Shown here piece by piece: positions 1 to 64,000 of a DNA stretch of 64,000 bases. How positions within the stretch are numbered: the stretch's first letter is position 1; each line of letters starts with the position of its first letter. Location of the stretch: contig NZ_JSBW02000022.1 of the NCBI RefSeq assembly GCF_000772705.2, positions 1-64,000 on the forward strand, read 5' to 3'. The notes below the pieces were generated by a model. The model was not told the DNA's origin and searched no databases. It was given only the letters and a program-made list of their open reading frames with translations. The stretch is from Xanthomonas vasicola (lineage in GTDB: Bacteria; Pseudomonadota; Gammaproteobacteria; Xanthomonadales; Xanthomonadaceae). The position numbers and the translations under genes are program-made.

Positions 1-2
1 AC

Positions 3-107
3 GGCAAGCAGATCGTCTGCGCCGCCATGCGCAAGCTGCTGCATCTGGCCTACGGCGTGCTCAAATCCGGCACTGCATTTGACCCGCACAACGCTCTTGC
101 CAGATAA
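3..107 (+). CDS. IS110-family transposase, C-terminal end (5' truncated by window)
   Basis: Only the last 34 codons are in the window. They read GKQIVCAAMRKLLHLAYGVL and end in TAA at 105-107. The pattern MRKLLHLAYGVLKSG near the C-terminus is typical of IS110/IS1111-type transposases (DEDD catalytic fold with a C-terminal transposase_20 domain). The catalytic part lies outside the window, so I cannot tell whether the element is intact. It sits convergent to rmuC. Confidence 0.7.
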   Translation, partial: GKQIVCAAMRKLLHLAYGVLKSGTAFDPHNALAR

Positions 108-173
108 GGGGCAAGACGGTATCTACGTTGTGCTGTCGCCTGCGGACGTCATGCATCACTGTCTGCAGCCGGA

Positions 174-1754
174 TCACGCCTGCTCGTCGCTGCCGTCATC
201 TTCGCTGCTGGTTCCGGTGTCGTCGCTGCCATCGTCCAGCAGCGCCTGCGATTGCTCGCCGGCCAGGGTTTCCACCCCGCGCAGGCGGCGTTCGATGGTG
301 CGGGTCTTGCGACTGGCTTCGCCCAGGCTCTTGCCCACGGTGCTGATCTGCCGCTCGGCCTTTTCGAGAATGCCGGCAAACTTGCCAAACTCGCTCTTCA
401 CCGCACCCAGCACCTGCCAGACCTCGCTGGAGCGCTTCTCGATGGCCAGCGTGCGGAAGCCCATCTGCAGGCTGTTGAGCAAGGCGGTGAAGGTGGTGGG
501 ACCAGCCAGCACCACGCGATGCTCGCGCTGCAGCAGGTCTACCAGACCGGCGCGGCGGATCACTTCGGCATACAGGCCTTCGGTGGGCAGGAACATCACC
601 GCGAAGTCGGTGGTGTGCGGCGGGCAGACATACTTGTCGCTGATCGATTTGGCCTGGATGCGGATGGCGCGTTCCAGCTGCGCAGTCGAATGCTTGATTG
701 CCTCGAGGTCGCCCTTTTCCTGCGCGTCGATCAGGCGTTCGTAATCCTCGCGCGGGAACTTGGCATCGACCGGCAGCCACACCACCGTGTCGTCGCCGCG
801 CCCGGGCAGGCGGATCGCGAAATCCACCGCCTCGGCGCTGTCGGGCTTCACCCGCACGCCGCGTGCGTACTGCTCCATCGTCAGCGTCTGCTCGAGGATG
901 TTGTCCAGCTGCACTTCACCCCAGCCGCCACGGTCCTTGACGTTGGTGAGCACACGCTTGAGGTCGCCCACGCCGGTGGCCAGCTGCTGCATTTCGCCCA
1001 GGCCGCGCTGCACCTGTTCCAACCGTTCGGAGACCAGCTTGAACGAGGCATCCAGACGCGTGTTGAGCGTGGTCTGCAGTTTTTCATCGACGGTGGCGCG
1101 CATCAGTTCGAGCTTGCTGGCGTTGTCGTTTTGCAGGCTGGCCAGCTGCTGCTCCAGTGTGGCGCGCAGTTCGCCGATGCGCAGTTCGTTGCGCTGTGTG
1201 AGTTCGTTCAAGCGCTGGCCCAGCGCTTCGGTAAAGCGCTGTTGCGATTCGCCGGCTTCCTGGCGGCCCTTGCGGGAGTCTTCGGCCAGCGCTTCGCGCA
1301 GCGCGGCCATGTGCGTGTCGGTGCGCGCAATCAGTTCGGTCAGTTGCTGGCCGAACACGTGGATGCGGGTTTCCTGTTGCTGGCCGAAGCCTTCGAGCTG
1401 GGTACGCAGTTCGCTCAGCCGCAGGGTCAGCAGTTCGCCGGTGCGTTGTTGCGCAAGGCCGCTTTCTTCGCGCGCCTTGCGGGCGTCTTCGCCGAGCGCG
1501 TCGCGCAGCAGGTCCAGGCGTTGGTCGGTGCGCGTGGACAGCTCGGTGAGGTTGCGCGCGAAGGTTTCCAGGCGGGCATCCTGCTGGCGGGCCAAGCCTT
1601 CGAGTTGCTCGCGCAGTTCGCCGCGGCCGTCGCGTTGCTCGGCGCGCAGCGCATGCTCCAGCGCGGTGGTGGACGGACGTCGCAGCAGCGCGAGCAGCTG
1701 CAACACGAGGACTACGACAAGCAGCCCAAGAAGGATCAGGGATTCGGATGACAT
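174..1754 (-). CDS. rmuC: DNA recombination protein RmuC
   Basis: 526 aa, matching the RmuC family. An N-terminal membrane anchor (about residues 5-24, rich in L and V) is followed by a long coiled coil of Q/E/R/L-rich repeats (about 30-240). The conserved RmuC nuclease-like domain comes next, with phrases such as GGWGEVQLDNILE, VDAKFPREDYERL and MFLPTEGLYAEV. The C-terminus is acidic. RmuC family members limit inversions at short inverted repeats and are thought to act in DNA recombination. The ATG at 1754 places the anchor at the very N-terminus, as the family requires. No operon partner is visible. Confidence 0.95.
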   Translation of the reverse strand: MSSESLILLGLLVVVLVLQLLALLRRPSTTALEHALRAEQRDGRGELREQLEGLARQQDARLETFARNLTELSTRTDQRLDLLRDALGEDARKAREESGLAQQRTGELLTLRLSELRTQLEGFGQQQETRIHVFGQQLTELIARTDTHMAALREALAEDSRKGRQEAGESQQRFTEALGQRLNELTQRNELRIGELRATLEQQLASLQNDNASKLELMRATVDEKLQTTLNTRLDASFKLVSERLEQVQRGLGEMQQLATGVGDLKRVLTNVKDRGGWGEVQLDNILEQTLTMEQYARGVRVKPDSAEAVDFAIRLPGRGDDTVVWLPVDAKFPREDYERLIDAQEKGDLEAIKHSTAQLERAIRIQAKSISDKYVCPPHTTDFAVMFLPTEGLYAEVIRRAGLVDLLQREHRVVLAGPTTFTALLNSLQMGFRTLAIEKRSSEVWQVLGAVKSEFGKFAGILEKAERQISTVGKSLGEASRKTRTIERRLRGVETLAGEQSQALLDDGSDDTGTSSEDDGSDEQA

Positions 1755-1889
1755 GCGCGCAGTGTAGCGGTGCCTGTCGCAACAGCTGCGTCGCGGATCT
1801 TGACCAGTAGTGATCGCGCGGCAGCGCTGCGGGGTGCGGCGGCACGACAGCGGCCATGCCGGGCCGCTGTCGTGCGCGAGGCGCCTCGC

Positions 1890-2897
1890 TCAGAAGCCTT
1901 CCAGCACCAGCTTGCCGCGAGTGCGGTGCGATTGCAGCGCGGCGTGGGCGCGGCGCAGGTTGTCGGCGCTGATGCGGCCGTAGTGCTCGCCCAGGGTGGT
2001 GCGCAGCACGCCGGTATCCACCAGCTCGGCGACGCGATTGAGCAGATGGTGCTGCGCGATCATGTCGTCGGTCTCGAACAGCGAGCGGGTGAACATCAGC
2101 TCCCAGTGCAGCGACAGGCTCTTGCGCTTGAGCGGCACGGCGTCCAGCGTGGCCGGGTCGTCGATCAAGGCCAGCTGGCCCTGTGGGGCGAGTACCTCGA
2201 CCAGCTGGGCGAAGTGCTGGTCGGTGTGGGTGAGGCTGGCGACGTGCTGCACCTGCGCGATGCCGATCCGCTGCAGGCCTTCGCTCAGCGACTGGCTGTG
2301 GTCGATCACGTGATGCGCGCCGAGTGCGTGTACCCAATCCTGGGTTTCCGGGCGCGAGGCGGTACCGATCACGGTCAGCTTGGTCAGCGTGCGCGCCAGC
2401 TGCACCAGCATCGAGCCGACGCCACCGGCCGCACCCACGACCAGCAGCGCCTGGCCTTCGCCGCCGCCTTCGGCAATGCCGAGCCGGTCGAACAACAGTT
2501 CCCAGGCGGTGATGGCAGTCAGCGGCAACGCGGCGGCCGCGGCGTCATCAAGCGTGGACGGCTTGCGCCCGACCAGGCGCTCGTCGACCAGGTGGTATTC
2601 GGCATTGGTGCCCGGGCGGGTCAGCGCGCCGGCGTAGTACACCGCATCGCCGGGGCGGAACAGGCTGACCTGCGTACCGACCGCATCGACCACACCGCTG
2701 GCGTCCCAGCCGAGCACGCGCGGGGCGTCCACCGCGGCGTTGTTGCGCACCTTGGTGTCGACCGGATTGACCGAGACGGCGTGGATGCGCACGCGCAAAT
2801 CGCGCGGGCCGGGGGTGGGCAGGGGCAGCTCGAGTTCGACCAGTGCGCGCGGGTCGTCGATGGGCAGGCCGTGTTGCGGATAGGCAATGGCTTTCAT
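1890..2897 (-). CDS. zinc-type alcohol dehydrogenase / quinone oxidoreductase (MDR family)
   Basis: 335 aa from the ATG at 2897 (MKAIAYPQHGLP). The open frame runs on upstream, but the extra part is Arg/Pro/Ala-rich shadow sequence crossing the divergent regulator gene. The N-terminal GroES-like domain includes VSVNPVDTKVRNN. The Rossmann domain includes LLVVGAAGGVGSMLVQLAR at about 150-170 for NAD(P)H binding. No catalytic zinc cysteine cluster is evident, so a quinone/enone reductase of the zinc-independent MDR branch is likely. It is divergent from a LysR gene with about 95 bp between the starts, an arrangement in which the regulator usually controls the oxidoreductase. The substrate is unknown. 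Confidence 0.88.
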   Translation of the reverse strand: MKAIAYPQHGLPIDDPRALVELELPLPTPGPRDLRVRIHAVSVNPVDTKVRNNAAVDAPRVLGWDASGVVDAVGTQVSLFRPGDAVYYAGALTRPGTNAEYHLVDERLVGRKPSTLDDAAAAALPLTAITAWELLFDRLGIAEGGGEGQALLVVGAAGGVGSMLVQLARTLTKLTVIGTASRPETQDWVHALGAHHVIDHSQSLSEGLQRIGIAQVQHVASLTHTDQHFAQLVEVLAPQGQLALIDDPATLDAVPLKRKSLSLHWELMFTRSLFETDDMIAQHHLLNRVAELVDTGVLRTTLGEHYGRISADNLRRAHAALQSHRTRGKLVLEGF

Positions 2898-2992
2898 GGC
2901 GGGGCGTCGTGCGGGAGGGAGCTGCATGGTCGGCCACCTGAATTCACAGAAAAACCGGCAAACTGCGCAAGCACTTTCACGATGGAGTGAAG

Positions 2993-3916
2993 ATGGTCCG
3001 CTTCGACGACCTGGCGCTGTTCGTGCGGACCGCAGCGCTGGGCAGTTTTTCCAGTGCCGCGCGCGAGGCGGACCTGTTGCCTGGTCAGGCCAGCGCGGCG
3101 GTGGCGCGGCTGGAGCGCGCGCTGGATCTGCGCCTGTTCGCCCGTTCCACACGCAGCCTGCGGCTGACCGCCGAGGGCGAGCAGTACCTGCCGTACGCGC
3201 GCCAGGTACTGGAGCTGCTGCGCGACGGGCGCGAGCATGTGCGTGACCACGACAGTGCGCTGCAGGGCTTGCTGCAGGTGACGGCGCCGTCGGACCTGGG
3301 CCGCAACGTGCTGCTGCCGTGGCTGACCGAATTCCGCGCCGCGCACCCGAAGCTGACCTTGCGCCTGCACCTGTCCGATCAGGTGGCCGACCTGTATCGC
3401 GCGCCGGTGGATGTGGCGTTCCGGCTCGGCCGCATCGACGATGCCGAACATGTGGCGTTGCCGCTGGCACCGGACAACCGCCGCGTGCTGGTGGCCGCGC
3501 CCGCGTACCTGCAGCGCCATGGGCGGCCCGCCACGTTGGATGCGCTGCGCGAGCACGCCTGCCTGCTGTACGTGCTGGCCGGGCGTGCCTACGACCGCTG
3601 GCAGTTCGAACTGGAGGGCCGCCGCCACGTGGTGCCGGTGCGCGGCACAATGCTGTGCGACGACGCCGATGTGGTGCGGCGCTGGGCGGTGGCGGGCGAA
3701 GGCATTGCCTACAAATCGTGGCTGGATGTGTGCGGCGACGTGCAGGCCGGACGGCTGGAGGTGCTGTTTCCCGAGTGTGGCGACCGCCTGCCGCTGCATC
3801 TGGTGTGCCCGCACCGCAAGCAGTTTTCGCCGGCGATCCGGCAACTGCATGCGTTGTTTGCGCAACGCTGCCAGGCGCTGACGGCGTTGTATCCGGTGCA
3901 GGCCGGTGTGGAGTGA
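2993..3916 (+). CDS. LysR-family transcriptional regulator
   Basis: 307 aa. The N-terminal winged HTH (residues 1-60) contains FVRTAALGSFSSAARE, SAAVARLERALDLRLF and STRSLRLTAEG, the classical LysR signature. A periplasmic-binding-protein-like effector domain follows. I prefer the ATG at 2993 because GGAG (2984-2987) lies 5 nt upstream; a GTG at 2987 would add two residues but overlaps that ribosome-binding site. It faces the MDR dehydrogenase gene across a shared promoter and probably regulates it. Its last ~26 codons are duplicated immediately downstream. Confidence 0.93.
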   Translation: MVRFDDLALFVRTAALGSFSSAAREADLLPGQASAAVARLERALDLRLFARSTRSLRLTAEGEQYLPYARQVLELLRDGREHVRDHDSALQGLLQVTAPSDLGRNVLLPWLTEFRAAHPKLTLRLHLSDQVADLYRAPVDVAFRLGRIDDAEHVALPLAPDNRRVLVAAPAYLQRHGRPATLDALREHACLLYVLAGRAYDRWQFELEGRRHVVPVRGTMLCDDADVVRRWAVAGEGIAYKSWLDVCGDVQAGRLEVLFPECGDRLPLHLVCPHRKQFSPAIRQLHALFAQRCQALTALYPVQAGVE

Positions 3917-4098
3917 TGTCGTTGATGAGAAGCAGTGGTCAGGTGGCACGACTTCTTTCACCAGTGGTCCGGCAACTGCATGTGCTGCTTTGCGAAACGC
4001 AGCGAGGGCTGACGGCGTTATAGCCGGTGCGGGCGAGTGGGGTTGGTGTGGAGTGATGCGGTTGACGAGAAGCACTGCTCAGGCGGCACGACTTCTTT
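3837..4098 (+). repeat. imperfect tandem duplication of the lysR 3' end
   Basis: Copy 1 is 3837-3958 and copy 2 is 3968-4098. Both begin TCCGGCAACTGCATG, share GCTGACGGCGTT and GTGTGGAGTGATG, and end GGCACGACTTCTTT. Copy 1 includes the last ~80 nt of the LysR gene plus its 3' flank. Copy 2 still encodes a recognisable tail (RQLHVLLCETQRGLTAL then stop) but is diverged by substitutions and small indels. The rest of the interval up to 4371 holds no gene I can support. Confidence 0.85.
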
Positions 4099-4371
4099 GG
4101 TCGGCCGCGTTGCTTGGTCGATGTGTTGAGCAGATGCATGTCATCAACACGCCATATCCACTGAGCGTTACGCGGTGTGCCGTGTTCACGTCGCACCCAC
4201 CGGCGGTTCTCTTGTTCCCTGCGTTGCAATGCATTCCGTGTGGCTGCACCGCTACGCCAACAATATGCAGCCCGCATGCGTCGCTGCCCATGGATTGCTC
4301 TGTCGTTGCTGCGCGGGCCATTGCCGCGTTCGTTGAAGCGCCCATCACTGCGGCGGATCTAGCCTGCCGGC

Positions 4372-4626
4372 ATGACATCATCCAGTTCCGGTCGCATGCA
4401 GCGCTATGGCAACCACGACGGCCACTCTGGCGTGGTGGCGTACGCGCTGGCCGATGACGCCATCGCGGTGCGCTTTCGCAACGGCGAGACCTATGTGTAT
4501 ACCGCCGACAGCGCGGGTGCCGAGGTGGTGGCGACCATGCAGCGGCTTGCCACGGCGGGGCGAGGTTTGAGCACCTACATCAGCCAGACCGTGCGCGATG
4601 CGTACGCGGGCAAGATCGAACTGTAG
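4372..4626 (+). CDS. small KTSC-like protein
   Basis: 84 aa. The central part IAVRFRNGETYVYTADSAG followed by STYISQTVRDAY resembles the KTSC domain (a small beta-rich domain in phage and bacterial hypothetical proteins, named for a lysyl-tRNA synthetase-associated form). No signal peptide or membrane segment is present. The ATG at 4372 lacks a strong ribosome-binding site; an internal ATG at 4396 (MQRYGNHDG) is an alternative. Family assignment rests on pattern memory only and the function is unknown. Confidence 0.6.
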   Translation: MTSSSSGRMQRYGNHDGHSGVVAYALADDAIAVRFRNGETYVYTADSAGAEVVATMQRLATAGRGLSTYISQTVRDAYAGKIEL

Positions 4627-4789
4627 CGGCGCACGATTGCAGCGGTGAGAATGCAATGCGCGCTCGGCTGCTCACCGCAGCGGGCATCAACACGCACGGC
4701 TGCGCTAGCCGCATCACGCGTCTGGCGTTGCATGCAGTACGTGCCACCATCGCCAATTGCTTCCCATCACGCGTAGCAAGGAAGAACAC

Positions 4790-5401
4790 ATGCTGGAGAT
4801 CTACGGAAAGCCAACTTCGATCAACGTGCGTAAGGTGCTGTGGTTGTGCGATGAGCTGGCGCTGGACTACACGCTGCATGCGTACGGCAGCGGCTTTGCA
4901 TCGGTGCAGACGCCGGAATTTCGCGCGCTCAATCCCAATGCGCTGGTGCCGGTGATCCGCGACGGCGCGCTGGTGCTGTGGGAATCGAACGCGATTTGCC
5001 GGTAGCTGGCTGCACGCAGCCAACGCCACGATCTGCTGCCAGCCGCGCCCGCCGCGCGTGCAATGGTCGTGCATGGATGGATTGGCAGGCCACCGAGCTC
5101 AACACCGCCTGGCGCTACGCATTCATGGCCGCCATGGCGGCGCGGCGGATACCGATCCGCAGGCGATTGCCGCAAGCGTGGCGCAGTGGAACCAGCACAT
5201 GGCGATTCTCGACGCACAACTGCAACGCGGCGGTCCATTCGTTTTCGGGGCAGACTTCACCTTGGCCGATATCTGGGCCTGTCGACGCAACGCTGGATGG
5301 CCAGCCCAATCGCACATACGACGTTGCCTGCGGTAACGGCGTACTACGCACACCTGCAACTACGCGCCGGAATTCAGCGCCACGGTTGTACCGCGCCGTA
5401 A
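4790..5401 (+). pseudogene. glutathione S-transferase pseudogene
   Basis: The first 72 codons encode an intact GST thioredoxin-fold start: [20 protein letters not shown], then [20 protein letters not shown], which holds the cis-Pro and the ES glutathione-contact motif. A TAG after SNAICR (about 5003-5005) replaces the Tyr normally found in NAICRYLA. Homology then continues as LAARSQRHDLLPAAPAARA, shifts frame to WMDWQATELNTAWRYAFMA, shifts again to DPQAIAASVAQWNQHMAILD, and again to LGLSTQRWMASPIAHTTLPA. One nonsense change and at least three frameshifts make this clearly non-functional. GGAA upstream of 4790 is the old ribosome-binding site. Confidence 0.9.
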
Positions 5402-5531
5402 GGCTGCGCACAGCACCAGTGCGACGCGAGCCAGACAACGCAGCAACTGCATGCAGCACGCTCGCACTGCATTGACCTCAGCGTGACTTGCGCATGGGTA
5501 GGGTGAGGTTCTGCTTTTGTGAGGCTTGCCG

Positions 5532-5912
5532 ATGACTACTGCCACCAACCGAACCCGCCTGCTGGCCTTGGGCCTGTTTGCTTTTCTGGGCACCTTCGCG
5601 GCGATCGTCTGGTACCTGATGCGGCCCTACGGCTCGGTGTATTTCTTTCCGGTGCATTTTTTGATCGGTACGGCGTTGCCGTTTTTGATCTATGCGATCG
5701 GCGGAACCCGGCGTTGGTTCTGGATCGGCATGGGCATCACAGCGCTGGTGCTGCTGTGGTTCAACCTGTGGGGCCATGAGGCCAATGGCGCAGCGCCGCG
5801 GGTGCTCGACTGGAGCCACTTTGCTGCCGGCGTGGTCGGGCTTGCCGGTGCATGGGCGGTGCAGCTGATCTATCGCAACGCGCGCCCGCCGCATCGCCCG
5901 TCGGTTGAATGA
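5532..5912 (+). CDS. hypothetical membrane protein, 3-4 TM
   Basis: 126 aa from the ATG at 5532, which has GTGAGG 7 nt upstream; a TTG two codons earlier is less likely. Hydrophobic stretches at about 10-30 (LLALGLFAFLGTFAAIVW), 38-55, 62-80 (WFWIGMGITALVLLWF) and 95-115 predict three or four membrane spans with a short basic C-tail. No conserved domain recognised. It stands alone between the GST pseudogene and the permease gene. Confidence 0.75.
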   Translation: MTTATNRTRLLALGLFAFLGTFAAIVWYLMRPYGSVYFFPVHFLIGTALPFLIYAIGGTRRWFWIGMGITALVLLWFNLWGHEANGAAPRVLDWSHFAAGVVGLAGAWAVQLIYRNARPPHRPSVE

Positions 5913-6130
5913 GTGCAGATTCGGGATTGGCGATGTGGGACTTGCACAAGCAGTGACATGGCGTCGGCGGGTGTACTCGGTGATTGAGTTGCAGGGCGCG
6001 CGGCGTGAGGGTAACGCCATGGACGTGTGTGCCCTGCCCGACCGCGGCAGTCGCATGCGCTTGGACCGGATAGCTTTGCTGCGCTGCGTTGGGCGACACT
6101 CGCGCATTCTTTGATTCCTGCGAGGTCCGC

Positions 6131-7546
6131 ATGTCGTCTTGGCTCAGGCGCAAATCCATCGATCAGGTCACCGTGCACGAGGCCGGCCGGCAACTGGTCC
6201 GCAGCCTGAGTTGGCCGCATCTGATCGCACTCGGCATCGGGGCCATTGTCGGCACCGGTATCTATACGTTGATTGGCGTCGGCGCCGACAAGGCCGGCCC
6301 TGCAGTGCTGCTGTCGTTCGTAGCGGCCGGCATCGTCTGCGCCTGCGCGGCGCTGGCGTATGCGGAAATGGCCACGATGATGCCGGCCGCCGGCAGCGCT
6401 TACACCTACAGCTACACCGCGTTGGGCGAATGCATCGCCTGGGTGGTGGGCTGGAGCCTGGTGCTGGAATATTCGCTGGTGGTGAGCACGGTGGCGGTGG
6501 GCTGGTCGGGTTACTTCGTCGGCTTCCTGCAGTGGTTGGGGGTGAGCTTGCCGCACGAACTGATCGCCGGGCCACATGCCGGCGGCATCGTGAACCTGCC
6601 GGCGGTGGTGATCACCTTCCTGGTGGCCGGCATGCTGATGGCCGGCACCAAGGAAAGCGCCACGCTCAATGCGGTGCTGGTGGTGCTGAAGATCATCGCG
6701 CTGGGTGTGTTCGTGGCCATTGCGTTGCCAACCTTCAACAGCGCCAACCTGCAGCCGTTCATGCCGTATGGCTTCTCCAAGGCGATGGGCCCGGACGGCG
6801 TGGAGCGCGGCGTGATGGCCGCGGCGGCGATCATCTTCTTCGCGTTCTATGGCTTCGATGCGATTTCCACTGCGGCCGAAGAAACCAAGAACCCGGGGCG
6901 CGATCTGTCGATCGGCATCGTCGGCTCGATGATCGGCTGCACGCTGATCTACGTGCTGGTGGCGCTGGCGGCGGTGGGTGCGATGAGCTTCACCGTGTTC
7001 GGCAAAAGCCCGGAACCGTTGGCGCTGATCCTGCGTGAACTCGGCCACGGCAAGGCGGCGTTGGTGATCGGAGCGGTGGCGATCATTGCGTTGCCGACCG
7101 TGCTGCTGGCATTTTTGTACGGGCAGAGCCGCATCTTCTTTGTGATGTCGCGCGATGGCTTGTTGCCGCGCAGCTTGTCCAAGGTCAATGCACGCACCGG
7201 CACGCCGGTGGCGATCACGCTGTTCACCGCGGTGCTGGTGGCGGCACTGGCGGGCGTGGCACGGCTCGACGAGATCGCCGCATTAGCCAATGCCGGCACG
7301 CTGGCGGCATTCACCGCAGTGGCTGCCTGCCTGCTGGTGCTGCGCGTGCGCGAGCCCGGCCGCGCACGTGCCTTCCGCACGCCGCTGGCATGGGTAGTGG
7401 GGCCGGTCGCGATCCTGGGCTGCCTGTACCTGTTCTGGAGTTTGCCGAGCAAGACGCAGGTCTGGTTCCTGCTGTGGAATGCGCTGGGCGTGGTGGTGTA
7501 CTTGGCGTATGGGCGACGGAATAGCCGATTGAATGCGGCTGGCTGA
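6131..7546 (+). CDS. APC-superfamily amino acid permease (cationic amino acid transporter type)
   Basis: 471 aa from the ATG at 6131 (MSSWLRRKSID); GAGG is 6-7 nt upstream. The consensus start of APC transporters, HLIALGIGAIVGTGIYTLIG, is present, where the GxG loop binds the substrate amino/carboxyl groups. AFYGFDAISTAAEETKNPGR follows, then about 12 hydrophobic segments in all. The product resembles YfnA/CAT-type inner membrane permeases that import amino acids with protons. Substrate specificity cannot be read from the sequence. Monocistronic; it is followed directly by a block of palindromic repeats. Confidence 0.9.
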   Translation: MSSWLRRKSIDQVTVHEAGRQLVRSLSWPHLIALGIGAIVGTGIYTLIGVGADKAGPAVLLSFVAAGIVCACAALAYAEMATMMPAAGSAYTYSYTALGECIAWVVGWSLVLEYSLVVSTVAVGWSGYFVGFLQWLGVSLPHELIAGPHAGGIVNLPAVVITFLVAGMLMAGTKESATLNAVLVVLKIIALGVFVAIALPTFNSANLQPFMPYGFSKAMGPDGVERGVMAAAAIIFFAFYGFDAISTAAEETKNPGRDLSIGIVGSMIGCTLIYVLVALAAVGAMSFTVFGKSPEPLALILRELGHGKAALVIGAVAIIALPTVLLAFLYGQSRIFFVMSRDGLLPRSLSKVNARTGTPVAITLFTAVLVAALAGVARLDEIAALANAGTLAAFTAVAACLLVLRVREPGRARAFRTPLAWVVGPVAILGCLYLFWSLPSKTQVWFLLWNALGVVVYLAYGRRNSRLNAAG

Positions 7547-7554
7547 GAGCGCGA

Positions 7555-8080
7555 CATCCTTCTCCCGTCGGGAGAAGGTGACCCGCAGGGGCAGATAAGG
7601 GTACGTGCGAAGCCACGTGCTCTCGAAAGAACACCGGGGCTTCGCTCCGCATCCCGACCCCGAAGCCCCACACGGCGCAGGCGCTCCAAGGCACGCGCCA
7701 GTGGCTTGCAGGCTGTGACTTCTCGCCCGGCGGAGAAAGGCTTTCAGCTCTGCCAAGAGATCTGAAACTGCATGCACTGCTTTCCCTTCTCCCGTCGGGG
7801 CATTGTCCCCTTCATAGGGAAGAGGTGGCGCGTAGCGCCGGATGAGGGTGCGAGCGTAGCTTCGTGCAGCGGGATAACACGAGGGCTTTGCCCCGTACCC
7901 TCACCCCACGCCCCGCTCCGCGCCCCAGCCCGCGCTTGCGGCGCGGGCGCTCCAAGGCACGCGCGCCAGTGGCGCGCAAGCTGTGCCTTTTCGCCCCGAT
8001 GGGAGAGTGGCTTTAACATTGCCGCTCTTTTAGCGCCAAGCGCTGTTGCCCCTTCTTGCCCCGCAGGGAGAGGGGCTAAT
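7555..8080. repeat. cluster of dispersed intergenic repeats (about 190-230 bp units)
   Basis: Two diverged units lie head to tail. Unit 1 (about 7558-7748) starts with a perfect small hairpin CTTCTCCCGTCGGGAGAAG. Unit 2 (about 7782-8012) starts CCTTCTCCCGTCGGGGC. Both share GGCGCTCCAAGGCACGCGC followed by CAGTGGC and end near a second CTCGCC/CGCCCC plus GGAGA motif. A third partial start (CCCCGCAGGGAGAGGGGC) lies at about 8058-8076 beside the mannosidase stop. No reading frame in 7547-8075 looks like a protein. Confidence 0.75.
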
Positions 8081-10562
8081 CCGCCGCGGTGTACTGCGCC
8101 TGTGGCGTGGCACAAAACGATGTCGGCAATGCATCCGCTTGCGTACCCCAGCCTTGCGTGGGCGCCTGCTTGGTGAGCGCAAACGCCAACGTGCCGCCCT
8201 GTTGCAGTTGCGCCCACTCCAGGAATACCTGCGGCTGCGGCTTGCCGTTCCACCGCACGCTGTCCACGTATTGCAGCGCGCGGCCATCGGCGCCGGGGGC
8301 GTCGATGCGCAGGCGCTTGCCGTTGCCCAACTTCAGCGTGACCCGCTTGAAACGCGGCGCATGCAACAGGAATTCGCCGCTGCCCGGCACCGCCGGATAC
8401 AAGCCCAACCCACTAAACAGATACCAGGCCGACATGGTGCCGAGGTCGTCGTTGCCGGTCACGCCGTTGGGTGCGTTGGTAAACAGCTGTTGCGCGGCGC
8501 GCAGCACGGTGGCGGTCTTCCACGGTTGCCCGATCAGCGTGTACATCCACGGTGCGTGCAGATCCGGTTCGTTGTTGGGGTTGTAGCGATACTGGTTGTA
8601 ATAGCTGTACGGGCCGACCACCCAGTGCGTACGTGCCGCAGTGAGCGGATCTTTCAGCAGATCGTCGTAGGCGAAAAAGGCGTCCAGCCGCTTCCCGGCC
8701 TGCTCGCGGCCATGCATGGCCTGCAGCATGCCGGGGATGTCCTGCTGCACCAGCCACTGGTACTGCCAGGCCGTGCCTTCGTGGAAGCCATGCGCCGAGC
8801 GTGGGCTGTAGTGGTCGTCGGACGGCGCATACCAGCTGCCGTCTTCCAGGCGCGGGCGCGGGAAGCCGGCAAAACCGGTCTCGGCATCGCGCACATCCGC
8901 GTCCCAGACGCGGTGCCAGTTGCCGCCGCGTTTGCGCAGCTGCGCGCTGTCGTCGCTATGGCCTAGCGCCTGCGCCATCTGTGCGAGCGCGCAATCGGCC
9001 AAAGCGTATTCCAGCGTGGCCGAGCCGCCGTGGTGCGGGTCCACGTCCATGCCCTTGGAGGGAAAGGCGCGGTCGTAGTGCACGAAGCCGTTGGCCAGAT
9101 AACTGGCATTGCCAGAGCGCCCGGCGTGGCGCGAATTGATCGGCGGCTGGCCGAACGCATTCTGGCGCAGCGCTGCATACGCCTCCGCCTCATTGCCCTG
9201 CAGCGCGCCGAAGCGCCACAGATCCACCAGGAACGGGGTGACCGGGTCGCCGGTCATGATGTTGGTGTCGAAGTTGGCGTAACCCCAGCGCGGCAACCAG
9301 CCACCCTGCTGATGGATCGCCAGCAACGAGCGGCCGATATCGCGTGCGCGCGCCGGTTGCAGCAAGGCCAGCAACTGGTTTTGCGTGCGGTAGGTGTCCC
9401 ACAGCGAAAAATACGCGTAGTAGGTCCAGCCATCAGCACGATGGATCGTATCGTCGTAGCCGCGATAGCGACCATCGGCATCGCTGCCGGTGAGCGGCTG
9501 CAGCAAGGCGTGATACAGCGCGGTGTAGGCCACGCTGCGGTCGTCGTTGCTGGCGCCTTCCAGTTGCATGCTGGCCAATTCGTTGCGCCAGAGGTGCTGC
9601 GCGCGCTTGCGCATCTGCTCCAGGCTCAGCAGTTTGCCGCCCTGCATGCCATCGGTACGCAGGTTGCTGCGGGCGCCTTCGGCATCCACATGCGAGATGG
9701 CGCTGACCACGGTCACCGCACGCGCGTTCTTGTTCTTGCCCAGCGGGAAGCTGAGCCAGGCGCCGTTGGGCTTAAGTTCGCCGCCCATGCTGTGGCGCGC
9801 GCCGGGCACGCCGCCCTCTTCGCCCCACACGCCATGCGCGGTAAAGGGGCGGTCGAATTCCAGCCGGAACCAGGTGGTGTATTCGTGGCCGCCGCAGAAG
9901 CTCTGCGTGGTGAGTTTGCCCTCGACCACGCGGTCGCCAAAGATCTGCACCTGGCTGCCGATCACCACATGGCGGTCGTTGGCCTGGGCCACGTTGACCA
10001 ACACATGGCCGGTGCCGGCACCCGGCGCGAAGGTGTAGCGCTCGGTGGCGGCGCGGGTGAGCGCGCTGGCTTCGGCGTCGATGCCGCCGTAATCGGTGAG
10101 CCGCACCTTGTAGTAGCCGGCCTGGCCCACTTCGCCGTCATGGGTGTAGCGCGCGGCATAGCGCTTCTGGTCGAATGCCTTGGCATCTTTGGTGTCGAAG
10201 TCGCCACCGGGGCCGATGCGCCCGGTAACCGGCAGCACCGACACCTGCCCGCCCTGCTCCCAGCAACCGGCGCCGGACAGGAACGAATGCCCGAAGCCAC
10301 GAATGCTGGGGTCGTCGTAACGCCAGCCGGCGTAGTGCGCGCCGATCGGGCTGACCTGGATCAGGCCGAACGGCGCCGATGCGCCCGGGTAGGTATTGCC
10401 GTCGTCCTTGCTGCCGATGAAGGTGTTGACCTGCGCCGGGTCCTGCGCGGCCAGCGGGCCGGCGAGAGTGACGCCTAGCAGGCACAGGCTGGCGGCGCGG
10501 CGCCACAGCGGCGTTGATGATGCGGGCAAAAGAGAACGATCAGATACAACGTCAGGGAACAT
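8076..10562 (-). CDS. GH92 alpha-1,2-mannosidase, secreted
   Basis: About 828 aa. The N-terminus has a basic, then hydrophobic stretch ending LAGPLAAQ, a signal peptide. The mature start VNTFIGSKDDGNTYPGASAP is the GH92 hallmark. Further family motifs are DTYRTQNQLLALLQP, HHGGSATLEYALAD and near the C-terminus GNDDLGTMSAWYLFSGLGLYP, which carries the catalytic-region acidic residues. GH92 enzymes are Ca2+-dependent exo-mannosidases of N-glycans or mannans, acting in periplasm or outside the cell. I chose the ATG at 10562 because GTGAG lies 9 nt upstream; an ATG at 10571 would add three residues. Monocistronic, with an 18-bp palindrome about 40 bp upstream. Confidence 0.93.
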   Translation of the reverse strand: MFPDVVSDRSLLPASSTPLWRRAASLCLLGVTLAGPLAAQDPAQVNTFIGSKDDGNTYPGASAPFGLIQVSPIGAHYAGWRYDDPSIRGFGHSFLSGAGCWEQGGQVSVLPVTGRIGPGGDFDTKDAKAFDQKRYAARYTHDGEVGQAGYYKVRLTDYGGIDAEASALTRAATERYTFAPGAGTGHVLVNVAQANDRHVVIGSQVQIFGDRVVEGKLTTQSFCGGHEYTTWFRLEFDRPFTAHGVWGEEGGVPGARHSMGGELKPNGAWLSFPLGKNKNARAVTVVSAISHVDAEGARSNLRTDGMQGGKLLSLEQMRKRAQHLWRNELASMQLEGASNDDRSVAYTALYHALLQPLTGSDADGRYRGYDDTIHRADGWTYYAYFSLWDTYRTQNQLLALLQPARARDIGRSLLAIHQQGGWLPRWGYANFDTNIMTGDPVTPFLVDLWRFGALQGNEAEAYAALRQNAFGQPPINSRHAGRSGNASYLANGFVHYDRAFPSKGMDVDPHHGGSATLEYALADCALAQMAQALGHSDDSAQLRKRGGNWHRVWDADVRDAETGFAGFPRPRLEDGSWYAPSDDHYSPRSAHGFHEGTAWQYQWLVQQDIPGMLQAMHGREQAGKRLDAFFAYDDLLKDPLTAARTHWVVGPYSYYNQYRYNPNNEPDLHAPWMYTLIGQPWKTATVLRAAQQLFTNAPNGVTGNDDLGTMSAWYLFSGLGLYPAVPGSGEFLLHAPRFKRVTLKLGNGKRLRIDAPGADGRALQYVDSVRWNGKPQPQVFLEWAQLQQGGTLAFALTKQAPTQGWGTQADALPTSFCATPQAQYTAAD

Positions 10563-10602
10563 GCACGGCATCTCACATGGGGCGACAGGACTCAGCTGAA
10601 AT

Positions 10603-10620
10603 GGCGCACATATGTGCGCC
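10603..10620. promoter_or_regulatory. perfect 18-bp palindrome upstream of the GH92 gene (candidate operator)
   Basis: GGCGCACATATGTGCGCC is perfectly self-complementary and lies 40 bp upstream of the mannosidase start. Its position and symmetry fit binding of a dimeric repressor. The regulator is not identifiable here. Confidence 0.5.
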
Positions 10621-11463
10621 GCACGGAGCTGCGGCTGTCCTGACAGGCGAGCTCTAAGACGGCTCTCTTGCGCCGCAGCGGCTGGAGAAACGCCTGCGAT
10701 GATTGTGCACTGAATCCGGGCGCACGTGCCCTGGGCGGCCGTATCGTGCGCGTCGCGCAAAGAAGATGATGCGCGTGCTTGGCAGACTTCAAGGAACTGC
10801 AGCAATCTGCTGGCAAACCGGGCGCGACGGATGGACATCCTCAAATCCGGCGGTACGCCGCCCCAGCTCCCCAATCCTGGCCGCATCAGGCGCGCGCCGA
10901 TGCAGGCGTTTGCTGGTTCAGCACTTCAAACAACTCTGCGTAATGCGCACTGAAACGTTCCCGGTCAGCCACCAAGGCTTCCAGATCTGGCACCTTGCGG
11001 CGGCGCTAGCGTGGTGATCATGTGGTCCAGTCCCTGCATACCGGGCGCAAGCGCAGCGAGTGTCGCCGCTCTCAGCAATGAGTGAGGCCCGTGCGTGGCG
11101 ATTGTTTGAAATCCTGGCGTGTGAAAGCGACTGCTTTCGATCTGGAACTTCAACGTCGTGCGTGCGCCTTTCTCCTCGGCGCAGCGCAGGCTCAGCTGCA
11201 CATCGGAACTATCCGTTGTTCTGGCACACACGTCTGGTCAGGACGGCGGTGCTGAAGGTCCACGGTCACTTTTTCGCCCGGCATGGACAGGGCCATATCG
11301 ATAGCCACCAAGGCCTGGTTTGCCGCCTAGATCGTCAGTGCGGGGTGCTCACAGTGCCCCCAACAGCGGCCGCCTTGGTCGAGCCCGGACAAAGCGTGCC
11401 GGGAAACGCTCTTCTCACCCGCCGCTTCAGACCGCTCAGGGGACCTGCGGTGTCAGCCGTCTA
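10621..11463. other. long gene-poor interval, possibly holding decayed coding remnants
   Basis: No complete gene can be supported. On the minus strand about 10887-10991 reads VPDLEALVADRERFSAHYAE and continues FEVLNQQTPASARA before a stop, which looks like a genuine protein C-terminus but has no start. About 11080-11231 on the same strand reads DVQLSLRCAEEKGARTTLKF, also protein-like. Stops and frame changes separate them. I do not recognise either family, so this is either a dead gene or chance. Confidence 0.35.
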
Positions 11464-11487
11464 AAGCCCGGCCATCGGACCGGGCTT
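11464..11487 (-). terminator. hairpin, probable terminator of the DUF2628 gene
   Basis: AAGCCCGG / CCGGGCTT form an 8-bp perfect stem with an 8-nt loop, 47 bp beyond the stop of the minus-strand DUF2628 gene. On that strand it is followed by only a short T run (CTTT), so termination strength is uncertain. Confidence 0.5.
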
Positions 11488-11533
11488 GGCGGCAAGGCGT
11501 CGGTGGGAGGGTCCGCGCCTGGGTGCCCGTGAC

Positions 11534-11923
11534 TTACCAGCGCATGCCTTCGAACGGATTGAAGCTGGTGCTGCCCTTCACCTTGTCCAGGTAGTAGGCG
11601 TAGTTGGCGCTCATGCCGGCCAGCAGGGCCAGTGGAATGCTCAGCGCGTTGCCGATCGCTGCGGGCAGGAACGAGGCCACGATGCCGACCACCAGGCCGA
11701 TGCCGATCAGGCCCAACGCCTTGCGCCACAAGCCGAGGATGAAAAAGTAGATGAAGCCGAAGAACAGCGCGTAGAAGTTCATGCCCACCTTGAGCTTCTC
11801 GCCGAAGGGCAGCGTTTTGAGCGCTTCCTTGTGGGCGGGATCCTTGGGGCCGCCGTGACGATCAAAGAAAGCGAAGCGGAACTGCCACTTGGGGCTGAGC
11901 TGGGTGCGATCGAAGGTATCCAT
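11534..11923 (-). CDS. DUF2628 domain membrane protein
   Basis: 129 aa. A soluble N-terminus (WQFRFAFFDRHGG, GEKLKVGMNFYALFFGFIYF) leads into two or three hydrophobic segments (FFFGFIYFFILGLW-like and LIGIGLVVGIVASFLPAAIG). A terminal NYAYYLDKVKG follows, the layout of DUF2628 proteins, in which a cytoplasmic segment precedes the membrane helices. Function unknown. It stands alone with its own downstream hairpin. Confidence 0.8.
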   Translation of the reverse strand: MDTFDRTQLSPKWQFRFAFFDRHGGPKDPAHKEALKTLPFGEKLKVGMNFYALFFGFIYFFILGLWRKALGLIGIGLVVGIVASFLPAAIGNALSIPLALLAGMSANYAYYLDKVKGSTSFNPFEGMRW

Positions 11924-12043
11924 TCCAATCCATATAGTTGTAAACGGTTACATGATAGGCGATCGGGTATTCATCGGCACGTTCTCCGCAGCCGGTCACA
12001 CGGGTTCGGTGCAGCTTTGCGGGCGCGGTGCCAGCGCGAATGG

Positions 12044-13912
12044 TCAGCGCTGGTCGCTCATGCCGGTGCCGCGACGGGCACGGCGCAGCGAGTACAGCGA
12101 GTGGTCGGCGCGATCAACCACCGCCGCCAGCGCTTCGCCTTCCTGGCGCAAGGCGGTGCCGAGGGTGAAGCGGATCGGCGCGTCGTCGATGGCGCCCATG
12201 TAGTCGCGCATCAAGATGTCCAGCTGTGCCTGGGTGGCCTGGTGCAGCAACACCAGGAATTCGTCGCCGCCCAGGCGCACCAGGCGGTCCTGGGTGCGCA
12301 GCGGCTGGTTGAGGAACCAGGCCATCTGCACCAACACCTCGTCGCCACGCTGGTGGCCATGGGTGTCGTTGACCAGTTTGAACTTGTCCAGATCCACCAC
12401 GATGCAGCCCCAGCGCACGCTGGGGTCGCGCTTGTCCAATTCGTCCAGGAAGCGGCGGTTGTAGCAGTTGGTGAGCGGGTCGGTGAACGACCATTCCAGC
12501 AGCTGCTTTTCCTGCCGGTACTGGTTGGTGATGTCCTGGGCGTGAGCCAGTACCACGGTGGCGTCGGACTCCACATCCAGCACGTTGTGATACTGCCAAT
12601 GGCGCAGGCTGCCGTCGCCGGCCACCAGTTCGATCACGCCCGAATCCTGGCCATCGAGCACCATGCGCGAGAGATAGCCCTGCAAGGCGGCATGGTGCTC
12701 GGGGCGCACGAATTCCACCAGCGAGCGGCCTTCCATCTGCTCGACGCTGCGGCCCAGCGAGCGCGCCGCGGCCGGGTTGATGCTGACCAGCCGGCCGTGC
12801 ATGTCGTGGGTGCAGATCAGGCCCAGGCTGTACTGGAACATCTTGCGGAACTTGCGCTCGCTGGCGGCCAGCGCATCTACCGCCCGGTGCCGGTCGGTGA
12901 CGTCCTGGATTGCGCCGATCAGGCGCTTGCGCCCATCCACATGTTCCACCGAGCCGGTGCTGTGCACCCACAGACGCCGCCCGGTGGCGCTGGTCAGCGG
13001 CAGTTCCAGATCCCAGGGAGTGCCGTCGCGCACGCACGCTTCAAACGCTTGGGTGATGATCGCGCGCGCTTCCAGCGGGTAGAAGCCGATCGCCTCGGTC
13101 AGGCTGGGCCGATAACCAGGTGGTAGGTCGTGCAGGCGGCAGGTCTGGTCGGACCAGGTCAGCGTGCCGCTGGTCACATCCACTTCCCAGCCACCCACCC
13201 CAGCCACGCGGCCGGTGCGCTCGAGAAACGCTTCGCTCTCGCGCAGGCGTTGCTGCAGCTGGGCGTTGGCCGCCTCACGCTCGAGCATCACGCGGCGTTG
13301 CTCCAGGCCTTCGGCGGCCACCTTGGCCAGTTGCTGCAAGGCCTGCAATTGCGCCGGCTCCAGCGCGCGCGCGCGCTGGTCGATCACGCACACGGTGCCC
13401 ATGCGTAAGCCATCCGGCAGCACGATGGGGGCGCCGGCGTAATAGCGGATACCGGGCGCATCGGTGACCAGGGCGTTGTCGTGGAAGCGTGGGTCGGCCG
13501 GCGCGTCGCGCACTTCCATCACCGCATCGCCCTGGATGGTGTAGGCGCAGAACGCCAGCTCGCGTGGGGTTTCCGAAACCCCCGGCAGGCCGATGTTGGC
13601 CTTCCACCACTGCCGCCGTTCGTCCACCAGCGAGACCAGTGCGATGGGGGTACCGGCGATCGCCTGCGCGGCAGCGGCCAGCGCGTCGAAGAACGGCTCG
13701 GCGGCGGTGTCGACCACCTGCAATAACGCCAGACGTGCCAGGCGCTGGGCCTCGCTGGACGCAGATGACACGACGGTATCGCACTGGTTCAACGGAGCGC
13801 TCGTGGCCGGGCAATCTGCGCAGTTTAGCGGACTGCGCACCCCAGCCAAGGCGGCGTTGCGTGCGCTACTGCACAGCGCCGCATTGCGCGCGTGCTGCGG
13901 GTGTCGCGTCAC
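12044..13912 (-). CDS. GAF-PAS-PAS-GGDEF diguanylate cyclase
   Basis: Up to 622 aa. A GAF domain (about 60-210: SLVDERRQWWKANIGL and MGTVCVIDQRAR) is followed by two PAS segments (about 230-350 and 355-480, with PAC-like WDLELPLTSATGRRLWVHS and SLRHWQYHNVLD). A C-terminal GGDEF domain has DPLTNCYNRRFLDELD and the intact active-site motif RLGGDEFLVLL, so it should make cyclic di-GMP from two GTP. No EAL domain. No N-terminal membrane segment is seen, so it is a cytosolic sensor; the ligand is unknown. The longest frame begins with GTG at 13912, abutting the cdaR stop codon. A GTG at 13771 (575 aa) is an equally plausible start, since neither has a clear ribosome-binding site. Confidence 0.88.
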   Translation of the reverse strand: MTRHPQHARNAALCSSARNAALAGVRSPLNCADCPATSAPLNQCDTVVSSASSEAQRLARLALLQVVDTAAEPFFDALAAAAQAIAGTPIALVSLVDERRQWWKANIGLPGVSETPRELAFCAYTIQGDAVMEVRDAPADPRFHDNALVTDAPGIRYYAGAPIVLPDGLRMGTVCVIDQRARALEPAQLQALQQLAKVAAEGLEQRRVMLEREAANAQLQQRLRESEAFLERTGRVAGVGGWEVDVTSGTLTWSDQTCRLHDLPPGYRPSLTEAIGFYPLEARAIITQAFEACVRDGTPWDLELPLTSATGRRLWVHSTGSVEHVDGRKRLIGAIQDVTDRHRAVDALAASERKFRKMFQYSLGLICTHDMHGRLVSINPAAARSLGRSVEQMEGRSLVEFVRPEHHAALQGYLSRMVLDGQDSGVIELVAGDGSLRHWQYHNVLDVESDATVVLAHAQDITNQYRQEKQLLEWSFTDPLTNCYNRRFLDELDKRDPSVRWGCIVVDLDKFKLVNDTHGHQRGDEVLVQMAWFLNQPLRTQDRLVRLGGDEFLVLLHQATQAQLDILMRDYMGAIDDAPIRFTLGTALRQEGEALAAVVDRADHSLYSLRRARRGTGMSDQR

Positions 13913-15103
13913 TCAGTCGGTGGTGGTCGTGTCCGTGTTCGCCACGGTTGCGGGGCTGTCGTCGCGCATCTGCAGCGCCAGGTACAGGCGCATGCAGTCG
14001 TCGGTGTTGCTCAGGTCCACCGCGCACAGTTCCTGGATGCGCTGCATGCGGTAATCCAGGGTGTTGCGATGGATGCCCAGCACCTTGGCAGTGGGGGCCA
14101 TGCGCATGCCGGCGGCAAACCAGACCGACAAGGTCTTCAACAACTGGCCGCGACGTTCCTGCGCCAGCAGTGCCTGCAGCGGCTTGCGCAATTCCTCGGC
14201 CTGCCAGGCCTGACGCAGGTCGTCCACCAGCACCGGCAGGCGGTAATCGTCGTAGAAAAATGCGTCGGCCTGCGGGGTGCGCGCCTTGCCGATGCGCATG
14301 GTGGTGCGCGCAATCTGGTGCGACAACGCCAGCCCGTTGGACTGCGGAAAATACTGGCCCAGGGCCAGCCGGATCCGCAGCCGGCTGCTGGCGCGCATGC
14401 GCTCGAGCAGACTGTGCGCGCGGCGGCGTTGCTCCTCCACGTCCCAGTGACCACGGCGGTCCAGTGCCGGCTTGAGCACCACCAGCTCGTTGAGCGCGGT
14501 GGCGGCGATCAGGTTGCCGCGCTCGGGCGTGAACAGCAGGGTGTGCAGGCGCTGCAGTTCCACCAGCATGGCGTCCAGGTCCAGGCTGTCGCTTTCCACT
14601 TCGATCACCGCGGCCACGCGCGGCAGGTCCAGCGCGATGCCGAGCCGCTCGGCCCAGCCGGCCAGCGCCGGGGTCGGGCCATCGGGACGGATCAGGCCCA
14701 GCGTGACTTCTTCGCGCAGGCGCGCGTCGCGGGCCAGCAGGTGCAGCAGTCCGGCCTGTTCCAGCATCGCTTCGGCGGCCATGCGCACCAGCTCGGCCTG
14801 TTGCCCAATGCGCTGCGGGTCGCCGGTCAGCCCGACGCAGCCGACGATGCGGCCATCGGCGATCAGCGGCAGGTTGACGCCGGGGCGCACCGCATCCAGC
14901 TGCTGCGCCAGGGCGGCGTCGATCTCCACCCGGCCCTGCCTCGACAGCACCAGCAACGCACCTTCGTGCACCTGGCCGATACGCGCCGGCTCGCCGCTGG
15001 CGATGATGACGCCGGAGTGGTCCATCACATTGACGTTGCCGTCGATGATGGTCATCGCGCGGTCGACGATGGACTGCGCCAGGGTGCGGTCGAGCGTGAG
15101 CAT
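13913..15103 (-). CDS. cdaR: CdaR-type sugar diacid regulator
   Basis: 396 aa from the ATG at 15103. The N-terminal sugar-diacid recognition domain contains AQSIVDRAMTIIDGNVNVMD and IGQVHEGALLVLSR. A GGDEF-like middle domain lacks the cyclase motif, and the C-terminal PucR-type HTH reads AKVLGIHRNTLDYRMQRIQEL. E. coli CdaR activates uptake and breakdown of glucarate, galactarate and glycerate. The upstream glycerate kinase and MFS transporter genes on the same strand fit that role. The gene lies 242 bp after glxK, so it may have its own promoter. Confidence 0.88.
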   Translation of the reverse strand: MLTLDRTLAQSIVDRAMTIIDGNVNVMDHSGVIIASGEPARIGQVHEGALLVLSRQGRVEIDAALAQQLDAVRPGVNLPLIADGRIVGCVGLTGDPQRIGQQAELVRMAAEAMLEQAGLLHLLARDARLREEVTLGLIRPDGPTPALAGWAERLGIALDLPRVAAVIEVESDSLDLDAMLVELQRLHTLLFTPERGNLIAATALNELVVLKPALDRRGHWDVEEQRRRAHSLLERMRASSRLRIRLALGQYFPQSNGLALSHQIARTTMRIGKARTPQADAFFYDDYRLPVLVDDLRQAWQAEELRKPLQALLAQERRGQLLKTLSVWFAAGMRMAPTAKVLGIHRNTLDYRMQRIQELCAVDLSNTDDCMRLYLALQMRDDSPATVANTDTTTTD

Positions 15104-15345
15104 GGGCCGGGGTCTGTTGACGCGATCGAGAGAGGTCACGGTGGCATGTTCGGTGCGCACATGTTCGCCACGTGTGTGATTCGGCGTGCGCTGTGCTGCA
15201 GGTCTATGTCCCAGCGTGTCTGCGAACGGTGCTGACCTCCGTTGGCGTGGTGCGATTCGGCGTGCAGCGGGCACGCGCGCTGTCCAACAGGCTGCATCAG
15301 AACCGAGCGCATGCCCTCGCCGCTGATGCCACCGGCGCGCGGCCA

Positions 15346-16515
15346 TCAGCACCCATCCACACCCGGCGGCAGCTGTGCCAACACCTGACCCACCTGCAAC
15401 GTTGCCGCAACGTTGCGCGCGGCGATGCGCACGTTGCTGGCGGCGTCGGCCAATGCCTGTTCCAGCGTGCAGGCGCGATGCACCACCGCGAACATGGCAT
15501 CGATGCCGTGGCCGTGCAGCAGCGCGGCGCCGTTGCCCAGGCAGCCGGCAATGGCGATCACCGGTTTGGCGTGCCGTTGCGCCACCCGCGCCACGCCGAC
15601 CGGGGTCTTGCCGTGCAGGCTCTGGCTATCCAGACGGCCTTCGCCGGTGATGATCAGATCGGCCTGGGCGACCAGTGCATCCAGCCCAAGCGCCTGCGCG
15701 ACGATCTCCACGCCGGGCCGTAACTGCGCGCCCAGATACGCCACCAAGGCCGCGCCCAGCCCGCCGGCCGCACCGCCACCTGGCAGCGCGTGCAACCGCA
15801 CGCCCAGGTCGCGCTCCAGCAGGTCGGCGTAGTGCTGCAGGTTGCTATCGAGCTGGCGCACCATGCTGGGGGTGGCGCCTTTCTGCGGGCCGAAGATCGC
15901 CGAGGCGCCGGTAGGACCGATCAGCGGGTTGTCCACATCGCAGGCCACTTCGAACTGGCAGTCCTGCAGCCGCACATCCATGCCCTCGGTGTCGATGCGC
16001 GCCAGCGCAGCCAGCGCGCCACCGCCCGGGCCGATCGCCTCGCCTTGCGCATCCAGCAGCCGCACGCCCAAGGCTTGCGCCATGCCGGCGCCGCCGTCGT
16101 TGGTGGCGCTGCCGCCGATGCCGATGATGAAGCGGCATGCGCCGGCGTCCAATGCGGCCAGGATCAACTCACCTACGCCTGCGGTGCTGGTGTGCAGCGG
16201 CGCGCGCTCGGCCGGCGGCAGCAGCGCCAACCCGCTGGCGGCGGCCATTTCGATCACCGCGGTGCGGCCGTCGCCGGTCAGGCCGAAGAACGCCTGCACC
16301 GCGGTGCCGAGCGGACCGCTGACGGTGCAGGCGATCACCCGCCCGCCGGTGGCGGCAACCAGGGCATCGACCGTGCCTTCGCCGCCGTCGGCAACCGGCA
16401 CCTTGCTGTAGTGCCAGTCAGGGAACACCTCGCGAAAGCCCGCCTCGATCTGCGTCGCCACTTCCAGCGCAGACAGGCTCTCCTTGTACGAATCGGGGGC
16501 AATGACGACCTTCAT
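15346..16515 (-). CDS. glxK: glycerate kinase (GlxK/GarK type)
   Basis: 389 aa, normal for the type II glycerate kinases (Pfam Gly_kinase). Signature stretches are MKVVIAPDSYKESLSALEVA at the start, VADGGEGTVDALVAATGG, IIGIGGSATNDGGAGMAQALG, CDVDNPLIGPTGASAIFGPQ and ADLIITGEGRLDSQSLHGKTP. It phosphorylates D-glycerate to 2-phosphoglycerate (GarK/GlxK) and so feeds tartronate/glucarate breakdown into glycolysis. It begins 25 bp after the MFS transporter gene on the same strand, so the two are almost certainly cotranscribed. Confidence 0.93.
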   Translation of the reverse strand: MKVVIAPDSYKESLSALEVATQIEAGFREVFPDWHYSKVPVADGGEGTVDALVAATGGRVIACTVSGPLGTAVQAFFGLTGDGRTAVIEMAAASGLALLPPAERAPLHTSTAGVGELILAALDAGACRFIIGIGGSATNDGGAGMAQALGVRLLDAQGEAIGPGGGALAALARIDTEGMDVRLQDCQFEVACDVDNPLIGPTGASAIFGPQKGATPSMVRQLDSNLQHYADLLERDLGVRLHALPGGGAAGGLGAALVAYLGAQLRPGVEIVAQALGLDALVAQADLIITGEGRLDSQSLHGKTPVGVARVAQRHAKPVIAIAGCLGNGAALLHGHGIDAMFAVVHRACTLEQALADAASNVRIAARNVAATLQVGQVLAQLPPGVDGC

Positions 16516-16540
16516 GGGGACACTCGCTTGGACGGGCGCA

Positions 16541-17851
16541 TCACTGGTTCACCGCGCGCGCCGGCACCCGCAGCACCAGCGCGGTGCCCAGCAGCATGGC
16601 GCTGGCCAGCACGTACAGCGCCAGCTCGGTGCTGTGGGTGGTGTCCTTGATCCAGCCCACCAGATAGGGGCTGACGAAGCCAGCGACCTGGCCGGTGGAA
16701 TTGATCAGCGCCAGCCCACCGGCCGCGGCAGCGGCGGTGAGAAAGCCGTTGGTCAGCGGCCAGAACAGCGGCAAGCCGCTGACCGCCCCCATCGTGGCCA
16801 GGGTCATACCGAACAAGGCCAAGCCCAGGTTGTCGGGGACGCTGGCGGCGATGCACAGGCCGGCCGCGCCCATCAGCAACGGAATCACCAGATGCCAGCG
16901 ACGCTCGCCGCGTCGGTCGGCCGAGCGGCCCATCAGCACCATGAACACTGCCGCCGCCAAGTACGGGATCGCGCTCATCAGACCGATGCGGACCGGGTCG
17001 GTGACGCCGCTGTCCTGGATGATCGAAGGTAGCCAGAAGTTGATCGCATACACCCCGCTCTGGATGCAGAAGTACACCGTGCCCAGCAGCCACACCGCCG
17101 GGTTGCGCAGCACCGCGCGCAGCGAGGTGGACGCACCGGCCGGCTTGCCTGCTTCGTCGTCGGCCAGTACGCGGGCCAAGGCCTGTTTTTCCTGCGGGTC
17201 CAGCCAGCTCGCCTGTTGCACGCCGTCGCTGAGCAGGAACCACACCCCGATGCCCAGCAGCACGGTCGGCAAACCTTGCAGCAGGAACATCCATTGCCAG
17301 CCGGCCAGCCCGCCCTGCCCGGCCGAGAAATAGCCCAGGATCCAGCCCGACAGCGGCCCCCCCAGCACCCCGGAGATCGGGATCGCCGACATGAAGACGG
17401 TCATGACCCGGCCATGCCGGTCACGCGGAAACCAGCGCGTCAGGTACAGCAAGATGCCGGGGAAGAAGCCCGCCTCGGCCGCACCGGTGAGCAGGCGCAG
17501 GGTGTAGAACCCGGCCGGGGTGCGCACGAACAGCAGGCAGGTGGACAGCAGGCCCCAGCTGACCATCATGATCGCCACCCAGCGCCGGGCGCCAATGCGC
17601 TGCAGGATCAGATTACTGGGCACCCCGCAAGCGAGGTAACCGATGAAGAAGATCCCCGCGCCCAGCCCGTACACGGTCTGGCTCATGCCCAGATCGCGCA
17701 GCATCTGCAGCTTGGCGAAGCCGACGTTGACCCGGTCCAGGTAATTGAACAGATTGCAGACGAACAGGAACGGGATCAGCCGCCACAGGATCTTGCGGTA
17801 GGTCGCGCCCATACCTTCGGAGGGCGGCAGGGGCCGGGTGGCTTGGGTCAT
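16541..17851 (-). CDS. MFS transporter of the anion:cation symporter type (sugar acid uptake)
   Basis: 436 aa from the ATG at 17851, preceded by GGAG at 6-7 nt. The family start YRKILWRLIPFLFVCNLFNYLDRVNVGFA, with its NYLDR motif, and FFPGILLYLTRWFPRDRHGR place it among ACS-type MFS carriers such as the D-galactonate, glucarate (GudP/GarP) and tartrate transporters. About 12 membrane helices. Being first in a cluster with glycerate kinase and a CdaR-type regulator, it most likely imports an aldarate or glycerate; the exact substrate is unproven. Confidence 0.88.
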   Translation of the reverse strand: MTQATRPLPPSEGMGATYRKILWRLIPFLFVCNLFNYLDRVNVGFAKLQMLRDLGMSQTVYGLGAGIFFIGYLACGVPSNLILQRIGARRWVAIMMVSWGLLSTCLLFVRTPAGFYTLRLLTGAAEAGFFPGILLYLTRWFPRDRHGRVMTVFMSAIPISGVLGGPLSGWILGYFSAGQGGLAGWQWMFLLQGLPTVLLGIGVWFLLSDGVQQASWLDPQEKQALARVLADDEAGKPAGASTSLRAVLRNPAVWLLGTVYFCIQSGVYAINFWLPSIIQDSGVTDPVRIGLMSAIPYLAAAVFMVLMGRSADRRGERRWHLVIPLLMGAAGLCIAASVPDNLGLALFGMTLATMGAVSGLPLFWPLTNGFLTAAAAAGGLALINSTGQVAGFVSPYLVGWIKDTTHSTELALYVLASAMLLGTALVLRVPARAVNQ

Positions 17852-18368
17852 CGCACGCTCCAGCAGTCGGTGGGCCAGCCGGCGCACAGTGCCTTGGCAC
17901 CAGCACCACACAGGGTTCGGCGCATTCTAGATTGAGCGTTTTTACGGAATCTTCGTTAGGGTGCCGCCCGTCCGTGGGCAAGCACGCGCCACTTTTTGTG
18001 CAAACGCCCAATGGCAGCGATCAGGCGGACGCGGACGGTGCTCGGTGCGGCGTGTACCACGCGTCCGCTCCGGTCCCGGCGCCGTCCGCACTCACCTGGT
18101 CGACTGCTCGCAGCGTGTTGGTAGTCGCTCTACATTTCGGACCAGGCACGCGCGGCATCTGCTGAACCGAAACACGCCCCAGTGATCGGCAGTTGGTGCA
18201 CGGCTGGCGGATCGTGCGACGCAGACGCCCGCACCGCAACGCGCGGACATCCTCCATACCGTCGGGTCCGATACAGCATCCGGCAACACACCGGCGCACT
18301 GACCGCCGTGCGCTTTGCGAATCTCGAACCACCACTGCCAAATCCCGGCACTAGTGCCGACTCTCCAC
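17852..18368. other. 517-bp intergenic interval, no gene seen
   Basis: It holds the promoter side of the MFS transporter gene and the 3' flank of the dipeptidase gene. No frame carries a recognisable protein, and no strong hairpin was found. It ends at a GATTCCC-type repeat that overlaps the dipeptidase gene. Confidence 0.5.
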
Positions 18369-19610
18369 TCACGATTCCCTATTCCCCGCCGCATACGCCT
18401 GCGCCTGGCCCATCACGCGCAGCAGATTGCCGCCCCAGATGCCGGCGATCTGCTGCTCGGTGTAGCCCTTGCGCAGCAACCACGCGGTGATGCGCGGCAG
18501 GTCGGAGACATCTTCCAGGCCCACCACCCCGCCACCGCCATCCCAATCCATGCCGATGCCCACGTGCTCGGGCCCGACCACGGCCAATAGGTGCTCAAGA
18601 TGCGCGAAGAAATCCTCTTCGGTGGCGCGCTTAATCGGGTAGCGCGCATCCAGTTCCTTGAGCGCGGCGCTGAGCTTGGTGCCGTCGGCAATCTTGACGT
18701 GCTCCCAGCCGCCATGCTGGTCGGTGAGCGCTTTCTCGGCAGCCTTGCGCTCGGGGCTGACGCCGCTGTCCACCAGATAGCCGCCGTAGGAATTGACCTG
18801 AATCACCCCGCCGTGCGCGGCCAGCACCTTCAAGCGTGCATCATCGATATTGCGCGGGTGGTTGTAGACCGCATGCGCGCCGCTGTGCGAGAGCACGATC
18901 GGCACCGGCGACAGCGCAATCAACTGGTCGAACACCGCATCGGAGGCGTGCGATTGATCGATCACGATGCCCAGCGCCTGCGCCTGTTGCACCAGCTGTT
19001 TGCCGGCCGGGCTCAGGCCGTTCCACTCCGGCCCCTTGGGGTCGGTGGCCGAGTCGGCGAACTCGTTGTTGAGAAAATGCACGGTGCTCATCAAGCGCAG
19101 CCCCTGCGCGTAATAGAAGCGCAGCAACGTGGGGTCAGCCACCAGCGGGCTGGCGTTTTCCATGCTGATGTACACCACGCGCTTGCCCGCGGCCTTGATG
19201 CGCGCGGCATCGGCCGGCGTTGTCGCCAACGCAAAGCGCTGCGGTTGCGCGGCCGCCAGCGTGTGGATCTTCAGCAAGCGCTGCAGACCGGCGTCGCGGT
19301 CGTCCAGATGCGCGGCCGCAGTGCGATTGCCCTGCCCGGTGTAGACCGCCCAGAACCCGCCATCCAGCGCGCCTTCGACCATGCGCGGGTGATCCACCTG
19401 CGACAGGCGGTTGCCGGCATGCGCCTGCAACACATCGAAGTCGGCGCGCTCCAGATTGGCCGGTGTGTCCAGATGCGAATCCAGCGTGACCAGACGGTGT
19501 TGCAGCGCGGTGGCGCGTGCCAGTTCGGCCTTGGAAAATTCCAGCGCGTGCGCGGGCAGCGCGGCCGCCAGCAACAACCCGACAGATAGCGAAAGCGAGC
19601 GCAGGTGCAT
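18369..19610 (-). CDS. membrane dipeptidase (M19 family), secreted
   Basis: 413 aa from the ATG at 19610, which has GGGAGG 6 nt upstream. The signal peptide reads MHLRSLSLSVGLLLAAALPA then HA. M19 zinc-ligand motifs are in order: TLDSHLDTP (HxD), SMENASP (Glu), IDQSHASD (His), LSHSGAHAVYNHPRN (His) and GIGMDWDGGGG (Asp). These renal-dipeptidase-like enzymes cleave dipeptides, including D-configured ones, in the periplasm. The last residues AGNRES and the neighbourhood of the stop are encoded by a dispersed GATTCCC repeat, so the C-terminus has been set by repeat insertion. Confidence 0.92.
   Translation of the reverse strand: MHLRSLSLSVGLLLAAALPAHALEFSKAELARATALQHRLVTLDSHLDTPANLERADFDVLQAHAGNRLSQVDHPRMVEGALDGGFWAVYTGQGNRTAAAHLDDRDAGLQRLLKIHTLAAAQPQRFALATTPADAARIKAAGKRVVYISMENASPLVADPTLLRFYYAQGLRLMSTVHFLNNEFADSATDPKGPEWNGLSPAGKQLVQQAQALGIVIDQSHASDAVFDQLIALSPVPIVLSHSGAHAVYNHPRNIDDARLKVLAAHGGVIQVNSYGGYLVDSGVSPERKAAEKALTDQHGGWEHVKIADGTKLSAALKELDARYPIKRATEEDFFAHLEHLLAVVGPEHVGIGMDWDGGGGVVGLEDVSDLPRITAWLLRKGYTEQQIAGIWGGNLLRVMGQAQAYAAGNRES
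18373..18390. repeat. GATTCCC-type dispersed repeat at the dipeptidase 3' end
   Basis: GATTCCCTATTCCCCGCC. The same word family recurs at 25240-25268 and 53822-53860, each time at the 3' end of a minus-strand gene. Here it encodes the last residues of the dipeptidase. Confidence 0.65.
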
Positions 19611-19893
19611 GCGACCTCCCAGGCAGTGGGATGAGCCGATCATAGCGGCTGGCTGCACGCGCACTGCGGCCATACGTAGAACGCTGCAGCGCTGCGTTCG
19701 ATCCGCACGGCGTGGCGTGCGATACGCGCACTGCAAGAGCAGTTCTGCGGCGATGCCGATGGCACAAGCATGCGCAATGCTGTCGAGCCACGCCGCAGCC
19801 GGCAACCACGGCGCGGGCAACCGCCGGTCATCACGCATCGGTTTGGTCCGCCTGGCAGCCCAGCGCGCGAAGACCGCCACGCGCGCGTATCGC

Positions 19894-20214
19894 TCAGTCG
19901 TCCAGTTCAGCCAGCCGCGCGCGCACGCTGTCTACATCGATGTGTTCGCGCACATGCGGCCACTGCCGCGCCCACACCGAGCGGAACACGATCCACGCAC
20001 CGAACACGCCCAGACAGGTCGACCCCAGCGCCAGCAGCAACGGGTGCAGTGGCGAGCCGTCGCCGGTCTGGAACAAATACATGAAGGCGCCGGAAAACAG
20101 CAGCCACACCCCAAACACCGGCCAATTGCTGGCCAGCAGGCTGGCATTGGGCCGTTCGATCTCGCGCAGCAACCGGCGCAAGGCCTTGCGCTCGTCTTCG
20201 TCGCTGGAGGTCAT
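19894..20214 (-). CDS. hypothetical two-TM membrane protein
   Basis: 106 aa from the ATG at 20214 (MTSSDEDERKALRRLL), preceded by a GGAG-like stretch when read on the minus strand. A charged cytoplasmic N-terminus leads into two membrane helices (WPVFGVWLLFSGAFMYLF and HPLLLALGSTCLGVFGAWIVF), then a polar tail HVREHIDVDSVRARLAELDD. No domain recognised. It lies 118 bp downstream of the RlmI gene on the same strand and could share its transcript. Confidence 0.75.
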   Translation of the reverse strand: MTSSDEDERKALRRLLREIERPNASLLASNWPVFGVWLLFSGAFMYLFQTGDGSPLHPLLLALGSTCLGVFGAWIVFRSVWARQWPHVREHIDVDSVRARLAELDD

Positions 20215-20332
20215 CGGCTGCCGGCTCCTGGTTGGGTGTCTGCATTGAATCGACGCTTGCCGACGATGGCATCGCGCCGCGAAAGACGCTGCCTGCACTG
20301 CGGCAGACCGCGTCCTCCGCCGCGCAACACGG

Positions 20333-21499
20333 TTACACCACGCGGCAGAAAACGGCCTTCAAATAACGCGATTCCTGCACGTGGGCCATGAACGGGTGGT
20401 CCGGGCCGGCACCGGCCACTTTCAGGATCTGGATGGTGCGCCCGGAGAAATACGACGCGCGCCGCAGCATGTCCAGGAACTCCTGCTCGGCGACCAGCCC
20501 GGTGCACGAGAAAGTGGCGAACAGGCCGCCCGGCTTGACCACGCCCAGCGCCAGCTTGTTCATGTCCAGGTACTTCTTCAGCGCCGGAATCACCTGATCG
20601 CGGTCGCGGGTCATCTTGGCCGGGTCCAGGATCACCACATCGAACTGCTCGCCGCGGTTGGCCGCATCGCGCAGCCACGGAAAGATGTCGGCCTGCACGA
20701 ACTTGGGCCGCACGTTATTGAGCTTGGCGTTGCCCTTGGCAATGGCAATCACGTCTTCGTCGATGTCCACGCCCAGCACTTCGGCCGCACCGCGCGCGGC
20801 CGCATACACCGCAAACCCGCCGGTGTTGCAGCACAGGTCCAGCACGGTCTTGCCTTCGACCTGCTCGCTCAGCCACTGCCGGTTGTCGCGCTGGTCGGCG
20901 AAAAAACCGGTCTTGTGCGCACCGGCCGGGTCGGCGCGGAACTTGATGCCGTGCTCGGTGATCACCGCCGCTTCGGTGGTGGTGTTGCCGTGGAAATCGA
21001 AGCTTTCCTGCTTCTGCACGTGTTCGTCGGCAAAGCTGTGGAAGCGGCAGCCGGGGAACTGTTCGCGCAGCGCCTCGTAGATCCAGTCGCGGTGGCGGAA
21101 CATGCCGGCGGCGAAGAACTCCACCACCACCAGGTCGCCGTAGCGGTCCACCACCAGGCCGGACAGGCCGTCGCCCTCGCTGTGCACCACGCGCCAGGCA
21201 TCGGACACGCCATCGAGCTTGAGCCAGTCGCGGCGCAGGCTCACTGCCGCGGCAATCTTGCGCGAGAACCAGCCCGCATCCACCGGTACCGACTGGTCGG
21301 TTTCCAGGATGCGCACGGCAATGCGCGAATGGCCGTTGTAGAAGCCGCGGCCAATCCATTCCCCATCCACGCCGACCACATCGACGATGGTGCCGGGCTT
21401 GGGCTTGGCGGCGGGCTTTTCCACCAGCTTCTGGAAGATCCACGGGTGGCTGGAGCGCCAGGCATTCTTGAGACGGACGACGGGGACTGGAATATTCAT
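20333..21499 (-). CDS. rlmI: 23S rRNA (cytosine1962-C5)-methyltransferase, RlmI family
   Basis: 388 aa from the ATG at 21499 (MNIPVPVVRLKNAWRSSHPW). The N-terminal PUA domain covers about 1-75. A Rossmann methyltransferase domain has the SAM motif VLDLCCNTGGFAVYAAARG, VLGVDID, and DVVILDPAKMTRDR (motif IV). The catalytic cysteine is in LFATFSCTGLV (motif VI). The family methylates C1962 of 23S rRNA at C5. Divergent from the riboswitch-terC unit, with about 60 bp between its start and the aptamer. Confidence 0.9.
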   Translation of the reverse strand: MNIPVPVVRLKNAWRSSHPWIFQKLVEKPAAKPKPGTIVDVVGVDGEWIGRGFYNGHSRIAVRILETDQSVPVDAGWFSRKIAAAVSLRRDWLKLDGVSDAWRVVHSEGDGLSGLVVDRYGDLVVVEFFAAGMFRHRDWIYEALREQFPGCRFHSFADEHVQKQESFDFHGNTTTEAAVITEHGIKFRADPAGAHKTGFFADQRDNRQWLSEQVEGKTVLDLCCNTGGFAVYAAARGAAEVLGVDIDEDVIAIAKGNAKLNNVRPKFVQADIFPWLRDAANRGEQFDVVILDPAKMTRDRDQVIPALKKYLDMNKLALGVVKPGGLFATFSCTGLVAEQEFLDMLRRASYFSGRTIQILKVAGAGPDHPFMAHVQESRYLKAVFCRVV

Positions 21500-21556
21500 C
21501 GGCCCATTGTATCCGGCTGGATTGACGTGCCTGCGCCGTGCACGCAGAATCGGGCG

Positions 21557-21682
21557 CAGAAGGGGAGTAGCTCCCAGCGTTGTCGCCGTCATTACGAGCC
21601 CGCCATGTGCAGCGCTCCGGTGCAACGGCAACCGGCCCGGCCGGTTGCGAGCGAGACCTTCGCCGCGCAGGCGAAGGTCCGT
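21557..21682 (+). ncRNA. yybP-ykoY-type (Mn2+) riboswitch upstream of terC
   Basis: The two conserved blocks of the yybP-ykoY aptamer are visible: GGGGAGTAGCTCCC at 21562-21575, then GAGACCTTCGCC at 21653-21664 closing the structure. Between them lie CG-rich stem sequences, including ACCGGCCCGGCCGGTT at 21631-21646. GACCTTCGCC at 21655-21664 can also pair perfectly with GGCGAAGGTC at 21670-21679, a 10-bp hairpin that could be the expression platform. This aptamer class binds Mn2+ and commonly precedes terC/alx and mntP genes, as here. Confidence 0.85.
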
Positions 21683-21763
21683 CACCCGGAATCCACGATT
21701 TCCGTGTCACAAGGCCTCAGCCCGCCGGCTGTCCAGGCCGCTTTCACTTTTTTCGGGATTCTT

Positions 21764-22720
21764 ATGCAAACCATTGGCAACGTCTGGTTATGGGGTGGCT
21801 TCGCGGTGGTGGTGATCGCCGCGCTGCTGATCGATCTGGTGCTGATGCGCCACGGCGGTGCCCACAAGGTCACCTTCAAGGAGGCCACCTGGTGGAGCAT
21901 CGGTTGGGTGCTGCTGGCGCTGGCCTTCAATGCCGGGCTGTGGTGGTACCTGCAGGGCACCGCGGGCGACGCGCAGGCCGACCAGATCGGGCTGCAGTTC
22001 CTCACCGGCTACCTGGTGGAAAAGTCTCTGGCGGTCGACAACATCTTCGTGTTCCTGATGGTGATGACCTACTTCGGCGTGCCCGAAGAACAGCGCCAGC
22101 GCGTACTGATCATCGGTGTGCTGGGTGCGATTGTGCTGCGCGCGATCATGATCTTTGCCGGCTCGATGCTGCTGGCCAAGTTCCATTGGCTGCTCTACGT
22201 GTTCGGCGCGTTCCTGCTGCTGACCGGGATCAAGATGTGGTTCTCGGCCGGCAAGGAGCCAGACCTGGAGAGCAACCCGGTGCTGCGCTGGATGCGCAGC
22301 CACCTGCGCCTGAGCCCGCAGTACCACGGCAACCTGCTCAGCGTGATCAAGGACAGCAAGCGCTGGTTTACCCCGCTGTTCGTGGTGCTGATCCTGATTG
22401 CGGTGATCGATGTGATCTTCGCGGTGGACAGCATCCCGGCGATCTTCGCGATCACCACCGACCCGTTCATCGTGCTCACCTCCAACGTGTTCGCGGTGCT
22501 GGGCCTGCGCGCGATGTTCTTCCTGCTGGCCGGCATGGCCGACCGCTTCCACCTGTTGCCGTACGGCCTGGCGGTGATTCTGGTGTTCATCGGCACCAAG
22601 ATGATGATCATCGATCTGTACAAGATTCCGGTCCTGGTGTCGCTGGCCGTCGTGGTGACGATCCTGGTCGCCACCATCGTGCTGAGCCTGCTGCGCCCGC
22701 CCAAGTCCGCCGGGCACTGA
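21764..22720 (+). CDS. TerC/Alx-family integral membrane protein (Mn2+-linked)
   Basis: 318 aa from the ATG at 21764. About eight membrane helices carry TerC signatures: EKSLAVDNIFVFLMVMTYF (acidic metal-site motif) and IDVIFAVDSIPAIFAITTDPFIVLTSNVFAVLGLRAMFF (second motif with DSIPA and TSN). The length fits Alx/YegH-type TerC proteins of the inner membrane, which are linked to Mn2+ export and tellurium or alkaline response. The leader is a yybP-ykoY-like riboswitch, so expression should rise with Mn2+. Monocistronic. Confidence 0.92.
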   Translation: MQTIGNVWLWGGFAVVVIAALLIDLVLMRHGGAHKVTFKEATWWSIGWVLLALAFNAGLWWYLQGTAGDAQADQIGLQFLTGYLVEKSLAVDNIFVFLMVMTYFGVPEEQRQRVLIIGVLGAIVLRAIMIFAGSMLLAKFHWLLYVFGAFLLLTGIKMWFSAGKEPDLESNPVLRWMRSHLRLSPQYHGNLLSVIKDSKRWFTPLFVVLILIAVIDVIFAVDSIPAIFAITTDPFIVLTSNVFAVLGLRAMFFLLAGMADRFHLLPYGLAVILVFIGTKMMIIDLYKIPVLVSLAVVVTILVATIVLSLLRPPKSAGH

Positions 22721-23057
22721 GGGGCTGGGATTGGTGGTTCCGGATTCGTGGTTGGTCGCGGCGGGTAGATGGGGGGCTTGCCGCAATCTCCGGATGAAAC
22801 ACAGGGCTCACTGCTGTCTTGTGTGGCAGCCGTGGGCGCCTTCTGCGTTGCGTGTTGATTGCTGGCTTCGGTCGCTCCGCCCACTTCCGCGGAGCATTTG
22901 GCATTGGCGACTGACGCGGCCAGGGGCACGCGTCGCTAACTGCACGGTGCGGCGCAGGTGAGTGCACGGATGATCCACGGATTGTCCCGCCGCCGGATCC
23001 GGTTATCCCACGCAAACGGGGCTTGCAAAGGCAAAACCAAGCCGCCATCCGTTATGC
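22721..23057. other. 337-bp intergenic interval, no gene seen
   Basis: Read on both strands it shows no protein-like frame, no strong terminator and no clear promoter. A GGATTCGTGG-type word near 22740 is reminiscent of the dispersed GATTCCC repeats but too short to call. Confidence 0.5.
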
Positions 23058-23843
23058 ATGACAACGCATTCTCTCGCTCCCGATATCGCCACGCAGAACC
23101 GCCTGGATCGTTCTCGGGTGCTGCGTGCCTTCAACGTCAGCCTGGCCGCCGTGCTGCTACTGGTGGCGGTGTTCACCGCCCAGGGCATGTTCGACTGGCG
23201 GGCCTGGGCGGTGGCGCCGCTGCAGGCGGACGGCCTGCTCGGCATCCTCACCGCACCGCTGCTGCATGGCTCGCTTGCGCACCTGGGTGCCAACGCCGCC
23301 GCGTTGTTGATCCTGGGCACGCTGGCCGGCAGCGTGTACCCACGCGCCACGGTCATGGCACTGCCGCTGTTGTGGCTGGGCTCGGGCCTGGGCGCATGGC
23401 TGCTGGGTGAGCCAGGCAGCCGGCATCTGGGCGCCAGCGGCGTGACCCACGGCTTGATGTTTTTGGTGTTCGTGCTCGGTCTGCTACGCCGCGACCGCCC
23501 GGCGATCGCCACCAGCATGATCGCCTTCCTGTTCTACGGCGGCATGTTGATGACCATCCTGCCGCACGAAGCCGGGGTGTCCTGGCAATCGCATCTGGGC
23601 GGTGCGGTGGCCGGGCTGATCGCCGCGCTGCTGCTGCGCCTGCGCGACCCGCAACAGGCAAAGCCGCGCTACAGCTGGGAAGACGAGGATGAAGACGCCG
23701 CCTGGGAAGTGAGCAACGCCGAGCATGCAATGCTGGAACCACCGCCGCCGCGTCAGGTACCGGTGCTGTGGCAACGCCAGGACGACGGCTCGCAGAGCGT
23801 GGTGCTGCATTTCCCGCCGCGTGAGCGACCCCCTGGGACGTAG
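23058..23843 (+). CDS. rhomboid-family intramembrane serine protease
   Basis: 261 aa with six or so membrane helices. Rhomboid motifs are in order: LHGSLAHLGANAAAL (HxxxHxxxN, oxyanion/structural), GASG at 125-128 with catalytic Ser127, and QSHLGGAVAG with catalytic His179. A polar C-terminal tail (about 60 residues, DEDEDAAWEV) extends into the cytosol. These proteases cut membrane proteins within the bilayer; the substrate is unknown. The stop codon is the first TAG of a large inverted repeat. A second rhomboid gene lies at 56356-57048. Confidence 0.9.
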   Translation: MTTHSLAPDIATQNRLDRSRVLRAFNVSLAAVLLLVAVFTAQGMFDWRAWAVAPLQADGLLGILTAPLLHGSLAHLGANAAALLILGTLAGSVYPRATVMALPLLWLGSGLGAWLLGEPGSRHLGASGVTHGLMFLVFVLGLLRRDRPAIATSMIAFLFYGGMLMTILPHEAGVSWQSHLGGAVAGLIAALLLRLRDPQQAKPRYSWEDEDEDAAWEVSNAEHAMLEPPPPRQVPVLWQRQDDGSQSVVLHFPPRERPPGT

Positions 23844-23902
23844 GAGCGCGCTAGCGCGCGATGAGGCGTTATCGGTACGCTTCATCGCGCGCTAGCACGC
23901 TC
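23844..23902. repeat. large palindromic repeat between convergent genes (probable bidirectional terminator)
   Basis: Arms 23844-23868 (GAGCGCGCTAGCGCGCGATG...) and 23878-23902 pair over 25 nt with two mismatches and a 9-nt loop. It lies exactly between the rhomboid stop (23843) and the glycerophosphodiesterase stop (23923). The word TAGGAGCGCGC followed by GCGCGATGA resembles dispersed palindromes common in xanthomonads. There is no T run, so it may act as an RNA-end stabiliser as much as a terminator. Confidence 0.75.
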
Positions 23903-23922
23903 TTATCAGACCGCATGTGCGT

Positions 23923-25023
23923 TTAACGCGTTGCATGCTCGTTCAATGCACGCCGCGCAAGGCCCGGGTCGTCGGCGAAGAACGCATCGATGCCGGCATC
24001 CAGATACGCCTTCAGCTCGGCCAGTGCGCCAGCGTCGTTGCGCTCGGTCACCGCACCGCTGCTGCGGTTGTCGGCGGACAGAAAATAATTTTCCGGACGG
24101 AAGGTATAGGGCTGCACCTGCAGCCCGGCCGCATGTGCGTCGCGCACCAGGCTGGTGGGCGTGCCCAGGCGCTGCTGCGCATCCAGCGGAATGATGCTGC
24201 GGATGTCGGGGCCGATCGCATCGGCATATGTGGCGACCTGCTTCAGGCCGTCGGGCGTGATCATCTGACCGTAGGTCTTCGGCGCATTGGCTGTGCCGGC
24301 ATCGGGCAGCGCCATCTGTGCGCTACCGAGCAACTGCAGCAGACGGATGTTGCTGCTGCGCCCGATCTTGCTACGTAGATAGCGCAGATTGTTGGTCTCG
24401 AACGATTGGATGATCACCGGCGCAGTCTGTGTGTAGGCATGCGCATGCAAGCTGGCCAACACCTTGTCTTCCATCGGCAGGCCAAGCGCCTTGAAGTAAG
24501 TCGGGTGCTTGATTTCCGGAATCAGACCGATGCTGCGCCCGGTCGCCGCCGATTCCGCGGCGACGAAATCGATGATCTCATCGAAGGTGACGATCTGAAA
24601 CTTCCCATCCCAGCGCGTGCCGCGCAGCTGCGGCAGCCGTTCGCGCGCACGTAGCGTCTTCAACTCGGCCAGGCTGAAATCTTCGGTAAACCAGCCTTCC
24701 ATCGCCTGACCGTCGATGGTCTTGCGCGTCCTGCGCGCAGCGAACTCCGGGTGGCTCGCCACATCGGTGGTGCCGCCGATCTCGTTCTCATGCCGCGCGA
24801 TGGGTACGCCATCTTTAGTCGACACCAAATCCGGCTCGACGAAATCGGCGCCATCGACAATGGCTTTGGCGTACGAGGCCAAGGTGTGTTCGGGGCGCAG
24901 CGCACTGGCACCACGGTGCGCAAAGATCTGCACTGTCTTCGCCAGCGGTGCTTCGGCAGCTGCCGGGCCGCTCATGCCAACCATCATCGCTCCCACCAGC
25001 CAGATACGACCGAACTGCATCAT
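23923..25023 (-). CDS. glpQ: glycerophosphodiester phosphodiesterase, periplasmic (GlpQ type)
   Basis: 366 aa from the ATG at 25023 with GGAGAG 6 nt upstream. The signal peptide is MMQFGRIWLVGAMMVGMSG then PAAAEA. GDPD motifs: FAHRGASALRPEHTLASY (catalytic His and Glu), EPDLVSTKDGVPIARHE (metal-binding Glu/Asp and second His), and IPEIKHPTYF. The length and export signal match GlpQ-like enzymes that split glycerophosphodiesters into glycerol-3-phosphate and an alcohol. It is co-oriented with the TonB-dependent receptor gene, and the locus as a whole looks devoted to phosphate scavenging. Confidence 0.9.
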   Translation of the reverse strand: MMQFGRIWLVGAMMVGMSGPAAAEAPLAKTVQIFAHRGASALRPEHTLASYAKAIVDGADFVEPDLVSTKDGVPIARHENEIGGTTDVASHPEFAARRTRKTIDGQAMEGWFTEDFSLAELKTLRARERLPQLRGTRWDGKFQIVTFDEIIDFVAAESAATGRSIGLIPEIKHPTYFKALGLPMEDKVLASLHAHAYTQTAPVIIQSFETNNLRYLRSKIGRSSNIRLLQLLGSAQMALPDAGTANAPKTYGQMITPDGLKQVATYADAIGPDIRSIIPLDAQQRLGTPTSLVRDAHAAGLQVQPYTFRPENYFLSADNRSSGAVTERNDAGALAELKAYLDAGIDAFFADDPGLARRALNEHATR

Positions 25024-25239
25024 GCATCTCTCCAACGAAAAACAGTTACCGAATCGACGCATGACCGCCAGGCGAGTCTGGTTGATAAGCGGCGCGGAAG
25101 TACGACTGTACATCCCGGTTCCACTGCATCGCCCGCACCCCTCGGAAAAATCACTCGCGACGTCTTGCTTAGCCAGCCTAAAACTGTCTACGTCCATCGA
25201 AACCGGAAATCGGTAAGCAACCGCAAGACCGGCTCTTAC

Positions 25240-25268
25240 GATTCCCCAATCCCGAATCCCGATTCCCG
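25240..25268. repeat. GATTCCC-type dispersed repeat downstream of the TonB-dependent receptor gene
   Basis: GATTCCCCAATCCCGAATCC continues to a third GATTCCCG, giving three tandem degenerate words that begin 3 bp after the receptor stop. Related to 18373-18390 and 53822-53860. Confidence 0.65.
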
Positions 25269-25271
25269 TCC

Positions 25272-27572
25272 TCAGAACTTGGCATCCAACGTCAAAAACA
25301 CCTGACGCGGCGCACTGGCATGGAACGCCAGCTGACGCCCGTTCGGGTCGGTGTTGGCGAACGCGGTGAGGTTGGAGGCGTAACGCTTGTTGGTGAGGTT
25401 GGTGACGTTGAGCGAGAGCTTGAGCGCCTGCAGCACGCCGACCTGGCCAAACGCGTACCCGGCGCCGGCATCAAACGCGGTGTAGCCGCCAAAGCCCTGA
25501 TCGTTGGTGTAGGTGTAATAGCGCTGGCCGGTGTACTTGCCACGCAGGTTGACGTTCCAGTTCGCGTAGTTGAAGGCGATTTCGCTGGCGAACATACGCT
25601 TGGGTGTATCCACCGTGTACTTGCCGGCGGTGGCAATGGTCACGCCATTCTGCACGTAGTTGTCGTCATAGGTCGAACGGTTGATCGATGCCGAGTTGTA
25701 CCACTGCAGGTAGCTGGTCGGCTTCCAGATCACCGTCAGTTCGCCGCCGCGGCTGCTCACCGAACCCACGTTGAAGAAACGCGTGGTGCACGCCGGCGTG
25801 GTGCCCTGCTGGATGCTGGCGCACGGGTTGAGCGAGAGCAGCCGGTTGTCGAAAGTGACGTCGTAACCGACCAGCGAGGCTTCGAAGCGATCGCGGACGA
25901 AGCGATAGCCTGCTTCCAGCGTGCGCGATTTTTCCGGCTCCAATGCACCGACGCTGGCATCGAACGACGCCTGGGTCACAAGCAACGGACCACCGGCGCC
26001 GCCACCCTGGAACGCGGCGATGTTTTCCGCATAGGACGCGAACACTTCCTGGCCTTTGGCGAGGCGATAGCCCAAGCCGATCTGCGGCAACACCGATTCG
26101 CTGGCCTTGAGCGAGCCGGTTGCTACCGGCGCTTCCACCGCCACGCCCGGCGTTTCGCGCGCGGTCATTTCAGTGCTCGGGCTCTTGATGCCCAGATCCA
26201 GGCTCAGGCGCTCATCGAGAAACTTGAAGTTGCCCTGCACATAGAACTGGCGCGTGGTGATGACGTAGTTTTGCGAGAACAAGCGACGGTTGGGATTCTG
26301 CAGGAACTTGTCGTCGCTGACCGGGCCGGTAATCCAGTAGAAGTTGCGCTCCACATCATGGTGATTGCGCTCGTACCACAGGCCGGCTTCCAGATGATGC
26401 GGGCCCAACTGCCAACCGAGCGAGGCGATGCCGCCGGTGCGGTTGATCCAGTAATTGGTGCTGCGGATCGAGATCGGCAATGCCTCCGGCGTTCCCGGAT
26501 TGGACGCCTGTCCCGGCGACCACCAGTGGCCCTGGCCCTTGTTTTCATGGTGATAGACCTGGGTATGCAGGCTGATCGCATCGTTGGGCTGGAAGTCGCC
26601 AGCCACATAGAACAGGTCGTCGTCTCGCAACGCGCGGCTCTGGTAATACGCATCGTCAACGTTGTCGACGCCGCCGCTGAAACCGCAACGCGCGGCATTG
26701 CGCGTGGCCGGCGCGCAATACGCTGCGGCCAGGGCACGGTTCCAATCCGGCGCGTACAGATTCCAGTCCCAACCCAGGCCACGCGCCATGCCGCTCTTGG
26801 ACAGGTACGCGTAGTCGGCCTGCGATGTGCGCGAAGTATCGGCAAACGCAGTCAGCTTGCCGCCATCGAACTGGTACACGCCTTTGGCGTTGAACTGCCG
26901 CGTGGTGGTCGGCGATTCCGGGCGTGCCCACATATCGGCTTGGGCGTTGATGCCCGACAGATACGCGGAAAACCCGTTGTAATCGCCGGTATCCACACGC
27001 AGGAAGGTGCGGCGATTGGCATCGGAGCCCACCGTCTGCGACACCTGCCCGCCAAACACGCTGGACGGATCAGCCGAGTAATACTGGATGGTGCCGCCCA
27101 GGTTGCTGGTGGAGGCAGTGCCCAGCGCACCAATGCCCGAGGCCAACTCCACGCCGCCGAAATTTTCCGCGATCAATGCGCGGCTGATGTTGAGGCCGTT
27201 GTAATTGCCGTAGGCGTTGTCGCCCAGTGGCAGGCCATCCAGCGTATAGCCCAGGCGCGTGCCGTTGAAGCCGCGCAGGCTGATCGTCTGCGACTCTTCG
27301 TTGGCACCGAACGCATCATTGGATTGCACGTTTACGCCCGGCATGCGGTTGAGCAGCTTCTGGATGCTGGTGCCCGGCGGCAACACCGGAATGTCTTGCT
27401 GGGTGATGCGCTGCACCTGACGCGTTTCGCCCTGGCCGATCACCGACACCGTATCGAGTTGCTGGACGACCGCACCGGTATCGGCAGACACGTCGAGGTC
27501 GGCAGCGTAGGCGGCAGGCGCGAGCACGAGCACAGCGAGAACGGCGGCGCTTAACTGATGGGTCTTGGGCAT
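25272..27572 (-). CDS. TonB-dependent outer membrane receptor
   Basis: 766 aa from the ATG at 27572, with a signal peptide ending PAAYAAD. The plug domain (about 40-170) includes RMPGVNVQSNDAFGANEESQ then TISLRGFNGTRLGYTLDGLP and LASGIGALGTASTSNLGGTI. A 22-strand-type beta barrel ends in an aromatic LTLDAKF, the usual outer membrane C-terminal signature. The ligand is not evident; the flanking phosphodiesterase and acid phosphatase genes suggest an organophosphate compound. A candidate PHO box lies 63 bp upstream. Confidence 0.92.
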   Translation of the reverse strand: MPKTHQLSAAVLAVLVLAPAAYAADLDVSADTGAVVQQLDTVSVIGQGETRQVQRITQQDIPVLPPGTSIQKLLNRMPGVNVQSNDAFGANEESQTISLRGFNGTRLGYTLDGLPLGDNAYGNYNGLNISRALIAENFGGVELASGIGALGTASTSNLGGTIQYYSADPSSVFGGQVSQTVGSDANRRTFLRVDTGDYNGFSAYLSGINAQADMWARPESPTTTRQFNAKGVYQFDGGKLTAFADTSRTSQADYAYLSKSGMARGLGWDWNLYAPDWNRALAAAYCAPATRNAARCGFSGGVDNVDDAYYQSRALRDDDLFYVAGDFQPNDAISLHTQVYHHENKGQGHWWSPGQASNPGTPEALPISIRSTNYWINRTGGIASLGWQLGPHHLEAGLWYERNHHDVERNFYWITGPVSDDKFLQNPNRRLFSQNYVITTRQFYVQGNFKFLDERLSLDLGIKSPSTEMTARETPGVAVEAPVATGSLKASESVLPQIGLGYRLAKGQEVFASYAENIAAFQGGGAGGPLLVTQASFDASVGALEPEKSRTLEAGYRFVRDRFEASLVGYDVTFDNRLLSLNPCASIQQGTTPACTTRFFNVGSVSSRGGELTVIWKPTSYLQWYNSASINRSTYDDNYVQNGVTIATAGKYTVDTPKRMFASEIAFNYANWNVNLRGKYTGQRYYTYTNDQGFGGYTAFDAGAGYAFGQVGVLQALKLSLNVTNLTNKRYASNLTAFANTDPNGRQLAFHASAPRQVFLTLDAKF

Positions 27573-27634
27573 GAGCGGCGCTGGCGACGAGTCAAAAGAT
27601 GGCGGCAAGCGTGCGACAGTTGTCTTGCGTCGAT

Positions 27635-27652
27635 GCGACCGCGAAATGACAG
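27635..27652 (-). promoter_or_regulatory. candidate PHO box facing the TonB-dependent receptor gene
   Basis: On the minus strand: CTGTCAT-TTCG-CGGTCGC. This is one perfect and one 5-of-7 repeat of the CTGTCAT half site with the standard 4-nt spacer, 63 bp upstream of the receptor start. Confidence 0.45.
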
Positions 27653-27707
27653 TGCGACGACACCGGGTTTGCATCCCTCGCCATTGCTGCGTTGCGCTGG
27701 CATGCAG

Positions 27708-27725
27708 GTGTCATCTATGCGTCGT
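27708..27725 (+). promoter_or_regulatory. candidate PHO box facing the acid phosphatase gene
   Basis: Plus strand GTGTCAT-CTAT-GCGTCGT has a 6-of-7 and a 4-of-7 match to CTGTCAT with a 4-nt spacer, 38 bp upstream of the phosphatase ATG. It is weaker than its partner. Confidence 0.35.
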
Positions 27726-27762
27726 AATCTGCGAGCTCTTCCATTCGTTGTCTGAGGTTGCT

Positions 27763-28620
27763 ATGTCGCAGCGCATTGCGTGCCACTCTCATCGGACGCT
27801 GGTCAGCGTTGCCATCGCCGCACTGTTGATCGGCAGCGGCATCGCGAGTGCACGCGACAAGGCAGCCTCGAAAGATTCGGTGCTCGCCACCGACGCGCGT
27901 GGGTACCTAGAGAAACACCAACTGCCCGACAGCCTGCAGCTGGTGCCACCGCCACCGCAGGACGGTAGCGCCGCGCTTGCCAACGACGAGGCAATTTCCA
28001 AGGCCATGCTCGCCCTGCGCGGCACACCGCGCTGGGAGCTGGCCGCACAGGACGCAGTGCTGAGCTTTCCGGCCGCTGCCACGCATTTCAGCTGCGCACT
28101 CGGCGTACAAATCGACCAGACCGGCACCCCACATCTGATGCAGTTGCTCGAACGCAGCATGCGCGATGCCAGCACCGCCACCAGCGCCGCCAAGGCACGC
28201 TACCAACGCCCGCGTCCGTTCATGCGCAACGAGCAACCGACGTGCAGCCCGGACGATGACGCCGCCCTGCGCAAGAACGGCTCCTACCCCTCGGGCCATA
28301 CCGCCATCGGCTGGACCTGGGGCCTGATCCTGTCGGAAATCGCCCCCGCCCACCGCGACGCCCTGCTCGCCCGCGGCCGTGCCTTCGGCGACAGCCGCCT
28401 GGTCTGCAACGTCCACTGGCAGAGCGATGTCACCCAGGGCCGCATGGTGGGCGCCGCCACCGTCGCCGCCTTGCACGGCAACCCTGCATTCGAAAAAGAC
28501 CTAGCCACCGCACGCGCCGAGATTGAGAAAGCACAGGCAAAGCCGCCAACGGCATCTGCGGCGGCTGCATGTAATGCGGAAAGCGAAGCGCTGAAGACGG
28601 TGTTGCCTGGTGTGATGTAG
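27763..28620 (+). CDS. phoN: class A acid phosphatase, periplasmic (PhoN type)
   Basis: 285 aa from the ATG at 27763 with GAGG 5-6 nt upstream. A signal peptide ends near SGIASA. All three parts of the PAP2/class A phosphatase signature are present: K144-x6-R151-P152 (KARYQRPRP), PSGH at 176-179 and S211-R-x5-H218-x3-D222 (SRLVCNVHWQSD). The enzyme hydrolyses many phosphomonoesters in the periplasm. It is divergent from the receptor-glpQ pair. Confidence 0.93.
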   Translation: MSQRIACHSHRTLVSVAIAALLIGSGIASARDKAASKDSVLATDARGYLEKHQLPDSLQLVPPPPQDGSAALANDEAISKAMLALRGTPRWELAAQDAVLSFPAAATHFSCALGVQIDQTGTPHLMQLLERSMRDASTATSAAKARYQRPRPFMRNEQPTCSPDDDAALRKNGSYPSGHTAIGWTWGLILSEIAPAHRDALLARGRAFGDSRLVCNVHWQSDVTQGRMVGAATVAALHGNPAFEKDLATARAEIEKAQAKPPTASAAAACNAESEALKTVLPGVM

Positions 28621-28776
28621 CTCAGAATAGGCGAGCGTCTGTGCGCACTCAGACGATAAGCACCAGATGCCGCCAGCAGCGCTAACGACGCGGGTGGTAT
28701 ACCAAGCGAATGCACACTTGTGCGCGGGCTAACTCTGAGAACCTCAGCGCGTACCAACGCGCTGGGCACCGCCGCA

Positions 28777-30117
28777 TCACTTACCGATACAAAAACTCGA
28801 AAAGATCTTGCCGAGCAAATCATCGGCGCTGATTTTGCCGGTGATCTCGCCAAGCGCCTCGTGTGCCAGGCGCAGTTCTTCGGCTGCCAGTTCGAGTTGT
28901 TCGAAGCCTAGTTCCAGATCGGCGATGTCCACGTGTTGTTCGGCGCGACGCAGCGCTTCGACGTGGCGCGTGCGGGCGGAGAATTCGCCATCGACGCTTT
29001 CCACGCCATCGCCGAGCGCAAGCTCACGCAGGCGGATGTGCAATTGCTCAAGTCCTTGCCCAGTCACCGCCGAGACGACGATCGCATTGGCATCGAGCGG
29101 CACGCCATCGCTGAGCAGATCGCATTTGTTATGGATCCACAGCTGACGCGGTACGGCATCGATGGCATCACCAATTGCCTCGCGTGCCGCCTGTGGGTCG
29201 CGTGCATCGAGCACCACCAACGCCAGATCGGCCCGCTCCAATTCGGCGCGGGCGCGACGCATACCTTCGCGTTCGATCGCATCGCCGCCCTCGCGCAGGC
29301 CGGCGGTATCGACCAGGGTCAGCTCGAAGCCGTCGAGCTGGATGGCTTCGTGCAAGGTGTCGCGGGTGGTGCCGGCGACATCGGTGACGATTGCGCGATC
29401 GCTACCGGCGAGCGCATTGAGCAACGAACTCTTGCCGGCGTTGGGCGGGCCGATCAACACCGCATGCAGGCCGTCGCGTAACTTGCGTCCGCGTTCGGCA
29501 TCGCGCAGCAACTGGGCAAGCAAAGTGCGCGCCTGCGTCAAGCCGTCGCGTACCTGGTTGCCGCCCAAGGTGTCCAGCGGCTCGTCGGCAAAATCGATGG
29601 CCGCTTCCACATGGATACGCAGTCGGGTCAGGGTGTCCGCCACCGCATCGACACGTCGCGAAAACACCCCGGCCAATGCGCGCCGTGCAGCACGTGCTGC
29701 ACGCAGATCGCCGGCTGCGATCAGGTCGGCGATCGCTTCGGCCTGCGCAAGATCGAGCTTGCCGTTGAGAAATGCGCGTTCGCTGAATTCACCGGCACGT
29801 GCCTGACGTGCACCCAGTTCGATGCAACGGGCAACCAGTTGCCGCAACAGCACCGGGCTGCCATGGCCTTGCAACTCGACGACGTCTTCGCCGGTAAAGC
29901 TATGCGGCGCGTTGAACCACAGCGCGATGCCGTCATCGACCACCGCGCCCTGCGCATCGCGGAAGCGCGCGTAGTGTGCATGCCGCGGTTGCAGACGCGC
30001 GATGCCCAGTTGCGCTGCAATCTGCACCGACTGCGGCCCGGACAAACGCACGATGCCCACGCCACCGATTCCGGCAGCACTGGCGATGGCAACAATGGTC
30101 GAACTGGAAGACGACAT
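28777..30117 (-). CDS. mnmE: tRNA uridine-34 5-carboxymethylaminomethyl GTPase MnmE
   Basis: 446 aa. The N-terminal tetrahydrofolate domain ([14 protein letters not shown]), helical domain and inserted G domain are all present: [16 protein letters not shown] (G1), VAGTTRD (G2), DTAGLR (G3) and NKCD (G4). The C-terminus is FCIGK with the catalytic cysteine, the family's diagnostic end. With MnmG it forms cmnm5U34 in tRNA. I use the ATG at 30117; a GTG two codons upstream is possible. In gammaproteobacteria it normally follows yidC directly; here the broken TPR gene separates them. Confidence 0.97.
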
Positions 30118-30277
30118 GGGCACGGCTCTAACGTGGATTGAAGAAGGACACCTGGATTGTAAACGGCGCCGCCCGCCGCGCCGAACGACTTGTCTGCCGG
30201 TCTTTGGGATCGCCTACCTGTTCCGGCAATCGCGGTGTCCTGGCGTCTGCATGCAACATCTTGTCGGCCAGCTTGCA

Positions 30278-31616
30278 TCACAGCGATTGCAACTGCGCAC
30301 GCGCCTGCGCCGCGCCACTGCCTTGCGGCTGCAATTCCAGATACGTCGACTAGGCCTTACGTGCCTTGTCGGGATCGCCGGCTTTTGCATATGCATCGCC
30401 AAGATTGAGATAAGCCGCCGCGCGCGATGGATCGATCTTCAAGGTGTTCTCCAGCCAGCGCGCAGCTTCGGCGAAGCACTCCTGGCGGTAATACACACAG
30501 CCCAGGTTATTGGCTGCCAGCGCGAAATCCGGGCGCAACTTCAGCGCTTCGGCAAATTGCTCGGCCGCATCGGCGTAGCGCTTTTCCTTGTACAACTGCA
30601 GGCCGCGTTCGTTGGCCAATTGTGCGCGTTGGCGGTCGCTGCTCTTCACTGCGGTGGGTAACGCCAGCGTGGCTTCGCCACCTTGCAGGGTTTTTACCGT
30701 GACCGGCGCTGTAGCCGCTGTCGCACCGGCTACGGCCGGCGCAGGACGCGCGGCATCTATGCGTCCGTTAAGCGCAATCGCATCAGCCGACAACTACGCG
30801 GTATCTGTAGTGAGAAATTCTTCTCCGCTTGAAACCTGGAACACGAACTCGCCGCCTTGCGAGCTCGGCAGGCTGGCCGGTATCTGCGCCGAGACTGCCG
30901 ACACCGCAGGCCACCACACCGTGATCGCGCAGGATGTTTTCGCGCGTGTACAGCGTACGCAGATGGGTCACATCGTCGTCCTACTTCTCGCGCTTGGGCA
31001 CGATGGCGCGGCTGCAATCGAAGCGGCTGAAGATCTGCGTCAGCTCCTTGTTGTAGCTGCGCTCGATCTCGTCCAGTGCCTCCAGATCCTCACCGATACG
31101 CTGGTGGAGTTTCACCGCCGGCAATGCGGAGTCGCGGCCGATGCGCGCATGCAGATCGCGTAACACTTCGGCAAACGCCAGGCGGTCGGCATCGAACAGA
31201 TCCGGTGCCGATTCCACCTCGTCCAGCACTGCAGCAATCGTCGCGAACCGGCTTGCCTCCTTGGAAGCCAGAACGGTGTCGAACGACGCGGCGCTGCGTT
31301 CGCGCTGCTCGAGATTTTCGTGGAACAGCTGCTATTCCAGGCTGCTGGAAGTGGCACGATTGCGTGGGGTCTGTTTGTCCTCATCGGCCAGCAGCACGAT
31401 GATGCGGCGGTGCCGATCCAGCTATTCGTGCAGTTGCGCGATCAACGCCTGCTCAGCGTCGCCGGTCTTGTCGGCCTGCGTGCCTGCGGTCGTTGCAGCA
31501 GGGGATTTCGCAGTTGATGCGGCATCGCTCGCGTCATGCTTTCCACAGCCGGCAAGCGCCAGCACTCCCATGCAACTTGCGCACAGCAACAGGCGATGCA
31601 ACGGCGATGTGGTCAC
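30278..31616 (-). pseudogene. broken lipoprotein-TPR protein gene with five in-frame TAG codons
   Basis: Reading starts at the ATG at 31616 with a lipoprotein signal (LLLCASCMGVLALAGC). The protein frame continues with TAG at 31422-31424, 31332-31334 and 30981-30983, then shifts frame once near 30895 (DHGVVA to AVSAVSAQIP). Further TAG codons lie at 30794-30796 and 30350-30352, and the true end is TGA at 30278-30280. Coding-quality sequence continues across every interruption, for example LFHENLEQRERSAASFDTVL and, near the C-terminus, tandem TPRs (KRYADAAEQFAEALKLRPDF). A full-length product would be about 445 aa. I do not know the parent family beyond lipoprotein with TPR repeats. Confidence 0.75.
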
Positions 31617-31666
31617 GACGGCGTCCTTGGCGAAAGAGACAACAGAGACAGGCTGACATGCAGAAA

Positions 31667-31684
31667 GCCCGCCTTGCGGCGGGC
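31667..31684 (-). terminator. terminator downstream of yidC
   Basis: GCCCGCC / GGCGGGC form a 7-bp stem with a TTGC loop, 11 bp after the yidC stop. On the minus strand it is followed by TTTC. Confidence 0.65.
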
Positions 31685-31694
31685 CTTCTTCAAC

Positions 31695-33419
31695 TTACTT
31701 GGCGTTGGCCTGGATGATCTTGCTCGGCTTCTCGCCGTGCTGGCGGATCATCCACCACTGGATCAACAAGCCCAGCCCGCCGTTGACCACCCAGTACAGC
31801 ACCAGACCGGCCGGCATGAAAGCCATCATGACGCCGAACACCAGCGGCATGAACTGCATCATCTTGGCCTGCATCGGGTCCATGCCCGGGGTTGGGGTCA
31901 GCTTCTGCGTGGCCCACATGATCGAAATGTTCAAAAGCGGCAGGATGAAGTAAGGGTCGCGCGCGGTCAGGTCCTGAATCCAGCCCAGCCACGGCGCCTG
32001 ACGCAGTTCTACCGACTCCACCAGCACCCAGTACAGCGCAAAGAAGATCGGCATCTGGATCAACAGCGGCAGGCAGCCGCCCATCGGGTTGATCTTTTCC
32101 TTCTTGAACAGCTCCATCGTCGCCTGCTGATACTTGACGCGATCGTCGCCGTAGCGCTCCTTGAGCTGCGCCAGACGCGGCTGGAAGCGGCGCATCTTGG
32201 CACCGGACTTGTACTGCGCCGCCGACAGCGGATACAGCGCCAGACGCAGCAGCACCACCAGGCCGATGATGGCCCAGCCCCAGTTGTGCAGGAAGCTGTG
32301 CAGATGGCTCAGTACCCAGAATAGGCCCTGGCCGATGATGGCCATGATCGAGAAGCGGCTGTAATCGACCACACGGTCCAGACCCTTCACGTCTTCCTTG
32401 GCGATCAGGCCGACCAGCTTCGGGCCCACCCACAGGCGCGCTTCGGTGCTGGCAGTCTGGCCCGGCGCCACGGTGAAGGCCGGGCCGCGCAGTTCGGCCA
32501 CGTCACGCGGGCCGTCCTGGTTCAGCACGTAGAGCGAGGCTTGATCTTTCTGCGGAATCCATGCGGTGAAGAAATGGTGCTGCAGCAGCGCCATCCAGCC
32601 ACCGGTGATCTGGCGATTCAGGCCACCGTCGTTCATGTAGTCCTTGAACGCACGGCGCTCATAGCCTTCCTGCGGGCTATACCAGGTCGCACCGTTAAAG
32701 CTGAAGGAGTCCGGATTGGTCATGCCACGGCTGAGAATGGTTGGCACCCGGCTCAGCTTGCGGAAGACGTAGCCGTTCCACGGCGCGCCGCTCTTGTTGA
32801 TCACTTCATCCTTGATCGAAATCGCATAGCGGCCACGCTCCAGGGTAAAGGTGCGGCGGATCGATACGCCGTTGGGGCCATTCCACACGAACGGCACCAC
32901 CAGCGTGTCCTGGCCCTTGGCCAGTTCGAACGCGGTACCCGGCTGCTCGGCGCGGAAGCCGCCCACGCCCGGCACCGGCGAATGCTCGCTGGCCCAGCCA
33001 CTGGTCGCGTTGTACGGGTGCGCAGCGTCTTCGGTCAGCAGGCTGACCGGCGCGGTGCCGTCCTTGGTCTGCGGAAACTGCAGCAGTTCGGCGTCGAGCA
33101 CGCTGCGGCCATCCAGCTTCAGGCGCAGCACGTCCGAGGTCAGGGTCACCACCGGTGCGGCGCCTGCAGCAGCCGGTGTCGCACCGGTGGTGCTGGTCGC
33201 CGGGACGGTACCCGGCGCGCCGGCCTGCGGAATCGCCTGAGCAGCGGGTACATTGGCCGCGCTCGGCGTTGCCGCATCCAGATCACGTGCCGCCGGCACC
33301 GACTGCGTCGCCGCCGCAACGGGCGCATTGGCAGCCGCTTTTTCTTTGCCCCATTCCATCCACAGCAGCGCCGCGACCATCAGCCAGGCAAAAATCAGGA
33401 AAACACGGGTCTGGTTCAT
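31695..33419 (-). CDS. yidC: membrane protein insertase YidC
   Basis: 574 aa, the usual gammaproteobacterial size. The N-terminal helix [20 protein letters not shown] is followed by a periplasmic beta-supersandwich domain (about 60-340). The conserved C-terminal insertase core has [21 protein letters not shown] (carrying the hydrophilic-groove Arg), [40 protein letters not shown] and [20 protein letters not shown]. It inserts proteins into the inner membrane alone or with SecYEG. The gene follows rnpA after 25 bp with no yidD gene between them. Confidence 0.98.
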
Positions 33420-33444
33420 CGGGCAGCAACTCGCTCAGTCGGAA

Positions 33445-33882
33445 CTACAGTTCCGGCTCTGTCGGGGAAAGGGAGGATGGGTGCATCGTCCTGGCGGGCG
33501 GCATTGTGCCGGGCGCAGCAGGCAGGGGCAATGCGCCGGCACGGCGCAGCAGACGCACGAAGGCGTCGCGAATCTGCGGATTGGTCGCTTTTGCAGCTGC
33601 CGAGCGCGCCACGATGACGTAATCGCCACCGGCCAACTCAGGCAACAGATGCCGCATGGCATCGCGCAACACACGTTTGATGCGGTTACGTCCCACCGCG
33701 CGCGTATCGACCTTGCGCGACACCGCCATGCCCAGGCGCGGCGGCGTATCGCCAATGCGCCAGTGCAGGCTCAGGAGCGGATCCGAGGTGCGGCGTGCGT
33801 TATCGAAAACAACCGTATATTGCGCACGCGTACGAACCCGCGCAGAGCGAGGAAATCGCCTGCACGGGTTCGATACGTTCAC
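33445..33882 (-). CDS. rnpA: ribonuclease P protein component
   Basis: 145 aa with the GTG at 33882 as start ([20 protein letters not shown]). The RNase P signature [29 protein letters not shown] is complete. The protein cofactor helps the RNA subunit remove tRNA 5' leaders. A TTG at 33922-33924 would extend the frame by 14 residues and overlap the rpmH stop; the GTG start fits the family's usual N-terminus better. The C-terminus has a Pro/Ser-rich tail ([19 protein letters not shown]). Cotranscribed with rpmH. Confidence 0.93.
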
Positions 33883-33920
33883 GGTAAGGACTGCCTCGGC
33901 CGCAGGGAGCGGCGCGGCAA

Positions 33921-34061
33921 TCAAGCGCTCAGGCGCTTGCGGCCCTTGGCGCGGCGGCGAGCCAGGATCTTGCGGCCGTCGGCGGTTGCCATACGTGCGC
34001 GGAAACCATGGTCGCGTGCTCGCTTGAGATTGCTGGGTTGGAAAGTACGCTTGGTGGCCAT
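33921..34061 (-). CDS. rpmH: 50S ribosomal protein L34
   Basis: 46 aa: [20 protein letters not shown] and onward to GRKRLSA, the canonical L34 sequence, very rich in Lys and Arg. It is a structural protein of the large ribosomal subunit. First gene of the rpmH-rnpA-yidC transcript, divergent from dnaA. Confidence 0.97.
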
Positions 34062-34169
34062 GGGGCCCTCTGCATGAATGGAGACGAATAGAACCGGTAA
34101 TTCTATAGGTCCACTACAGCCCGGGTCAACACCCCGCAGGCGTTACCGCGAGTGGGAATAACCACCGCC

Positions 34170-34190
34170 TGTGGATGGACCTGTGAATAA
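34170..34190. promoter_or_regulatory. two DnaA boxes in the rpmH-dnaA intergenic region
   Basis: TGTGGATGG at 34170-34178 is an 8-of-9 match to the complement of TTATCCACA. TGTGAATAA at 34182-34190 is an exact match to the complement of TTATTCACA. They lie about 110-130 bp upstream of dnaA, suited to DnaA autoregulation. Confidence 0.7.
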
Positions 34191-34303
34191 CTCTGGGAAA
34201 ACCGCGTCTCCGGTGCTAGTCTGCCCCATCCTCTTTTCACTACCGGGCTGCGTGCACGGCGCTTTTCTGCGCGCCGCAGCCAGCAACAGATGATCATACT
34301 TTG

Positions 34304-35632
34304 ATGGATGCTTGGCCCCGCTGTCTGGAACGTCTCGAAGCTGAATTCCCGCCCGAAGATGTCCACACATGGTTGAAACCCTTGCAAGCCGAAGACCGCG
34401 GCGACAGCATCGTGCTGTACGCCCCGAACGCCTTCATTGTCGACCAGGTCCGCGAACGCTACCTGCCGCGCATCCGCGAGTTGCTGGCGTATTTCTGTGG
34501 CAATGGCGAAGTGGCGCTAGCCGTGGGTTCGCGCCCACGCGCGCCCGAGCCGGCTCCTGCCCCCGTCGCGGCGGCCGTTGCACCGCAAGCGGCGCCGATC
34601 GTGCCGTTCGCCGGCAACCTGGATTCGCATTACACCTTCGCCAATTTCGTGGAAGGCCGCAGTAACCAACTGGGTCTGGCCGCCGCGATCCAGGCTGCGC
34701 AGAAGCCCGGCGACCGTGCGCATAACCCGTTGCTGTTGTACGGCAGCACCGGCCTGGGCAAGACCCACCTGATGTTCGCGGCCGGCAATGCGCTGCGGCA
34801 GGCCAATCCGGCCGCCAAGGTGATGTACCTGCGTTCGGAACAATTCTTCAGCGCGATGATCCGGGCGTTGCAGGACAAGGCGATGGACCAGTTCAAGCGC
34901 CAGTTCCAGCAGATCGATGCGTTGCTGATCGACGACATTCAGTTCTTCGCAGGCAAGGACCGCACGCAGGAAGAGTTCTTTCACACCTTCAACGCGCTGT
35001 TCGACGGCCGCCAGCAGATCATCCTGACCTGCGACCGCTATCCACGCGAAGTGGAAGGCCTAGAGCCGCGGCTGAAGTCGCGCCTGGCCTGGGGCCTGTC
35101 GGTGGCGATCGATCCGCCGGATTTCGAAACCCGCGCAGCCATCGTGCTGGCCAAGGCGCGCGAGCGTGGCGCCGAGATTCCCGACGACGTGGCATTTTTG
35201 ATCGCCAAGAAGATGCGCTCCAATGTGCGCGATCTGGAAGGCGCGCTCAACACGCTGGTGGCGCGCGCCAATTTCACCGGGCGCTCGATCACGGTGGAAT
35301 TTGCGCAGGAGACGCTGCGCGACTTGTTGCGCGCCCAGCAACAGGTGATCGGCATCCCCAACATCCAGAAGACCGTGGCGGACTACTACGGACTGCAGAT
35401 GAAGGATCTGCTTTCAAAGCGGCGTACGCGTTCGCTGGCGCGTCCGCGCCAGGTGGCGATGGCGCTGGCCAAGGAGCTCACCGAGCACAGTCTGCCGGAG
35501 ATCGGCGACGCCTTCGCCGGCCGCGATCACACCACCGTGCTGCATGCCTGCCGGCAGATCCGCACGCTGATGGAGGCCGACGGCAAGCTGCGCGAGGACT
35601 GGGAAAAGCTGATTCGCAAGCTCAGCGAGTAG
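34304..35632 (+). CDS. dnaA: chromosomal replication initiator DnaA
   Basis: 442 aa from the ATG at 34304 (a TTG one codon earlier is not needed). Domain I lies at 1-75, followed by a short Ala/Pro-rich linker (about 78-100). The AAA+ domain has Walker A GSTGLGKT at 147-154 and Walker B LLIDD at 207-211. Domain IV is the DNA-binding HTH with the signature [13 protein letters not shown]. It binds DnaA boxes, melts oriC and loads DnaB. First gene of the dnaA-dnaN-recF-gyrB block. Confidence 0.99.
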
Positions 35633-35909
35633 CCCGTTGACCGCAATCGTGTGCCCGCTGGAGAAAAGCGTGGAAACGTTGGGGTCAAATGCGGGAGAAT
35701 CTGTGGATAACGTTGCGCCGCGGTTCGATGGAAAAACTATCCACAGGGTTTCCCACCAGCTCAGGCGCACTAGTCCCAAGCGTTTCAGGCGCTGAAATGT
35801 CTTTGGAAACAAACAGTTATGGTGGTTATCCGCTGAAAACGGCCCTACCATCACCACCAAGCTTTTGATTTATTCCATTATCTTTTAAAGCATAGGGGCA
35901 CGGAACCAC
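35633..35909. other. oriC region between dnaA and dnaN
   Basis: Contains a perfect DnaA box TGTGGATAA (35702-35710) and CTATCCACA (35737-35745, 8 of 9). A weaker TTATCCGCT lies at about 35826-35834. An AT-rich stretch at about 35860-35895 (GATTTATTCCATTATCTTTT) suits DNA unwinding. Position between dnaA and dnaN and the strand switch of genes to its left support this as the replication origin. Confidence 0.8.
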
Positions 35910-37010
35910 ATGCGTTTTACACTGCAGCGCGAAGCCTTCCTCAAACCATTGGCCCAAGTGGTCAATGTGGTCGAACGCCGTCAAACCCTGCCTGTTCTGG
36001 CTAACTTGCTGGTGCAGGTCAAGGACGGACAGGTGTCCTTGACCGGTACCGACCTGGAAGTGGAAATGATCTCGCGCACAATGGTGGAGGACGCGCAGGA
36101 CGGCGAAACCACGATTCCTGCACGCAAGTTGTTCGACATCCTGCGCGCCCTGCCCGACGGCAGCCGCGTCACCATTTCGCAGACCGGCGACAAGGTCACC
36201 GTGCAGGCCGGGCGTAGCCGCTTCACGCTGGCGACGCTGCCGGCGAACGACTTCCCGTCCGTGGACGAAGTTGAAGCGACCGAGCGCGTGGTGGTGCCAG
36301 AGGCCGGGCTGAAAGAGCTGATCGAACGCACCGCGTTTGCGATGGCACAGCAAGACGTCCGGTATTACCTCAACGGTCTGTTGTTCGACTTGCGCGACGG
36401 TTTGCTGCGCTGTGTGGCGACCGACGGCCACCGTTTGGCCTTATGCGAGATGGAGTTGGAGAAGGCTGGCGGCGCCAAGCGTCAGATCATCGTGCCGCGT
36501 AAGGGCGTGACCGAGCTGCAACGTTTGCTGGAAGGCGCGGATCGGGAGGTCGAGCTGGAAGTTGGTCGTAGCCATATCCGCGTCAAGCGTGGCGATGTGA
36601 CCTTCACCTCCAAGCTGATCGACGGCCGCTTCCCGGACTACGAGGCAGTGATTCCGATTGGTGCCGATCGTGAGGTCAAGGTGGATCGCGAGGCGCTGCG
36701 TGCGTCTTTGCAGCGTGCGGCCATTCTGTCCAACGAAAAATACCGCGGTGTGCGTGTAGAAGTCTCGCCGGGTCAGCTGAAGATCAGCGCGCATAACCCC
36801 GAGCAGGAAGAAGCGCAGGAGGAGATTGAAGCCGATACTAAGGTCGACGACCTAGCGATTGGCTTCAACGTTAATTACCTGCTCGACGCGCTATCGGCTT
36901 TGCGCGATGAGCACGTGGTCATCCAGCTGCGCGACGCGAATTCGTCTGCGTTGGTGCGTGAGGCAAGCAGCGAGAAGTCCCGTCACGTGGTGATGCCGCT
37001 GCGTCTGTAG
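35910..37010 (+). CDS. dnaN: DNA polymerase III sliding clamp (beta subunit)
   Basis: 366 aa, the standard clamp length with three clamp folds. Recognisable stretches are MRFTLQREAFLKPLAQVVNV at the start, RRQTLPVLANLLVQ, VATDGHRLALCEMEL and the C-terminal SEKSRHVVMPLRL. The dimeric ring tethers Pol III and other partners to DNA. A parS site begins 6 bp after the stop, followed by a terminator. recF is about 1.07 kb further on rather than adjacent. Confidence 0.99.
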   Translation: MRFTLQREAFLKPLAQVVNVVERRQTLPVLANLLVQVKDGQVSLTGTDLEVEMISRTMVEDAQDGETTIPARKLFDILRALPDGSRVTISQTGDKVTVQAGRSRFTLATLPANDFPSVDEVEATERVVVPEAGLKELIERTAFAMAQQDVRYYLNGLLFDLRDGLLRCVATDGHRLALCEMELEKAGGAKRQIIVPRKGVTELQRLLEGADREVELEVGRSHIRVKRGDVTFTSKLIDGRFPDYEAVIPIGADREVKVDREALRASLQRAAILSNEKYRGVRVEVSPGQLKISAHNPEQEEAQEEIEADTKVDDLAIGFNVNYLLDALSALRDEHVVIQLRDANSSALVREASSEKSRHVVMPLRL

Positions 37011-37016
37011 CGCCTC

Positions 37017-37030
37017 GTTCCACGTGGAAC
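37017..37030. promoter_or_regulatory. parS: parS centromere-like site 1
   Basis: GTTCCACGTGGAAC, a perfect 14-bp palindrome matching the ParB-binding parS core known from Pseudomonas and related bacteria. It lies 6 bp after the dnaN stop and about 1.2-1.4 kb from oriC. Confidence 0.85.
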
Positions 37031-37035
37031 ACGAG

Positions 37036-37061
37036 AAGCCTGGCGAAAGCCGGGCTTTTTT
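37036..37061 (+). terminator. rho-independent terminator of dnaN
   Basis: AAGCCTGGC-GAAA-GCCGGGCTT, a 9-bp stem (one G-U pair) with a GAAA tetraloop, followed by TTTT. It lies 25 bp past the dnaN stop. Confidence 0.9.
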
Positions 37062-37175
37062 GTTTGCCTGTTCTGCAGCTTGTTGGGCCTAGTTTGCCTA
37101 ACTTGGTTGGGCGTCATCGCCATAACGCGGAAAGGCGGGCTGCTGGGACCGTAGTGCTAGCAGAACAGGCAAGGC

Positions 37176-37485
37176 ATGTTGCTCAATCGCCGGAGGGAGA
37201 ATCTTCATCGCGATATTTCGGATCACCAGGCGCTGACACTGTTGGCTTCGTTGCTGACGAGATACATCAGGCAAGTGCTTAAAATACATTCCCACACGCC
37301 CTGATTGGCTGCCCTTTTTCGATGACGGTAGACCCAAGTTTCGGATTACTCGCGATGCAGGATGGAAATGGGGTGCGACCGGTGTCGTGGGTGAGGTTAT
37401 GCAGAAGTCCGAGATATCTCGAATACACACAGCGTTGGCCGCTGGCCTGGACAGATTCCCCGTGACAGTCGGGCTCCGGGACTAA
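37176..37485 (+). pseudogene. possible frameshifted small gene in the dnaN-recF gap
   Basis: An ATG at 37176 opens a 42-codon frame (MLLNRRRENLHRDISDHQAL to HSHTP) ending at TGA 37302-37304. In the next frame, protein-like sequence continues at once as DWLPFFDDGRPKFRITRDAG up to RFPVTVGLRD and TAA at 37483-37485. Joined, they would make about 100 aa. Composition is AT-richer than the neighbours. I do not recognise a family and this could be chance. Confidence 0.3.
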
Positions 37486-38082
37486 CAAGCGATTTTCAAC
37501 GTACCCGCAATCTGGGTGGAGCTCCGTTCAGATTACGAGTTCTTACCCACGCTCGAACGACGAAGCCGTACTCGGCTCTGGATTGCCCTAGGTGTTCGCT
37601 TTTGTGAGACCAAGTGTTTGTTGGAAGTGGTCGCGGGGAAAGTACATTCCAGAGGTCTGGCACTGAACGGGTTCAGCCCGAGAGCAGAGCGACAACCCAT
37701 CGCCATCGTGCCGACCCACCAGGTGACAAAGATCGCTGGCTTGGAAATCCTGGTTTTGACTTATGCACATCTAGCTTTGCTTTTAAAAGTAGAAATAACT
37801 TAAGAGCTTGGCGGTGATGGTAGGGACAGATTTCGCCGAAAAGTGGATCAAGTTATTGTTTTTCAAGCTATTTATGGCCTCGAAACCCTGTGATTATCGG
37901 CCTATTTGCCGGCCTAAAAGCTGTGGATAAGGCAAAAACGGCTTCGGGCATCTTTTTTTATCCACAAGTTATCCCCTATCTGTCCAACACCGCCTGTTGG
38001 CGCGTCTGCACGGGTTTCATGCCGATCACGTATCCTTCGACCCGACCGGCATGCCGGATTACATCCCGGAGCACACCGATCG
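37486..38082. other. AT-rich intergenic DNA upstream of recF
   Basis: An open frame at 37516-37803 has no family resemblance and I do not call it. The 3' half (about 37790-37990) is markedly AT-rich with T and A runs and carries the DnaA-box pair at 37922-37966, so it is probably regulatory or origin-related rather than coding. Confidence 0.55.
37922..37966. promoter_or_regulatory. inverted pair of perfect DnaA boxes upstream of recF
   Basis: TGTGGATAA (37922-37930) and TTATCCACA (37958-37966) are exact DnaA boxes in opposite orientation, 27 bp apart. A third, weaker TTATCCCCT lies at 37970-37978. They sit about 115-160 bp before recF and 2.2 kb from the oriC boxes. Confidence 0.75.
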
Positions 38083-39189
38083 ATGCATGTAGTGCGGTTG
38101 TCCATTCATCGGCTTCGTCGGTTTCAGACCGTCGAGCTCCATCCCGCCAGTGCATTGAATTTGCTGACTGGCAATAACGGCGCGGGTAAAACCAGCGTGC
38201 TCGAGGCGCTGCACCTGATGGCATATGGCCGCAGCTTCCGTGGCCGCGTCCGTGACGGCCTGATACAACAAGGCGCGAATGACCTTGAAGTCTTCGTGGA
38301 ATGGAAAGAAGGCAGCGGCGTTGCAGGAGAGCGGACGCGTCGTGCCGGCTTACGTCATAGCGGCCAGGAATGGACGGGACGTCTGGATGGCGAAGACGTA
38401 GCGCAGTTGGGATCTCTGTGCGCCGCGCTGGCGGTGGTGACCTTCGAGCCGGGTAGCCACGTGTTGATCAGCGGTGGTGGTGAACCTCGCCGTCGCTTCC
38501 TGGATTGGGGTTTGTTCCACGTGGAACCCGACTTCCTGGCCCTGTGGCGGCGCTATGCCCGAGCGCTCAAGCAGCGCAATGCGCTGCTCAAGCAAGGCGC
38601 GCAGCCGCGTATGCTGGATGCTTGGGATCACGAACTCGCCGAATCCGGTGAAACGCTGACGTCTCGGCGCATGCGCTACCTGGAACGCTTGCAGGACCGG
38701 CTCATTCCGGTGGCGGACGCAATCGCGCCATCGCTTGGGCTGTCCGCACTCACATTTGCCCCAGGCTGGAAGCGCCACGAGGTCTCGCTCGCCGACGCCC
38801 TCTTGCTTGCCCGCGAGCGTGACCGCCAGAACGGTTACACCTCACAAGGCCCGCACCGTGCGGACTGGATGCCCCGTTTCGACGTGCTTCCTGGTAAAGA
38901 TGCGCTTTCTCGCGGCCAAGCCAAGCTCACCGCCCTCGCCTGCCTCCTCGCCCAGGCCGAGGATTTTGCCTTCGAGCGCGGCGAATGGCCGGTGATCGCG
39001 TTGGATGACCTGGGGTCGGAACTAGACCGGCATCACCAAGCGCGCGTCCTGCAACGGCTTGTCTCAGCGCCAGCGCAGGTGCTGATCACCGCGACCGAGA
39101 CCCCGCCCGGGCTCGTAGACGCTGGCGCGCTATTGCAACGGTTCCACGTGGAACACGGCCAGCTCGCGCCGCAAGCCGCCTCTGACTGA
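38083..39189 (+). CDS. recF: DNA replication and repair protein RecF
   Basis: 368 aa. The SMC/ABC-like ATPase has Walker A GNNGAGKTS at 30-38, signature-region DALSRGQAKLTALACLLAQA and Walker B VIALDDLGSELD. RecF with RecO and RecR loads RecA on gapped DNA. A conserved N-terminus (RLSIHRLRRFQTVEL) supports the ATG at 38083. Two parS sites lie within this coding sequence, at codons reading FHVE. Confidence 0.97.
   Translation: MHVVRLSIHRLRRFQTVELHPASALNLLTGNNGAGKTSVLEALHLMAYGRSFRGRVRDGLIQQGANDLEVFVEWKEGSGVAGERTRRAGLRHSGQEWTGRLDGEDVAQLGSLCAALAVVTFEPGSHVLISGGGEPRRRFLDWGLFHVEPDFLALWRRYARALKQRNALLKQGAQPRMLDAWDHELAESGETLTSRRMRYLERLQDRLIPVADAIAPSLGLSALTFAPGWKRHEVSLADALLLARERDRQNGYTSQGPHRADWMPRFDVLPGKDALSRGQAKLTALACLLAQAEDFAFERGEWPVIALDDLGSELDRHHQARVLQRLVSAPAQVLITATETPPGLVDAGALLQRFHVEHGQLAPQAASD
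38514..38527. promoter_or_regulatory. parS: parS site 2, inside recF
   Basis: GTTCCACGTGGAAC, identical to site 1, embedded in recF codons for LFHVEP. Flanks T...C give a 15-of-16 match to the extended Pseudomonas-type consensus. Confidence 0.85.
39141..39154. promoter_or_regulatory. parS: parS site 3, near the recF 3' end
   Basis: A third identical GTTCCACGTGGAAC, in recF codons for RFHVEH about 35 bp before the stop codon. Confidence 0.85.
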
Positions 39190-39214
39190 CCCCAACGGCC
39201 GGGGCGAGCCGACT

Positions 39215-41747
<2,533 letters not shown>

Positions 41748-41814
41748 GCTGCCACCCCCGGCGCGCACGTCGCACTCGCGGCGTGCTGCTCGGGGCGGTG
41801 TTCGCAGAACGACG

Positions 41815-42651
41815 ATGAGCACAGATCTTCCACCTCCCCCGGCACCTCGCGCAGTTGCCGGCAAGCCGCCGCTGCTGCCTGTGCTCGTGGGGTTTTGGGT
41901 CGACGTGCTCATCGCCGCCGGCCTGTTGCTAACCCTCAGCGTGGCCGGCTTTGCGTTGTGGGGCGCGGTGCGTGGCTTCAGCCATGTACAGGCGGCCAAG
42001 GCGCAGGGCCTGACGCCGTCCTCCACCGAGGTGATGGCCGCCATCGGCCAACCCGGTGTGCTGGTGCAGCTGGTCACCGCGCTGGTCAGCACGGCCACGC
42101 CAGCGTTGCTGTTGTACTACTGGCGTCGTCGTGCCACTGCCGCCGAACAGGCCGCCTCGCGGACTGCCGCGCGCCGCCCCTCCACCTGGGGCTGGACCGC
42201 CTTGATCGCCGCCGCCGTCTTCCTGCTCAGCAATCTGGTCAGCGTGGCGGCTTCGGCCCTGGGCATTAAACCGGTGCCCACCAACCTGCCGTTGATGGAA
42301 GAAGCGCTCCAGCAATGGCCGCTGGCATTGACCTTGTTTGCGGTGGTCATCGCGCCGACCTACGAAGAGCTGCTGTTCCGCCGCGTGCTGTTTGGTCGCT
42401 TGCTCAGTGCCGGCCGCCCATGGCTGGGTATCGTCCTGAGCGGCGCGATTTTCGCCCTGGTGCATGAAGTTCCCGGTATCAGCGGTAATGGCCCTGCCGC
42501 CATCGCCCAGCTGTGGCTGGTGTACGGCAGTATGGGCGCGGCGTTCGCGTGGCTGTATTGGCGCACCGGCACGCTGTGGGCCCCGATCGCTGCGCATGGC
42601 ATCAATAACGCCACCGCGCTGGCGGCGTTGTACTTTTTCGGGCTCGGCTGA
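41815..42651 (+). CDS. CPBP-family intramembrane glutamic endopeptidase
   Basis: 278 aa with about seven membrane helices after a Pro-rich N-terminus. CPBP (Abi/CAAX-protease-like) motifs: APTYEELLFRRVLFGRLL (EExxxR, catalytic Glu pair), FALVHE (second motif, FxxxH) and IAAHGINNATALAAL (HxxxN/B). Substrates are unknown; family members process prenylated proteins or act in bacteriocin immunity. It begins 67 bp after gyrB. A CCGTCGC/GCGACGG hairpin without a T run follows at 42683-42699. Confidence 0.88.
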   Translation: MSTDLPPPPAPRAVAGKPPLLPVLVGFWVDVLIAAGLLLTLSVAGFALWGAVRGFSHVQAAKAQGLTPSSTEVMAAIGQPGVLVQLVTALVSTATPALLLYYWRRRATAAEQAASRTAARRPSTWGWTALIAAAVFLLSNLVSVAASALGIKPVPTNLPLMEEALQQWPLALTLFAVVIAPTYEELLFRRVLFGRLLSAGRPWLGIVLSGAIFALVHEVPGISGNGPAAIAQLWLVYGSMGAAFAWLYWRTGTLWAPIAAHGINNATALAALYFFGLG

Positions 42652-42837
42652 GCGCGAATAGCGGCGACCTGCGACTGCCCTGCCGTCGCAACGCGACGGT
42701 ACCTGATTACGGAATGACCCCGCACGCTCTGGCCCAATCGCTACCGGGCAAGCACGCCCCGGTAGCCGCACGCAGCCGCTTGACGAAATGTTAAGACGAG
42801 CCTGCCAAAATGGCCGGATGGTTCTAGGGGGATCCGA

Positions 42838-43644
42838 ATGAAAGCTAGGCTGTTGACCGTTGTTGCCGTGCTTGCACTGACGGCGTGTGCCACCACAACT
42901 TCGCCAACCGGCCGCCGACAGGTGGTCGGTGGCGTGTCGCAACAGCAATTAGACCAGTTGGGCGCGCAATCTTTCGCGCAGACCAAGGCCAAGGAAAAAG
43001 TCAGTACCGACGGCAAGCAGAATGCCTACGTGCAGTGCGTGGTCAACGCACTGGTGGCACAGCTGCCACCGCAATGGCGCGAAACCAAGTGGGAAACCGC
43101 GCTGTTCGTGGATAACGAAGCAAACGCGTTCGCCCTGCCCGGTGGCAAGGTCGGGGTGAACACCGGCATCTTCACCGTGGCCAAGACCCAGGATCAGCTC
43201 GCGGCTGTGCTCGGACACGAGATCGGCCACGTCATCTCGCGCCATCACGAAGAGCGCATCACCCGTCAGCTTGGCGCGCAAGCCGGTCTGGGCATCATCG
43301 GCGCGCTTGCCGGCGCCGCCTATGGCGACGGCGCGGCCAGCGCGGTCAAACAGGTTGGCGGTATGACCGCCCAGACAGTGTTTCTGCTGCCTGGCTCGCG
43401 TACCCAGGAAAGCGAAGCCGATGTGGTCGGTCAGCGACTGATGGCCCAGGCCGGTTTCGATCCGGCGCAGGCGGTAACGCTATGGCAGAACATGATGGCC
43501 GCCAGCGGCAATCGCCAACCGCAGTGGCTGTCGACCCACCCCGATCCTGCCAACCGCATCCGCGAACTGCAGGCCGACGTTGGTCAGCTTGAACCGGTGT
43601 ACCAGCAGGCCAAGCAAGCCGGGCGCGTGCCACGTTGTGGCTAG
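42838..43644 (+). CDS. M48-family metalloprotease lipoprotein
   Basis: 268 aa. The lipoprotein signal has lipobox LTAC with Cys17. The zinc motif HEIGH is at 127-131 (VLGHEIGHVISRHHEE) and the third ligand is Glu193 in ESEADVVG. Size and layout fit the LoiP/YcaL-type periplasmic M48 proteases, which remove misfolded outer membrane proteins, rather than cytoplasmic-membrane HtpX. C-terminal THPDPANRIRELQ is also typical. GGGGG precedes the ATG at 42838. Confidence 0.92.
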   Translation: MKARLLTVVAVLALTACATTTSPTGRRQVVGGVSQQQLDQLGAQSFAQTKAKEKVSTDGKQNAYVQCVVNALVAQLPPQWRETKWETALFVDNEANAFALPGGKVGVNTGIFTVAKTQDQLAAVLGHEIGHVISRHHEERITRQLGAQAGLGIIGALAGAAYGDGAASAVKQVGGMTAQTVFLLPGSRTQESEADVVGQRLMAQAGFDPAQAVTLWQNMMAASGNRQPQWLSTHPDPANRIRELQADVGQLEPVYQQAKQAGRVPRCG

Positions 43645-43920
43645 AGCCGCTAACAGCATCCACGCGGCTTCTGTTGTTCCGTGCGGGTACTGACCTGAAT
43701 TCAACGCCTGCCTCGTTACACTGCGGGCGCAGGTGTTGCGACCGGTCACTGAATGTTAGCTGTGCTAAGACTTGTTTACCCCGTTGCCGTTTGTCACACC
43801 ACAACATGGAAACCGTTTTCGAGAACTGAGACTTTCTGCTAAGTTTGCCGGCCCAGATTTTTCGTACAGCGCCCATTCCGCTTTTCGTACCGCCCGACGG
43901 CGGATCGTCCGAGGTGAAAC

Positions 43921-45114
43921 ATGAAACTGCTCAACCGCAAGCAAGCCCTGTTGTCCTTGTTCATTGCCGCGTCGCTGGGTGGGGCTGTCATTACCGATGC
44001 GGTCGCGCAGTCGGACCGTTCTTCCGAACGCGCCAGCCGTAAATCCAAAAGCGGCAAGGCCGAGGAGCTGTACCCACAGTCGACCCGTCAGGCACCGACG
44101 ATCAAGCCGTCCTCCAAGTTGAGCAGCAAGCTGCAGAAGCTGATCGAAACCTTCAACAAGGGCGAAGACTATCCGGGCGTGCGCAGCCAGGCCGATGAGA
44201 TCCTGGCCAACAGCGCTGCCAACGAAGCCGACAAGGCGTTGGCCGCACAGCTGGCTGCCCAGGCCGCTTACAACCTGGACGACACCGCCGCTGCCAAGAA
44301 GTATCTGCAGCAGGCCATCGGCCTGAACGCGCTGGACAACAACGGCCAGTTCCAGTCAATGCTGATGCTGGCCCAGTTGCAGCTGCAGGACGACCAGAAG
44401 GCCGAAGGTCTGGCCACGCTGGACAAGTACCTGGAAGAGAGCAAGTCGCAGCGTCCGGAAGATCTGATCCTCAAGGGTCAGGCGCTGTACCAGGCCGAGC
44501 GCTACAAGGAAGCGATTCCGGTGCTGAAGCAGGCTATTGCCGCTTCGCCCGAGCCGAAGGACACCTGGAACCAGCTGCTGATGGCGTCCTATGCCGAAGC
44601 TGGCCAGACCGGCGAGGCCGTCGCTGCCGCCGAAGCGCTTGCCGCCAAGACGCCCAACGACAAGAAGGCCCAGCTCAACCTGGCCAGCATGTACATGCAG
44701 GCCGACCAGATGGAAAAGGCCGCAGCCGTGATGGACAAGCTGCGTGCCGCCGGGCAGTTGACCGAAGAAAAGGAATACAAGCAGTTGTATTCCATCTACG
44801 CCAACACCGAGAACAAAGAAAAGGACGTCATCGCGGTTATCAATGAAGGTATGCAAAAAGGCATCCTCAAGCCTGATTATCAGACATACCTCGCATTGGC
44901 ACAGTCGTATTACTACAGCGACGATGTGCCGAAGGCGATCGAAAACTGGCAGAAGGCCGCACCGCTTTCCAAGGATGGCGAGACGTATTTAAATCTGGCC
45001 AAGGTGCTGCACTCGGAAGGTCGCATCCCGGAGGCCAAGCAGGCCGCACAGCAGGCGATCGCCAAGGGTGTTAAAAAACCAGAAGACGCCAAGAAGATCA
45101 TCAACCTGAAGTAA
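43921..45114 (+). CDS. secreted tetratricopeptide repeat protein
   Basis: 397 aa. A signal peptide ends VITDAVAQ. A Ser/Lys-rich segment (RASRKSKSGKAEELYPQ) follows, then tandem helical TPR-like units from about residue 60 to the end (for example ALYQAERYKEAIPVLKQAIA and YSDDVPKAIENWQKAAPLSK). A periplasmic scaffold is likely. It lies directly upstream of tonB with about 150 bp between. I infer a link to the TonB system only from neighbourhood. Confidence 0.85.
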   Translation: MKLLNRKQALLSLFIAASLGGAVITDAVAQSDRSSERASRKSKSGKAEELYPQSTRQAPTIKPSSKLSSKLQKLIETFNKGEDYPGVRSQADEILANSAANEADKALAAQLAAQAAYNLDDTAAAKKYLQQAIGLNALDNNGQFQSMLMLAQLQLQDDQKAEGLATLDKYLEESKSQRPEDLILKGQALYQAERYKEAIPVLKQAIAASPEPKDTWNQLLMASYAEAGQTGEAVAAAEALAAKTPNDKKAQLNLASMYMQADQMEKAAAVMDKLRAAGQLTEEKEYKQLYSIYANTENKEKDVIAVINEGMQKGILKPDYQTYLALAQSYYYSDDVPKAIENWQKAAPLSKDGETYLNLAKVLHSEGRIPEAKQAAQQAIAKGVKKPEDAKKIINLK

Positions 45115-45267
45115 AAAAAGAAAATAAACCCCCGAAATCCCTGTGTTTTTAGTGGTTACAGGACTCGGGATTGGTATAAGCTTGGGAGTTCCTGCGGTGT
45201 CAAAACCGTCCGAAAACCTGGGGATCATCACAGTGATCCGGGCCCCCACTGAAAGAGCCATTGGCGC

Positions 45268-45939
45268 ATGACGGAACAACTCGTTATCCACAGGCATGAC
45301 TATGATGCCGGGAACCAGGGTCTGAGCTGGGCCCGCATTATCGGCATTGCTTTTGTAATTGCTTTGCACCTCACTGCACTGATGATGTTGCTGATCCCTG
45401 CAGTGGCGCCGAAGGTTCCGGCAGAGAAGGAGCGCACCACCATGGTTACCTTGGTGGATGCACCGCCTCCTCCTCCCCCGCCGCCGCCGCCGCCGCCGCC
45501 GGAAGACAAGCCGCCACCGCCGGTCAAGAATCTGTCGCCGCCGAAGCCGTCACCGGTTCCGCCGCCGCCGGAAGCTCCGGTGGTCGACGTTCCCGACCCG
45601 CGTCCGAGCGATATCGTCACGCCGCCCAGCCCGCCGAGCCCTCCGGCTCCGCCGAGCGACATTGGCGCCAGCGTCGATATCTCGTCCAAGAACATGAACC
45701 CACCGAAGTACCCGCCGGCGGCATTCCGTGCCGGTGTCCAAGGTGAGGTCATCCTGATCGTGGATGTGGATGCCAGCGGCAACGTGACCAATGTGTCGGT
45801 CGAAAAGTCCAGCCGCAACCGCGACCTTGACCGTGCCGCGATGGACGCAGCACGCAAGTGGAAGTTCAACGCTTCCACTGTCAACGGGCAGAAAGCCGCC
45901 GGACGTGTCCGCGTCCCGGTCAACTTTGCTCTGAACTGA
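45268..45939 (+). CDS. tonB: TonB energy transducer
   Basis: 223 aa. The N-terminal helix IIGIAFVIALHLTALMMLLI anchors it in the inner membrane. A Pro-rich span (about 65-140) begins with 13 consecutive prolines and continues with Pro/Lys and Pro/Ser repeats. The C-terminal TonB domain has YPPAAFRAGVQGEVILIVDV and AAMDAARKWKFNAS. It couples the proton gradient harvested by ExbB-ExbD to outer membrane receptors such as the one at 25272-27572. A GGATCA/TGATCC hairpin at 45222-45239 lies in the leader. First gene of tonB-exbB-exbD1-exbD2. Confidence 0.96.
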   Translation: MTEQLVIHRHDYDAGNQGLSWARIIGIAFVIALHLTALMMLLIPAVAPKVPAEKERTTMVTLVDAPPPPPPPPPPPPPEDKPPPPVKNLSPPKPSPVPPPPEAPVVDVPDPRPSDIVTPPSPPSPPAPPSDIGASVDISSKNMNPPKYPPAAFRAGVQGEVILIVDVDASGNVTNVSVEKSSRNRDLDRAAMDAARKWKFNASTVNGQKAAGRVRVPVNFALN

Positions 45940-46023
45940 TCCACGGGCCGGCTACGGTCGGCCCAGGATCCTGTCTTCCTTTCGCTCCACCCTTCATCAC
46001 CACACACAACAAAGGTAAGCGTC

Positions 46024-46785
46024 ATGCTGCAGGAATTCTTTATCGCCGCCGCTGCAGGGGGCTCCAATCCGTCGGCCGCTCTGTCGCAGATGGGCTTCGA
46101 GCACTTGATCACCGAAATGACCTCCAGCCCCGGCGATTTCGCCGTGTCTTGGGTCGTGTTGATCACCCTGATCGCCATGTCCGCTGCCTCCTGGTACTGG
46201 ACTGTCATCAACATCTTCCGTGCCACACGTCTGAAGAGCGCGGCTGACCGCGTCACCACCGCGTTCTGGGATGCCCCGAATGCACAGGACGCCATCCGCG
46301 CGATGGAAGAACAGCCGGCTTCCGAGCCGTTCTCCAAGATCGCACTAGACGCAGCCCAGGCTGCTGCTCACCACCAGCGCGCCGAAGGCAGCACCGGTGG
46401 CCTGGGCGAGAGCCTGAGCCGTTCGGAGTTCGTCGACCGCGCCCTGCGTCAGGCCGTGACCCGCGAAAGCACCAAGCTGCAGTCGGGCATGACCCTGCTG
46501 GCCACCGTCGGTGCGACCGCACCGTTCGTCGGTCTGCTCGGTACCGTGTGGGGCATCTACGGCGCGCTGATCAAAATCGGTGCAACCGGTTCGGCCTCCA
46601 TCGACGCCGTTGCCGGCCCGGTGGGTGAAGCGCTGATCATGACCGCGATCGGTCTGTTCGTCGCCATCCCCGCCGTGTTCGCGTTCAACTTCTTCTCCAA
46701 GGTCAACAGCTCGGTGATCGCCAAGTTCGACACCTTCGCCCACGACCTGCACGACTTCTTCGCCACCGGTTCGCGCGTTCGCTAA
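46024..46785 (+). CDS. exbB: ExbB proton-channel subunit
   Basis: 253 aa, the TolQ/ExbB/MotA channel family. Transmembrane segments at about 40-60 (VLITLIAMSAASWYWTVINI), 155-180 and 195-225 match three-helix ExbB. Diagnostic stretches are LLATVGATAPFVGLLGTVWG and GEALIMTAIGLFVAIPAVFA. It forms a pentameric proton channel with ExbD. Starts 84 bp after tonB. Confidence 0.96.
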   Translation: MLQEFFIAAAAGGSNPSAALSQMGFEHLITEMTSSPGDFAVSWVVLITLIAMSAASWYWTVINIFRATRLKSAADRVTTAFWDAPNAQDAIRAMEEQPASEPFSKIALDAAQAAAHHQRAEGSTGGLGESLSRSEFVDRALRQAVTRESTKLQSGMTLLATVGATAPFVGLLGTVWGIYGALIKIGATGSASIDAVAGPVGEALIMTAIGLFVAIPAVFAFNFFSKVNSSVIAKFDTFAHDLHDFFATGSRVR

Positions 46786-46831
46786 TCCGGTTGTAAAGAA
46801 CGACTTCGCAACGATTTAGACGGAGCCCGTT

Positions 46832-47254
<423 letters not shown>

Positions 47255-47257
47255 GCC

Positions 47258-47671
47258 ATGGCATTTAGTACTGGTGGAAGCCGTGGGCCGATGGCCGACA
47301 TCAACGTCACGCCCCTCGTGGACGTGATGCTGGTGCTGCTGATCATCTTCATCGTCACCGCGCCGATCATGACCTATCCGATCGCCGTGGACCTGCCGCA
47401 GCGGGTGCTCAACCCGCCACCGCAGACGACCGAACCGCCGCCGCCGATCGAGTTGCGTATCGACGCCAGCAACCAGGTGTTCTGGAACAACAGTCCGACT
47501 CCGGTCGATGTGTTGCAACAGAAGATGGAAGAAGTGGTGCAGGCCGATCCGACCAATCAGCCGGAACTACGCATCGATGCAAATCCGGATGCGGAGTACG
47601 AAGTGATGGCGAAGGTGCTGGCCGCTGCGAAGAACTCGCAGATGAAGAAAATCGGCTTCATGCAGCAGTAA
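47258..47671 (+). CDS. exbD2: ExbD2 proton-channel subunit
   Basis: 137 aa with the same [20 protein letters not shown] helix and a different periplasmic domain ([20 protein letters not shown]). Knowledge of the X. campestris pv. campestris tonB-exbB-exbD1-exbD2 cluster says exbD2 is not needed for iron uptake but affects the hypersensitive response on pepper. Gene order here is identical. Confidence 0.94.
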
Positions 47672-47714
47672 ACGTCTCTGCAAGACCGCAACACAACAGT
47701 CATGACGCGACTGC

Positions 47715-47743
47715 AACGCCACCGGAAACGGTGGCGTTTTTTT
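47715..47743 (+). terminator. rho-independent terminator of the tonB operon
   Basis: AACGCCACCG-GAAA-CGGTGGCGTT, a perfect 10-bp stem with a GAAA tetraloop, followed by five more T. It lies 44 bp past the exbD2 stop. Confidence 0.92.
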
Positions 47744-48080
47744 CTGCTGTGTGGGTAGTGGTAGTTGTAAACATGGCTGTGGCGCAGCGATCTCGATCAC
47801 ATTGCTCCTGGCGGCTGAGCAGCCAGTGCATTAGAACGTTGCCGGCTTATCTGGTTGGCGCGGTGCCAGATGGCACGCGACAAAGTGGCCACGTGCTGAT
47901 TCGATGCGCGCGGCCATCGTCCATTCCCTGTGGATTACCTTGCATCGCCTGCGGCGAGCTGCTGTCTGCCTACTACCCCAATAACAGGCGTGTCCTTCGC
48001 CGCTGCATCAAACGACACCGCCACTGCGTCGCCATGCCAACCAGCGTTCGCGCACGATCGACTGTCGGCATTGCGCCAAA
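47744..48080. other. 337-bp interval between convergent exbD2 and pdxJ, no gene seen
   Basis: No protein-like frame, hairpin or repeat beyond the exbD2 terminator could be supported. Confidence 0.5.
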
Positions 48081-48848
48081 TCAGGCGGTAAAGCGACCGC
48101 CGCGCAAAATCTCGACGTACGCGCGCACGCTCGCATCCAACCCTTGATATAAGGCTTCGCTGATCAAGGCGTGGCCGATGGATACTTCCAGCACGCCCGG
48201 AACTGTGGCGAGAAAATCGCCGAGATTGGCTTGCGATAAATCGTGTCCGGCATTGATGCCCAGGCCGGCGGCACTGGCACGCTGCGCGGCATCGGCGAAC
48301 AGTGCCAATGCGGTATCTGCCTGCCCGCTGGCATGCGCGTACGCATATGGGCCGGTGTACAACTCGATGCGGTCTGCGCCCAATGCGGCTGCGCGGGCGA
48401 TGTCCGGGTTACCGGCATCGACGAACAGGCTGACACGGCTACCGACCGCCTTGAACGCGGCGATCAGCGCGGCAAGTTGCCTGGTGTCCTGCGCAAAATC
48501 GAAGCCATGGTCGGAGGTCAGTTGCCCGTCGCCATCCGGCACCAGCGTGATCTGCTCCGGGCGCGTGGCGCGGCACAACTCCAGCAACCCCGGATAGCCC
48601 GCGCGCGGCGGCGCGAACGGGTTGCCTTCGATATTGAATTCCACCGCATGCGCACGCGTCAGCGCGCTCAGTGCGAAGACGTCGTCGGCGCGGATATGGC
48701 GCTGGTTCGGGCGCGGGTGCACGGTGATGCCGTGCGCACCGGCGGCGATGCAGGTGCGTGCAGCTTGCACCACGTCCGGGTCGGTGCCGCCGCGCGAATT
48801 GCGTAGCACCGCGATCTTGTTGACGTTAACGCTGAGCCGAGTGGTCAT
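48081..48848 (-). CDS. pdxJ: pyridoxine 5'-phosphate synthase
   Basis: 255 aa, a TIM-barrel enzyme. PdxJ signatures: [18 protein letters not shown] at the start, [16 protein letters not shown] (phosphate and catalytic loop), [44 protein letters not shown] and [12 protein letters not shown]. It condenses 1-deoxyxylulose 5-phosphate with 3-amino-2-oxopropyl phosphate to pyridoxine phosphate. The last residues before the stop (LRGGRFTA) are intact. The start at 48848 lies 10 bp past the stop of the small membrane protein gene upstream. Confidence 0.97.
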
Positions 48849-48858
48849 ACGGCGGTCA

Positions 48859-49128
48859 TCAGGCCTGCGGCTCGTTGTCGCGTGCAGCGGCCAGTGCAGC
48901 CGACTTGCGTGCTTCTGCCAGCTCGCGCAGGCGGCGCAGCTCGGCCGGGTCGATCATGCTGCTGGTGTCGCGTTGGGTGTCGTCCATGCGCGAGGCGAAC
49001 CAGCCGCGTGTCCACAGCAGCAGTAGCAGCAATGCCACCAGCAGCGAAACCACCAGCAACCACACGTGCGGCGTGCTGAAGGCCAGCACCAGCGCACCCA
49101 GTGCCATAAGCAGAAACAGCCAGTGCAT
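48859..49128 (-). CDS. small membrane protein, hypothetical
   Basis: 89 aa from the ATG at 49128, with GGGGAG 7 nt upstream. Two helices ([15 protein letters not shown] and [17 protein letters not shown]) are followed by a charged tail with a coiled-coil-like stretch ([20 protein letters not shown]). The frame is open further upstream, but that part is shadow sequence across the cls gene. Likely cotranscribed with cls upstream and pdxJ downstream. Confidence 0.75.
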
Positions 49129-49202
49129 GACGAGCTCCCCGTTGAGTGGCGGCAGTGTAACGCCGTGCCCGGCGTGGTTCCACGTGGGCACCGCGCCGTT
49201 GG

Positions 49203-50663
49203 TCAGAGCAGCGGCGATAACAGCCGCGCGAAGGCTTCCGGCAGGCGTGAACGCCATAACGGCCGATGCCGCACGAAACGCACTTCCTGCGCCTGTTCCA
49301 TGTCGGCGCCGATCAGCCCTGCCATCTCTGCCGCCACTGCCTGGTCGCGGAACAGCATCGACAATTCGAAATTGAGCCGGAAGCTGCGACTGTCGAAATT
49401 GGCGCTGCCGACGATGCAGACATCGTCGTCGGCCAGCAGCGCCTTGGTGTGCAACATGCGCGGGCCGTACTCGTAGATGCGCACGCCGGCTTCCAGCAGC
49501 TCGTCGAAATACGAGCGTGCCGCGTAGGTGACCAGGCGCGAATCGCTCAGCCGCGGCACCAGCAGGCGCACGTCCAGCCCGCCAAGCGCGGCCGAGGTCA
49601 GCGCCATGCGCGCGGCTTCGCCGGGGACGAAATACGGGGTGACCAGCCACACGCGGTGCTTGGCCTCATGGATGGCTGCGACCATCAGGCGGTGGATCGC
49701 TTCCCAGGACGAATCCGGGCCAGACACCAGCACCTGCGCATCCACCGTGCCTTGCGCACGGGTGGGCACATCGTCCGGCCAGAGCTGCTGGCCATGGAAT
49801 GCGGCGCGGCCCTGGCCGGTGGCATAGAGCCAGTCTTCCAGGAAAACCAGCTGCAGGCTGCGCACCACATGGCCCTGCAGGCGCACGTGCAGGTCGCGAT
49901 AGGCATCTTTGCGCACCTGCTCGTTTTCATCGTCGGTGACGTTGATGCCGCCGGTGAAGCCGACTCGGCCATCGATGACGATCACCTTGCGGTGGGTGCG
50001 CAGGTTCAACCACGGGCGCTTGAACGGCTTGAGCAGCTGCGAGGGATGAAACCAGGCGGTTTCCACTCCGGCCTCGCGCAGCGTGCGCAACACGCGCCGG
50101 GTCATCGCCGATGAGCCGATCGCATCCATCAGCAGCCGCACCCTGACTCCGGCGCGGGCACGTTCCATCAGCGCAGCGCAGATCGCGGTGCCGCTGCGGT
50201 CGGGCTGGAAGATGTAGTACTCCAGATGGATGTGGTCGCGCGCATCACGGATCGCTTCGATGATGGCGGCGTACGTGGCAGCGCCATCCACCAGCCAGTG
50301 CACTTCTGTGGCGCTGCTGGGCGCCAGCCCGGTGGTGGATTGGGCGATCTTGGCCAGCTCTGTGCAGTCGGCATCCGGCGGGCAGACGCTGCTGTAGCTC
50401 TCCATGCCCGAGCGCGAGCGCCCGCGCCGCAGCCGCTGGCGTTTGACCTTTTGCGGGCCCAGCCAGTAGTAGATCAACAGCCCCAGATACGGCAGCGCCG
50501 CCAGCGACAGCACCCAACTCAGCGTGGCCACCGGCTCGCGCTTTTGCAGCACGATCCAGGCGGCGATCCACAGCAGGTACAGCACATAGGCGGCGAGAAG
50601 GAGCGCTTCGAGGTGGGGAGTGTTGGCCAGCCAATCCCACGCGCCCTGTGCAAATGCGAGCAT
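49203..50663 (-). CDS. cls: cardiolipin synthase
   Basis: 486 aa. Two N-terminal membrane helices precede two phospholipase D domains. HKD motif 1 is H224-x-K226-x4-D231 (HRKVIVIDGRVGFTGG) and motif 2 is H405-x-K407-x4-D412 (HTKALLADDDVCIVGSANFD). It condenses two phosphatidylglycerol molecules into cardiolipin and glycerol at the inner membrane. Size and helices fit ClsA. Confidence 0.95.
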   Translation of the reverse strand: MLAFAQGAWDWLANTPHLEALLLAAYVLYLLWIAAWIVLQKREPVATLSWVLSLAALPYLGLLIYYWLGPQKVKRQRLRRGRSRSGMESYSSVCPPDADCTELAKIAQSTTGLAPSSATEVHWLVDGAATYAAIIEAIRDARDHIHLEYYIFQPDRSGTAICAALMERARAGVRVRLLMDAIGSSAMTRRVLRTLREAGVETAWFHPSQLLKPFKRPWLNLRTHRKVIVIDGRVGFTGGINVTDDENEQVRKDAYRDLHVRLQGHVVRSLQLVFLEDWLYATGQGRAAFHGQQLWPDDVPTRAQGTVDAQVLVSGPDSSWEAIHRLMVAAIHEAKHRVWLVTPYFVPGEAARMALTSAALGGLDVRLLVPRLSDSRLVTYAARSYFDELLEAGVRIYEYGPRMLHTKALLADDDVCIVGSANFDSRSFRLNFELSMLFRDQAVAAEMAGLIGADMEQAQEVRFVRHRPLWRSRLPEAFARLLSPLL

Positions 50664-50886
50664 GCGCGGATTCTAAGAGCCGCTGCAGCGGTCTGACGGG
50701 CGCCTGGACTGCCGCAGTGCTGCTCGAGCTCCGATGATCGCGCGTGATTGTTCGCAGGATGCTCGGACATCACAACGATCTAATGTGATCAAGCTCGACC
50801 TTCGCAAATGACGCCTGGATTGAGGTTTGACGGTAGCCATGAAGGCAGTGACACTCGTGCAGCAGGGGATCGAAACGGAGCTTTTG

Positions 50887-51765
50887 ATGATGAAGATGAT
50901 CGCAATGTTCAGCAGCTTGGTGCTCTTAGGATTTGTCGGAAAAGCCACTGCAAATGACATTCACTTCTGCGATTCGTGCACGCAGACGCAGCGAGGAGTA
51001 CTAGCAACTCAGCTGACTTCCGGTCTTGGCCAAGTCTACATCGGTGATCGCACCACAGGCGTTCCATACCTCTACACAGTCAATACTGTAAACGGCCCCG
51101 TCTCGGTGGCACCACCCGGGATTCAGGAGCAGCCCGTGTCTCAAGCGGATGCCGACCAATTCGCCATCTACTCGTCGGTGTATCGGAGCTATGGAAATAT
51201 TGGCACGCTCAACGTAAAGATCGACTTGGCGAATGGAACTGTTGCACCGAGTTCGGTCAGCCGAATGGTTGAGGTGGCGTCCGACGAGTCGTCTGCCTTC
51301 GCCAGCGCCTTCGACGTACGCCGGGAAGGTGCGACCCGTCAACAAGTCATCCAGTGGCTTGAAAAAAACGACTGGCAAGTGCCCAATACTGGCGAGAATT
51401 TCATCTTTTTCATCCAACAGGTTCTCTCCAACGCCTATAAATGGAGGAGTTCGGAGGACTACAGCATCCGCATCGATACCACGTTCAACGACAAGAGCAG
51501 AGCGATCTTCGCCTATGATTCCGCAAAGCGCGCCATTGTTTACGTTGAAGCCTACGATTCGGCGGGCAATCTCATTGGGACGTCCAGCAGTGAGCCGATC
51601 AATGTCGATTACAGCTCCTACGAAAGCCCGGGCGCAGCATCTCGGCCCGACTACCAGCGCGGCATAGACTGGCTCACGTCAAGTGGTGCAGCCACCATCT
51701 CTGGAGGCACAGTCACGGTAGGTAGTGGCACTGTCCTTGTCGGTGATGTGGTCCAAGTCAAATAA
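50887..51765 (+). CDS. secreted protein of unknown function in an AT-richer islet
   Basis: 292 aa from the ATG at 50887 with CGGAG 6 nt upstream; the frame runs on upstream to 50827. The signal peptide is MMKMIAMFSSLVLLGFVGKA then TA. Mature sequence starts with a CxxC pair (HFCDSCTQTQ) and continues with mixed beta sequence, for example VYIGDRTTGVPYLYTVNTVN and SIRIDTTFNDKSRAIFAYDS. The C-terminus has Gly/Ser/Thr/Val repeats (GGTVTVGSGTVLVGDVVQVK). No family recognised. Base and codon use is visibly AT-richer than flanking genes, suggesting transfer. Its stop overlaps the next start (TAATG). Confidence 0.8.
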   Translation: MMKMIAMFSSLVLLGFVGKATANDIHFCDSCTQTQRGVLATQLTSGLGQVYIGDRTTGVPYLYTVNTVNGPVSVAPPGIQEQPVSQADADQFAIYSSVYRSYGNIGTLNVKIDLANGTVAPSSVSRMVEVASDESSAFASAFDVRREGATRQQVIQWLEKNDWQVPNTGENFIFFIQQVLSNAYKWRSSEDYSIRIDTTFNDKSRAIFAYDSAKRAIVYVEAYDSAGNLIGTSSSEPINVDYSSYESPGAASRPDYQRGIDWLTSSGAATISGGTVTVGSGTVLVGDVVQVK

Positions 51766-52355
51766 TGAGGACCATCCGCATCAGGGAGCGCAGGTTAAGC
51801 CTGCGCTTTCGCGAAACAGTTCTGCTCGCGGGAACGTTGGCTTGCTCTGTGCTCTTTGTGGCGACTCAACGCCAGATCGGACTGCTGTGCTATGCAGTAG
51901 CTCCCATTCTGCTTTTAGCTTTTTTTCTGCTGCAAGCAGATTTGGTGTGGCGTGGACATAAGACCGCTGGGGCGGCCTTCATCATGGCTGTTGCTGCTTG
52001 GCTGACGTTTTCAGCCCTCGCGACCTATGCCTTCTCTGGCTTGGTACACGTCCACATTTTTTTGGTCACCTGGCTTAAATCGCTTCTGGGAGCAGGCTTC
52101 TTTGCCGCTCTCTTTTCTCTTTCAGTGCTGCTTGCTAGGAAACGATCGATGAGCCTCTATTGGTATTTGGCTGGAAGCTTAGCGGTCGTGATCGCAGCGG
52201 CAGCAGTGCATCCGGGAAACTCCGACGACATCACTGTTCACTGCGAAAGAGGCAGCTGTGCTGCTGGAATTATCGCTTTTTGGCCCGGTGCTTTCCAAGC
52301 TGCGGACGGAAAGCGCCCTATCTCCGTTGTCCTTCCTCAATCCGGCGGTGATTGA
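51765..52355 (+). CDS. membrane protein of unknown function, coupled to the upstream secreted protein
   Basis: 196 aa. A basic N-terminus (RIRERRLSLRFRE) precedes four or five membrane helices (LLCYAVAPILLLAFFLLQADL, TFSALATYAFSGLVHVHIFL and LYWYLAGSLAVVIAAAAV are visible). A short polar C-terminal region follows with a Cys pair (HCERGSCAAG). Not recognised. The ATG overlaps the preceding stop by one base (TAATG), so the two proteins are translationally coupled and probably work together. Confidence 0.75.
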   Translation: MRTIRIRERRLSLRFRETVLLAGTLACSVLFVATQRQIGLLCYAVAPILLLAFFLLQADLVWRGHKTAGAAFIMAVAAWLTFSALATYAFSGLVHVHIFLVTWLKSLLGAGFFAALFSLSVLLARKRSMSLYWYLAGSLAVVIAAAAVHPGNSDDITVHCERGSCAAGIIAFWPGAFQAADGKRPISVVLPQSGGD

Positions 52356-52487
52356 CAGTAAGCAATCCTGGTCGATCGGTCCAACATTGCAAATAAACAT
52401 AGCCTAACGATTGGATGTGCACTGCTATTTCGGATCCGGGGCTTCAACGTGGCGGGGTGCAATTAACCCCGACCTCGGAATACCCGC

Positions 52488-53604
52488 CTATCTCCCCATA
52501 ACGATAGGAGGCACTGCGATTAGCCGGCGTCGAACTAGCCTGGGCAATCGCCCGAACCCAAGGCGCCGATACGCGATGGAGAACCGCTGCGCGATCAGTT
52601 CCGCAAACGGACCCTCGCCGACCATGCGCTTGCCGAACCGGCTGTCGTAGTCCTTGCCGCCGCGCATCTGCTGGATCAGGCTCATGACATGCTTGGCGCG
52701 ATCCGGATAGTGCAGCTCAAGCCACTCGCGCCATAACTGGGTGAGTTCGTGCGGCAAGCGCAACAACGTAACCGGCCGAACGTGCGCCGTGGGCTGCGGC
52801 CGCGTCCAGGATGCGCTCCAGTTCCTGGTCGTTGATCATCGGGATGACCGGAGCGACCAGCACGCCCACCGGTACGCCGGCAGCGTGTAGCGCCTGCATG
52901 GCGCGCAGTCGCGCATGCGGCGCGGCGGCGCGCGGCTCCATCTTCGCCGCGAGCCGATTGTCGAGCGTGGTGATCGAGAAATACACCGACACCAGGTTGT
53001 GCTGCGCCATCTCGGCCAGCACATCGATGTCGCGTTCGATCAACGCCGCCTTGGTCACGAAGCTGACCGGGTGGCGGGCCTCTGCAAGCACTTCCAGGCA
53101 TTGGCGGGAAATGTGCAGGCGCCGCTCGGCGGGCTGGTAGGCGTCGGTATTGATCCCCAACGCGATCGGCGAGCACTGGTAGGACGGGCGTGCGATCTCC
53201 GCGCGCAGCAGCGCGGCCGCATTCGGCTTGGCGAAGATGCGCGTTTCGAAATCCAGCCCCGGCGACAGATCCAGATAGGCGTGCGAGGGCCTGGCAAAGC
53301 AGTACACGCAGCCGTGCTCACATCCGCGGTATGGGTTCACCGACTGCGAGAACCCGATGTCGGGCGAGTTGTTGCGGCTGATGATGTTGCGCGCGATTTC
53401 CTCGGCCACCACGGTCTTGGGACGCATGGCAGTCTCGCCGTCGGCATCGAGCGCGCCCCAGCCATCGTCTATCTCGACGGCGGTGGTGACCGAGAAACGA
53501 CCGGGCACGTAGGCGGTGGTGCCGCGCCCCTTGATGACCGTGCGCGAGCTGCGGACATCGCGCTCAGCTGCCGCGCTCGCGCCGGGGAAAGAGTTCTTCT
53601 GCAT
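52488..53604 (-). pseudogene. PA0069-family (SPL-like) radical SAM protein gene, frameshifted
   Basis: From the ATG at 53604 the frame reads MQKNSFPGASAAAERDVRSS, then KGRGTTAYVPGRFS. NPYRGCEHGCVYCFARPSHA holds the radical SAM C-x3-C-x2-C cluster site. Then come DFETRIFAKPNAAALLR, VTKAALIERDIDVLAE and SVYFSITTLDNRLAAKMEPR, the pattern of the PA0069/Rv2578c family related to spore photoproduct lyase. At about 52760 an extra base (TACGTTGTTGCGC where TAC-GTG/CTG-TTG-CGC is expected) shifts the frame. The true C-terminus LRLPHELTQLWREWLELHYP and KDYDSRFGKRMVGEGPFAEL continues in another frame to 52488. The first-frame product is 295 aa ending AARTHPVMARVA. Confidence 0.82.
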
Positions 53605-53606
53605 GC

Positions 53607-53626
53607 CGTTAGTATTCTTACTAACG
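53607..53626. promoter_or_regulatory. LexA-type SOS box (TTAGN6TACTA) at the radical SAM gene start
   Basis: CGTTAGTA-TTCT-TACTAACG: perfect 8-bp arms around a 4-bp centre. It contains TTAG-N6-TACTA exactly (53609-53623), the LexA-binding motif described for Xylella and Xanthomonas. It ends 2 bp before the ATG of the radical SAM gene, so LexA binding would cover its promoter or start. Confidence 0.75.
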
Positions 53627-53735
53627 ACGCCCGGTGCAAGCGACGTGTACCGGTCCAGGGAGCGAGCACAACTGCTACGACGCAGTGCAGGGCGCAGTCG
53701 CAGCGGGGGAATGGAGAATCGGGAAACGGAAATCG

Positions 53736-53805
<70 letters not shown>

Positions 53806-53821
53806 AAAGCGCCGCCGTTGC

Positions 53822-53860
53822 GATTCCCCATTCCCTATTCCCGATTCCCTATTCCCCGCC
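53822..53860. repeat. GATTCCC-type dispersed repeat at the oxygenase 3' end
   Basis: Starts GATTCCCCATTCCCTATTCC and continues with a second GATTCCCTATTCCCCGCC, matching 18373-18390. It supplies the last codons (Gly-Gly-Glu) and the TAG stop (53849-53851) of the 2OG-Fe oxygenase gene. Confidence 0.75.
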
Positions 53861-54550
53861 GTAAAGCGCCTGCGCCGACTGAAACAAAATCCAGCTCGTC
53901 GCAATGAACTTGTCACCGCCGACCGGGCGGTTGCCGCGGTGGGTGTGGGTGAAGGCGGTGGGGGCAATCAGCAGGCTGCCGGTGCGTGGGCGGGCCTTGC
54001 GTTGCTGGAACAGGAATTCGGTTTCGCCTTGCGCGAAGTCGTCGTTGAGATACAGCGTCCACAGCAGATGCCGATGCAGCGTGTCGGCGCTGGCATCGCG
54101 CGGATACAGCTCGCAATGCCAATACGGGTAGCCGCCCTGATCGGCGGTATACCACTGCAGATTGATCGCGCCCGGGCGCAGGCAGGTGCGCGTCAGATCG
54201 CCCAACGCCTGGTCGCTCATCTGCACGATGTCCTCGGCCACCAGGCGATGCGGTGTGCCATCGGCGGTGGTCACCTGCAGCATCAGCGGTGAGATCAGGG
54301 CCTGCGGATACTGCCGCAGATAGCTGAGCACGCCGTCGAACACGGCCTGCTGCAGGCGGCTTTCCACTTCCGCCCATTCGGCCATGCCACTGATGCGCAG
54401 GTCACGACTATGTTTGAGGTCGGGGAACACACCGCCACCGATGCGGCCTGGATGCAGTTGCTGGCTCTGGCGCATGCGTTGCACGATGGCCGCGCAATCT
54501 TCGCGCGAGACGGCGTTGTCGGTGATCTGGATGAAGTCGGGTTGGCTCAT
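53849..54550 (-). CDS. 2OG-Fe(II) oxygenase-superfamily protein
   Basis: 233 aa from the ATG at 54550 (MSQPDFIQITDNAVSREDCA). The double-stranded beta-helix fold is suggested by YPYWHCELYPRDASADTLHR, with an HxE iron-ligand pair, then WTLYLNDDFAQGETEFLF, LIAPTAFTHTHRGNRPVGGD (distal iron His) and KFIATSWILF. The family uses Fe(II), O2 and 2-oxoglutarate; the substrate is unknown. The C-terminal GGE and stop codon come from a dispersed repeat. Confidence 0.78.
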   Translation of the reverse strand: MSQPDFIQITDNAVSREDCAAIVQRMRQSQQLHPGRIGGGVFPDLKHSRDLRISGMAEWAEVESRLQQAVFDGVLSYLRQYPQALISPLMLQVTTADGTPHRLVAEDIVQMSDQALGDLTRTCLRPGAINLQWYTADQGGYPYWHCELYPRDASADTLHRHLLWTLYLNDDFAQGETEFLFQQRKARPRTGSLLIAPTAFTHTHRGNRPVGGDKFIATSWILFQSAQALYGGE

Positions 54551-54743
54551 GCGCCTGACCATAGCAATCTGGCGCGCCGGCTGCAGCGTTCGCCATGCAT
54601 GGCGCACAAGCGGGATCCGCACGCGACGTTGTCGACATCACCAATGCGTGGCCACGTGGCGATACCGCGCAAGGTGGTGAAGCGCGGTGCCTTGCCCGCT
54701 TCGCTGGTTGCTGGTTGCGCGTGTTGGGCGTGCAACGCAGCAA

Positions 54744-54772
54744 AGAAAAACCCCGCCGAAGCGGGGTTTTTC
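54744..54772. terminator. bidirectional terminator upstream of the oxygenase gene and downstream of the FadL gene
   Basis: AAAAACCCCGC-CGAA-GCGGGGTTTTT, a GC stem with A and T tracts on both sides and a CGAA tetraloop. It lies 25 bp after the stop of the minus-strand FadL-type gene. Confidence 0.92.
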
Positions 54773-54796
54773 GTCAAACAACGCAGGCTGCGACGA

Positions 54797-56137
54797 TCAG
54801 AACTTGTAGTTGATCGAAGCGGCAAGCACGTCGCCCTTCACGTCGTAGCTGCCAGCCAGACGGTCGCCGGTGGCGCTGCGGGTGTCGCTGGTCGGGTCGC
54901 TGGTGAACAGGTGGGTGTAACCGAAGTTGTACTCGGTCTGCGCCGACGGACGCCAGCTCATGCCCAGCGAAACCCACTTGCGGCTCGCGTCCGGCACGCG
55001 CACGTCGCGGTGTTCGGCGGTGGTCGGGGTCTGGTCGTATGCCAGGCCGCCGCGCAGGGTCACCGTATCGCTCATGCGGTAGTCGGCACCGATCGAGGCG
55101 AAGGTGGTGTCGCGGTAGGAGAAGTCCAGCACGCTGTCGGGCTGGTTGGAGGCGAAGTCCACGGTCACCTGGTCGAACTTGCTCCAGGCGGTGCGGGTGA
55201 CATCGGCCATGATCGACCACTGCTCGTTCACGTTATGCGTGAAGCTGGCGGTGGCGCTGGCCGGCAGCTTGACGGTGGCGCGGCCCTTGGTGTCGACGAA
55301 GGTGCCCGGTGCGGCAACCGCGAGCACGGCAGCAGCGTTACCCGGTGTGGTGAAGTCGGCGGTGCCGTCGGTGATCTTGTGGTCCACCTGCGAGCGGTAG
55401 CTGAAGCCGATGTGGGTGTTCTCATCGATGCTGAACAAGCCACCCAGGGTGAAGCCCACTTCGGTGCTGTCGCCCTTGATGCGCGAGTAGCCATCGGCAC
55501 TGCCCGGCGCGAAGCCCGGCACGCGGCGCGCGGCCAGCACGCTGCCGAAATCGACGGCGTTGGCCAGGTCGATATCCAGACGCTCGGCGAACACAGAGGC
55601 ACCGAAGGACACGTACGGGTTCACGTCATAGGAGAACGCGACGTTGAAGTCGATCGCCTGCAGCTCGGTCTTGGTGCCGTGGTAGCGGCCGACCCAGTCG
55701 CGGTCGTATTCGGTCTTGAAGCCGAACGGCGCGGTCAGCGAGGTACCCAGGTGCATGTTGTCGTTCTCGCCGAACGGCACGTGGAAGTACATCGCCGGGA
55801 CCGGTGCGATCATGCCGGCATCGCCGCCGTTGCCGCCGGAGACCGGAGCGCCGTTGGCATAGTTGGCTGACTCAGGCTGGAACTTGGCCGAGAAGCTGAT
55901 GGCGCTGACGTCGGCCTGGAACAGGCGACCGTCCAGCTGGCGCATACCGGCCGGGTTGTTGACGATGATCGAGGCATCGTCCGGGGCGCTGCCCGAACCT
56001 GCGAATGCGCGGCCGAGACCCTTGGCGCTGTTTTCCTTCAGCTGGAATGCGGCGCCGTGCGCCTGACCAACGGCCAGCACGCCAGCGATACCGACGGCCA
56101 ACAGGGTGGCGCGGCTGAGAGTGGAAGCAGTAGACAT
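54797..56137 (-). CDS. FadL-family outer membrane transport protein
   Basis: 446 aa from the ATG at 56137. A signal peptide ends GQAHGA. FadL signatures follow: AAFQLKENSAKGLGRAFAGS, DDASIIVNNPAGM (N-terminal hatch NPA motif), TAPFGFKTEYDRDWVGRYHG, DFNVAFSYDVNPYVSFGAS and the C-terminal SYDVKGDVLAASINYKF with a terminal aromatic. Members form 14-strand barrels importing long-chain fatty acids or aromatic hydrocarbons. Monocistronic. Confidence 0.93.
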   Translation of the reverse strand: MSTASTLSRATLLAVGIAGVLAVGQAHGAAFQLKENSAKGLGRAFAGSGSAPDDASIIVNNPAGMRQLDGRLFQADVSAISFSAKFQPESANYANGAPVSGGNGGDAGMIAPVPAMYFHVPFGENDNMHLGTSLTAPFGFKTEYDRDWVGRYHGTKTELQAIDFNVAFSYDVNPYVSFGASVFAERLDIDLANAVDFGSVLAARRVPGFAPGSADGYSRIKGDSTEVGFTLGGLFSIDENTHIGFSYRSQVDHKITDGTADFTTPGNAAAVLAVAAPGTFVDTKGRATVKLPASATASFTHNVNEQWSIMADVTRTAWSKFDQVTVDFASNQPDSVLDFSYRDTTFASIGADYRMSDTVTLRGGLAYDQTPTTAEHRDVRVPDASRKWVSLGMSWRPSAQTEYNFGYTHLFTSDPTSDTRSATGDRLAGSYDVKGDVLAASINYKF

Positions 56138-56355
56138 AAGTTGTAGCTCTCCGGATAAGGACTGCAATGGTCGATTCAGCGCCCGCGTCCAGCACCAATC
56201 CAGTGCCCGGAGCGCGCCGGAGACCCCCCCCCGACATACGACGCCGTACGCAGTATACCTATGGCGATTAACCGAACAATAACGAATCGCACGCTGAACG
56301 TGGCATCAGGTTAGGGTTGGGTTCAGCGGCGCGGACCGGCTATTGTCCCCGTCCG

Positions 56356-57048
56356 ATGTTCGTCTCTCTTCCTTCCCGCAAAAAACCCACGCCGCGCTGG
56401 GCGGTGCCGCTGCTGTTCGCGACCGTGTGGCTGGCGTATCTGTGGTCGATCAGTCGGCCGGGCGAGGCGCGCAATACGCTGTGGCTGGACTGGGGCGCAC
56501 TTTCCAGTGGCGTCTCCAATCTGGGCGACTGGTGGGCCACCTTGCGCGACGGCAGCGTGCTGCGCCTGTTCACTGCGCTGTTCCTGCACGCCGATTGGTC
56601 GCATCTGCTCGGCAACCTGGTGTTCTTGCTGATCTTCGGGCTGCCGGCCGAGCGCATCCTTGGCCCATGGCGGTTATTGCTGCTGTTTCTGGTCGGCGGC
56701 GCGGCCTCCAACCTGGCGGCGATCTTTGCCATCGGCACCCCAGACCGCGTGATCATCGGTGCATCGGGCGCGGTGTCGGCGTTGATCGGCACCTATCTGG
56801 CGCTGTTTCCGGGCGCCAAGCTGGGCGTGGTGCTGCCGCTGGGCGTGTTTCTGGAATTCATCCGGGTGCCGGCGCCGCTGTTGATCGGCGCCTGGGCAAT
56901 GCTGCAGGTGGTGTTCGCCTACATCGGCCCGGCCTTCGGCATGGTGGCGTGGTCGGCGCATATCGCCGGCTTTGTATTCGGCATCGTGTACGGCTTGTCG
57001 GTGCGCGCGGCGATCGCGCGGCGGCTGCGCAAGCGCCACGGCTTCTGA
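56356..57048 (+). CDS. rhomboid-family intramembrane serine protease (second copy)
   Basis: 230 aa from the ATG at 56356. Six membrane helices carry LHADWSHLLGNLVFLLIFG (HxxxHxxN motif), GASG at 135-138 with catalytic Ser137, and WSAHIAGFVFG with catalytic His202. It differs in sequence and topology from the rhomboid at 23058-23843 and lacks the acidic C-terminal tail. Substrate unknown. Confidence 0.9.
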   Translation: MFVSLPSRKKPTPRWAVPLLFATVWLAYLWSISRPGEARNTLWLDWGALSSGVSNLGDWWATLRDGSVLRLFTALFLHADWSHLLGNLVFLLIFGLPAERILGPWRLLLLFLVGGAASNLAAIFAIGTPDRVIIGASGAVSALIGTYLALFPGAKLGVVLPLGVFLEFIRVPAPLLIGAWAMLQVVFAYIGPAFGMVAWSAHIAGFVFGIVYGLSVRAAIARRLRKRHGF

Positions 57049-57163
57049 GGCGCGCAGCGCACCGGGCGTTGGGCTGAGCAGGCTCTGAGCGCTGCGCTGC
57101 GGAGCCAGTAACGCGCGATGCCGCGCACTTCGGCGGCCAGGCGGGCGCGCCTATAATCGCGGC

Positions 57164-57484
57164 ATGTCCAAGTCTCTGTACAAAGTCACCTTCCTCAATC
57201 ACGGCAAGGTGTACGAGCTCTACGCGCGTGAGGTCACCGGCAGCCATCTGTGGGGCTTCAACCAGATCGGCGAGCTGGTGTTCGACGTGCACGATGGGCT
57301 GGTGGTGGACCCCACCGAAGAACGCCTGCGCGAAGAATTCGGCAACACCAAGACCTTGCACCTGCCGATGCAGAGCATCGTGCGGATCGAAGAGGTCGAG
57401 AAAAAAGGCCAGTCGGTGATTCGCGATGCCACCACCGGCGACAAGGTGGTCACTCCGTTCCCCTCGCCGATCAAGCCACGCTGA
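57164..57484 (+). CDS. DUF1820 family protein
   Basis: 106 aa, matching the usual 100-115 aa of DUF1820. Diagnostic stretches: YKVTFLNHGKVYELYAREV, GSHLWGFNQIGELVFD and VEKKGQSVIRDATTGDKV. Cytosolic, function unknown. The TGA stop overlaps the ATG of the next gene (ATGA), so the two are translationally coupled. Confidence 0.88.
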   Translation: MSKSLYKVTFLNHGKVYELYAREVTGSHLWGFNQIGELVFDVHDGLVVDPTEERLREEFGNTKTLHLPMQSIVRIEEVEKKGQSVIRDATTGDKVVTPFPSPIKPR

Positions 57485-58476
57485 TGCGCATCCTGGTGCC
57501 CGACGACTATCAGGGTGCTGTGGCTCAGCTGCCCTTTGTGCAGCGCATGCAAGGTCACCAGGTGCAGGTAATAGGCGCACTGGACGAGCATCTCGATGCG
57601 CGTGTTGCGTGGCTGGCCGACGCCGATGCGGTGGTGCTGATCCGCGAGCGCACGCGGGTGGATGCGGCGCTGCTGCAACGGCTGCCACGGCTGAAACTGA
57701 TCAGCCAAACCGGGCGGGTGGGCGCGCATGTGGATGTGGCGGCGTGTACCGCGCTGGGTGTGGCAGTCGCTGAAGGCGTGGGTTCGCCGGTGGCACCGGC
57801 CGAGCTGACCTGGGCATTGATCCTGTCGGTCAGTCGTCGGCTGACCGAGTACCAGCATGCCTTGCAGCAAGGCCGATGGCAGGCACTGGGCGATCCCGGC
57901 TTGGGCCGCGTGCTGCACGGGCGCACGTTGGGGATCTGGAGTTACGGACGGATTGGCCAACGCGTGGCCGGCTTCGGGCGCGCCTTCGGCATGCAGGTGT
58001 TGGTGTGGGGCGGCGAGGCGTCTTGTGCGCAGGCAGCGCGCGACGGCTTCGCGATTGCGGGCAGCCGCGAAGAACTGTTCGAACGCAGCGATGTGCTGTC
58101 GCTGCATCGGCGGCTGACTGCGCAGACGCGGCATGACATCACCGCACAGGATCTGGCGCGCATGCGTGGCGATGCGTTGCTGGTCAACACCAGCCGTGCC
58201 GAATTGATTGCGCCTGGCGCATTGCTCGCTGCGTTGGATGCTGGCCGGCCCGGGTACGCCGCGCTGGATGTGTTCGAACACGAGCCGGTGCTGGACCCAC
58301 ACGATCCGCTGCTGCTGCACCCGCGCGTGTTGGCAACGCCGCATCTGGGCTATGTGGAACGCGACAGCTACGCGCTGTATTTCGACGCGGCGTTCGACAA
58401 CGTGCTGGCGTTTGCCGCGGGCACGCCGCGCAATCTGGTCAATCCCGAGGTATTGGCGACAACGCAGCGGGTGTGA
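57484..58476 (+). CDS. D-isomer-specific 2-hydroxyacid dehydrogenase
   Basis: 330 aa. The Rossmann core is recognisable as HGRTLGIWSYGRIGQRVAGF (NAD-binding, though GxGxxG is changed to WSYGRIG). The catalytic Arg is in LVNTSRAELI, the Glu lies in the DVFEHEPVLDPHD segment, and the catalytic His is in LATPHLGYVE. Overall fold and motif order match the D-2-hydroxyacid dehydrogenases (such as phosphoglycerate or glycerate dehydrogenases); the substrate is not determined. Coupled to the DUF1820 gene by a 1-base overlap. Confidence 0.9.
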   Translation: MRILVPDDYQGAVAQLPFVQRMQGHQVQVIGALDEHLDARVAWLADADAVVLIRERTRVDAALLQRLPRLKLISQTGRVGAHVDVAACTALGVAVAEGVGSPVAPAELTWALILSVSRRLTEYQHALQQGRWQALGDPGLGRVLHGRTLGIWSYGRIGQRVAGFGRAFGMQVLVWGGEASCAQAARDGFAIAGSREELFERSDVLSLHRRLTAQTRHDITAQDLARMRGDALLVNTSRAELIAPGALLAALDAGRPGYAALDVFEHEPVLDPHDPLLLHPRVLATPHLGYVERDSYALYFDAAFDNVLAFAAGTPRNLVNPEVLATTQRV

Positions 58477-58637
58477 TCCCCGCTGGATTAGCGCGGCCTT
58501 GAAGCAACCGACAAGACGCGTGCGCTGCTGCCACGTAAGCGGCGGCCAGTGTTGGGCGCGGCACGTACTCGCCCACCGATTCCTGCGCGCCGAGCAGACC
58601 TACGTCACGACAAGGCGCGCAGGTCTGTTGCCCATTC

Positions 58638-60179
<1,542 letters not shown>

Positions 60180-60283
60180 GAAGCACTCCGACAAGAGATA
60201 AAGGCGCCCCGCAGCGCGGAGCTGACCGGATTATGCGCGAAGCCGCGGTAAATCCGCGTTGAATTGCGGGCGGTGCGCGGCGC

Positions 60284-61516
60284 TCAGCGGCGTTGCAGCC
60301 AGCTCGATGGATCCACCGGTTGGCCGTTGCGACGCAATTCGAAGTACAGCGCCGGCACGCCCTGCCCGCCCGAACTGCCGACCTTGGCCACCGCTTCGCC
60401 GCGTTTGATCGACGCACCGGCATCGCGCAGCAAGGTGTCGTTATGCGCGTACAGGCTCATGTAGCCGTTGCCGTGGTCCACGATCAGGATCATGCCGTAG
60501 CCGGTCATCCAGTCGGAAAACACCACCGTGCCATCGGCCACTGCGGTGACCGTGGTGCCCTTGGGCGCGCCGATCAGCACGCCCTTGCTGGTATGGCCAT
60601 CGGGCAATGTGGCATTGAAGCGCGCCAGCAGATTGCCCGACACCGGCCAGCTGAGCCCACCGACCTTGGGGGCCGGTGCACTGGCGACGACCTTTGGTGG
60701 CGTCTTGCCGGGGCGATCGGGGCGCTCGGTTTTACCGCGTTTTGCCTGTGCAGCGGCTTCGGCGGCAGCGCGTTTGGCGGCAGCGCGACGTTCGGCTTCG
60801 GCCTTGGCGGCGGCGCGCAGATTGGCGAGCAGCTGCTCCAGCGCCTTGGCATCCTGGCCGATCGCCTTTTCGCGTTCAGCGCGTTGTTTGTAGCGATCGT
60901 CCAGTTGCGCGACGGTGGCCGCTTGTTGCGAACGATCTTTCTGTAACGTGGCGGCCTGCGCCTTTTGCTGCGCACGCGCTGCATCCAGCGCCTGGCGCCG
61001 GGTGGCGATGTCCTGTTCCACTTTCGTCAGTGCATCCAGCTGTTTGGTCAAGGCGTGGATGCGCTGCGCACGCGCGTTTTGCACATACCGGTGATCGGCC
61101 AGCATGCGCGTGGCATCGCCAACGGTGTCTTGCGACAGCAGCACTTTCAACGGCGCGTTGCGGCCTACCTGATCGGCCGCACGCAATAATGCCGCCAGCT
61201 GCGCGCGCTGGTTTTGCAGGCCACGCTGCAACTGCGCGCGTTCTTGCTGAAGAGTGGAAAGATGTTGTTCCTGCGCGCGCATTGCCGCTTCGGTCTCGCT
61301 CAATGCGCGTGCGGTCTTTGCCACTTTCTCATCGGCCTGGCGCAACTGTTGCGCAGCGGTGCCGCGCTTGCCTTCCAGCTCGCGCCGATCGGCGCTGATG
61401 GTCTTGAGCTCATCGCGCAGCTGCTGCAGTTTGCGTTCGGTCTCGCGTTGGCTCTGCGCGCTTGCGCCCACGCTGCCCAGCAACGTGCAGGCCAGCGCGC
61501 ACGCTGCCAGCCACAT
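60284..61516 (-). CDS. envC: murein hydrolase activator EnvC
   Basis: 410 aa from the ATG at 61516. A signal peptide ends GSVGASAQ. A long coiled coil (about 25-250) is rich in Ala/Gln/Arg. The C-terminal LytM/M23 domain reads GVLIGAPKGTTVTAVADGTV, FSDWMTGYGMILIVDHGNGY and MSLYAHNDTLLRDAGASIKR. It lacks the zinc-ligating HxxxD, as in EnvC, which only activates amidases AmiA/AmiB at the divisome. An upstream Met at about 61657 would add a basic extension; the signal-peptide start is preferred. Convergent with the CtpA-type gene. Confidence 0.9.
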   Translation of the reverse strand: MWLAACALACTLLGSVGASAQSQRETERKLQQLRDELKTISADRRELEGKRGTAAQQLRQADEKVAKTARALSETEAAMRAQEQHLSTLQQERAQLQRGLQNQRAQLAALLRAADQVGRNAPLKVLLSQDTVGDATRMLADHRYVQNARAQRIHALTKQLDALTKVEQDIATRRQALDAARAQQKAQAATLQKDRSQQAATVAQLDDRYKQRAEREKAIGQDAKALEQLLANLRAAAKAEAERRAAAKRAAAEAAAQAKRGKTERPDRPGKTPPKVVASAPAPKVGGLSWPVSGNLLARFNATLPDGHTSKGVLIGAPKGTTVTAVADGTVVFSDWMTGYGMILIVDHGNGYMSLYAHNDTLLRDAGASIKRGEAVAKVGSSGGQGVPALYFELRRNGQPVDPSSWLQRR

Positions 61517-61676
61517 CTGTCCACGCCCGGTGGCAGGAGCGAGCGGCGAGCGCGGCAGCGGTGCGGGCGAAGGGGGCAACGAAAGATCCAGTGACTTCAG
61601 GCAGGTGCGCGATTGTAGCCAAGCATGATGTGATCGCCGCCACGCCCCAGACAACCGCCGCCGCGCGAGGTTCAGC

Positions 61677-62333
61677 ATGAAGCCCCAACTTCTCCTCTTG
61701 GCACTGACCCTGGTCTGCACGAGTGCCTGGGCCGACGACGACGTGAGCAAGGTCAACGGCCGCATCAGCGCCGACGCCGGCAAGACCTATGGCTCGCTGG
61801 AAACGGTGAACGGCTCCATCGAGATCGGCGCCGGTGCACAAACCAAGAACGTGGAAACCGTCAATGGCGGCATCCGCATCGGCGATAACGCGCGCACCGG
61901 TGGCGTGGAAACCGTCAACGGGGCGATTACCTTGGGCCAGAAAGTGACCGTGTCCGGCGGGCTGGAAACGGTCAACGGCAGCGTCCTCACCGAGCGCGGC
62001 AGCCAGGTCAGTGGTGGCGTGGAAACCGTGAACGGCAGCATCGGCTTGGTGGGAACCGAGCTCGGCAAGAGCATTGAGACGGTCAACGGCGATATCACAG
62101 TCGGGGTGGGGTCGCATGTGCGCGGCGGCATCAAAGTGACCAAGCCAAGCTTCGGTTTTTCGTTCCAGACCGCGCGCACGCCGCGCGTAGTGATCGGCCC
62201 GAACGCGGTGGTCGATGGACCGCTGCACTTTGAGCGCGAGGTCACCCTGTATGTTCACCGCAGCGCCAAGATCGGCGCGGTGAGCGGCGCCACGGCACGC
62301 AGCTTCGACGGCGAGGTGGCGCCCAAGGACTGA
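61677..62333 (+). CDS. secreted VETVNG-repeat protein
   Basis: 218 aa with a signal peptide ending SAWAD. At least seven units of about 18-20 residues share the pattern [LIV]ETVNG[SGAD]I: LETVNGSIEIG, VETVNGGIRIG, VETVNGAITLG, LETVNGSVLTE, VETVNGSIGLV and IETVNGDITVG, plus a first SKVNGRISAD. This beta-rich repetition suggests a parallel beta-helix or bactofilin-like solenoid. The C-terminal half (VTKPSFGFSFQTARTPRVVI) is non-repetitive. No known family recognised; periplasmic or outer-surface location inferred. Confidence 0.85.
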   Translation: MKPQLLLLALTLVCTSAWADDDVSKVNGRISADAGKTYGSLETVNGSIEIGAGAQTKNVETVNGGIRIGDNARTGGVETVNGAITLGQKVTVSGGLETVNGSVLTERGSQVSGGVETVNGSIGLVGTELGKSIETVNGDITVGVGSHVRGGIKVTKPSFGFSFQTARTPRVVIGPNAVVDGPLHFEREVTLYVHRSAKIGAVSGATARSFDGEVAPKD

Positions 62334-62488
62334 CGCGTTCGCACGCATCTGCACCTGCGTGCGCGGGGGCAAGGGCGTCTGCTTCTGGCGCCCTGCCGGC
62401 AATGTTGACGCAGCACACCCAGCCACGCGCTCACCTCACCATGCTGCACACCCTCTAAGATCGGGATTCCGCCGCACGAGGAGTTCCG

Positions 62489-64000
62489 ATGCCCCGCAAG
62501 ATCCTGTTGTGCCTGGCCGCGACGCTGGCCCTGGCTGGCTGCAAACGCGAACCCGCCGATGCGCCGCAAGCGCCCACGACGCAGACGCCTGCCGATAGCG
62601 CCCCCAGCGCGCCGGTCAGTCGCCACACTTTCTCTCCGGAGCTGACCACCGGCGATTTCGCCGAACTGGTCAAGACGCTGGCGTCGGACGACTTCGAAGG
62701 CCGCGGCCCGGGCACGCCCGGCGAAGAAAAGACCGTGACCTATATCCGCGACCAGATGCAGCGCATCGGGCTGCAGCCGGGCAATGGCGACAGCTGGTTC
62801 CAGGAGGTGCCGATGGTGGAAACCACCGCCGATGCATCTACCGCGCCCAGTCTGCGCAGTGGCGACAAGACCCGCGCGCTGGCGTTCGGCACCGACATCG
62901 TGGTCGGCACGCGCACCGGTCAGGCCGAGGTCAAGCTGGACAACAGCGAGCTGGTGTTCGTCGGTTATGGCGTGGATGCGCCCGAGCAGCAGTGGAACGA
63001 CTACGCCGGCCAGGATTGGAAGGGCAAGACGGTGGTGATGTTCGTCAACGACCCGGGCTTCCACACCGACGACCCCACGTTGTTCAACGGCAAGCGCATG
63101 ACCTACTACGGGCGCTGGACCTACAAGTTCGAAGAAGCCGCACGCAAGGGCGCGGCGGCGGCGTTGGTCGTGCACGACACGCCCGGCGCCAGTTACGGCT
63201 GGGATGTGGTGAAAAATTCCTGGTCCGGCCCGCAATACGATCTGCCGGCCAAGGACGACCCCGACCCGCGCCTGCCGGTGCAGGGCTGGATCAGCGCCGA
63301 CACCGCCAAGCAGTTGTTCGCCAATGCCGGGCTGGACCTGGCGCAGGCCTACAAGGACGCCAGCAAGCGCGGCTTCAAACCGGTGCCGTTGAAGGCCAGC
63401 TGGTCGGTGGATCTGAAGAGCAGCATTGCCGAAAAGACCTCACGCAACGTGGTCGGCGTGCTGCCGGGCACCAGCCACGCTGATGAGGCGGTGCTGTACA
63501 TGGCGCACTGGGATCACCTGGGCAAGCATCCGGGCGAAAGCGGCGACAACATCTACAACGGCGCGGTGGACAACGCCACCGGTGTGGCCGGCATCCTGGA
63601 AATTGCCGATGCATTCGCGCATCAGGATCCCAAGCCTGCGCGGTCGGTGGTGTTCCTGGCAGTGACGCTGGAAGAATCCGGCTTGCTCGGTTCCAAGTAT
63701 TACGTGGCCAACCCGAGCTTCCCGCTGGACAAGATCGCTGCGGTGATCAATCTGGATGCGATGTCGGTGGCCGGACGCGCGCGCGATGTCACCGTGGTGG
63801 GCATGGGCAGCTCGGAGCTGGAGGACATCCTCAAGCCGATCGCCGCGATGCAGGGACGCACCCTGCACCCTGAAGCCACGCCGCAAAGCGGCTCGTACTT
63901 CCGCTCGGATCACTTCAACTTCGCCAAGGCCGGCGTGCCGGCCTTGTATGCCGATGGCGGCGAAGACCTGCGCGAAGGCGGCACTGCCGCCGGACGTGCC
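62489..64000 (+). CDS. M28-family aminopeptidase lipoprotein (3' end outside window)
   Basis: 504 codons present. The lipoprotein signal has LALAGC. A protease-associated (PA) insert lies at about 130-250. Metal ligands of M28 are in order: HWDHLG (His/Asp), DNATGVAG (bridging Asp), EESGLLGS (catalytic Glu and ligand Glu), LDAMS (Asp) and SDHFNF (His). Two-zinc aminopeptidases of this type release N-terminal amino acids in the periplasm or outside. GAGGAG precedes the ATG at 62489. Confidence 0.93.
   Translation, partial: MPRKILLCLAATLALAGCKREPADAPQAPTTQTPADSAPSAPVSRHTFSPELTTGDFAELVKTLASDDFEGRGPGTPGEEKTVTYIRDQMQRIGLQPGNGDSWFQEVPMVETTADASTAPSLRSGDKTRALAFGTDIVVGTRTGQAEVKLDNSELVFVGYGVDAPEQQWNDYAGQDWKGKTVVMFVNDPGFHTDDPTLFNGKRMTYYGRWTYKFEEAARKGAAAALVVHDTPGASYGWDVVKNSWSGPQYDLPAKDDPDPRLPVQGWISADTAKQLFANAGLDLAQAYKDASKRGFKPVPLKASWSVDLKSSIAEKTSRNVVGVLPGTSHADEAVLYMAHWDHLGKHPGESGDNIYNGAVDNATGVAGILEIADAFAHQDPKPARSVVFLAVTLEESGLLGSKYYVANPSFPLDKIAAVINLDAMSVAGRARDVTVVGMGSSELEDILKPIAAMQGRTLHPEATPQSGSYFRSDHFNFAKAGVPALYADGGEDLREGGTAAGRA

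What the first reader, a model, noticed from the sequence alone, without database searches (positions are those of the whole stretch)
53607..53626. SOS (LexA) box on a PA0069-type radical SAM gene
The 20-bp perfect palindrome CGTTAGTA-TTCT-TACTAACG contains TTAG-N6-TACTA exactly, the LexA motif reported for Xylella and Xanthomonas. It ends 2 bp before the start codon of a radical SAM gene of the PA0069/Rv2578c family, related to spore photoproduct lyase. Such a gene under LexA would be a DNA-damage response gene, and the family's role is otherwise open.
Basis: partly seen in the sequence, partly recalled or inferred. Interest (0 to 1): 0.75.

Follow-up and report, generated by a model that had tools for sequence, protein, structure and literature searches.

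The report
SOS-controlled DNA-repair-like radical SAM gene
A palindrome just before a repair-like enzyme gene is very probably the switch of the bacterial DNA-damage (SOS) response; the gene appears to be a replacement copy that came with this switch, while the copy it displaced uses a different promoter shared with other repair genes.

Summary
The palindrome is real. In the 4.92 Mb genome TTAGTANNNNTACTAA occurs only here; the one other TTAGN6TACTA site is the lexA promoter next to recA. All 11 genus genomes with this form of the gene ('type A') have the box over the -10 of a TTGNNN-N17-AATACT promoter, 6 nt before ATG; lexA shows the same layout in the 18 loci read. LexA1 control is well supported, not shown.

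Three corrections. (1) The gene is frameshifted here. (2) LexA control of SplB/COG1533-type radical SAM genes is already reported elsewhere: a known kind. (3) The box is not genus-wide: the other 24 of 35 genomes carry a box-less, more distant copy ('type B'), inverted at the same locus.

Type B uses another promoter, GTCGCN6TGMGAC-N10-TANNNT: 24 of 24 with at most one mismatch, 0 of 11 type A. It recurs before recA, radA and other replication/repair genes in the family. Three islands split the native gene at one site and carry a boxed copy; two of these three copies are the closest kin of type A.

The parts
53607..53626 (.). LexA1-type SOS box, 20-bp palindrome CGTTAGTA-TTCT-TACTAACG
   Evidence: conserved in 11 of 11 type A genomes
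53634..53639 (-). putative -35 element TTGCAC
   Evidence: (the window gene is row L005): TTGCAC, 17 bp, AATACT; same geometry in lexA promoters
53611..53616 (-). putative -10 element AATACT, inside the SOS box; start codon 6 nt downstream (leaderless message likely, inferred)
52762..53604 (-). PA0069-type radical SAM gene (type A), codons 1-281 in the first reading frame
   Evidence: that frame stays open to 52717
52536..52769 (-). rest of the same gene (codons 280-357 of an intact relative) in another frame: frameshift between the two parts
53849..54547 (-). 2OG-Fe(II) oxygenase gene, conserved flank of the locus
49203..50663 (-). cardiolipin synthase gene, conserved flank on the other side of the locus

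Best explanation
The palindrome is the operator of a LexA1-repressed promoter for a PA0069/SplB-type radical SAM gene. LexA1 bound at the box covers the -10; when RecA on single-stranded DNA triggers LexA cleavage, the promoter opens and a leaderless message for the enzyme is made. In intact relatives the enzyme, with a spore-photoproduct-lyase-like fold, probably repairs or processes a thymine-type photolesion. Gene and box came in together as a foreign copy (type A), kin to copies carried on islands. It replaced, in inverse orientation at the same locus, a native copy (type B) that belongs to a different promoter set shared with recA, radA and other replication/repair genes. In the window's genome the gene has since acquired a frameshift, unless the assembly is in error. 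Shown by computation: site, uniqueness, conservation, promoter geometry, phylogeny, locus and orientation, two frames, fold of an intact relative. Inferred: LexA1 binding, induction by damage, lesion chemistry, order of events.
Against: No binding or expression data. The gene is out of frame here. The -10 is AATACT, and the sigma-70 scan finds no promoter at its threshold. The third island copy (G029) is only 64.5% identical to type A and groups with a Stenotrophomonas maltophilia copy, outside the type A clade; in the island copies the box lies 18 or 26 nt before the start codon, not 4. No fourth cysteine is invariant in 47 relatives, whereas spore photoproduct lyase uses one (C140 in the PDB titles; role recalled), so the reaction may differ. 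A tree of a flanking gene does not show a single origin of type A (4 label changes; one origin not ruled out). The window's own gene is not in the tree.
Confidence: 0.82

Rival explanations
1. The box is a relic in this genome: the operator is intact but the gene behind it is dead, so nothing useful is controlled here.
For: Frameshift around codon 280-281; broken copies also in 4 other genus genomes, G008, G019, G020, G034, not counting the two split by islands.
Against: The part after the shift is 97.4% identical to an intact relative, so the change is recent or an assembly error; the box keeps both half-sites; the assembly is a 96-contig draft.
Confidence: 0.4
2. The palindrome is an RNA hairpin (terminator or translation control) or the site of another repressor, not of LexA1.
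For: As RNA it folds at -13.5 kcal/mol, z -3.2, 3 of 200 shuffles as good, and lies just before the start codon.
Against: No terminator-like hit falls on it; the two hits found are elsewhere, at 53790-53821. Other type A genomes have TTAGCATTAATACTAA or TTAGCACTAATACTAA, which keep the half-sites but not the perfect pairing. lexA carries the same half-sites in the same promoter position.
Confidence: 0.06
3. Type A and type B are one orthologue that was inverted in place and diverged fast; no foreign copy is involved.
For: Same chromosomal locus between the same flanks; every one of 35 genomes has the gene.
Against: A type A protein is 71-74% identical to two island copies, one from another genus, and 62-66% to type B; the tree splits them with strong support; their promoters are unrelated.
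Confidence: 0.08
4. Chance palindrome.
For: In the window alone 10 of 100 shuffles reach as many near matches.
Against: Unique with lexA in the genome and conserved in place in 11 of 11 type A genomes.
Confidence: 0.01

Closest known systems
LexA-regulated splB/COG1533 radical SAM genes of alpha- and beta-proteobacteria and Bacteroidetes (PMC3323433, PMC8565304); a radical SAM gene in Gram-positive and Balneolaeota SOS networks (PMC7739468)
   Same: Same broad kind of enzyme, LexA box of the lineage upstream, inferred UV/DNA-repair role.
   Different: Xanthomonas LexA1 motif; only part of the genus; native copy displaced. [quoted passage not shown] boxed copies are found here in Xanthomonas and Pseudomonas.
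vnz_31145 radical SAM gene of Streptomyces venezuelae (PMC9380542)
   Same: In that paper's table: SOS box at -61, 19.97-fold up with mitomycin C, LexA ChIP change 1.31; described as similar to enzymes repairing UV thymine cross-links.
   Different: Actinobacterial LexA motif; whether it belongs to the PA0069/Rv2578c family was not tested here.
Spore photoproduct lyase (PDB 4FHC and mutants)
   Same: Best fold match by a clear margin; CX3CX2C motif.
   Different: 13-16% identity in the structural alignments; no invariant fourth cysteine; below SPL family cut-offs.
DriD regulon of Caulobacter and PafBC regulon of mycobacteria (PMC12340889, PMC6789036)
   Same: Box-less copies have a dyad over the -35 region at fixed distance from the -10, before repair genes, as described for DriD sites.
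   Different: Half-sites are arranged differently (GTCGC...GCGAC against ATACGAC-N7-GTCGTAT); regulator unproven.

Membership tests
Xanthomonas LexA1 SOS box | Same motif before lexA of the same genome | tested here: met
Xanthomonas LexA1 SOS box | Overlaps the promoter | tested here: met
   by sequence geometry only; the consensus scan finds no sigma-70 promoter
Xanthomonas LexA1 SOS box | Conserved before orthologues | tested here: met
   11 of 11 type A genomes; absent from the native copy of 24 of 24 type B genomes
Xanthomonas LexA1 SOS box | Bound by LexA1 and induced by DNA damage | not testable with these tools
   needs bench work
PA0069 family radical SAM (NF033668) | Score over the curated cut-off | tested here: met
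   383.7 against 360 bits for the first piece alone
PA0069 family radical SAM (NF033668) | CX3CX2C cluster motif | tested here: met
   CEHGCVYC in the window frame; the three cysteines are invariant in 47 relatives
PA0069 family radical SAM (NF033668) | Unbroken full-length frame | tested here: not met
   two frames in this genome
Spore photoproduct lyase | SPL-like fold | tested here: met
Spore photoproduct lyase | Score over an SPL family cut-off | tested here: not met
   TIGR04070 23.9 of 400 bits for the window piece; PF20903 22.1 of 27 bits for an island copy
Spore photoproduct lyase | Catalytic fourth cysteine (role recalled) | tested here: inconclusive
   No cysteine besides the three cluster ones is invariant in 47 relatives; no residue-level alignment to SPL was made
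WYL-activator (DriD/PafBC-like) promoter, for box-less copies | Dyad over the -35 region at fixed distance from the -10 | tested here: met
WYL-activator (DriD/PafBC-like) promoter, for box-less copies | Identified WYL regulator | tested here: inconclusive
   HTH-WYL-WCX protein in 35 of 35 genus genomes, but the motif stands before its gene in one genome (G047) and in none of 12 other loci read

The most novel reading that the evidence does not exclude
Lysobacteraceae have a second, LexA-independent DNA-damage regulon with promoter GTCGCN6TGMGAC-N10-TANNNT, before recA, radA, gyrA, dnaB, sbcB, rmuC, perhaps dinB, and above all the PA0069-type radical SAM gene, read by a DriD/PafBC-like WYL activator. 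Site-specific islands cut that radical SAM gene exactly in its iron-sulphur motif and bring their own copy wired to LexA instead. In part of Xanthomonas such a LexA-wired copy has replaced the native one, moving the enzyme from one damage circuit to the other.
Probability: 0.5. Interest if true: 0.8.

Novelty: new variant of a known kind. Interest (0 to 1): 0.62.

Why it matters
I found no tested function for this enzyme family, yet upstream of its genes stand three unlike LexA motifs in three groups of bacteria and, in the window's own family, a further promoter shared with repair genes. That is indirect but converging evidence for a repair role. The swap from one circuit to another, with islands that bring SOS-wired copies of the gene they break, would be a clear natural case of regulatory rewiring. 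The second promoter set makes a LexA-independent damage response in relatives of Xanthomonas directly testable.

Tried and rejected
Terminator/hairpin reading: the RNA folds well, but the terminator scan has no hit on the box. Chance: rejected by recurrence, not by the window count alone. Single origin of type A on a flanking gene: tree of 34 rows too weak; 6 loci gave no usable flank and were dropped. Spread of the island recombinase in the family: 4 of 247 drawn genomes, all at 24-33% identity; G027 and G029 show no row in that answer. A first pattern for the second promoter had the wrong spacing and found one stray site, and a regular expression with wrong spacing one stray hit; redone. WYL gene as self-regulated: seen in one genome, not in 12 other loci. 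PDB search by sequence profile found only SkfB. Rv2578c + LexA and PA0069 + LexA: no paper held has both words; that P. aeruginosa PA0069 and M. tuberculosis Rv2578c are listed as LexA-regulated in older papers is my recall only. Xanthomonas with spore photoproduct lyase or lexA1: of 1,066 papers with two of four words, the 20 listed show no occurrence of 'spore photoproduct lyase'.

Full report
Observation. The 20-bp palindrome is at 53607-53626 as stated and holds TTAGN6TACTA on both strands. The minus-strand ATG starts at 53604. In the window alone the count is not decisive (mean 0.53 in shuffles with one mismatch allowed; 10 of 100 shuffles reach 2). In the whole 4.92 Mb genome (96 contigs) the strict pattern occurs at two places only: here, and before an ORF of 225 aa that reads as LexA, followed by recA. 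The pattern read backwards occurs 12 and 15 times on the two strands, so TTAGN6TACTA is rare in this genome and the raw count shows no enrichment; what counts is where the two sites lie. The form TTAGTANNNNTACTAA without mismatch is found only here; the lexA site comes next with one mismatch, then seven sites with two, whose surroundings were printed but not pursued.

The gene. The ORF matches NF033668 (PA0069 family) at 383.7 bits, cut-off 360, over positions 1-253, and positions 253-332 follow in another frame. Against an intact relative, codons 1-281 lie at 53604-52762 and codons 280-357 at 52769-52536. The gene is therefore frameshifted in this assembly. Whether by mutation or by an error of a draft assembly cannot be told. 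The frame was not mended.

Conservation in the genus. All 35 genomes searched have the gene. They fall into two forms. Type A (11: G000, G008, G009, G012, G013, G017, G018, G025, G026, G028, G031) has the box; type B (24, of which G027 and G029 are split by islands) has none before its native copy. In 11 of 11 type A genomes the promoter reads TTGNNN-N17-AATACT, then 6 nt, then ATG, with the box over the -10; lexA reads TTGNNN-N17-AATACT, 7 nt, ATG in the 18 loci, of 31 scanned, in which the 19-bp lexA box was found. The strict pattern in all 35 genomes gives a lexA-type site in 34 (not in G029, an 81% complete genome), the rSAM site in the 11 type A genomes and the two island copies, and 15 scattered sites; one of these, TTAGCAAAATTACTA, recurs in 3 genomes and in the one locus read lies before a small regulator-like ORF.

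Type A is a replacement. Both forms lie between the same flanks, cardiolipin synthase and a 2OG-Fe(II) oxygenase, in opposite orientation. rSAM is on the strand of the oxygenase in 11 of 11 type A loci (and of cardiolipin synthase in the 4 where that gene is within reach). It is on the opposite strand in 20 of 22 unsplit type B loci and both split ones (oxygenase not found in the other 2), and opposite to cardiolipin synthase in 22 of 22 unsplit type B loci. In three type B loci aligned to the window as DNA (L048, L050, L056) the flanks present are 87-95% identical and rSAM 73-75% identical and inverted; in the five type A loci aligned rSAM is 86-94% identical. A type A protein is 62-66% identical to type B, 71% and 74% to the island copies of G027 and of Pseudoxanthomonas japonensis, but 64.5% to the island copy of G029. 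In a tree of 99 rows (type B thinned to 9 of 19 loci, L068 dropped for a broken frame, the frameshifted genes of G000 and G008 not included) type A and the G027 and P. japonensis island copies form one clade (100/98); the G029 island copy sits elsewhere, with a Stenotrophomonas maltophilia copy (100/100); type B sits with Stenotrophomonas panacihumi (100/97). A tree of the flanking oxygenase gene could not decide whether type A arose once.

Islands. In G027 and G029 the native type B gene is split by about 31.7 and 32.5 kb. Beside the 5' part lie three large ORFs; in G027 one matches Phage_integrase and the other two match no Pfam family; that the trio is a recombinase trio is inference. The three are 87-93% identical between the two islands and 49-58% identical to a trio in P. 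japonensis. In P. japonensis the native gene is also in two parts, about 28 kb apart, with an intact boxed copy between them. In all three the break falls inside CEHG|C-S-Y-C, the cluster motif. All three island copies carry a TTAG-N8-CTAA box, 18, 26 and 18 nt before the start codon, so not in the exact place it has in type A. Thus 3 of 3 islands break the native gene at one site and bring a boxed copy. The G027 island also encodes aminotransferase class V, DUF4007, PAPS-reductase-like and HATPase proteins, which resembles a DNA-modification defence set (inference).

The other promoter. Box-less copies have GTCGCN6TGMGAC-N10-TANNNT ending 6 nt before ATG: 24 of 24 type B with 0 (18) or 1 (6) mismatch, against best scores of 4 to 6 mismatches in 11 of 11 type A. 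In ten genus genomes the strict pattern gives 23 sites, all before rSAM, radA or a Bpt/Ate-type transferase, and none for the reversed control. In 60 family genomes it gives 52 sites, in 36 genomes, against 3 for the reversed control. Of the 48 sites read (the other 4 lie in G000 and G005), 24 precede rSAM, 6 recA, 3 radA, 3 bpt, 2 dnaB, 2 gyrA, and one each sbcB, rmuC and a WYL regulator; 5 could not be assigned; each class was defined by one of the sites' own proteins. Ten example proteins were checked against Pfam; RadA rests on sequence reading, Pfam giving only KaiC/AAA. With one mismatch in five genomes there are 6 to 11 sites per genome against 0 to 5 for the reversed control, so single ones are weak; among those read are dinB (G000, and an alike site in G028), a DUF763 gene (G000, G028), a macrodomain gene (G022, G028) and dnaB (G007, G022). 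The recA promoter of Xanthomonas keeps the pattern with 2 mismatches in 19 of 20 loci read and 3 in the other, the next-best place in the same 200 bp having 5 to 7. A dyad over the -35 at fixed distance from the -10 is what is described for DriD (PMC12340889, passages), with other half-sites. A HTH-WYL-WCX protein is 75-77% identical to the G047 one in 35 of 35 genus genomes, but the motif is before its gene in G047 and in none of 12 other loci. The regulator is thus a guess, and that the set responds to damage is an inference from the genes.

Across bacteria. In the 80 best of 589 matches to a type A protein in named genomes (lineages assigned by me from record titles) the region upstream holds GTTCN7GTTC in 22 of 26 alpha-proteobacteria (background 2 of 721 windows), CTGTN8ACAG in 5 of 5 Pseudomonas (0 of 156) and 3 of 18 others (0 of 518), TTAGN8CTAA in 2 of 31 Lysobacteraceae/Rhodanobacteraceae (0 of 953) and the second dyad in 21 of those 31 (0 of 953); the four reversed control motifs gave at most 1 per group. 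That these motifs are the LexA sites of those lineages is recalled.

Literature. [quoted passage not shown] PMC8565304, PMC7739468, PMC3765255 (passages): the same kind of gene in SOS networks of Bacteroidetes, Gram-positives and Balneolaeota, and near SOS genes. PMC9380542 (passages): a Streptomyces radical SAM gene with an SOS box, 19.97-fold up with mitomycin C. PMC518961 (passages): two lexA genes in Xanthomonas, lexA1 controlling recA. PMC12340889, PMC6789036, PMC4211646 (passages): DriD and PafBC. In ten searches of the held library, of which I saw the listings, no title or abstract start told of the box on this gene in Xanthomonas, of the second promoter set, or of the islands; most subscription papers are not held.

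Verdict. A real and functional-looking LexA1 operator on what is probably a foreign, SOS-wired member of a known kind of SOS gene, in a genome whose assembly shows the gene broken; a new variant of a known kind, with an unexpected second regulatory circuit beside it.

Noticed in passing
G027:C5:34189-66907 (L051, L052), G029:C2:62658-96196 (L053, L054), P. japonensis G293:C11:354067-383007 (L071, L278, L279): Three islands with a trio of large ORFs, one an integrase, split the native radical SAM gene at the same point of its cluster motif and carry their own boxed copy.
   Followed up: partly
L171-L193, L215-L262; in the window's genome G000:C94:111014 (radA) and G000:C56:1311 (bpt-like): Promoter GTCGCN6TGMGAC-N10-TANNNT before radical SAM, recA, radA, gyrA, dnaB and other genes across Lysobacteraceae: candidate LexA-independent DNA-damage regulon.
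   Followed up: partly
L052:326-9290: The G027 island holds aminotransferase class V, DUF4007, PAPS-reductase-like and HATPase genes, possibly a DNA-modification defence set.
   Followed up: no
L145 (G006:C2:113183); same 15-mer in G012:C77 and G027:C6: GTTAGCAAAATTACTAAC, a LexA-like palindrome, before a small ORF that reads like an XRE-type regulator (possible toxin-antitoxin operon); only L145 was read.
   Followed up: no
window 53736-53804: 11.5 perfect copies of GCAACA between the oxygenase and radical SAM genes.
   Followed up: no
G008, G019, G020, G034: The radical SAM gene is found in pieces or with stops in four further genus genomes, so it may often be dispensable.
   Followed up: no
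L209:146-1474 (G000), L203 (G028): A DUF763 gene has the second promoter with one mismatch in the two genomes read, with a near-identical site in G034: possible unknown repair gene.
   Followed up: no
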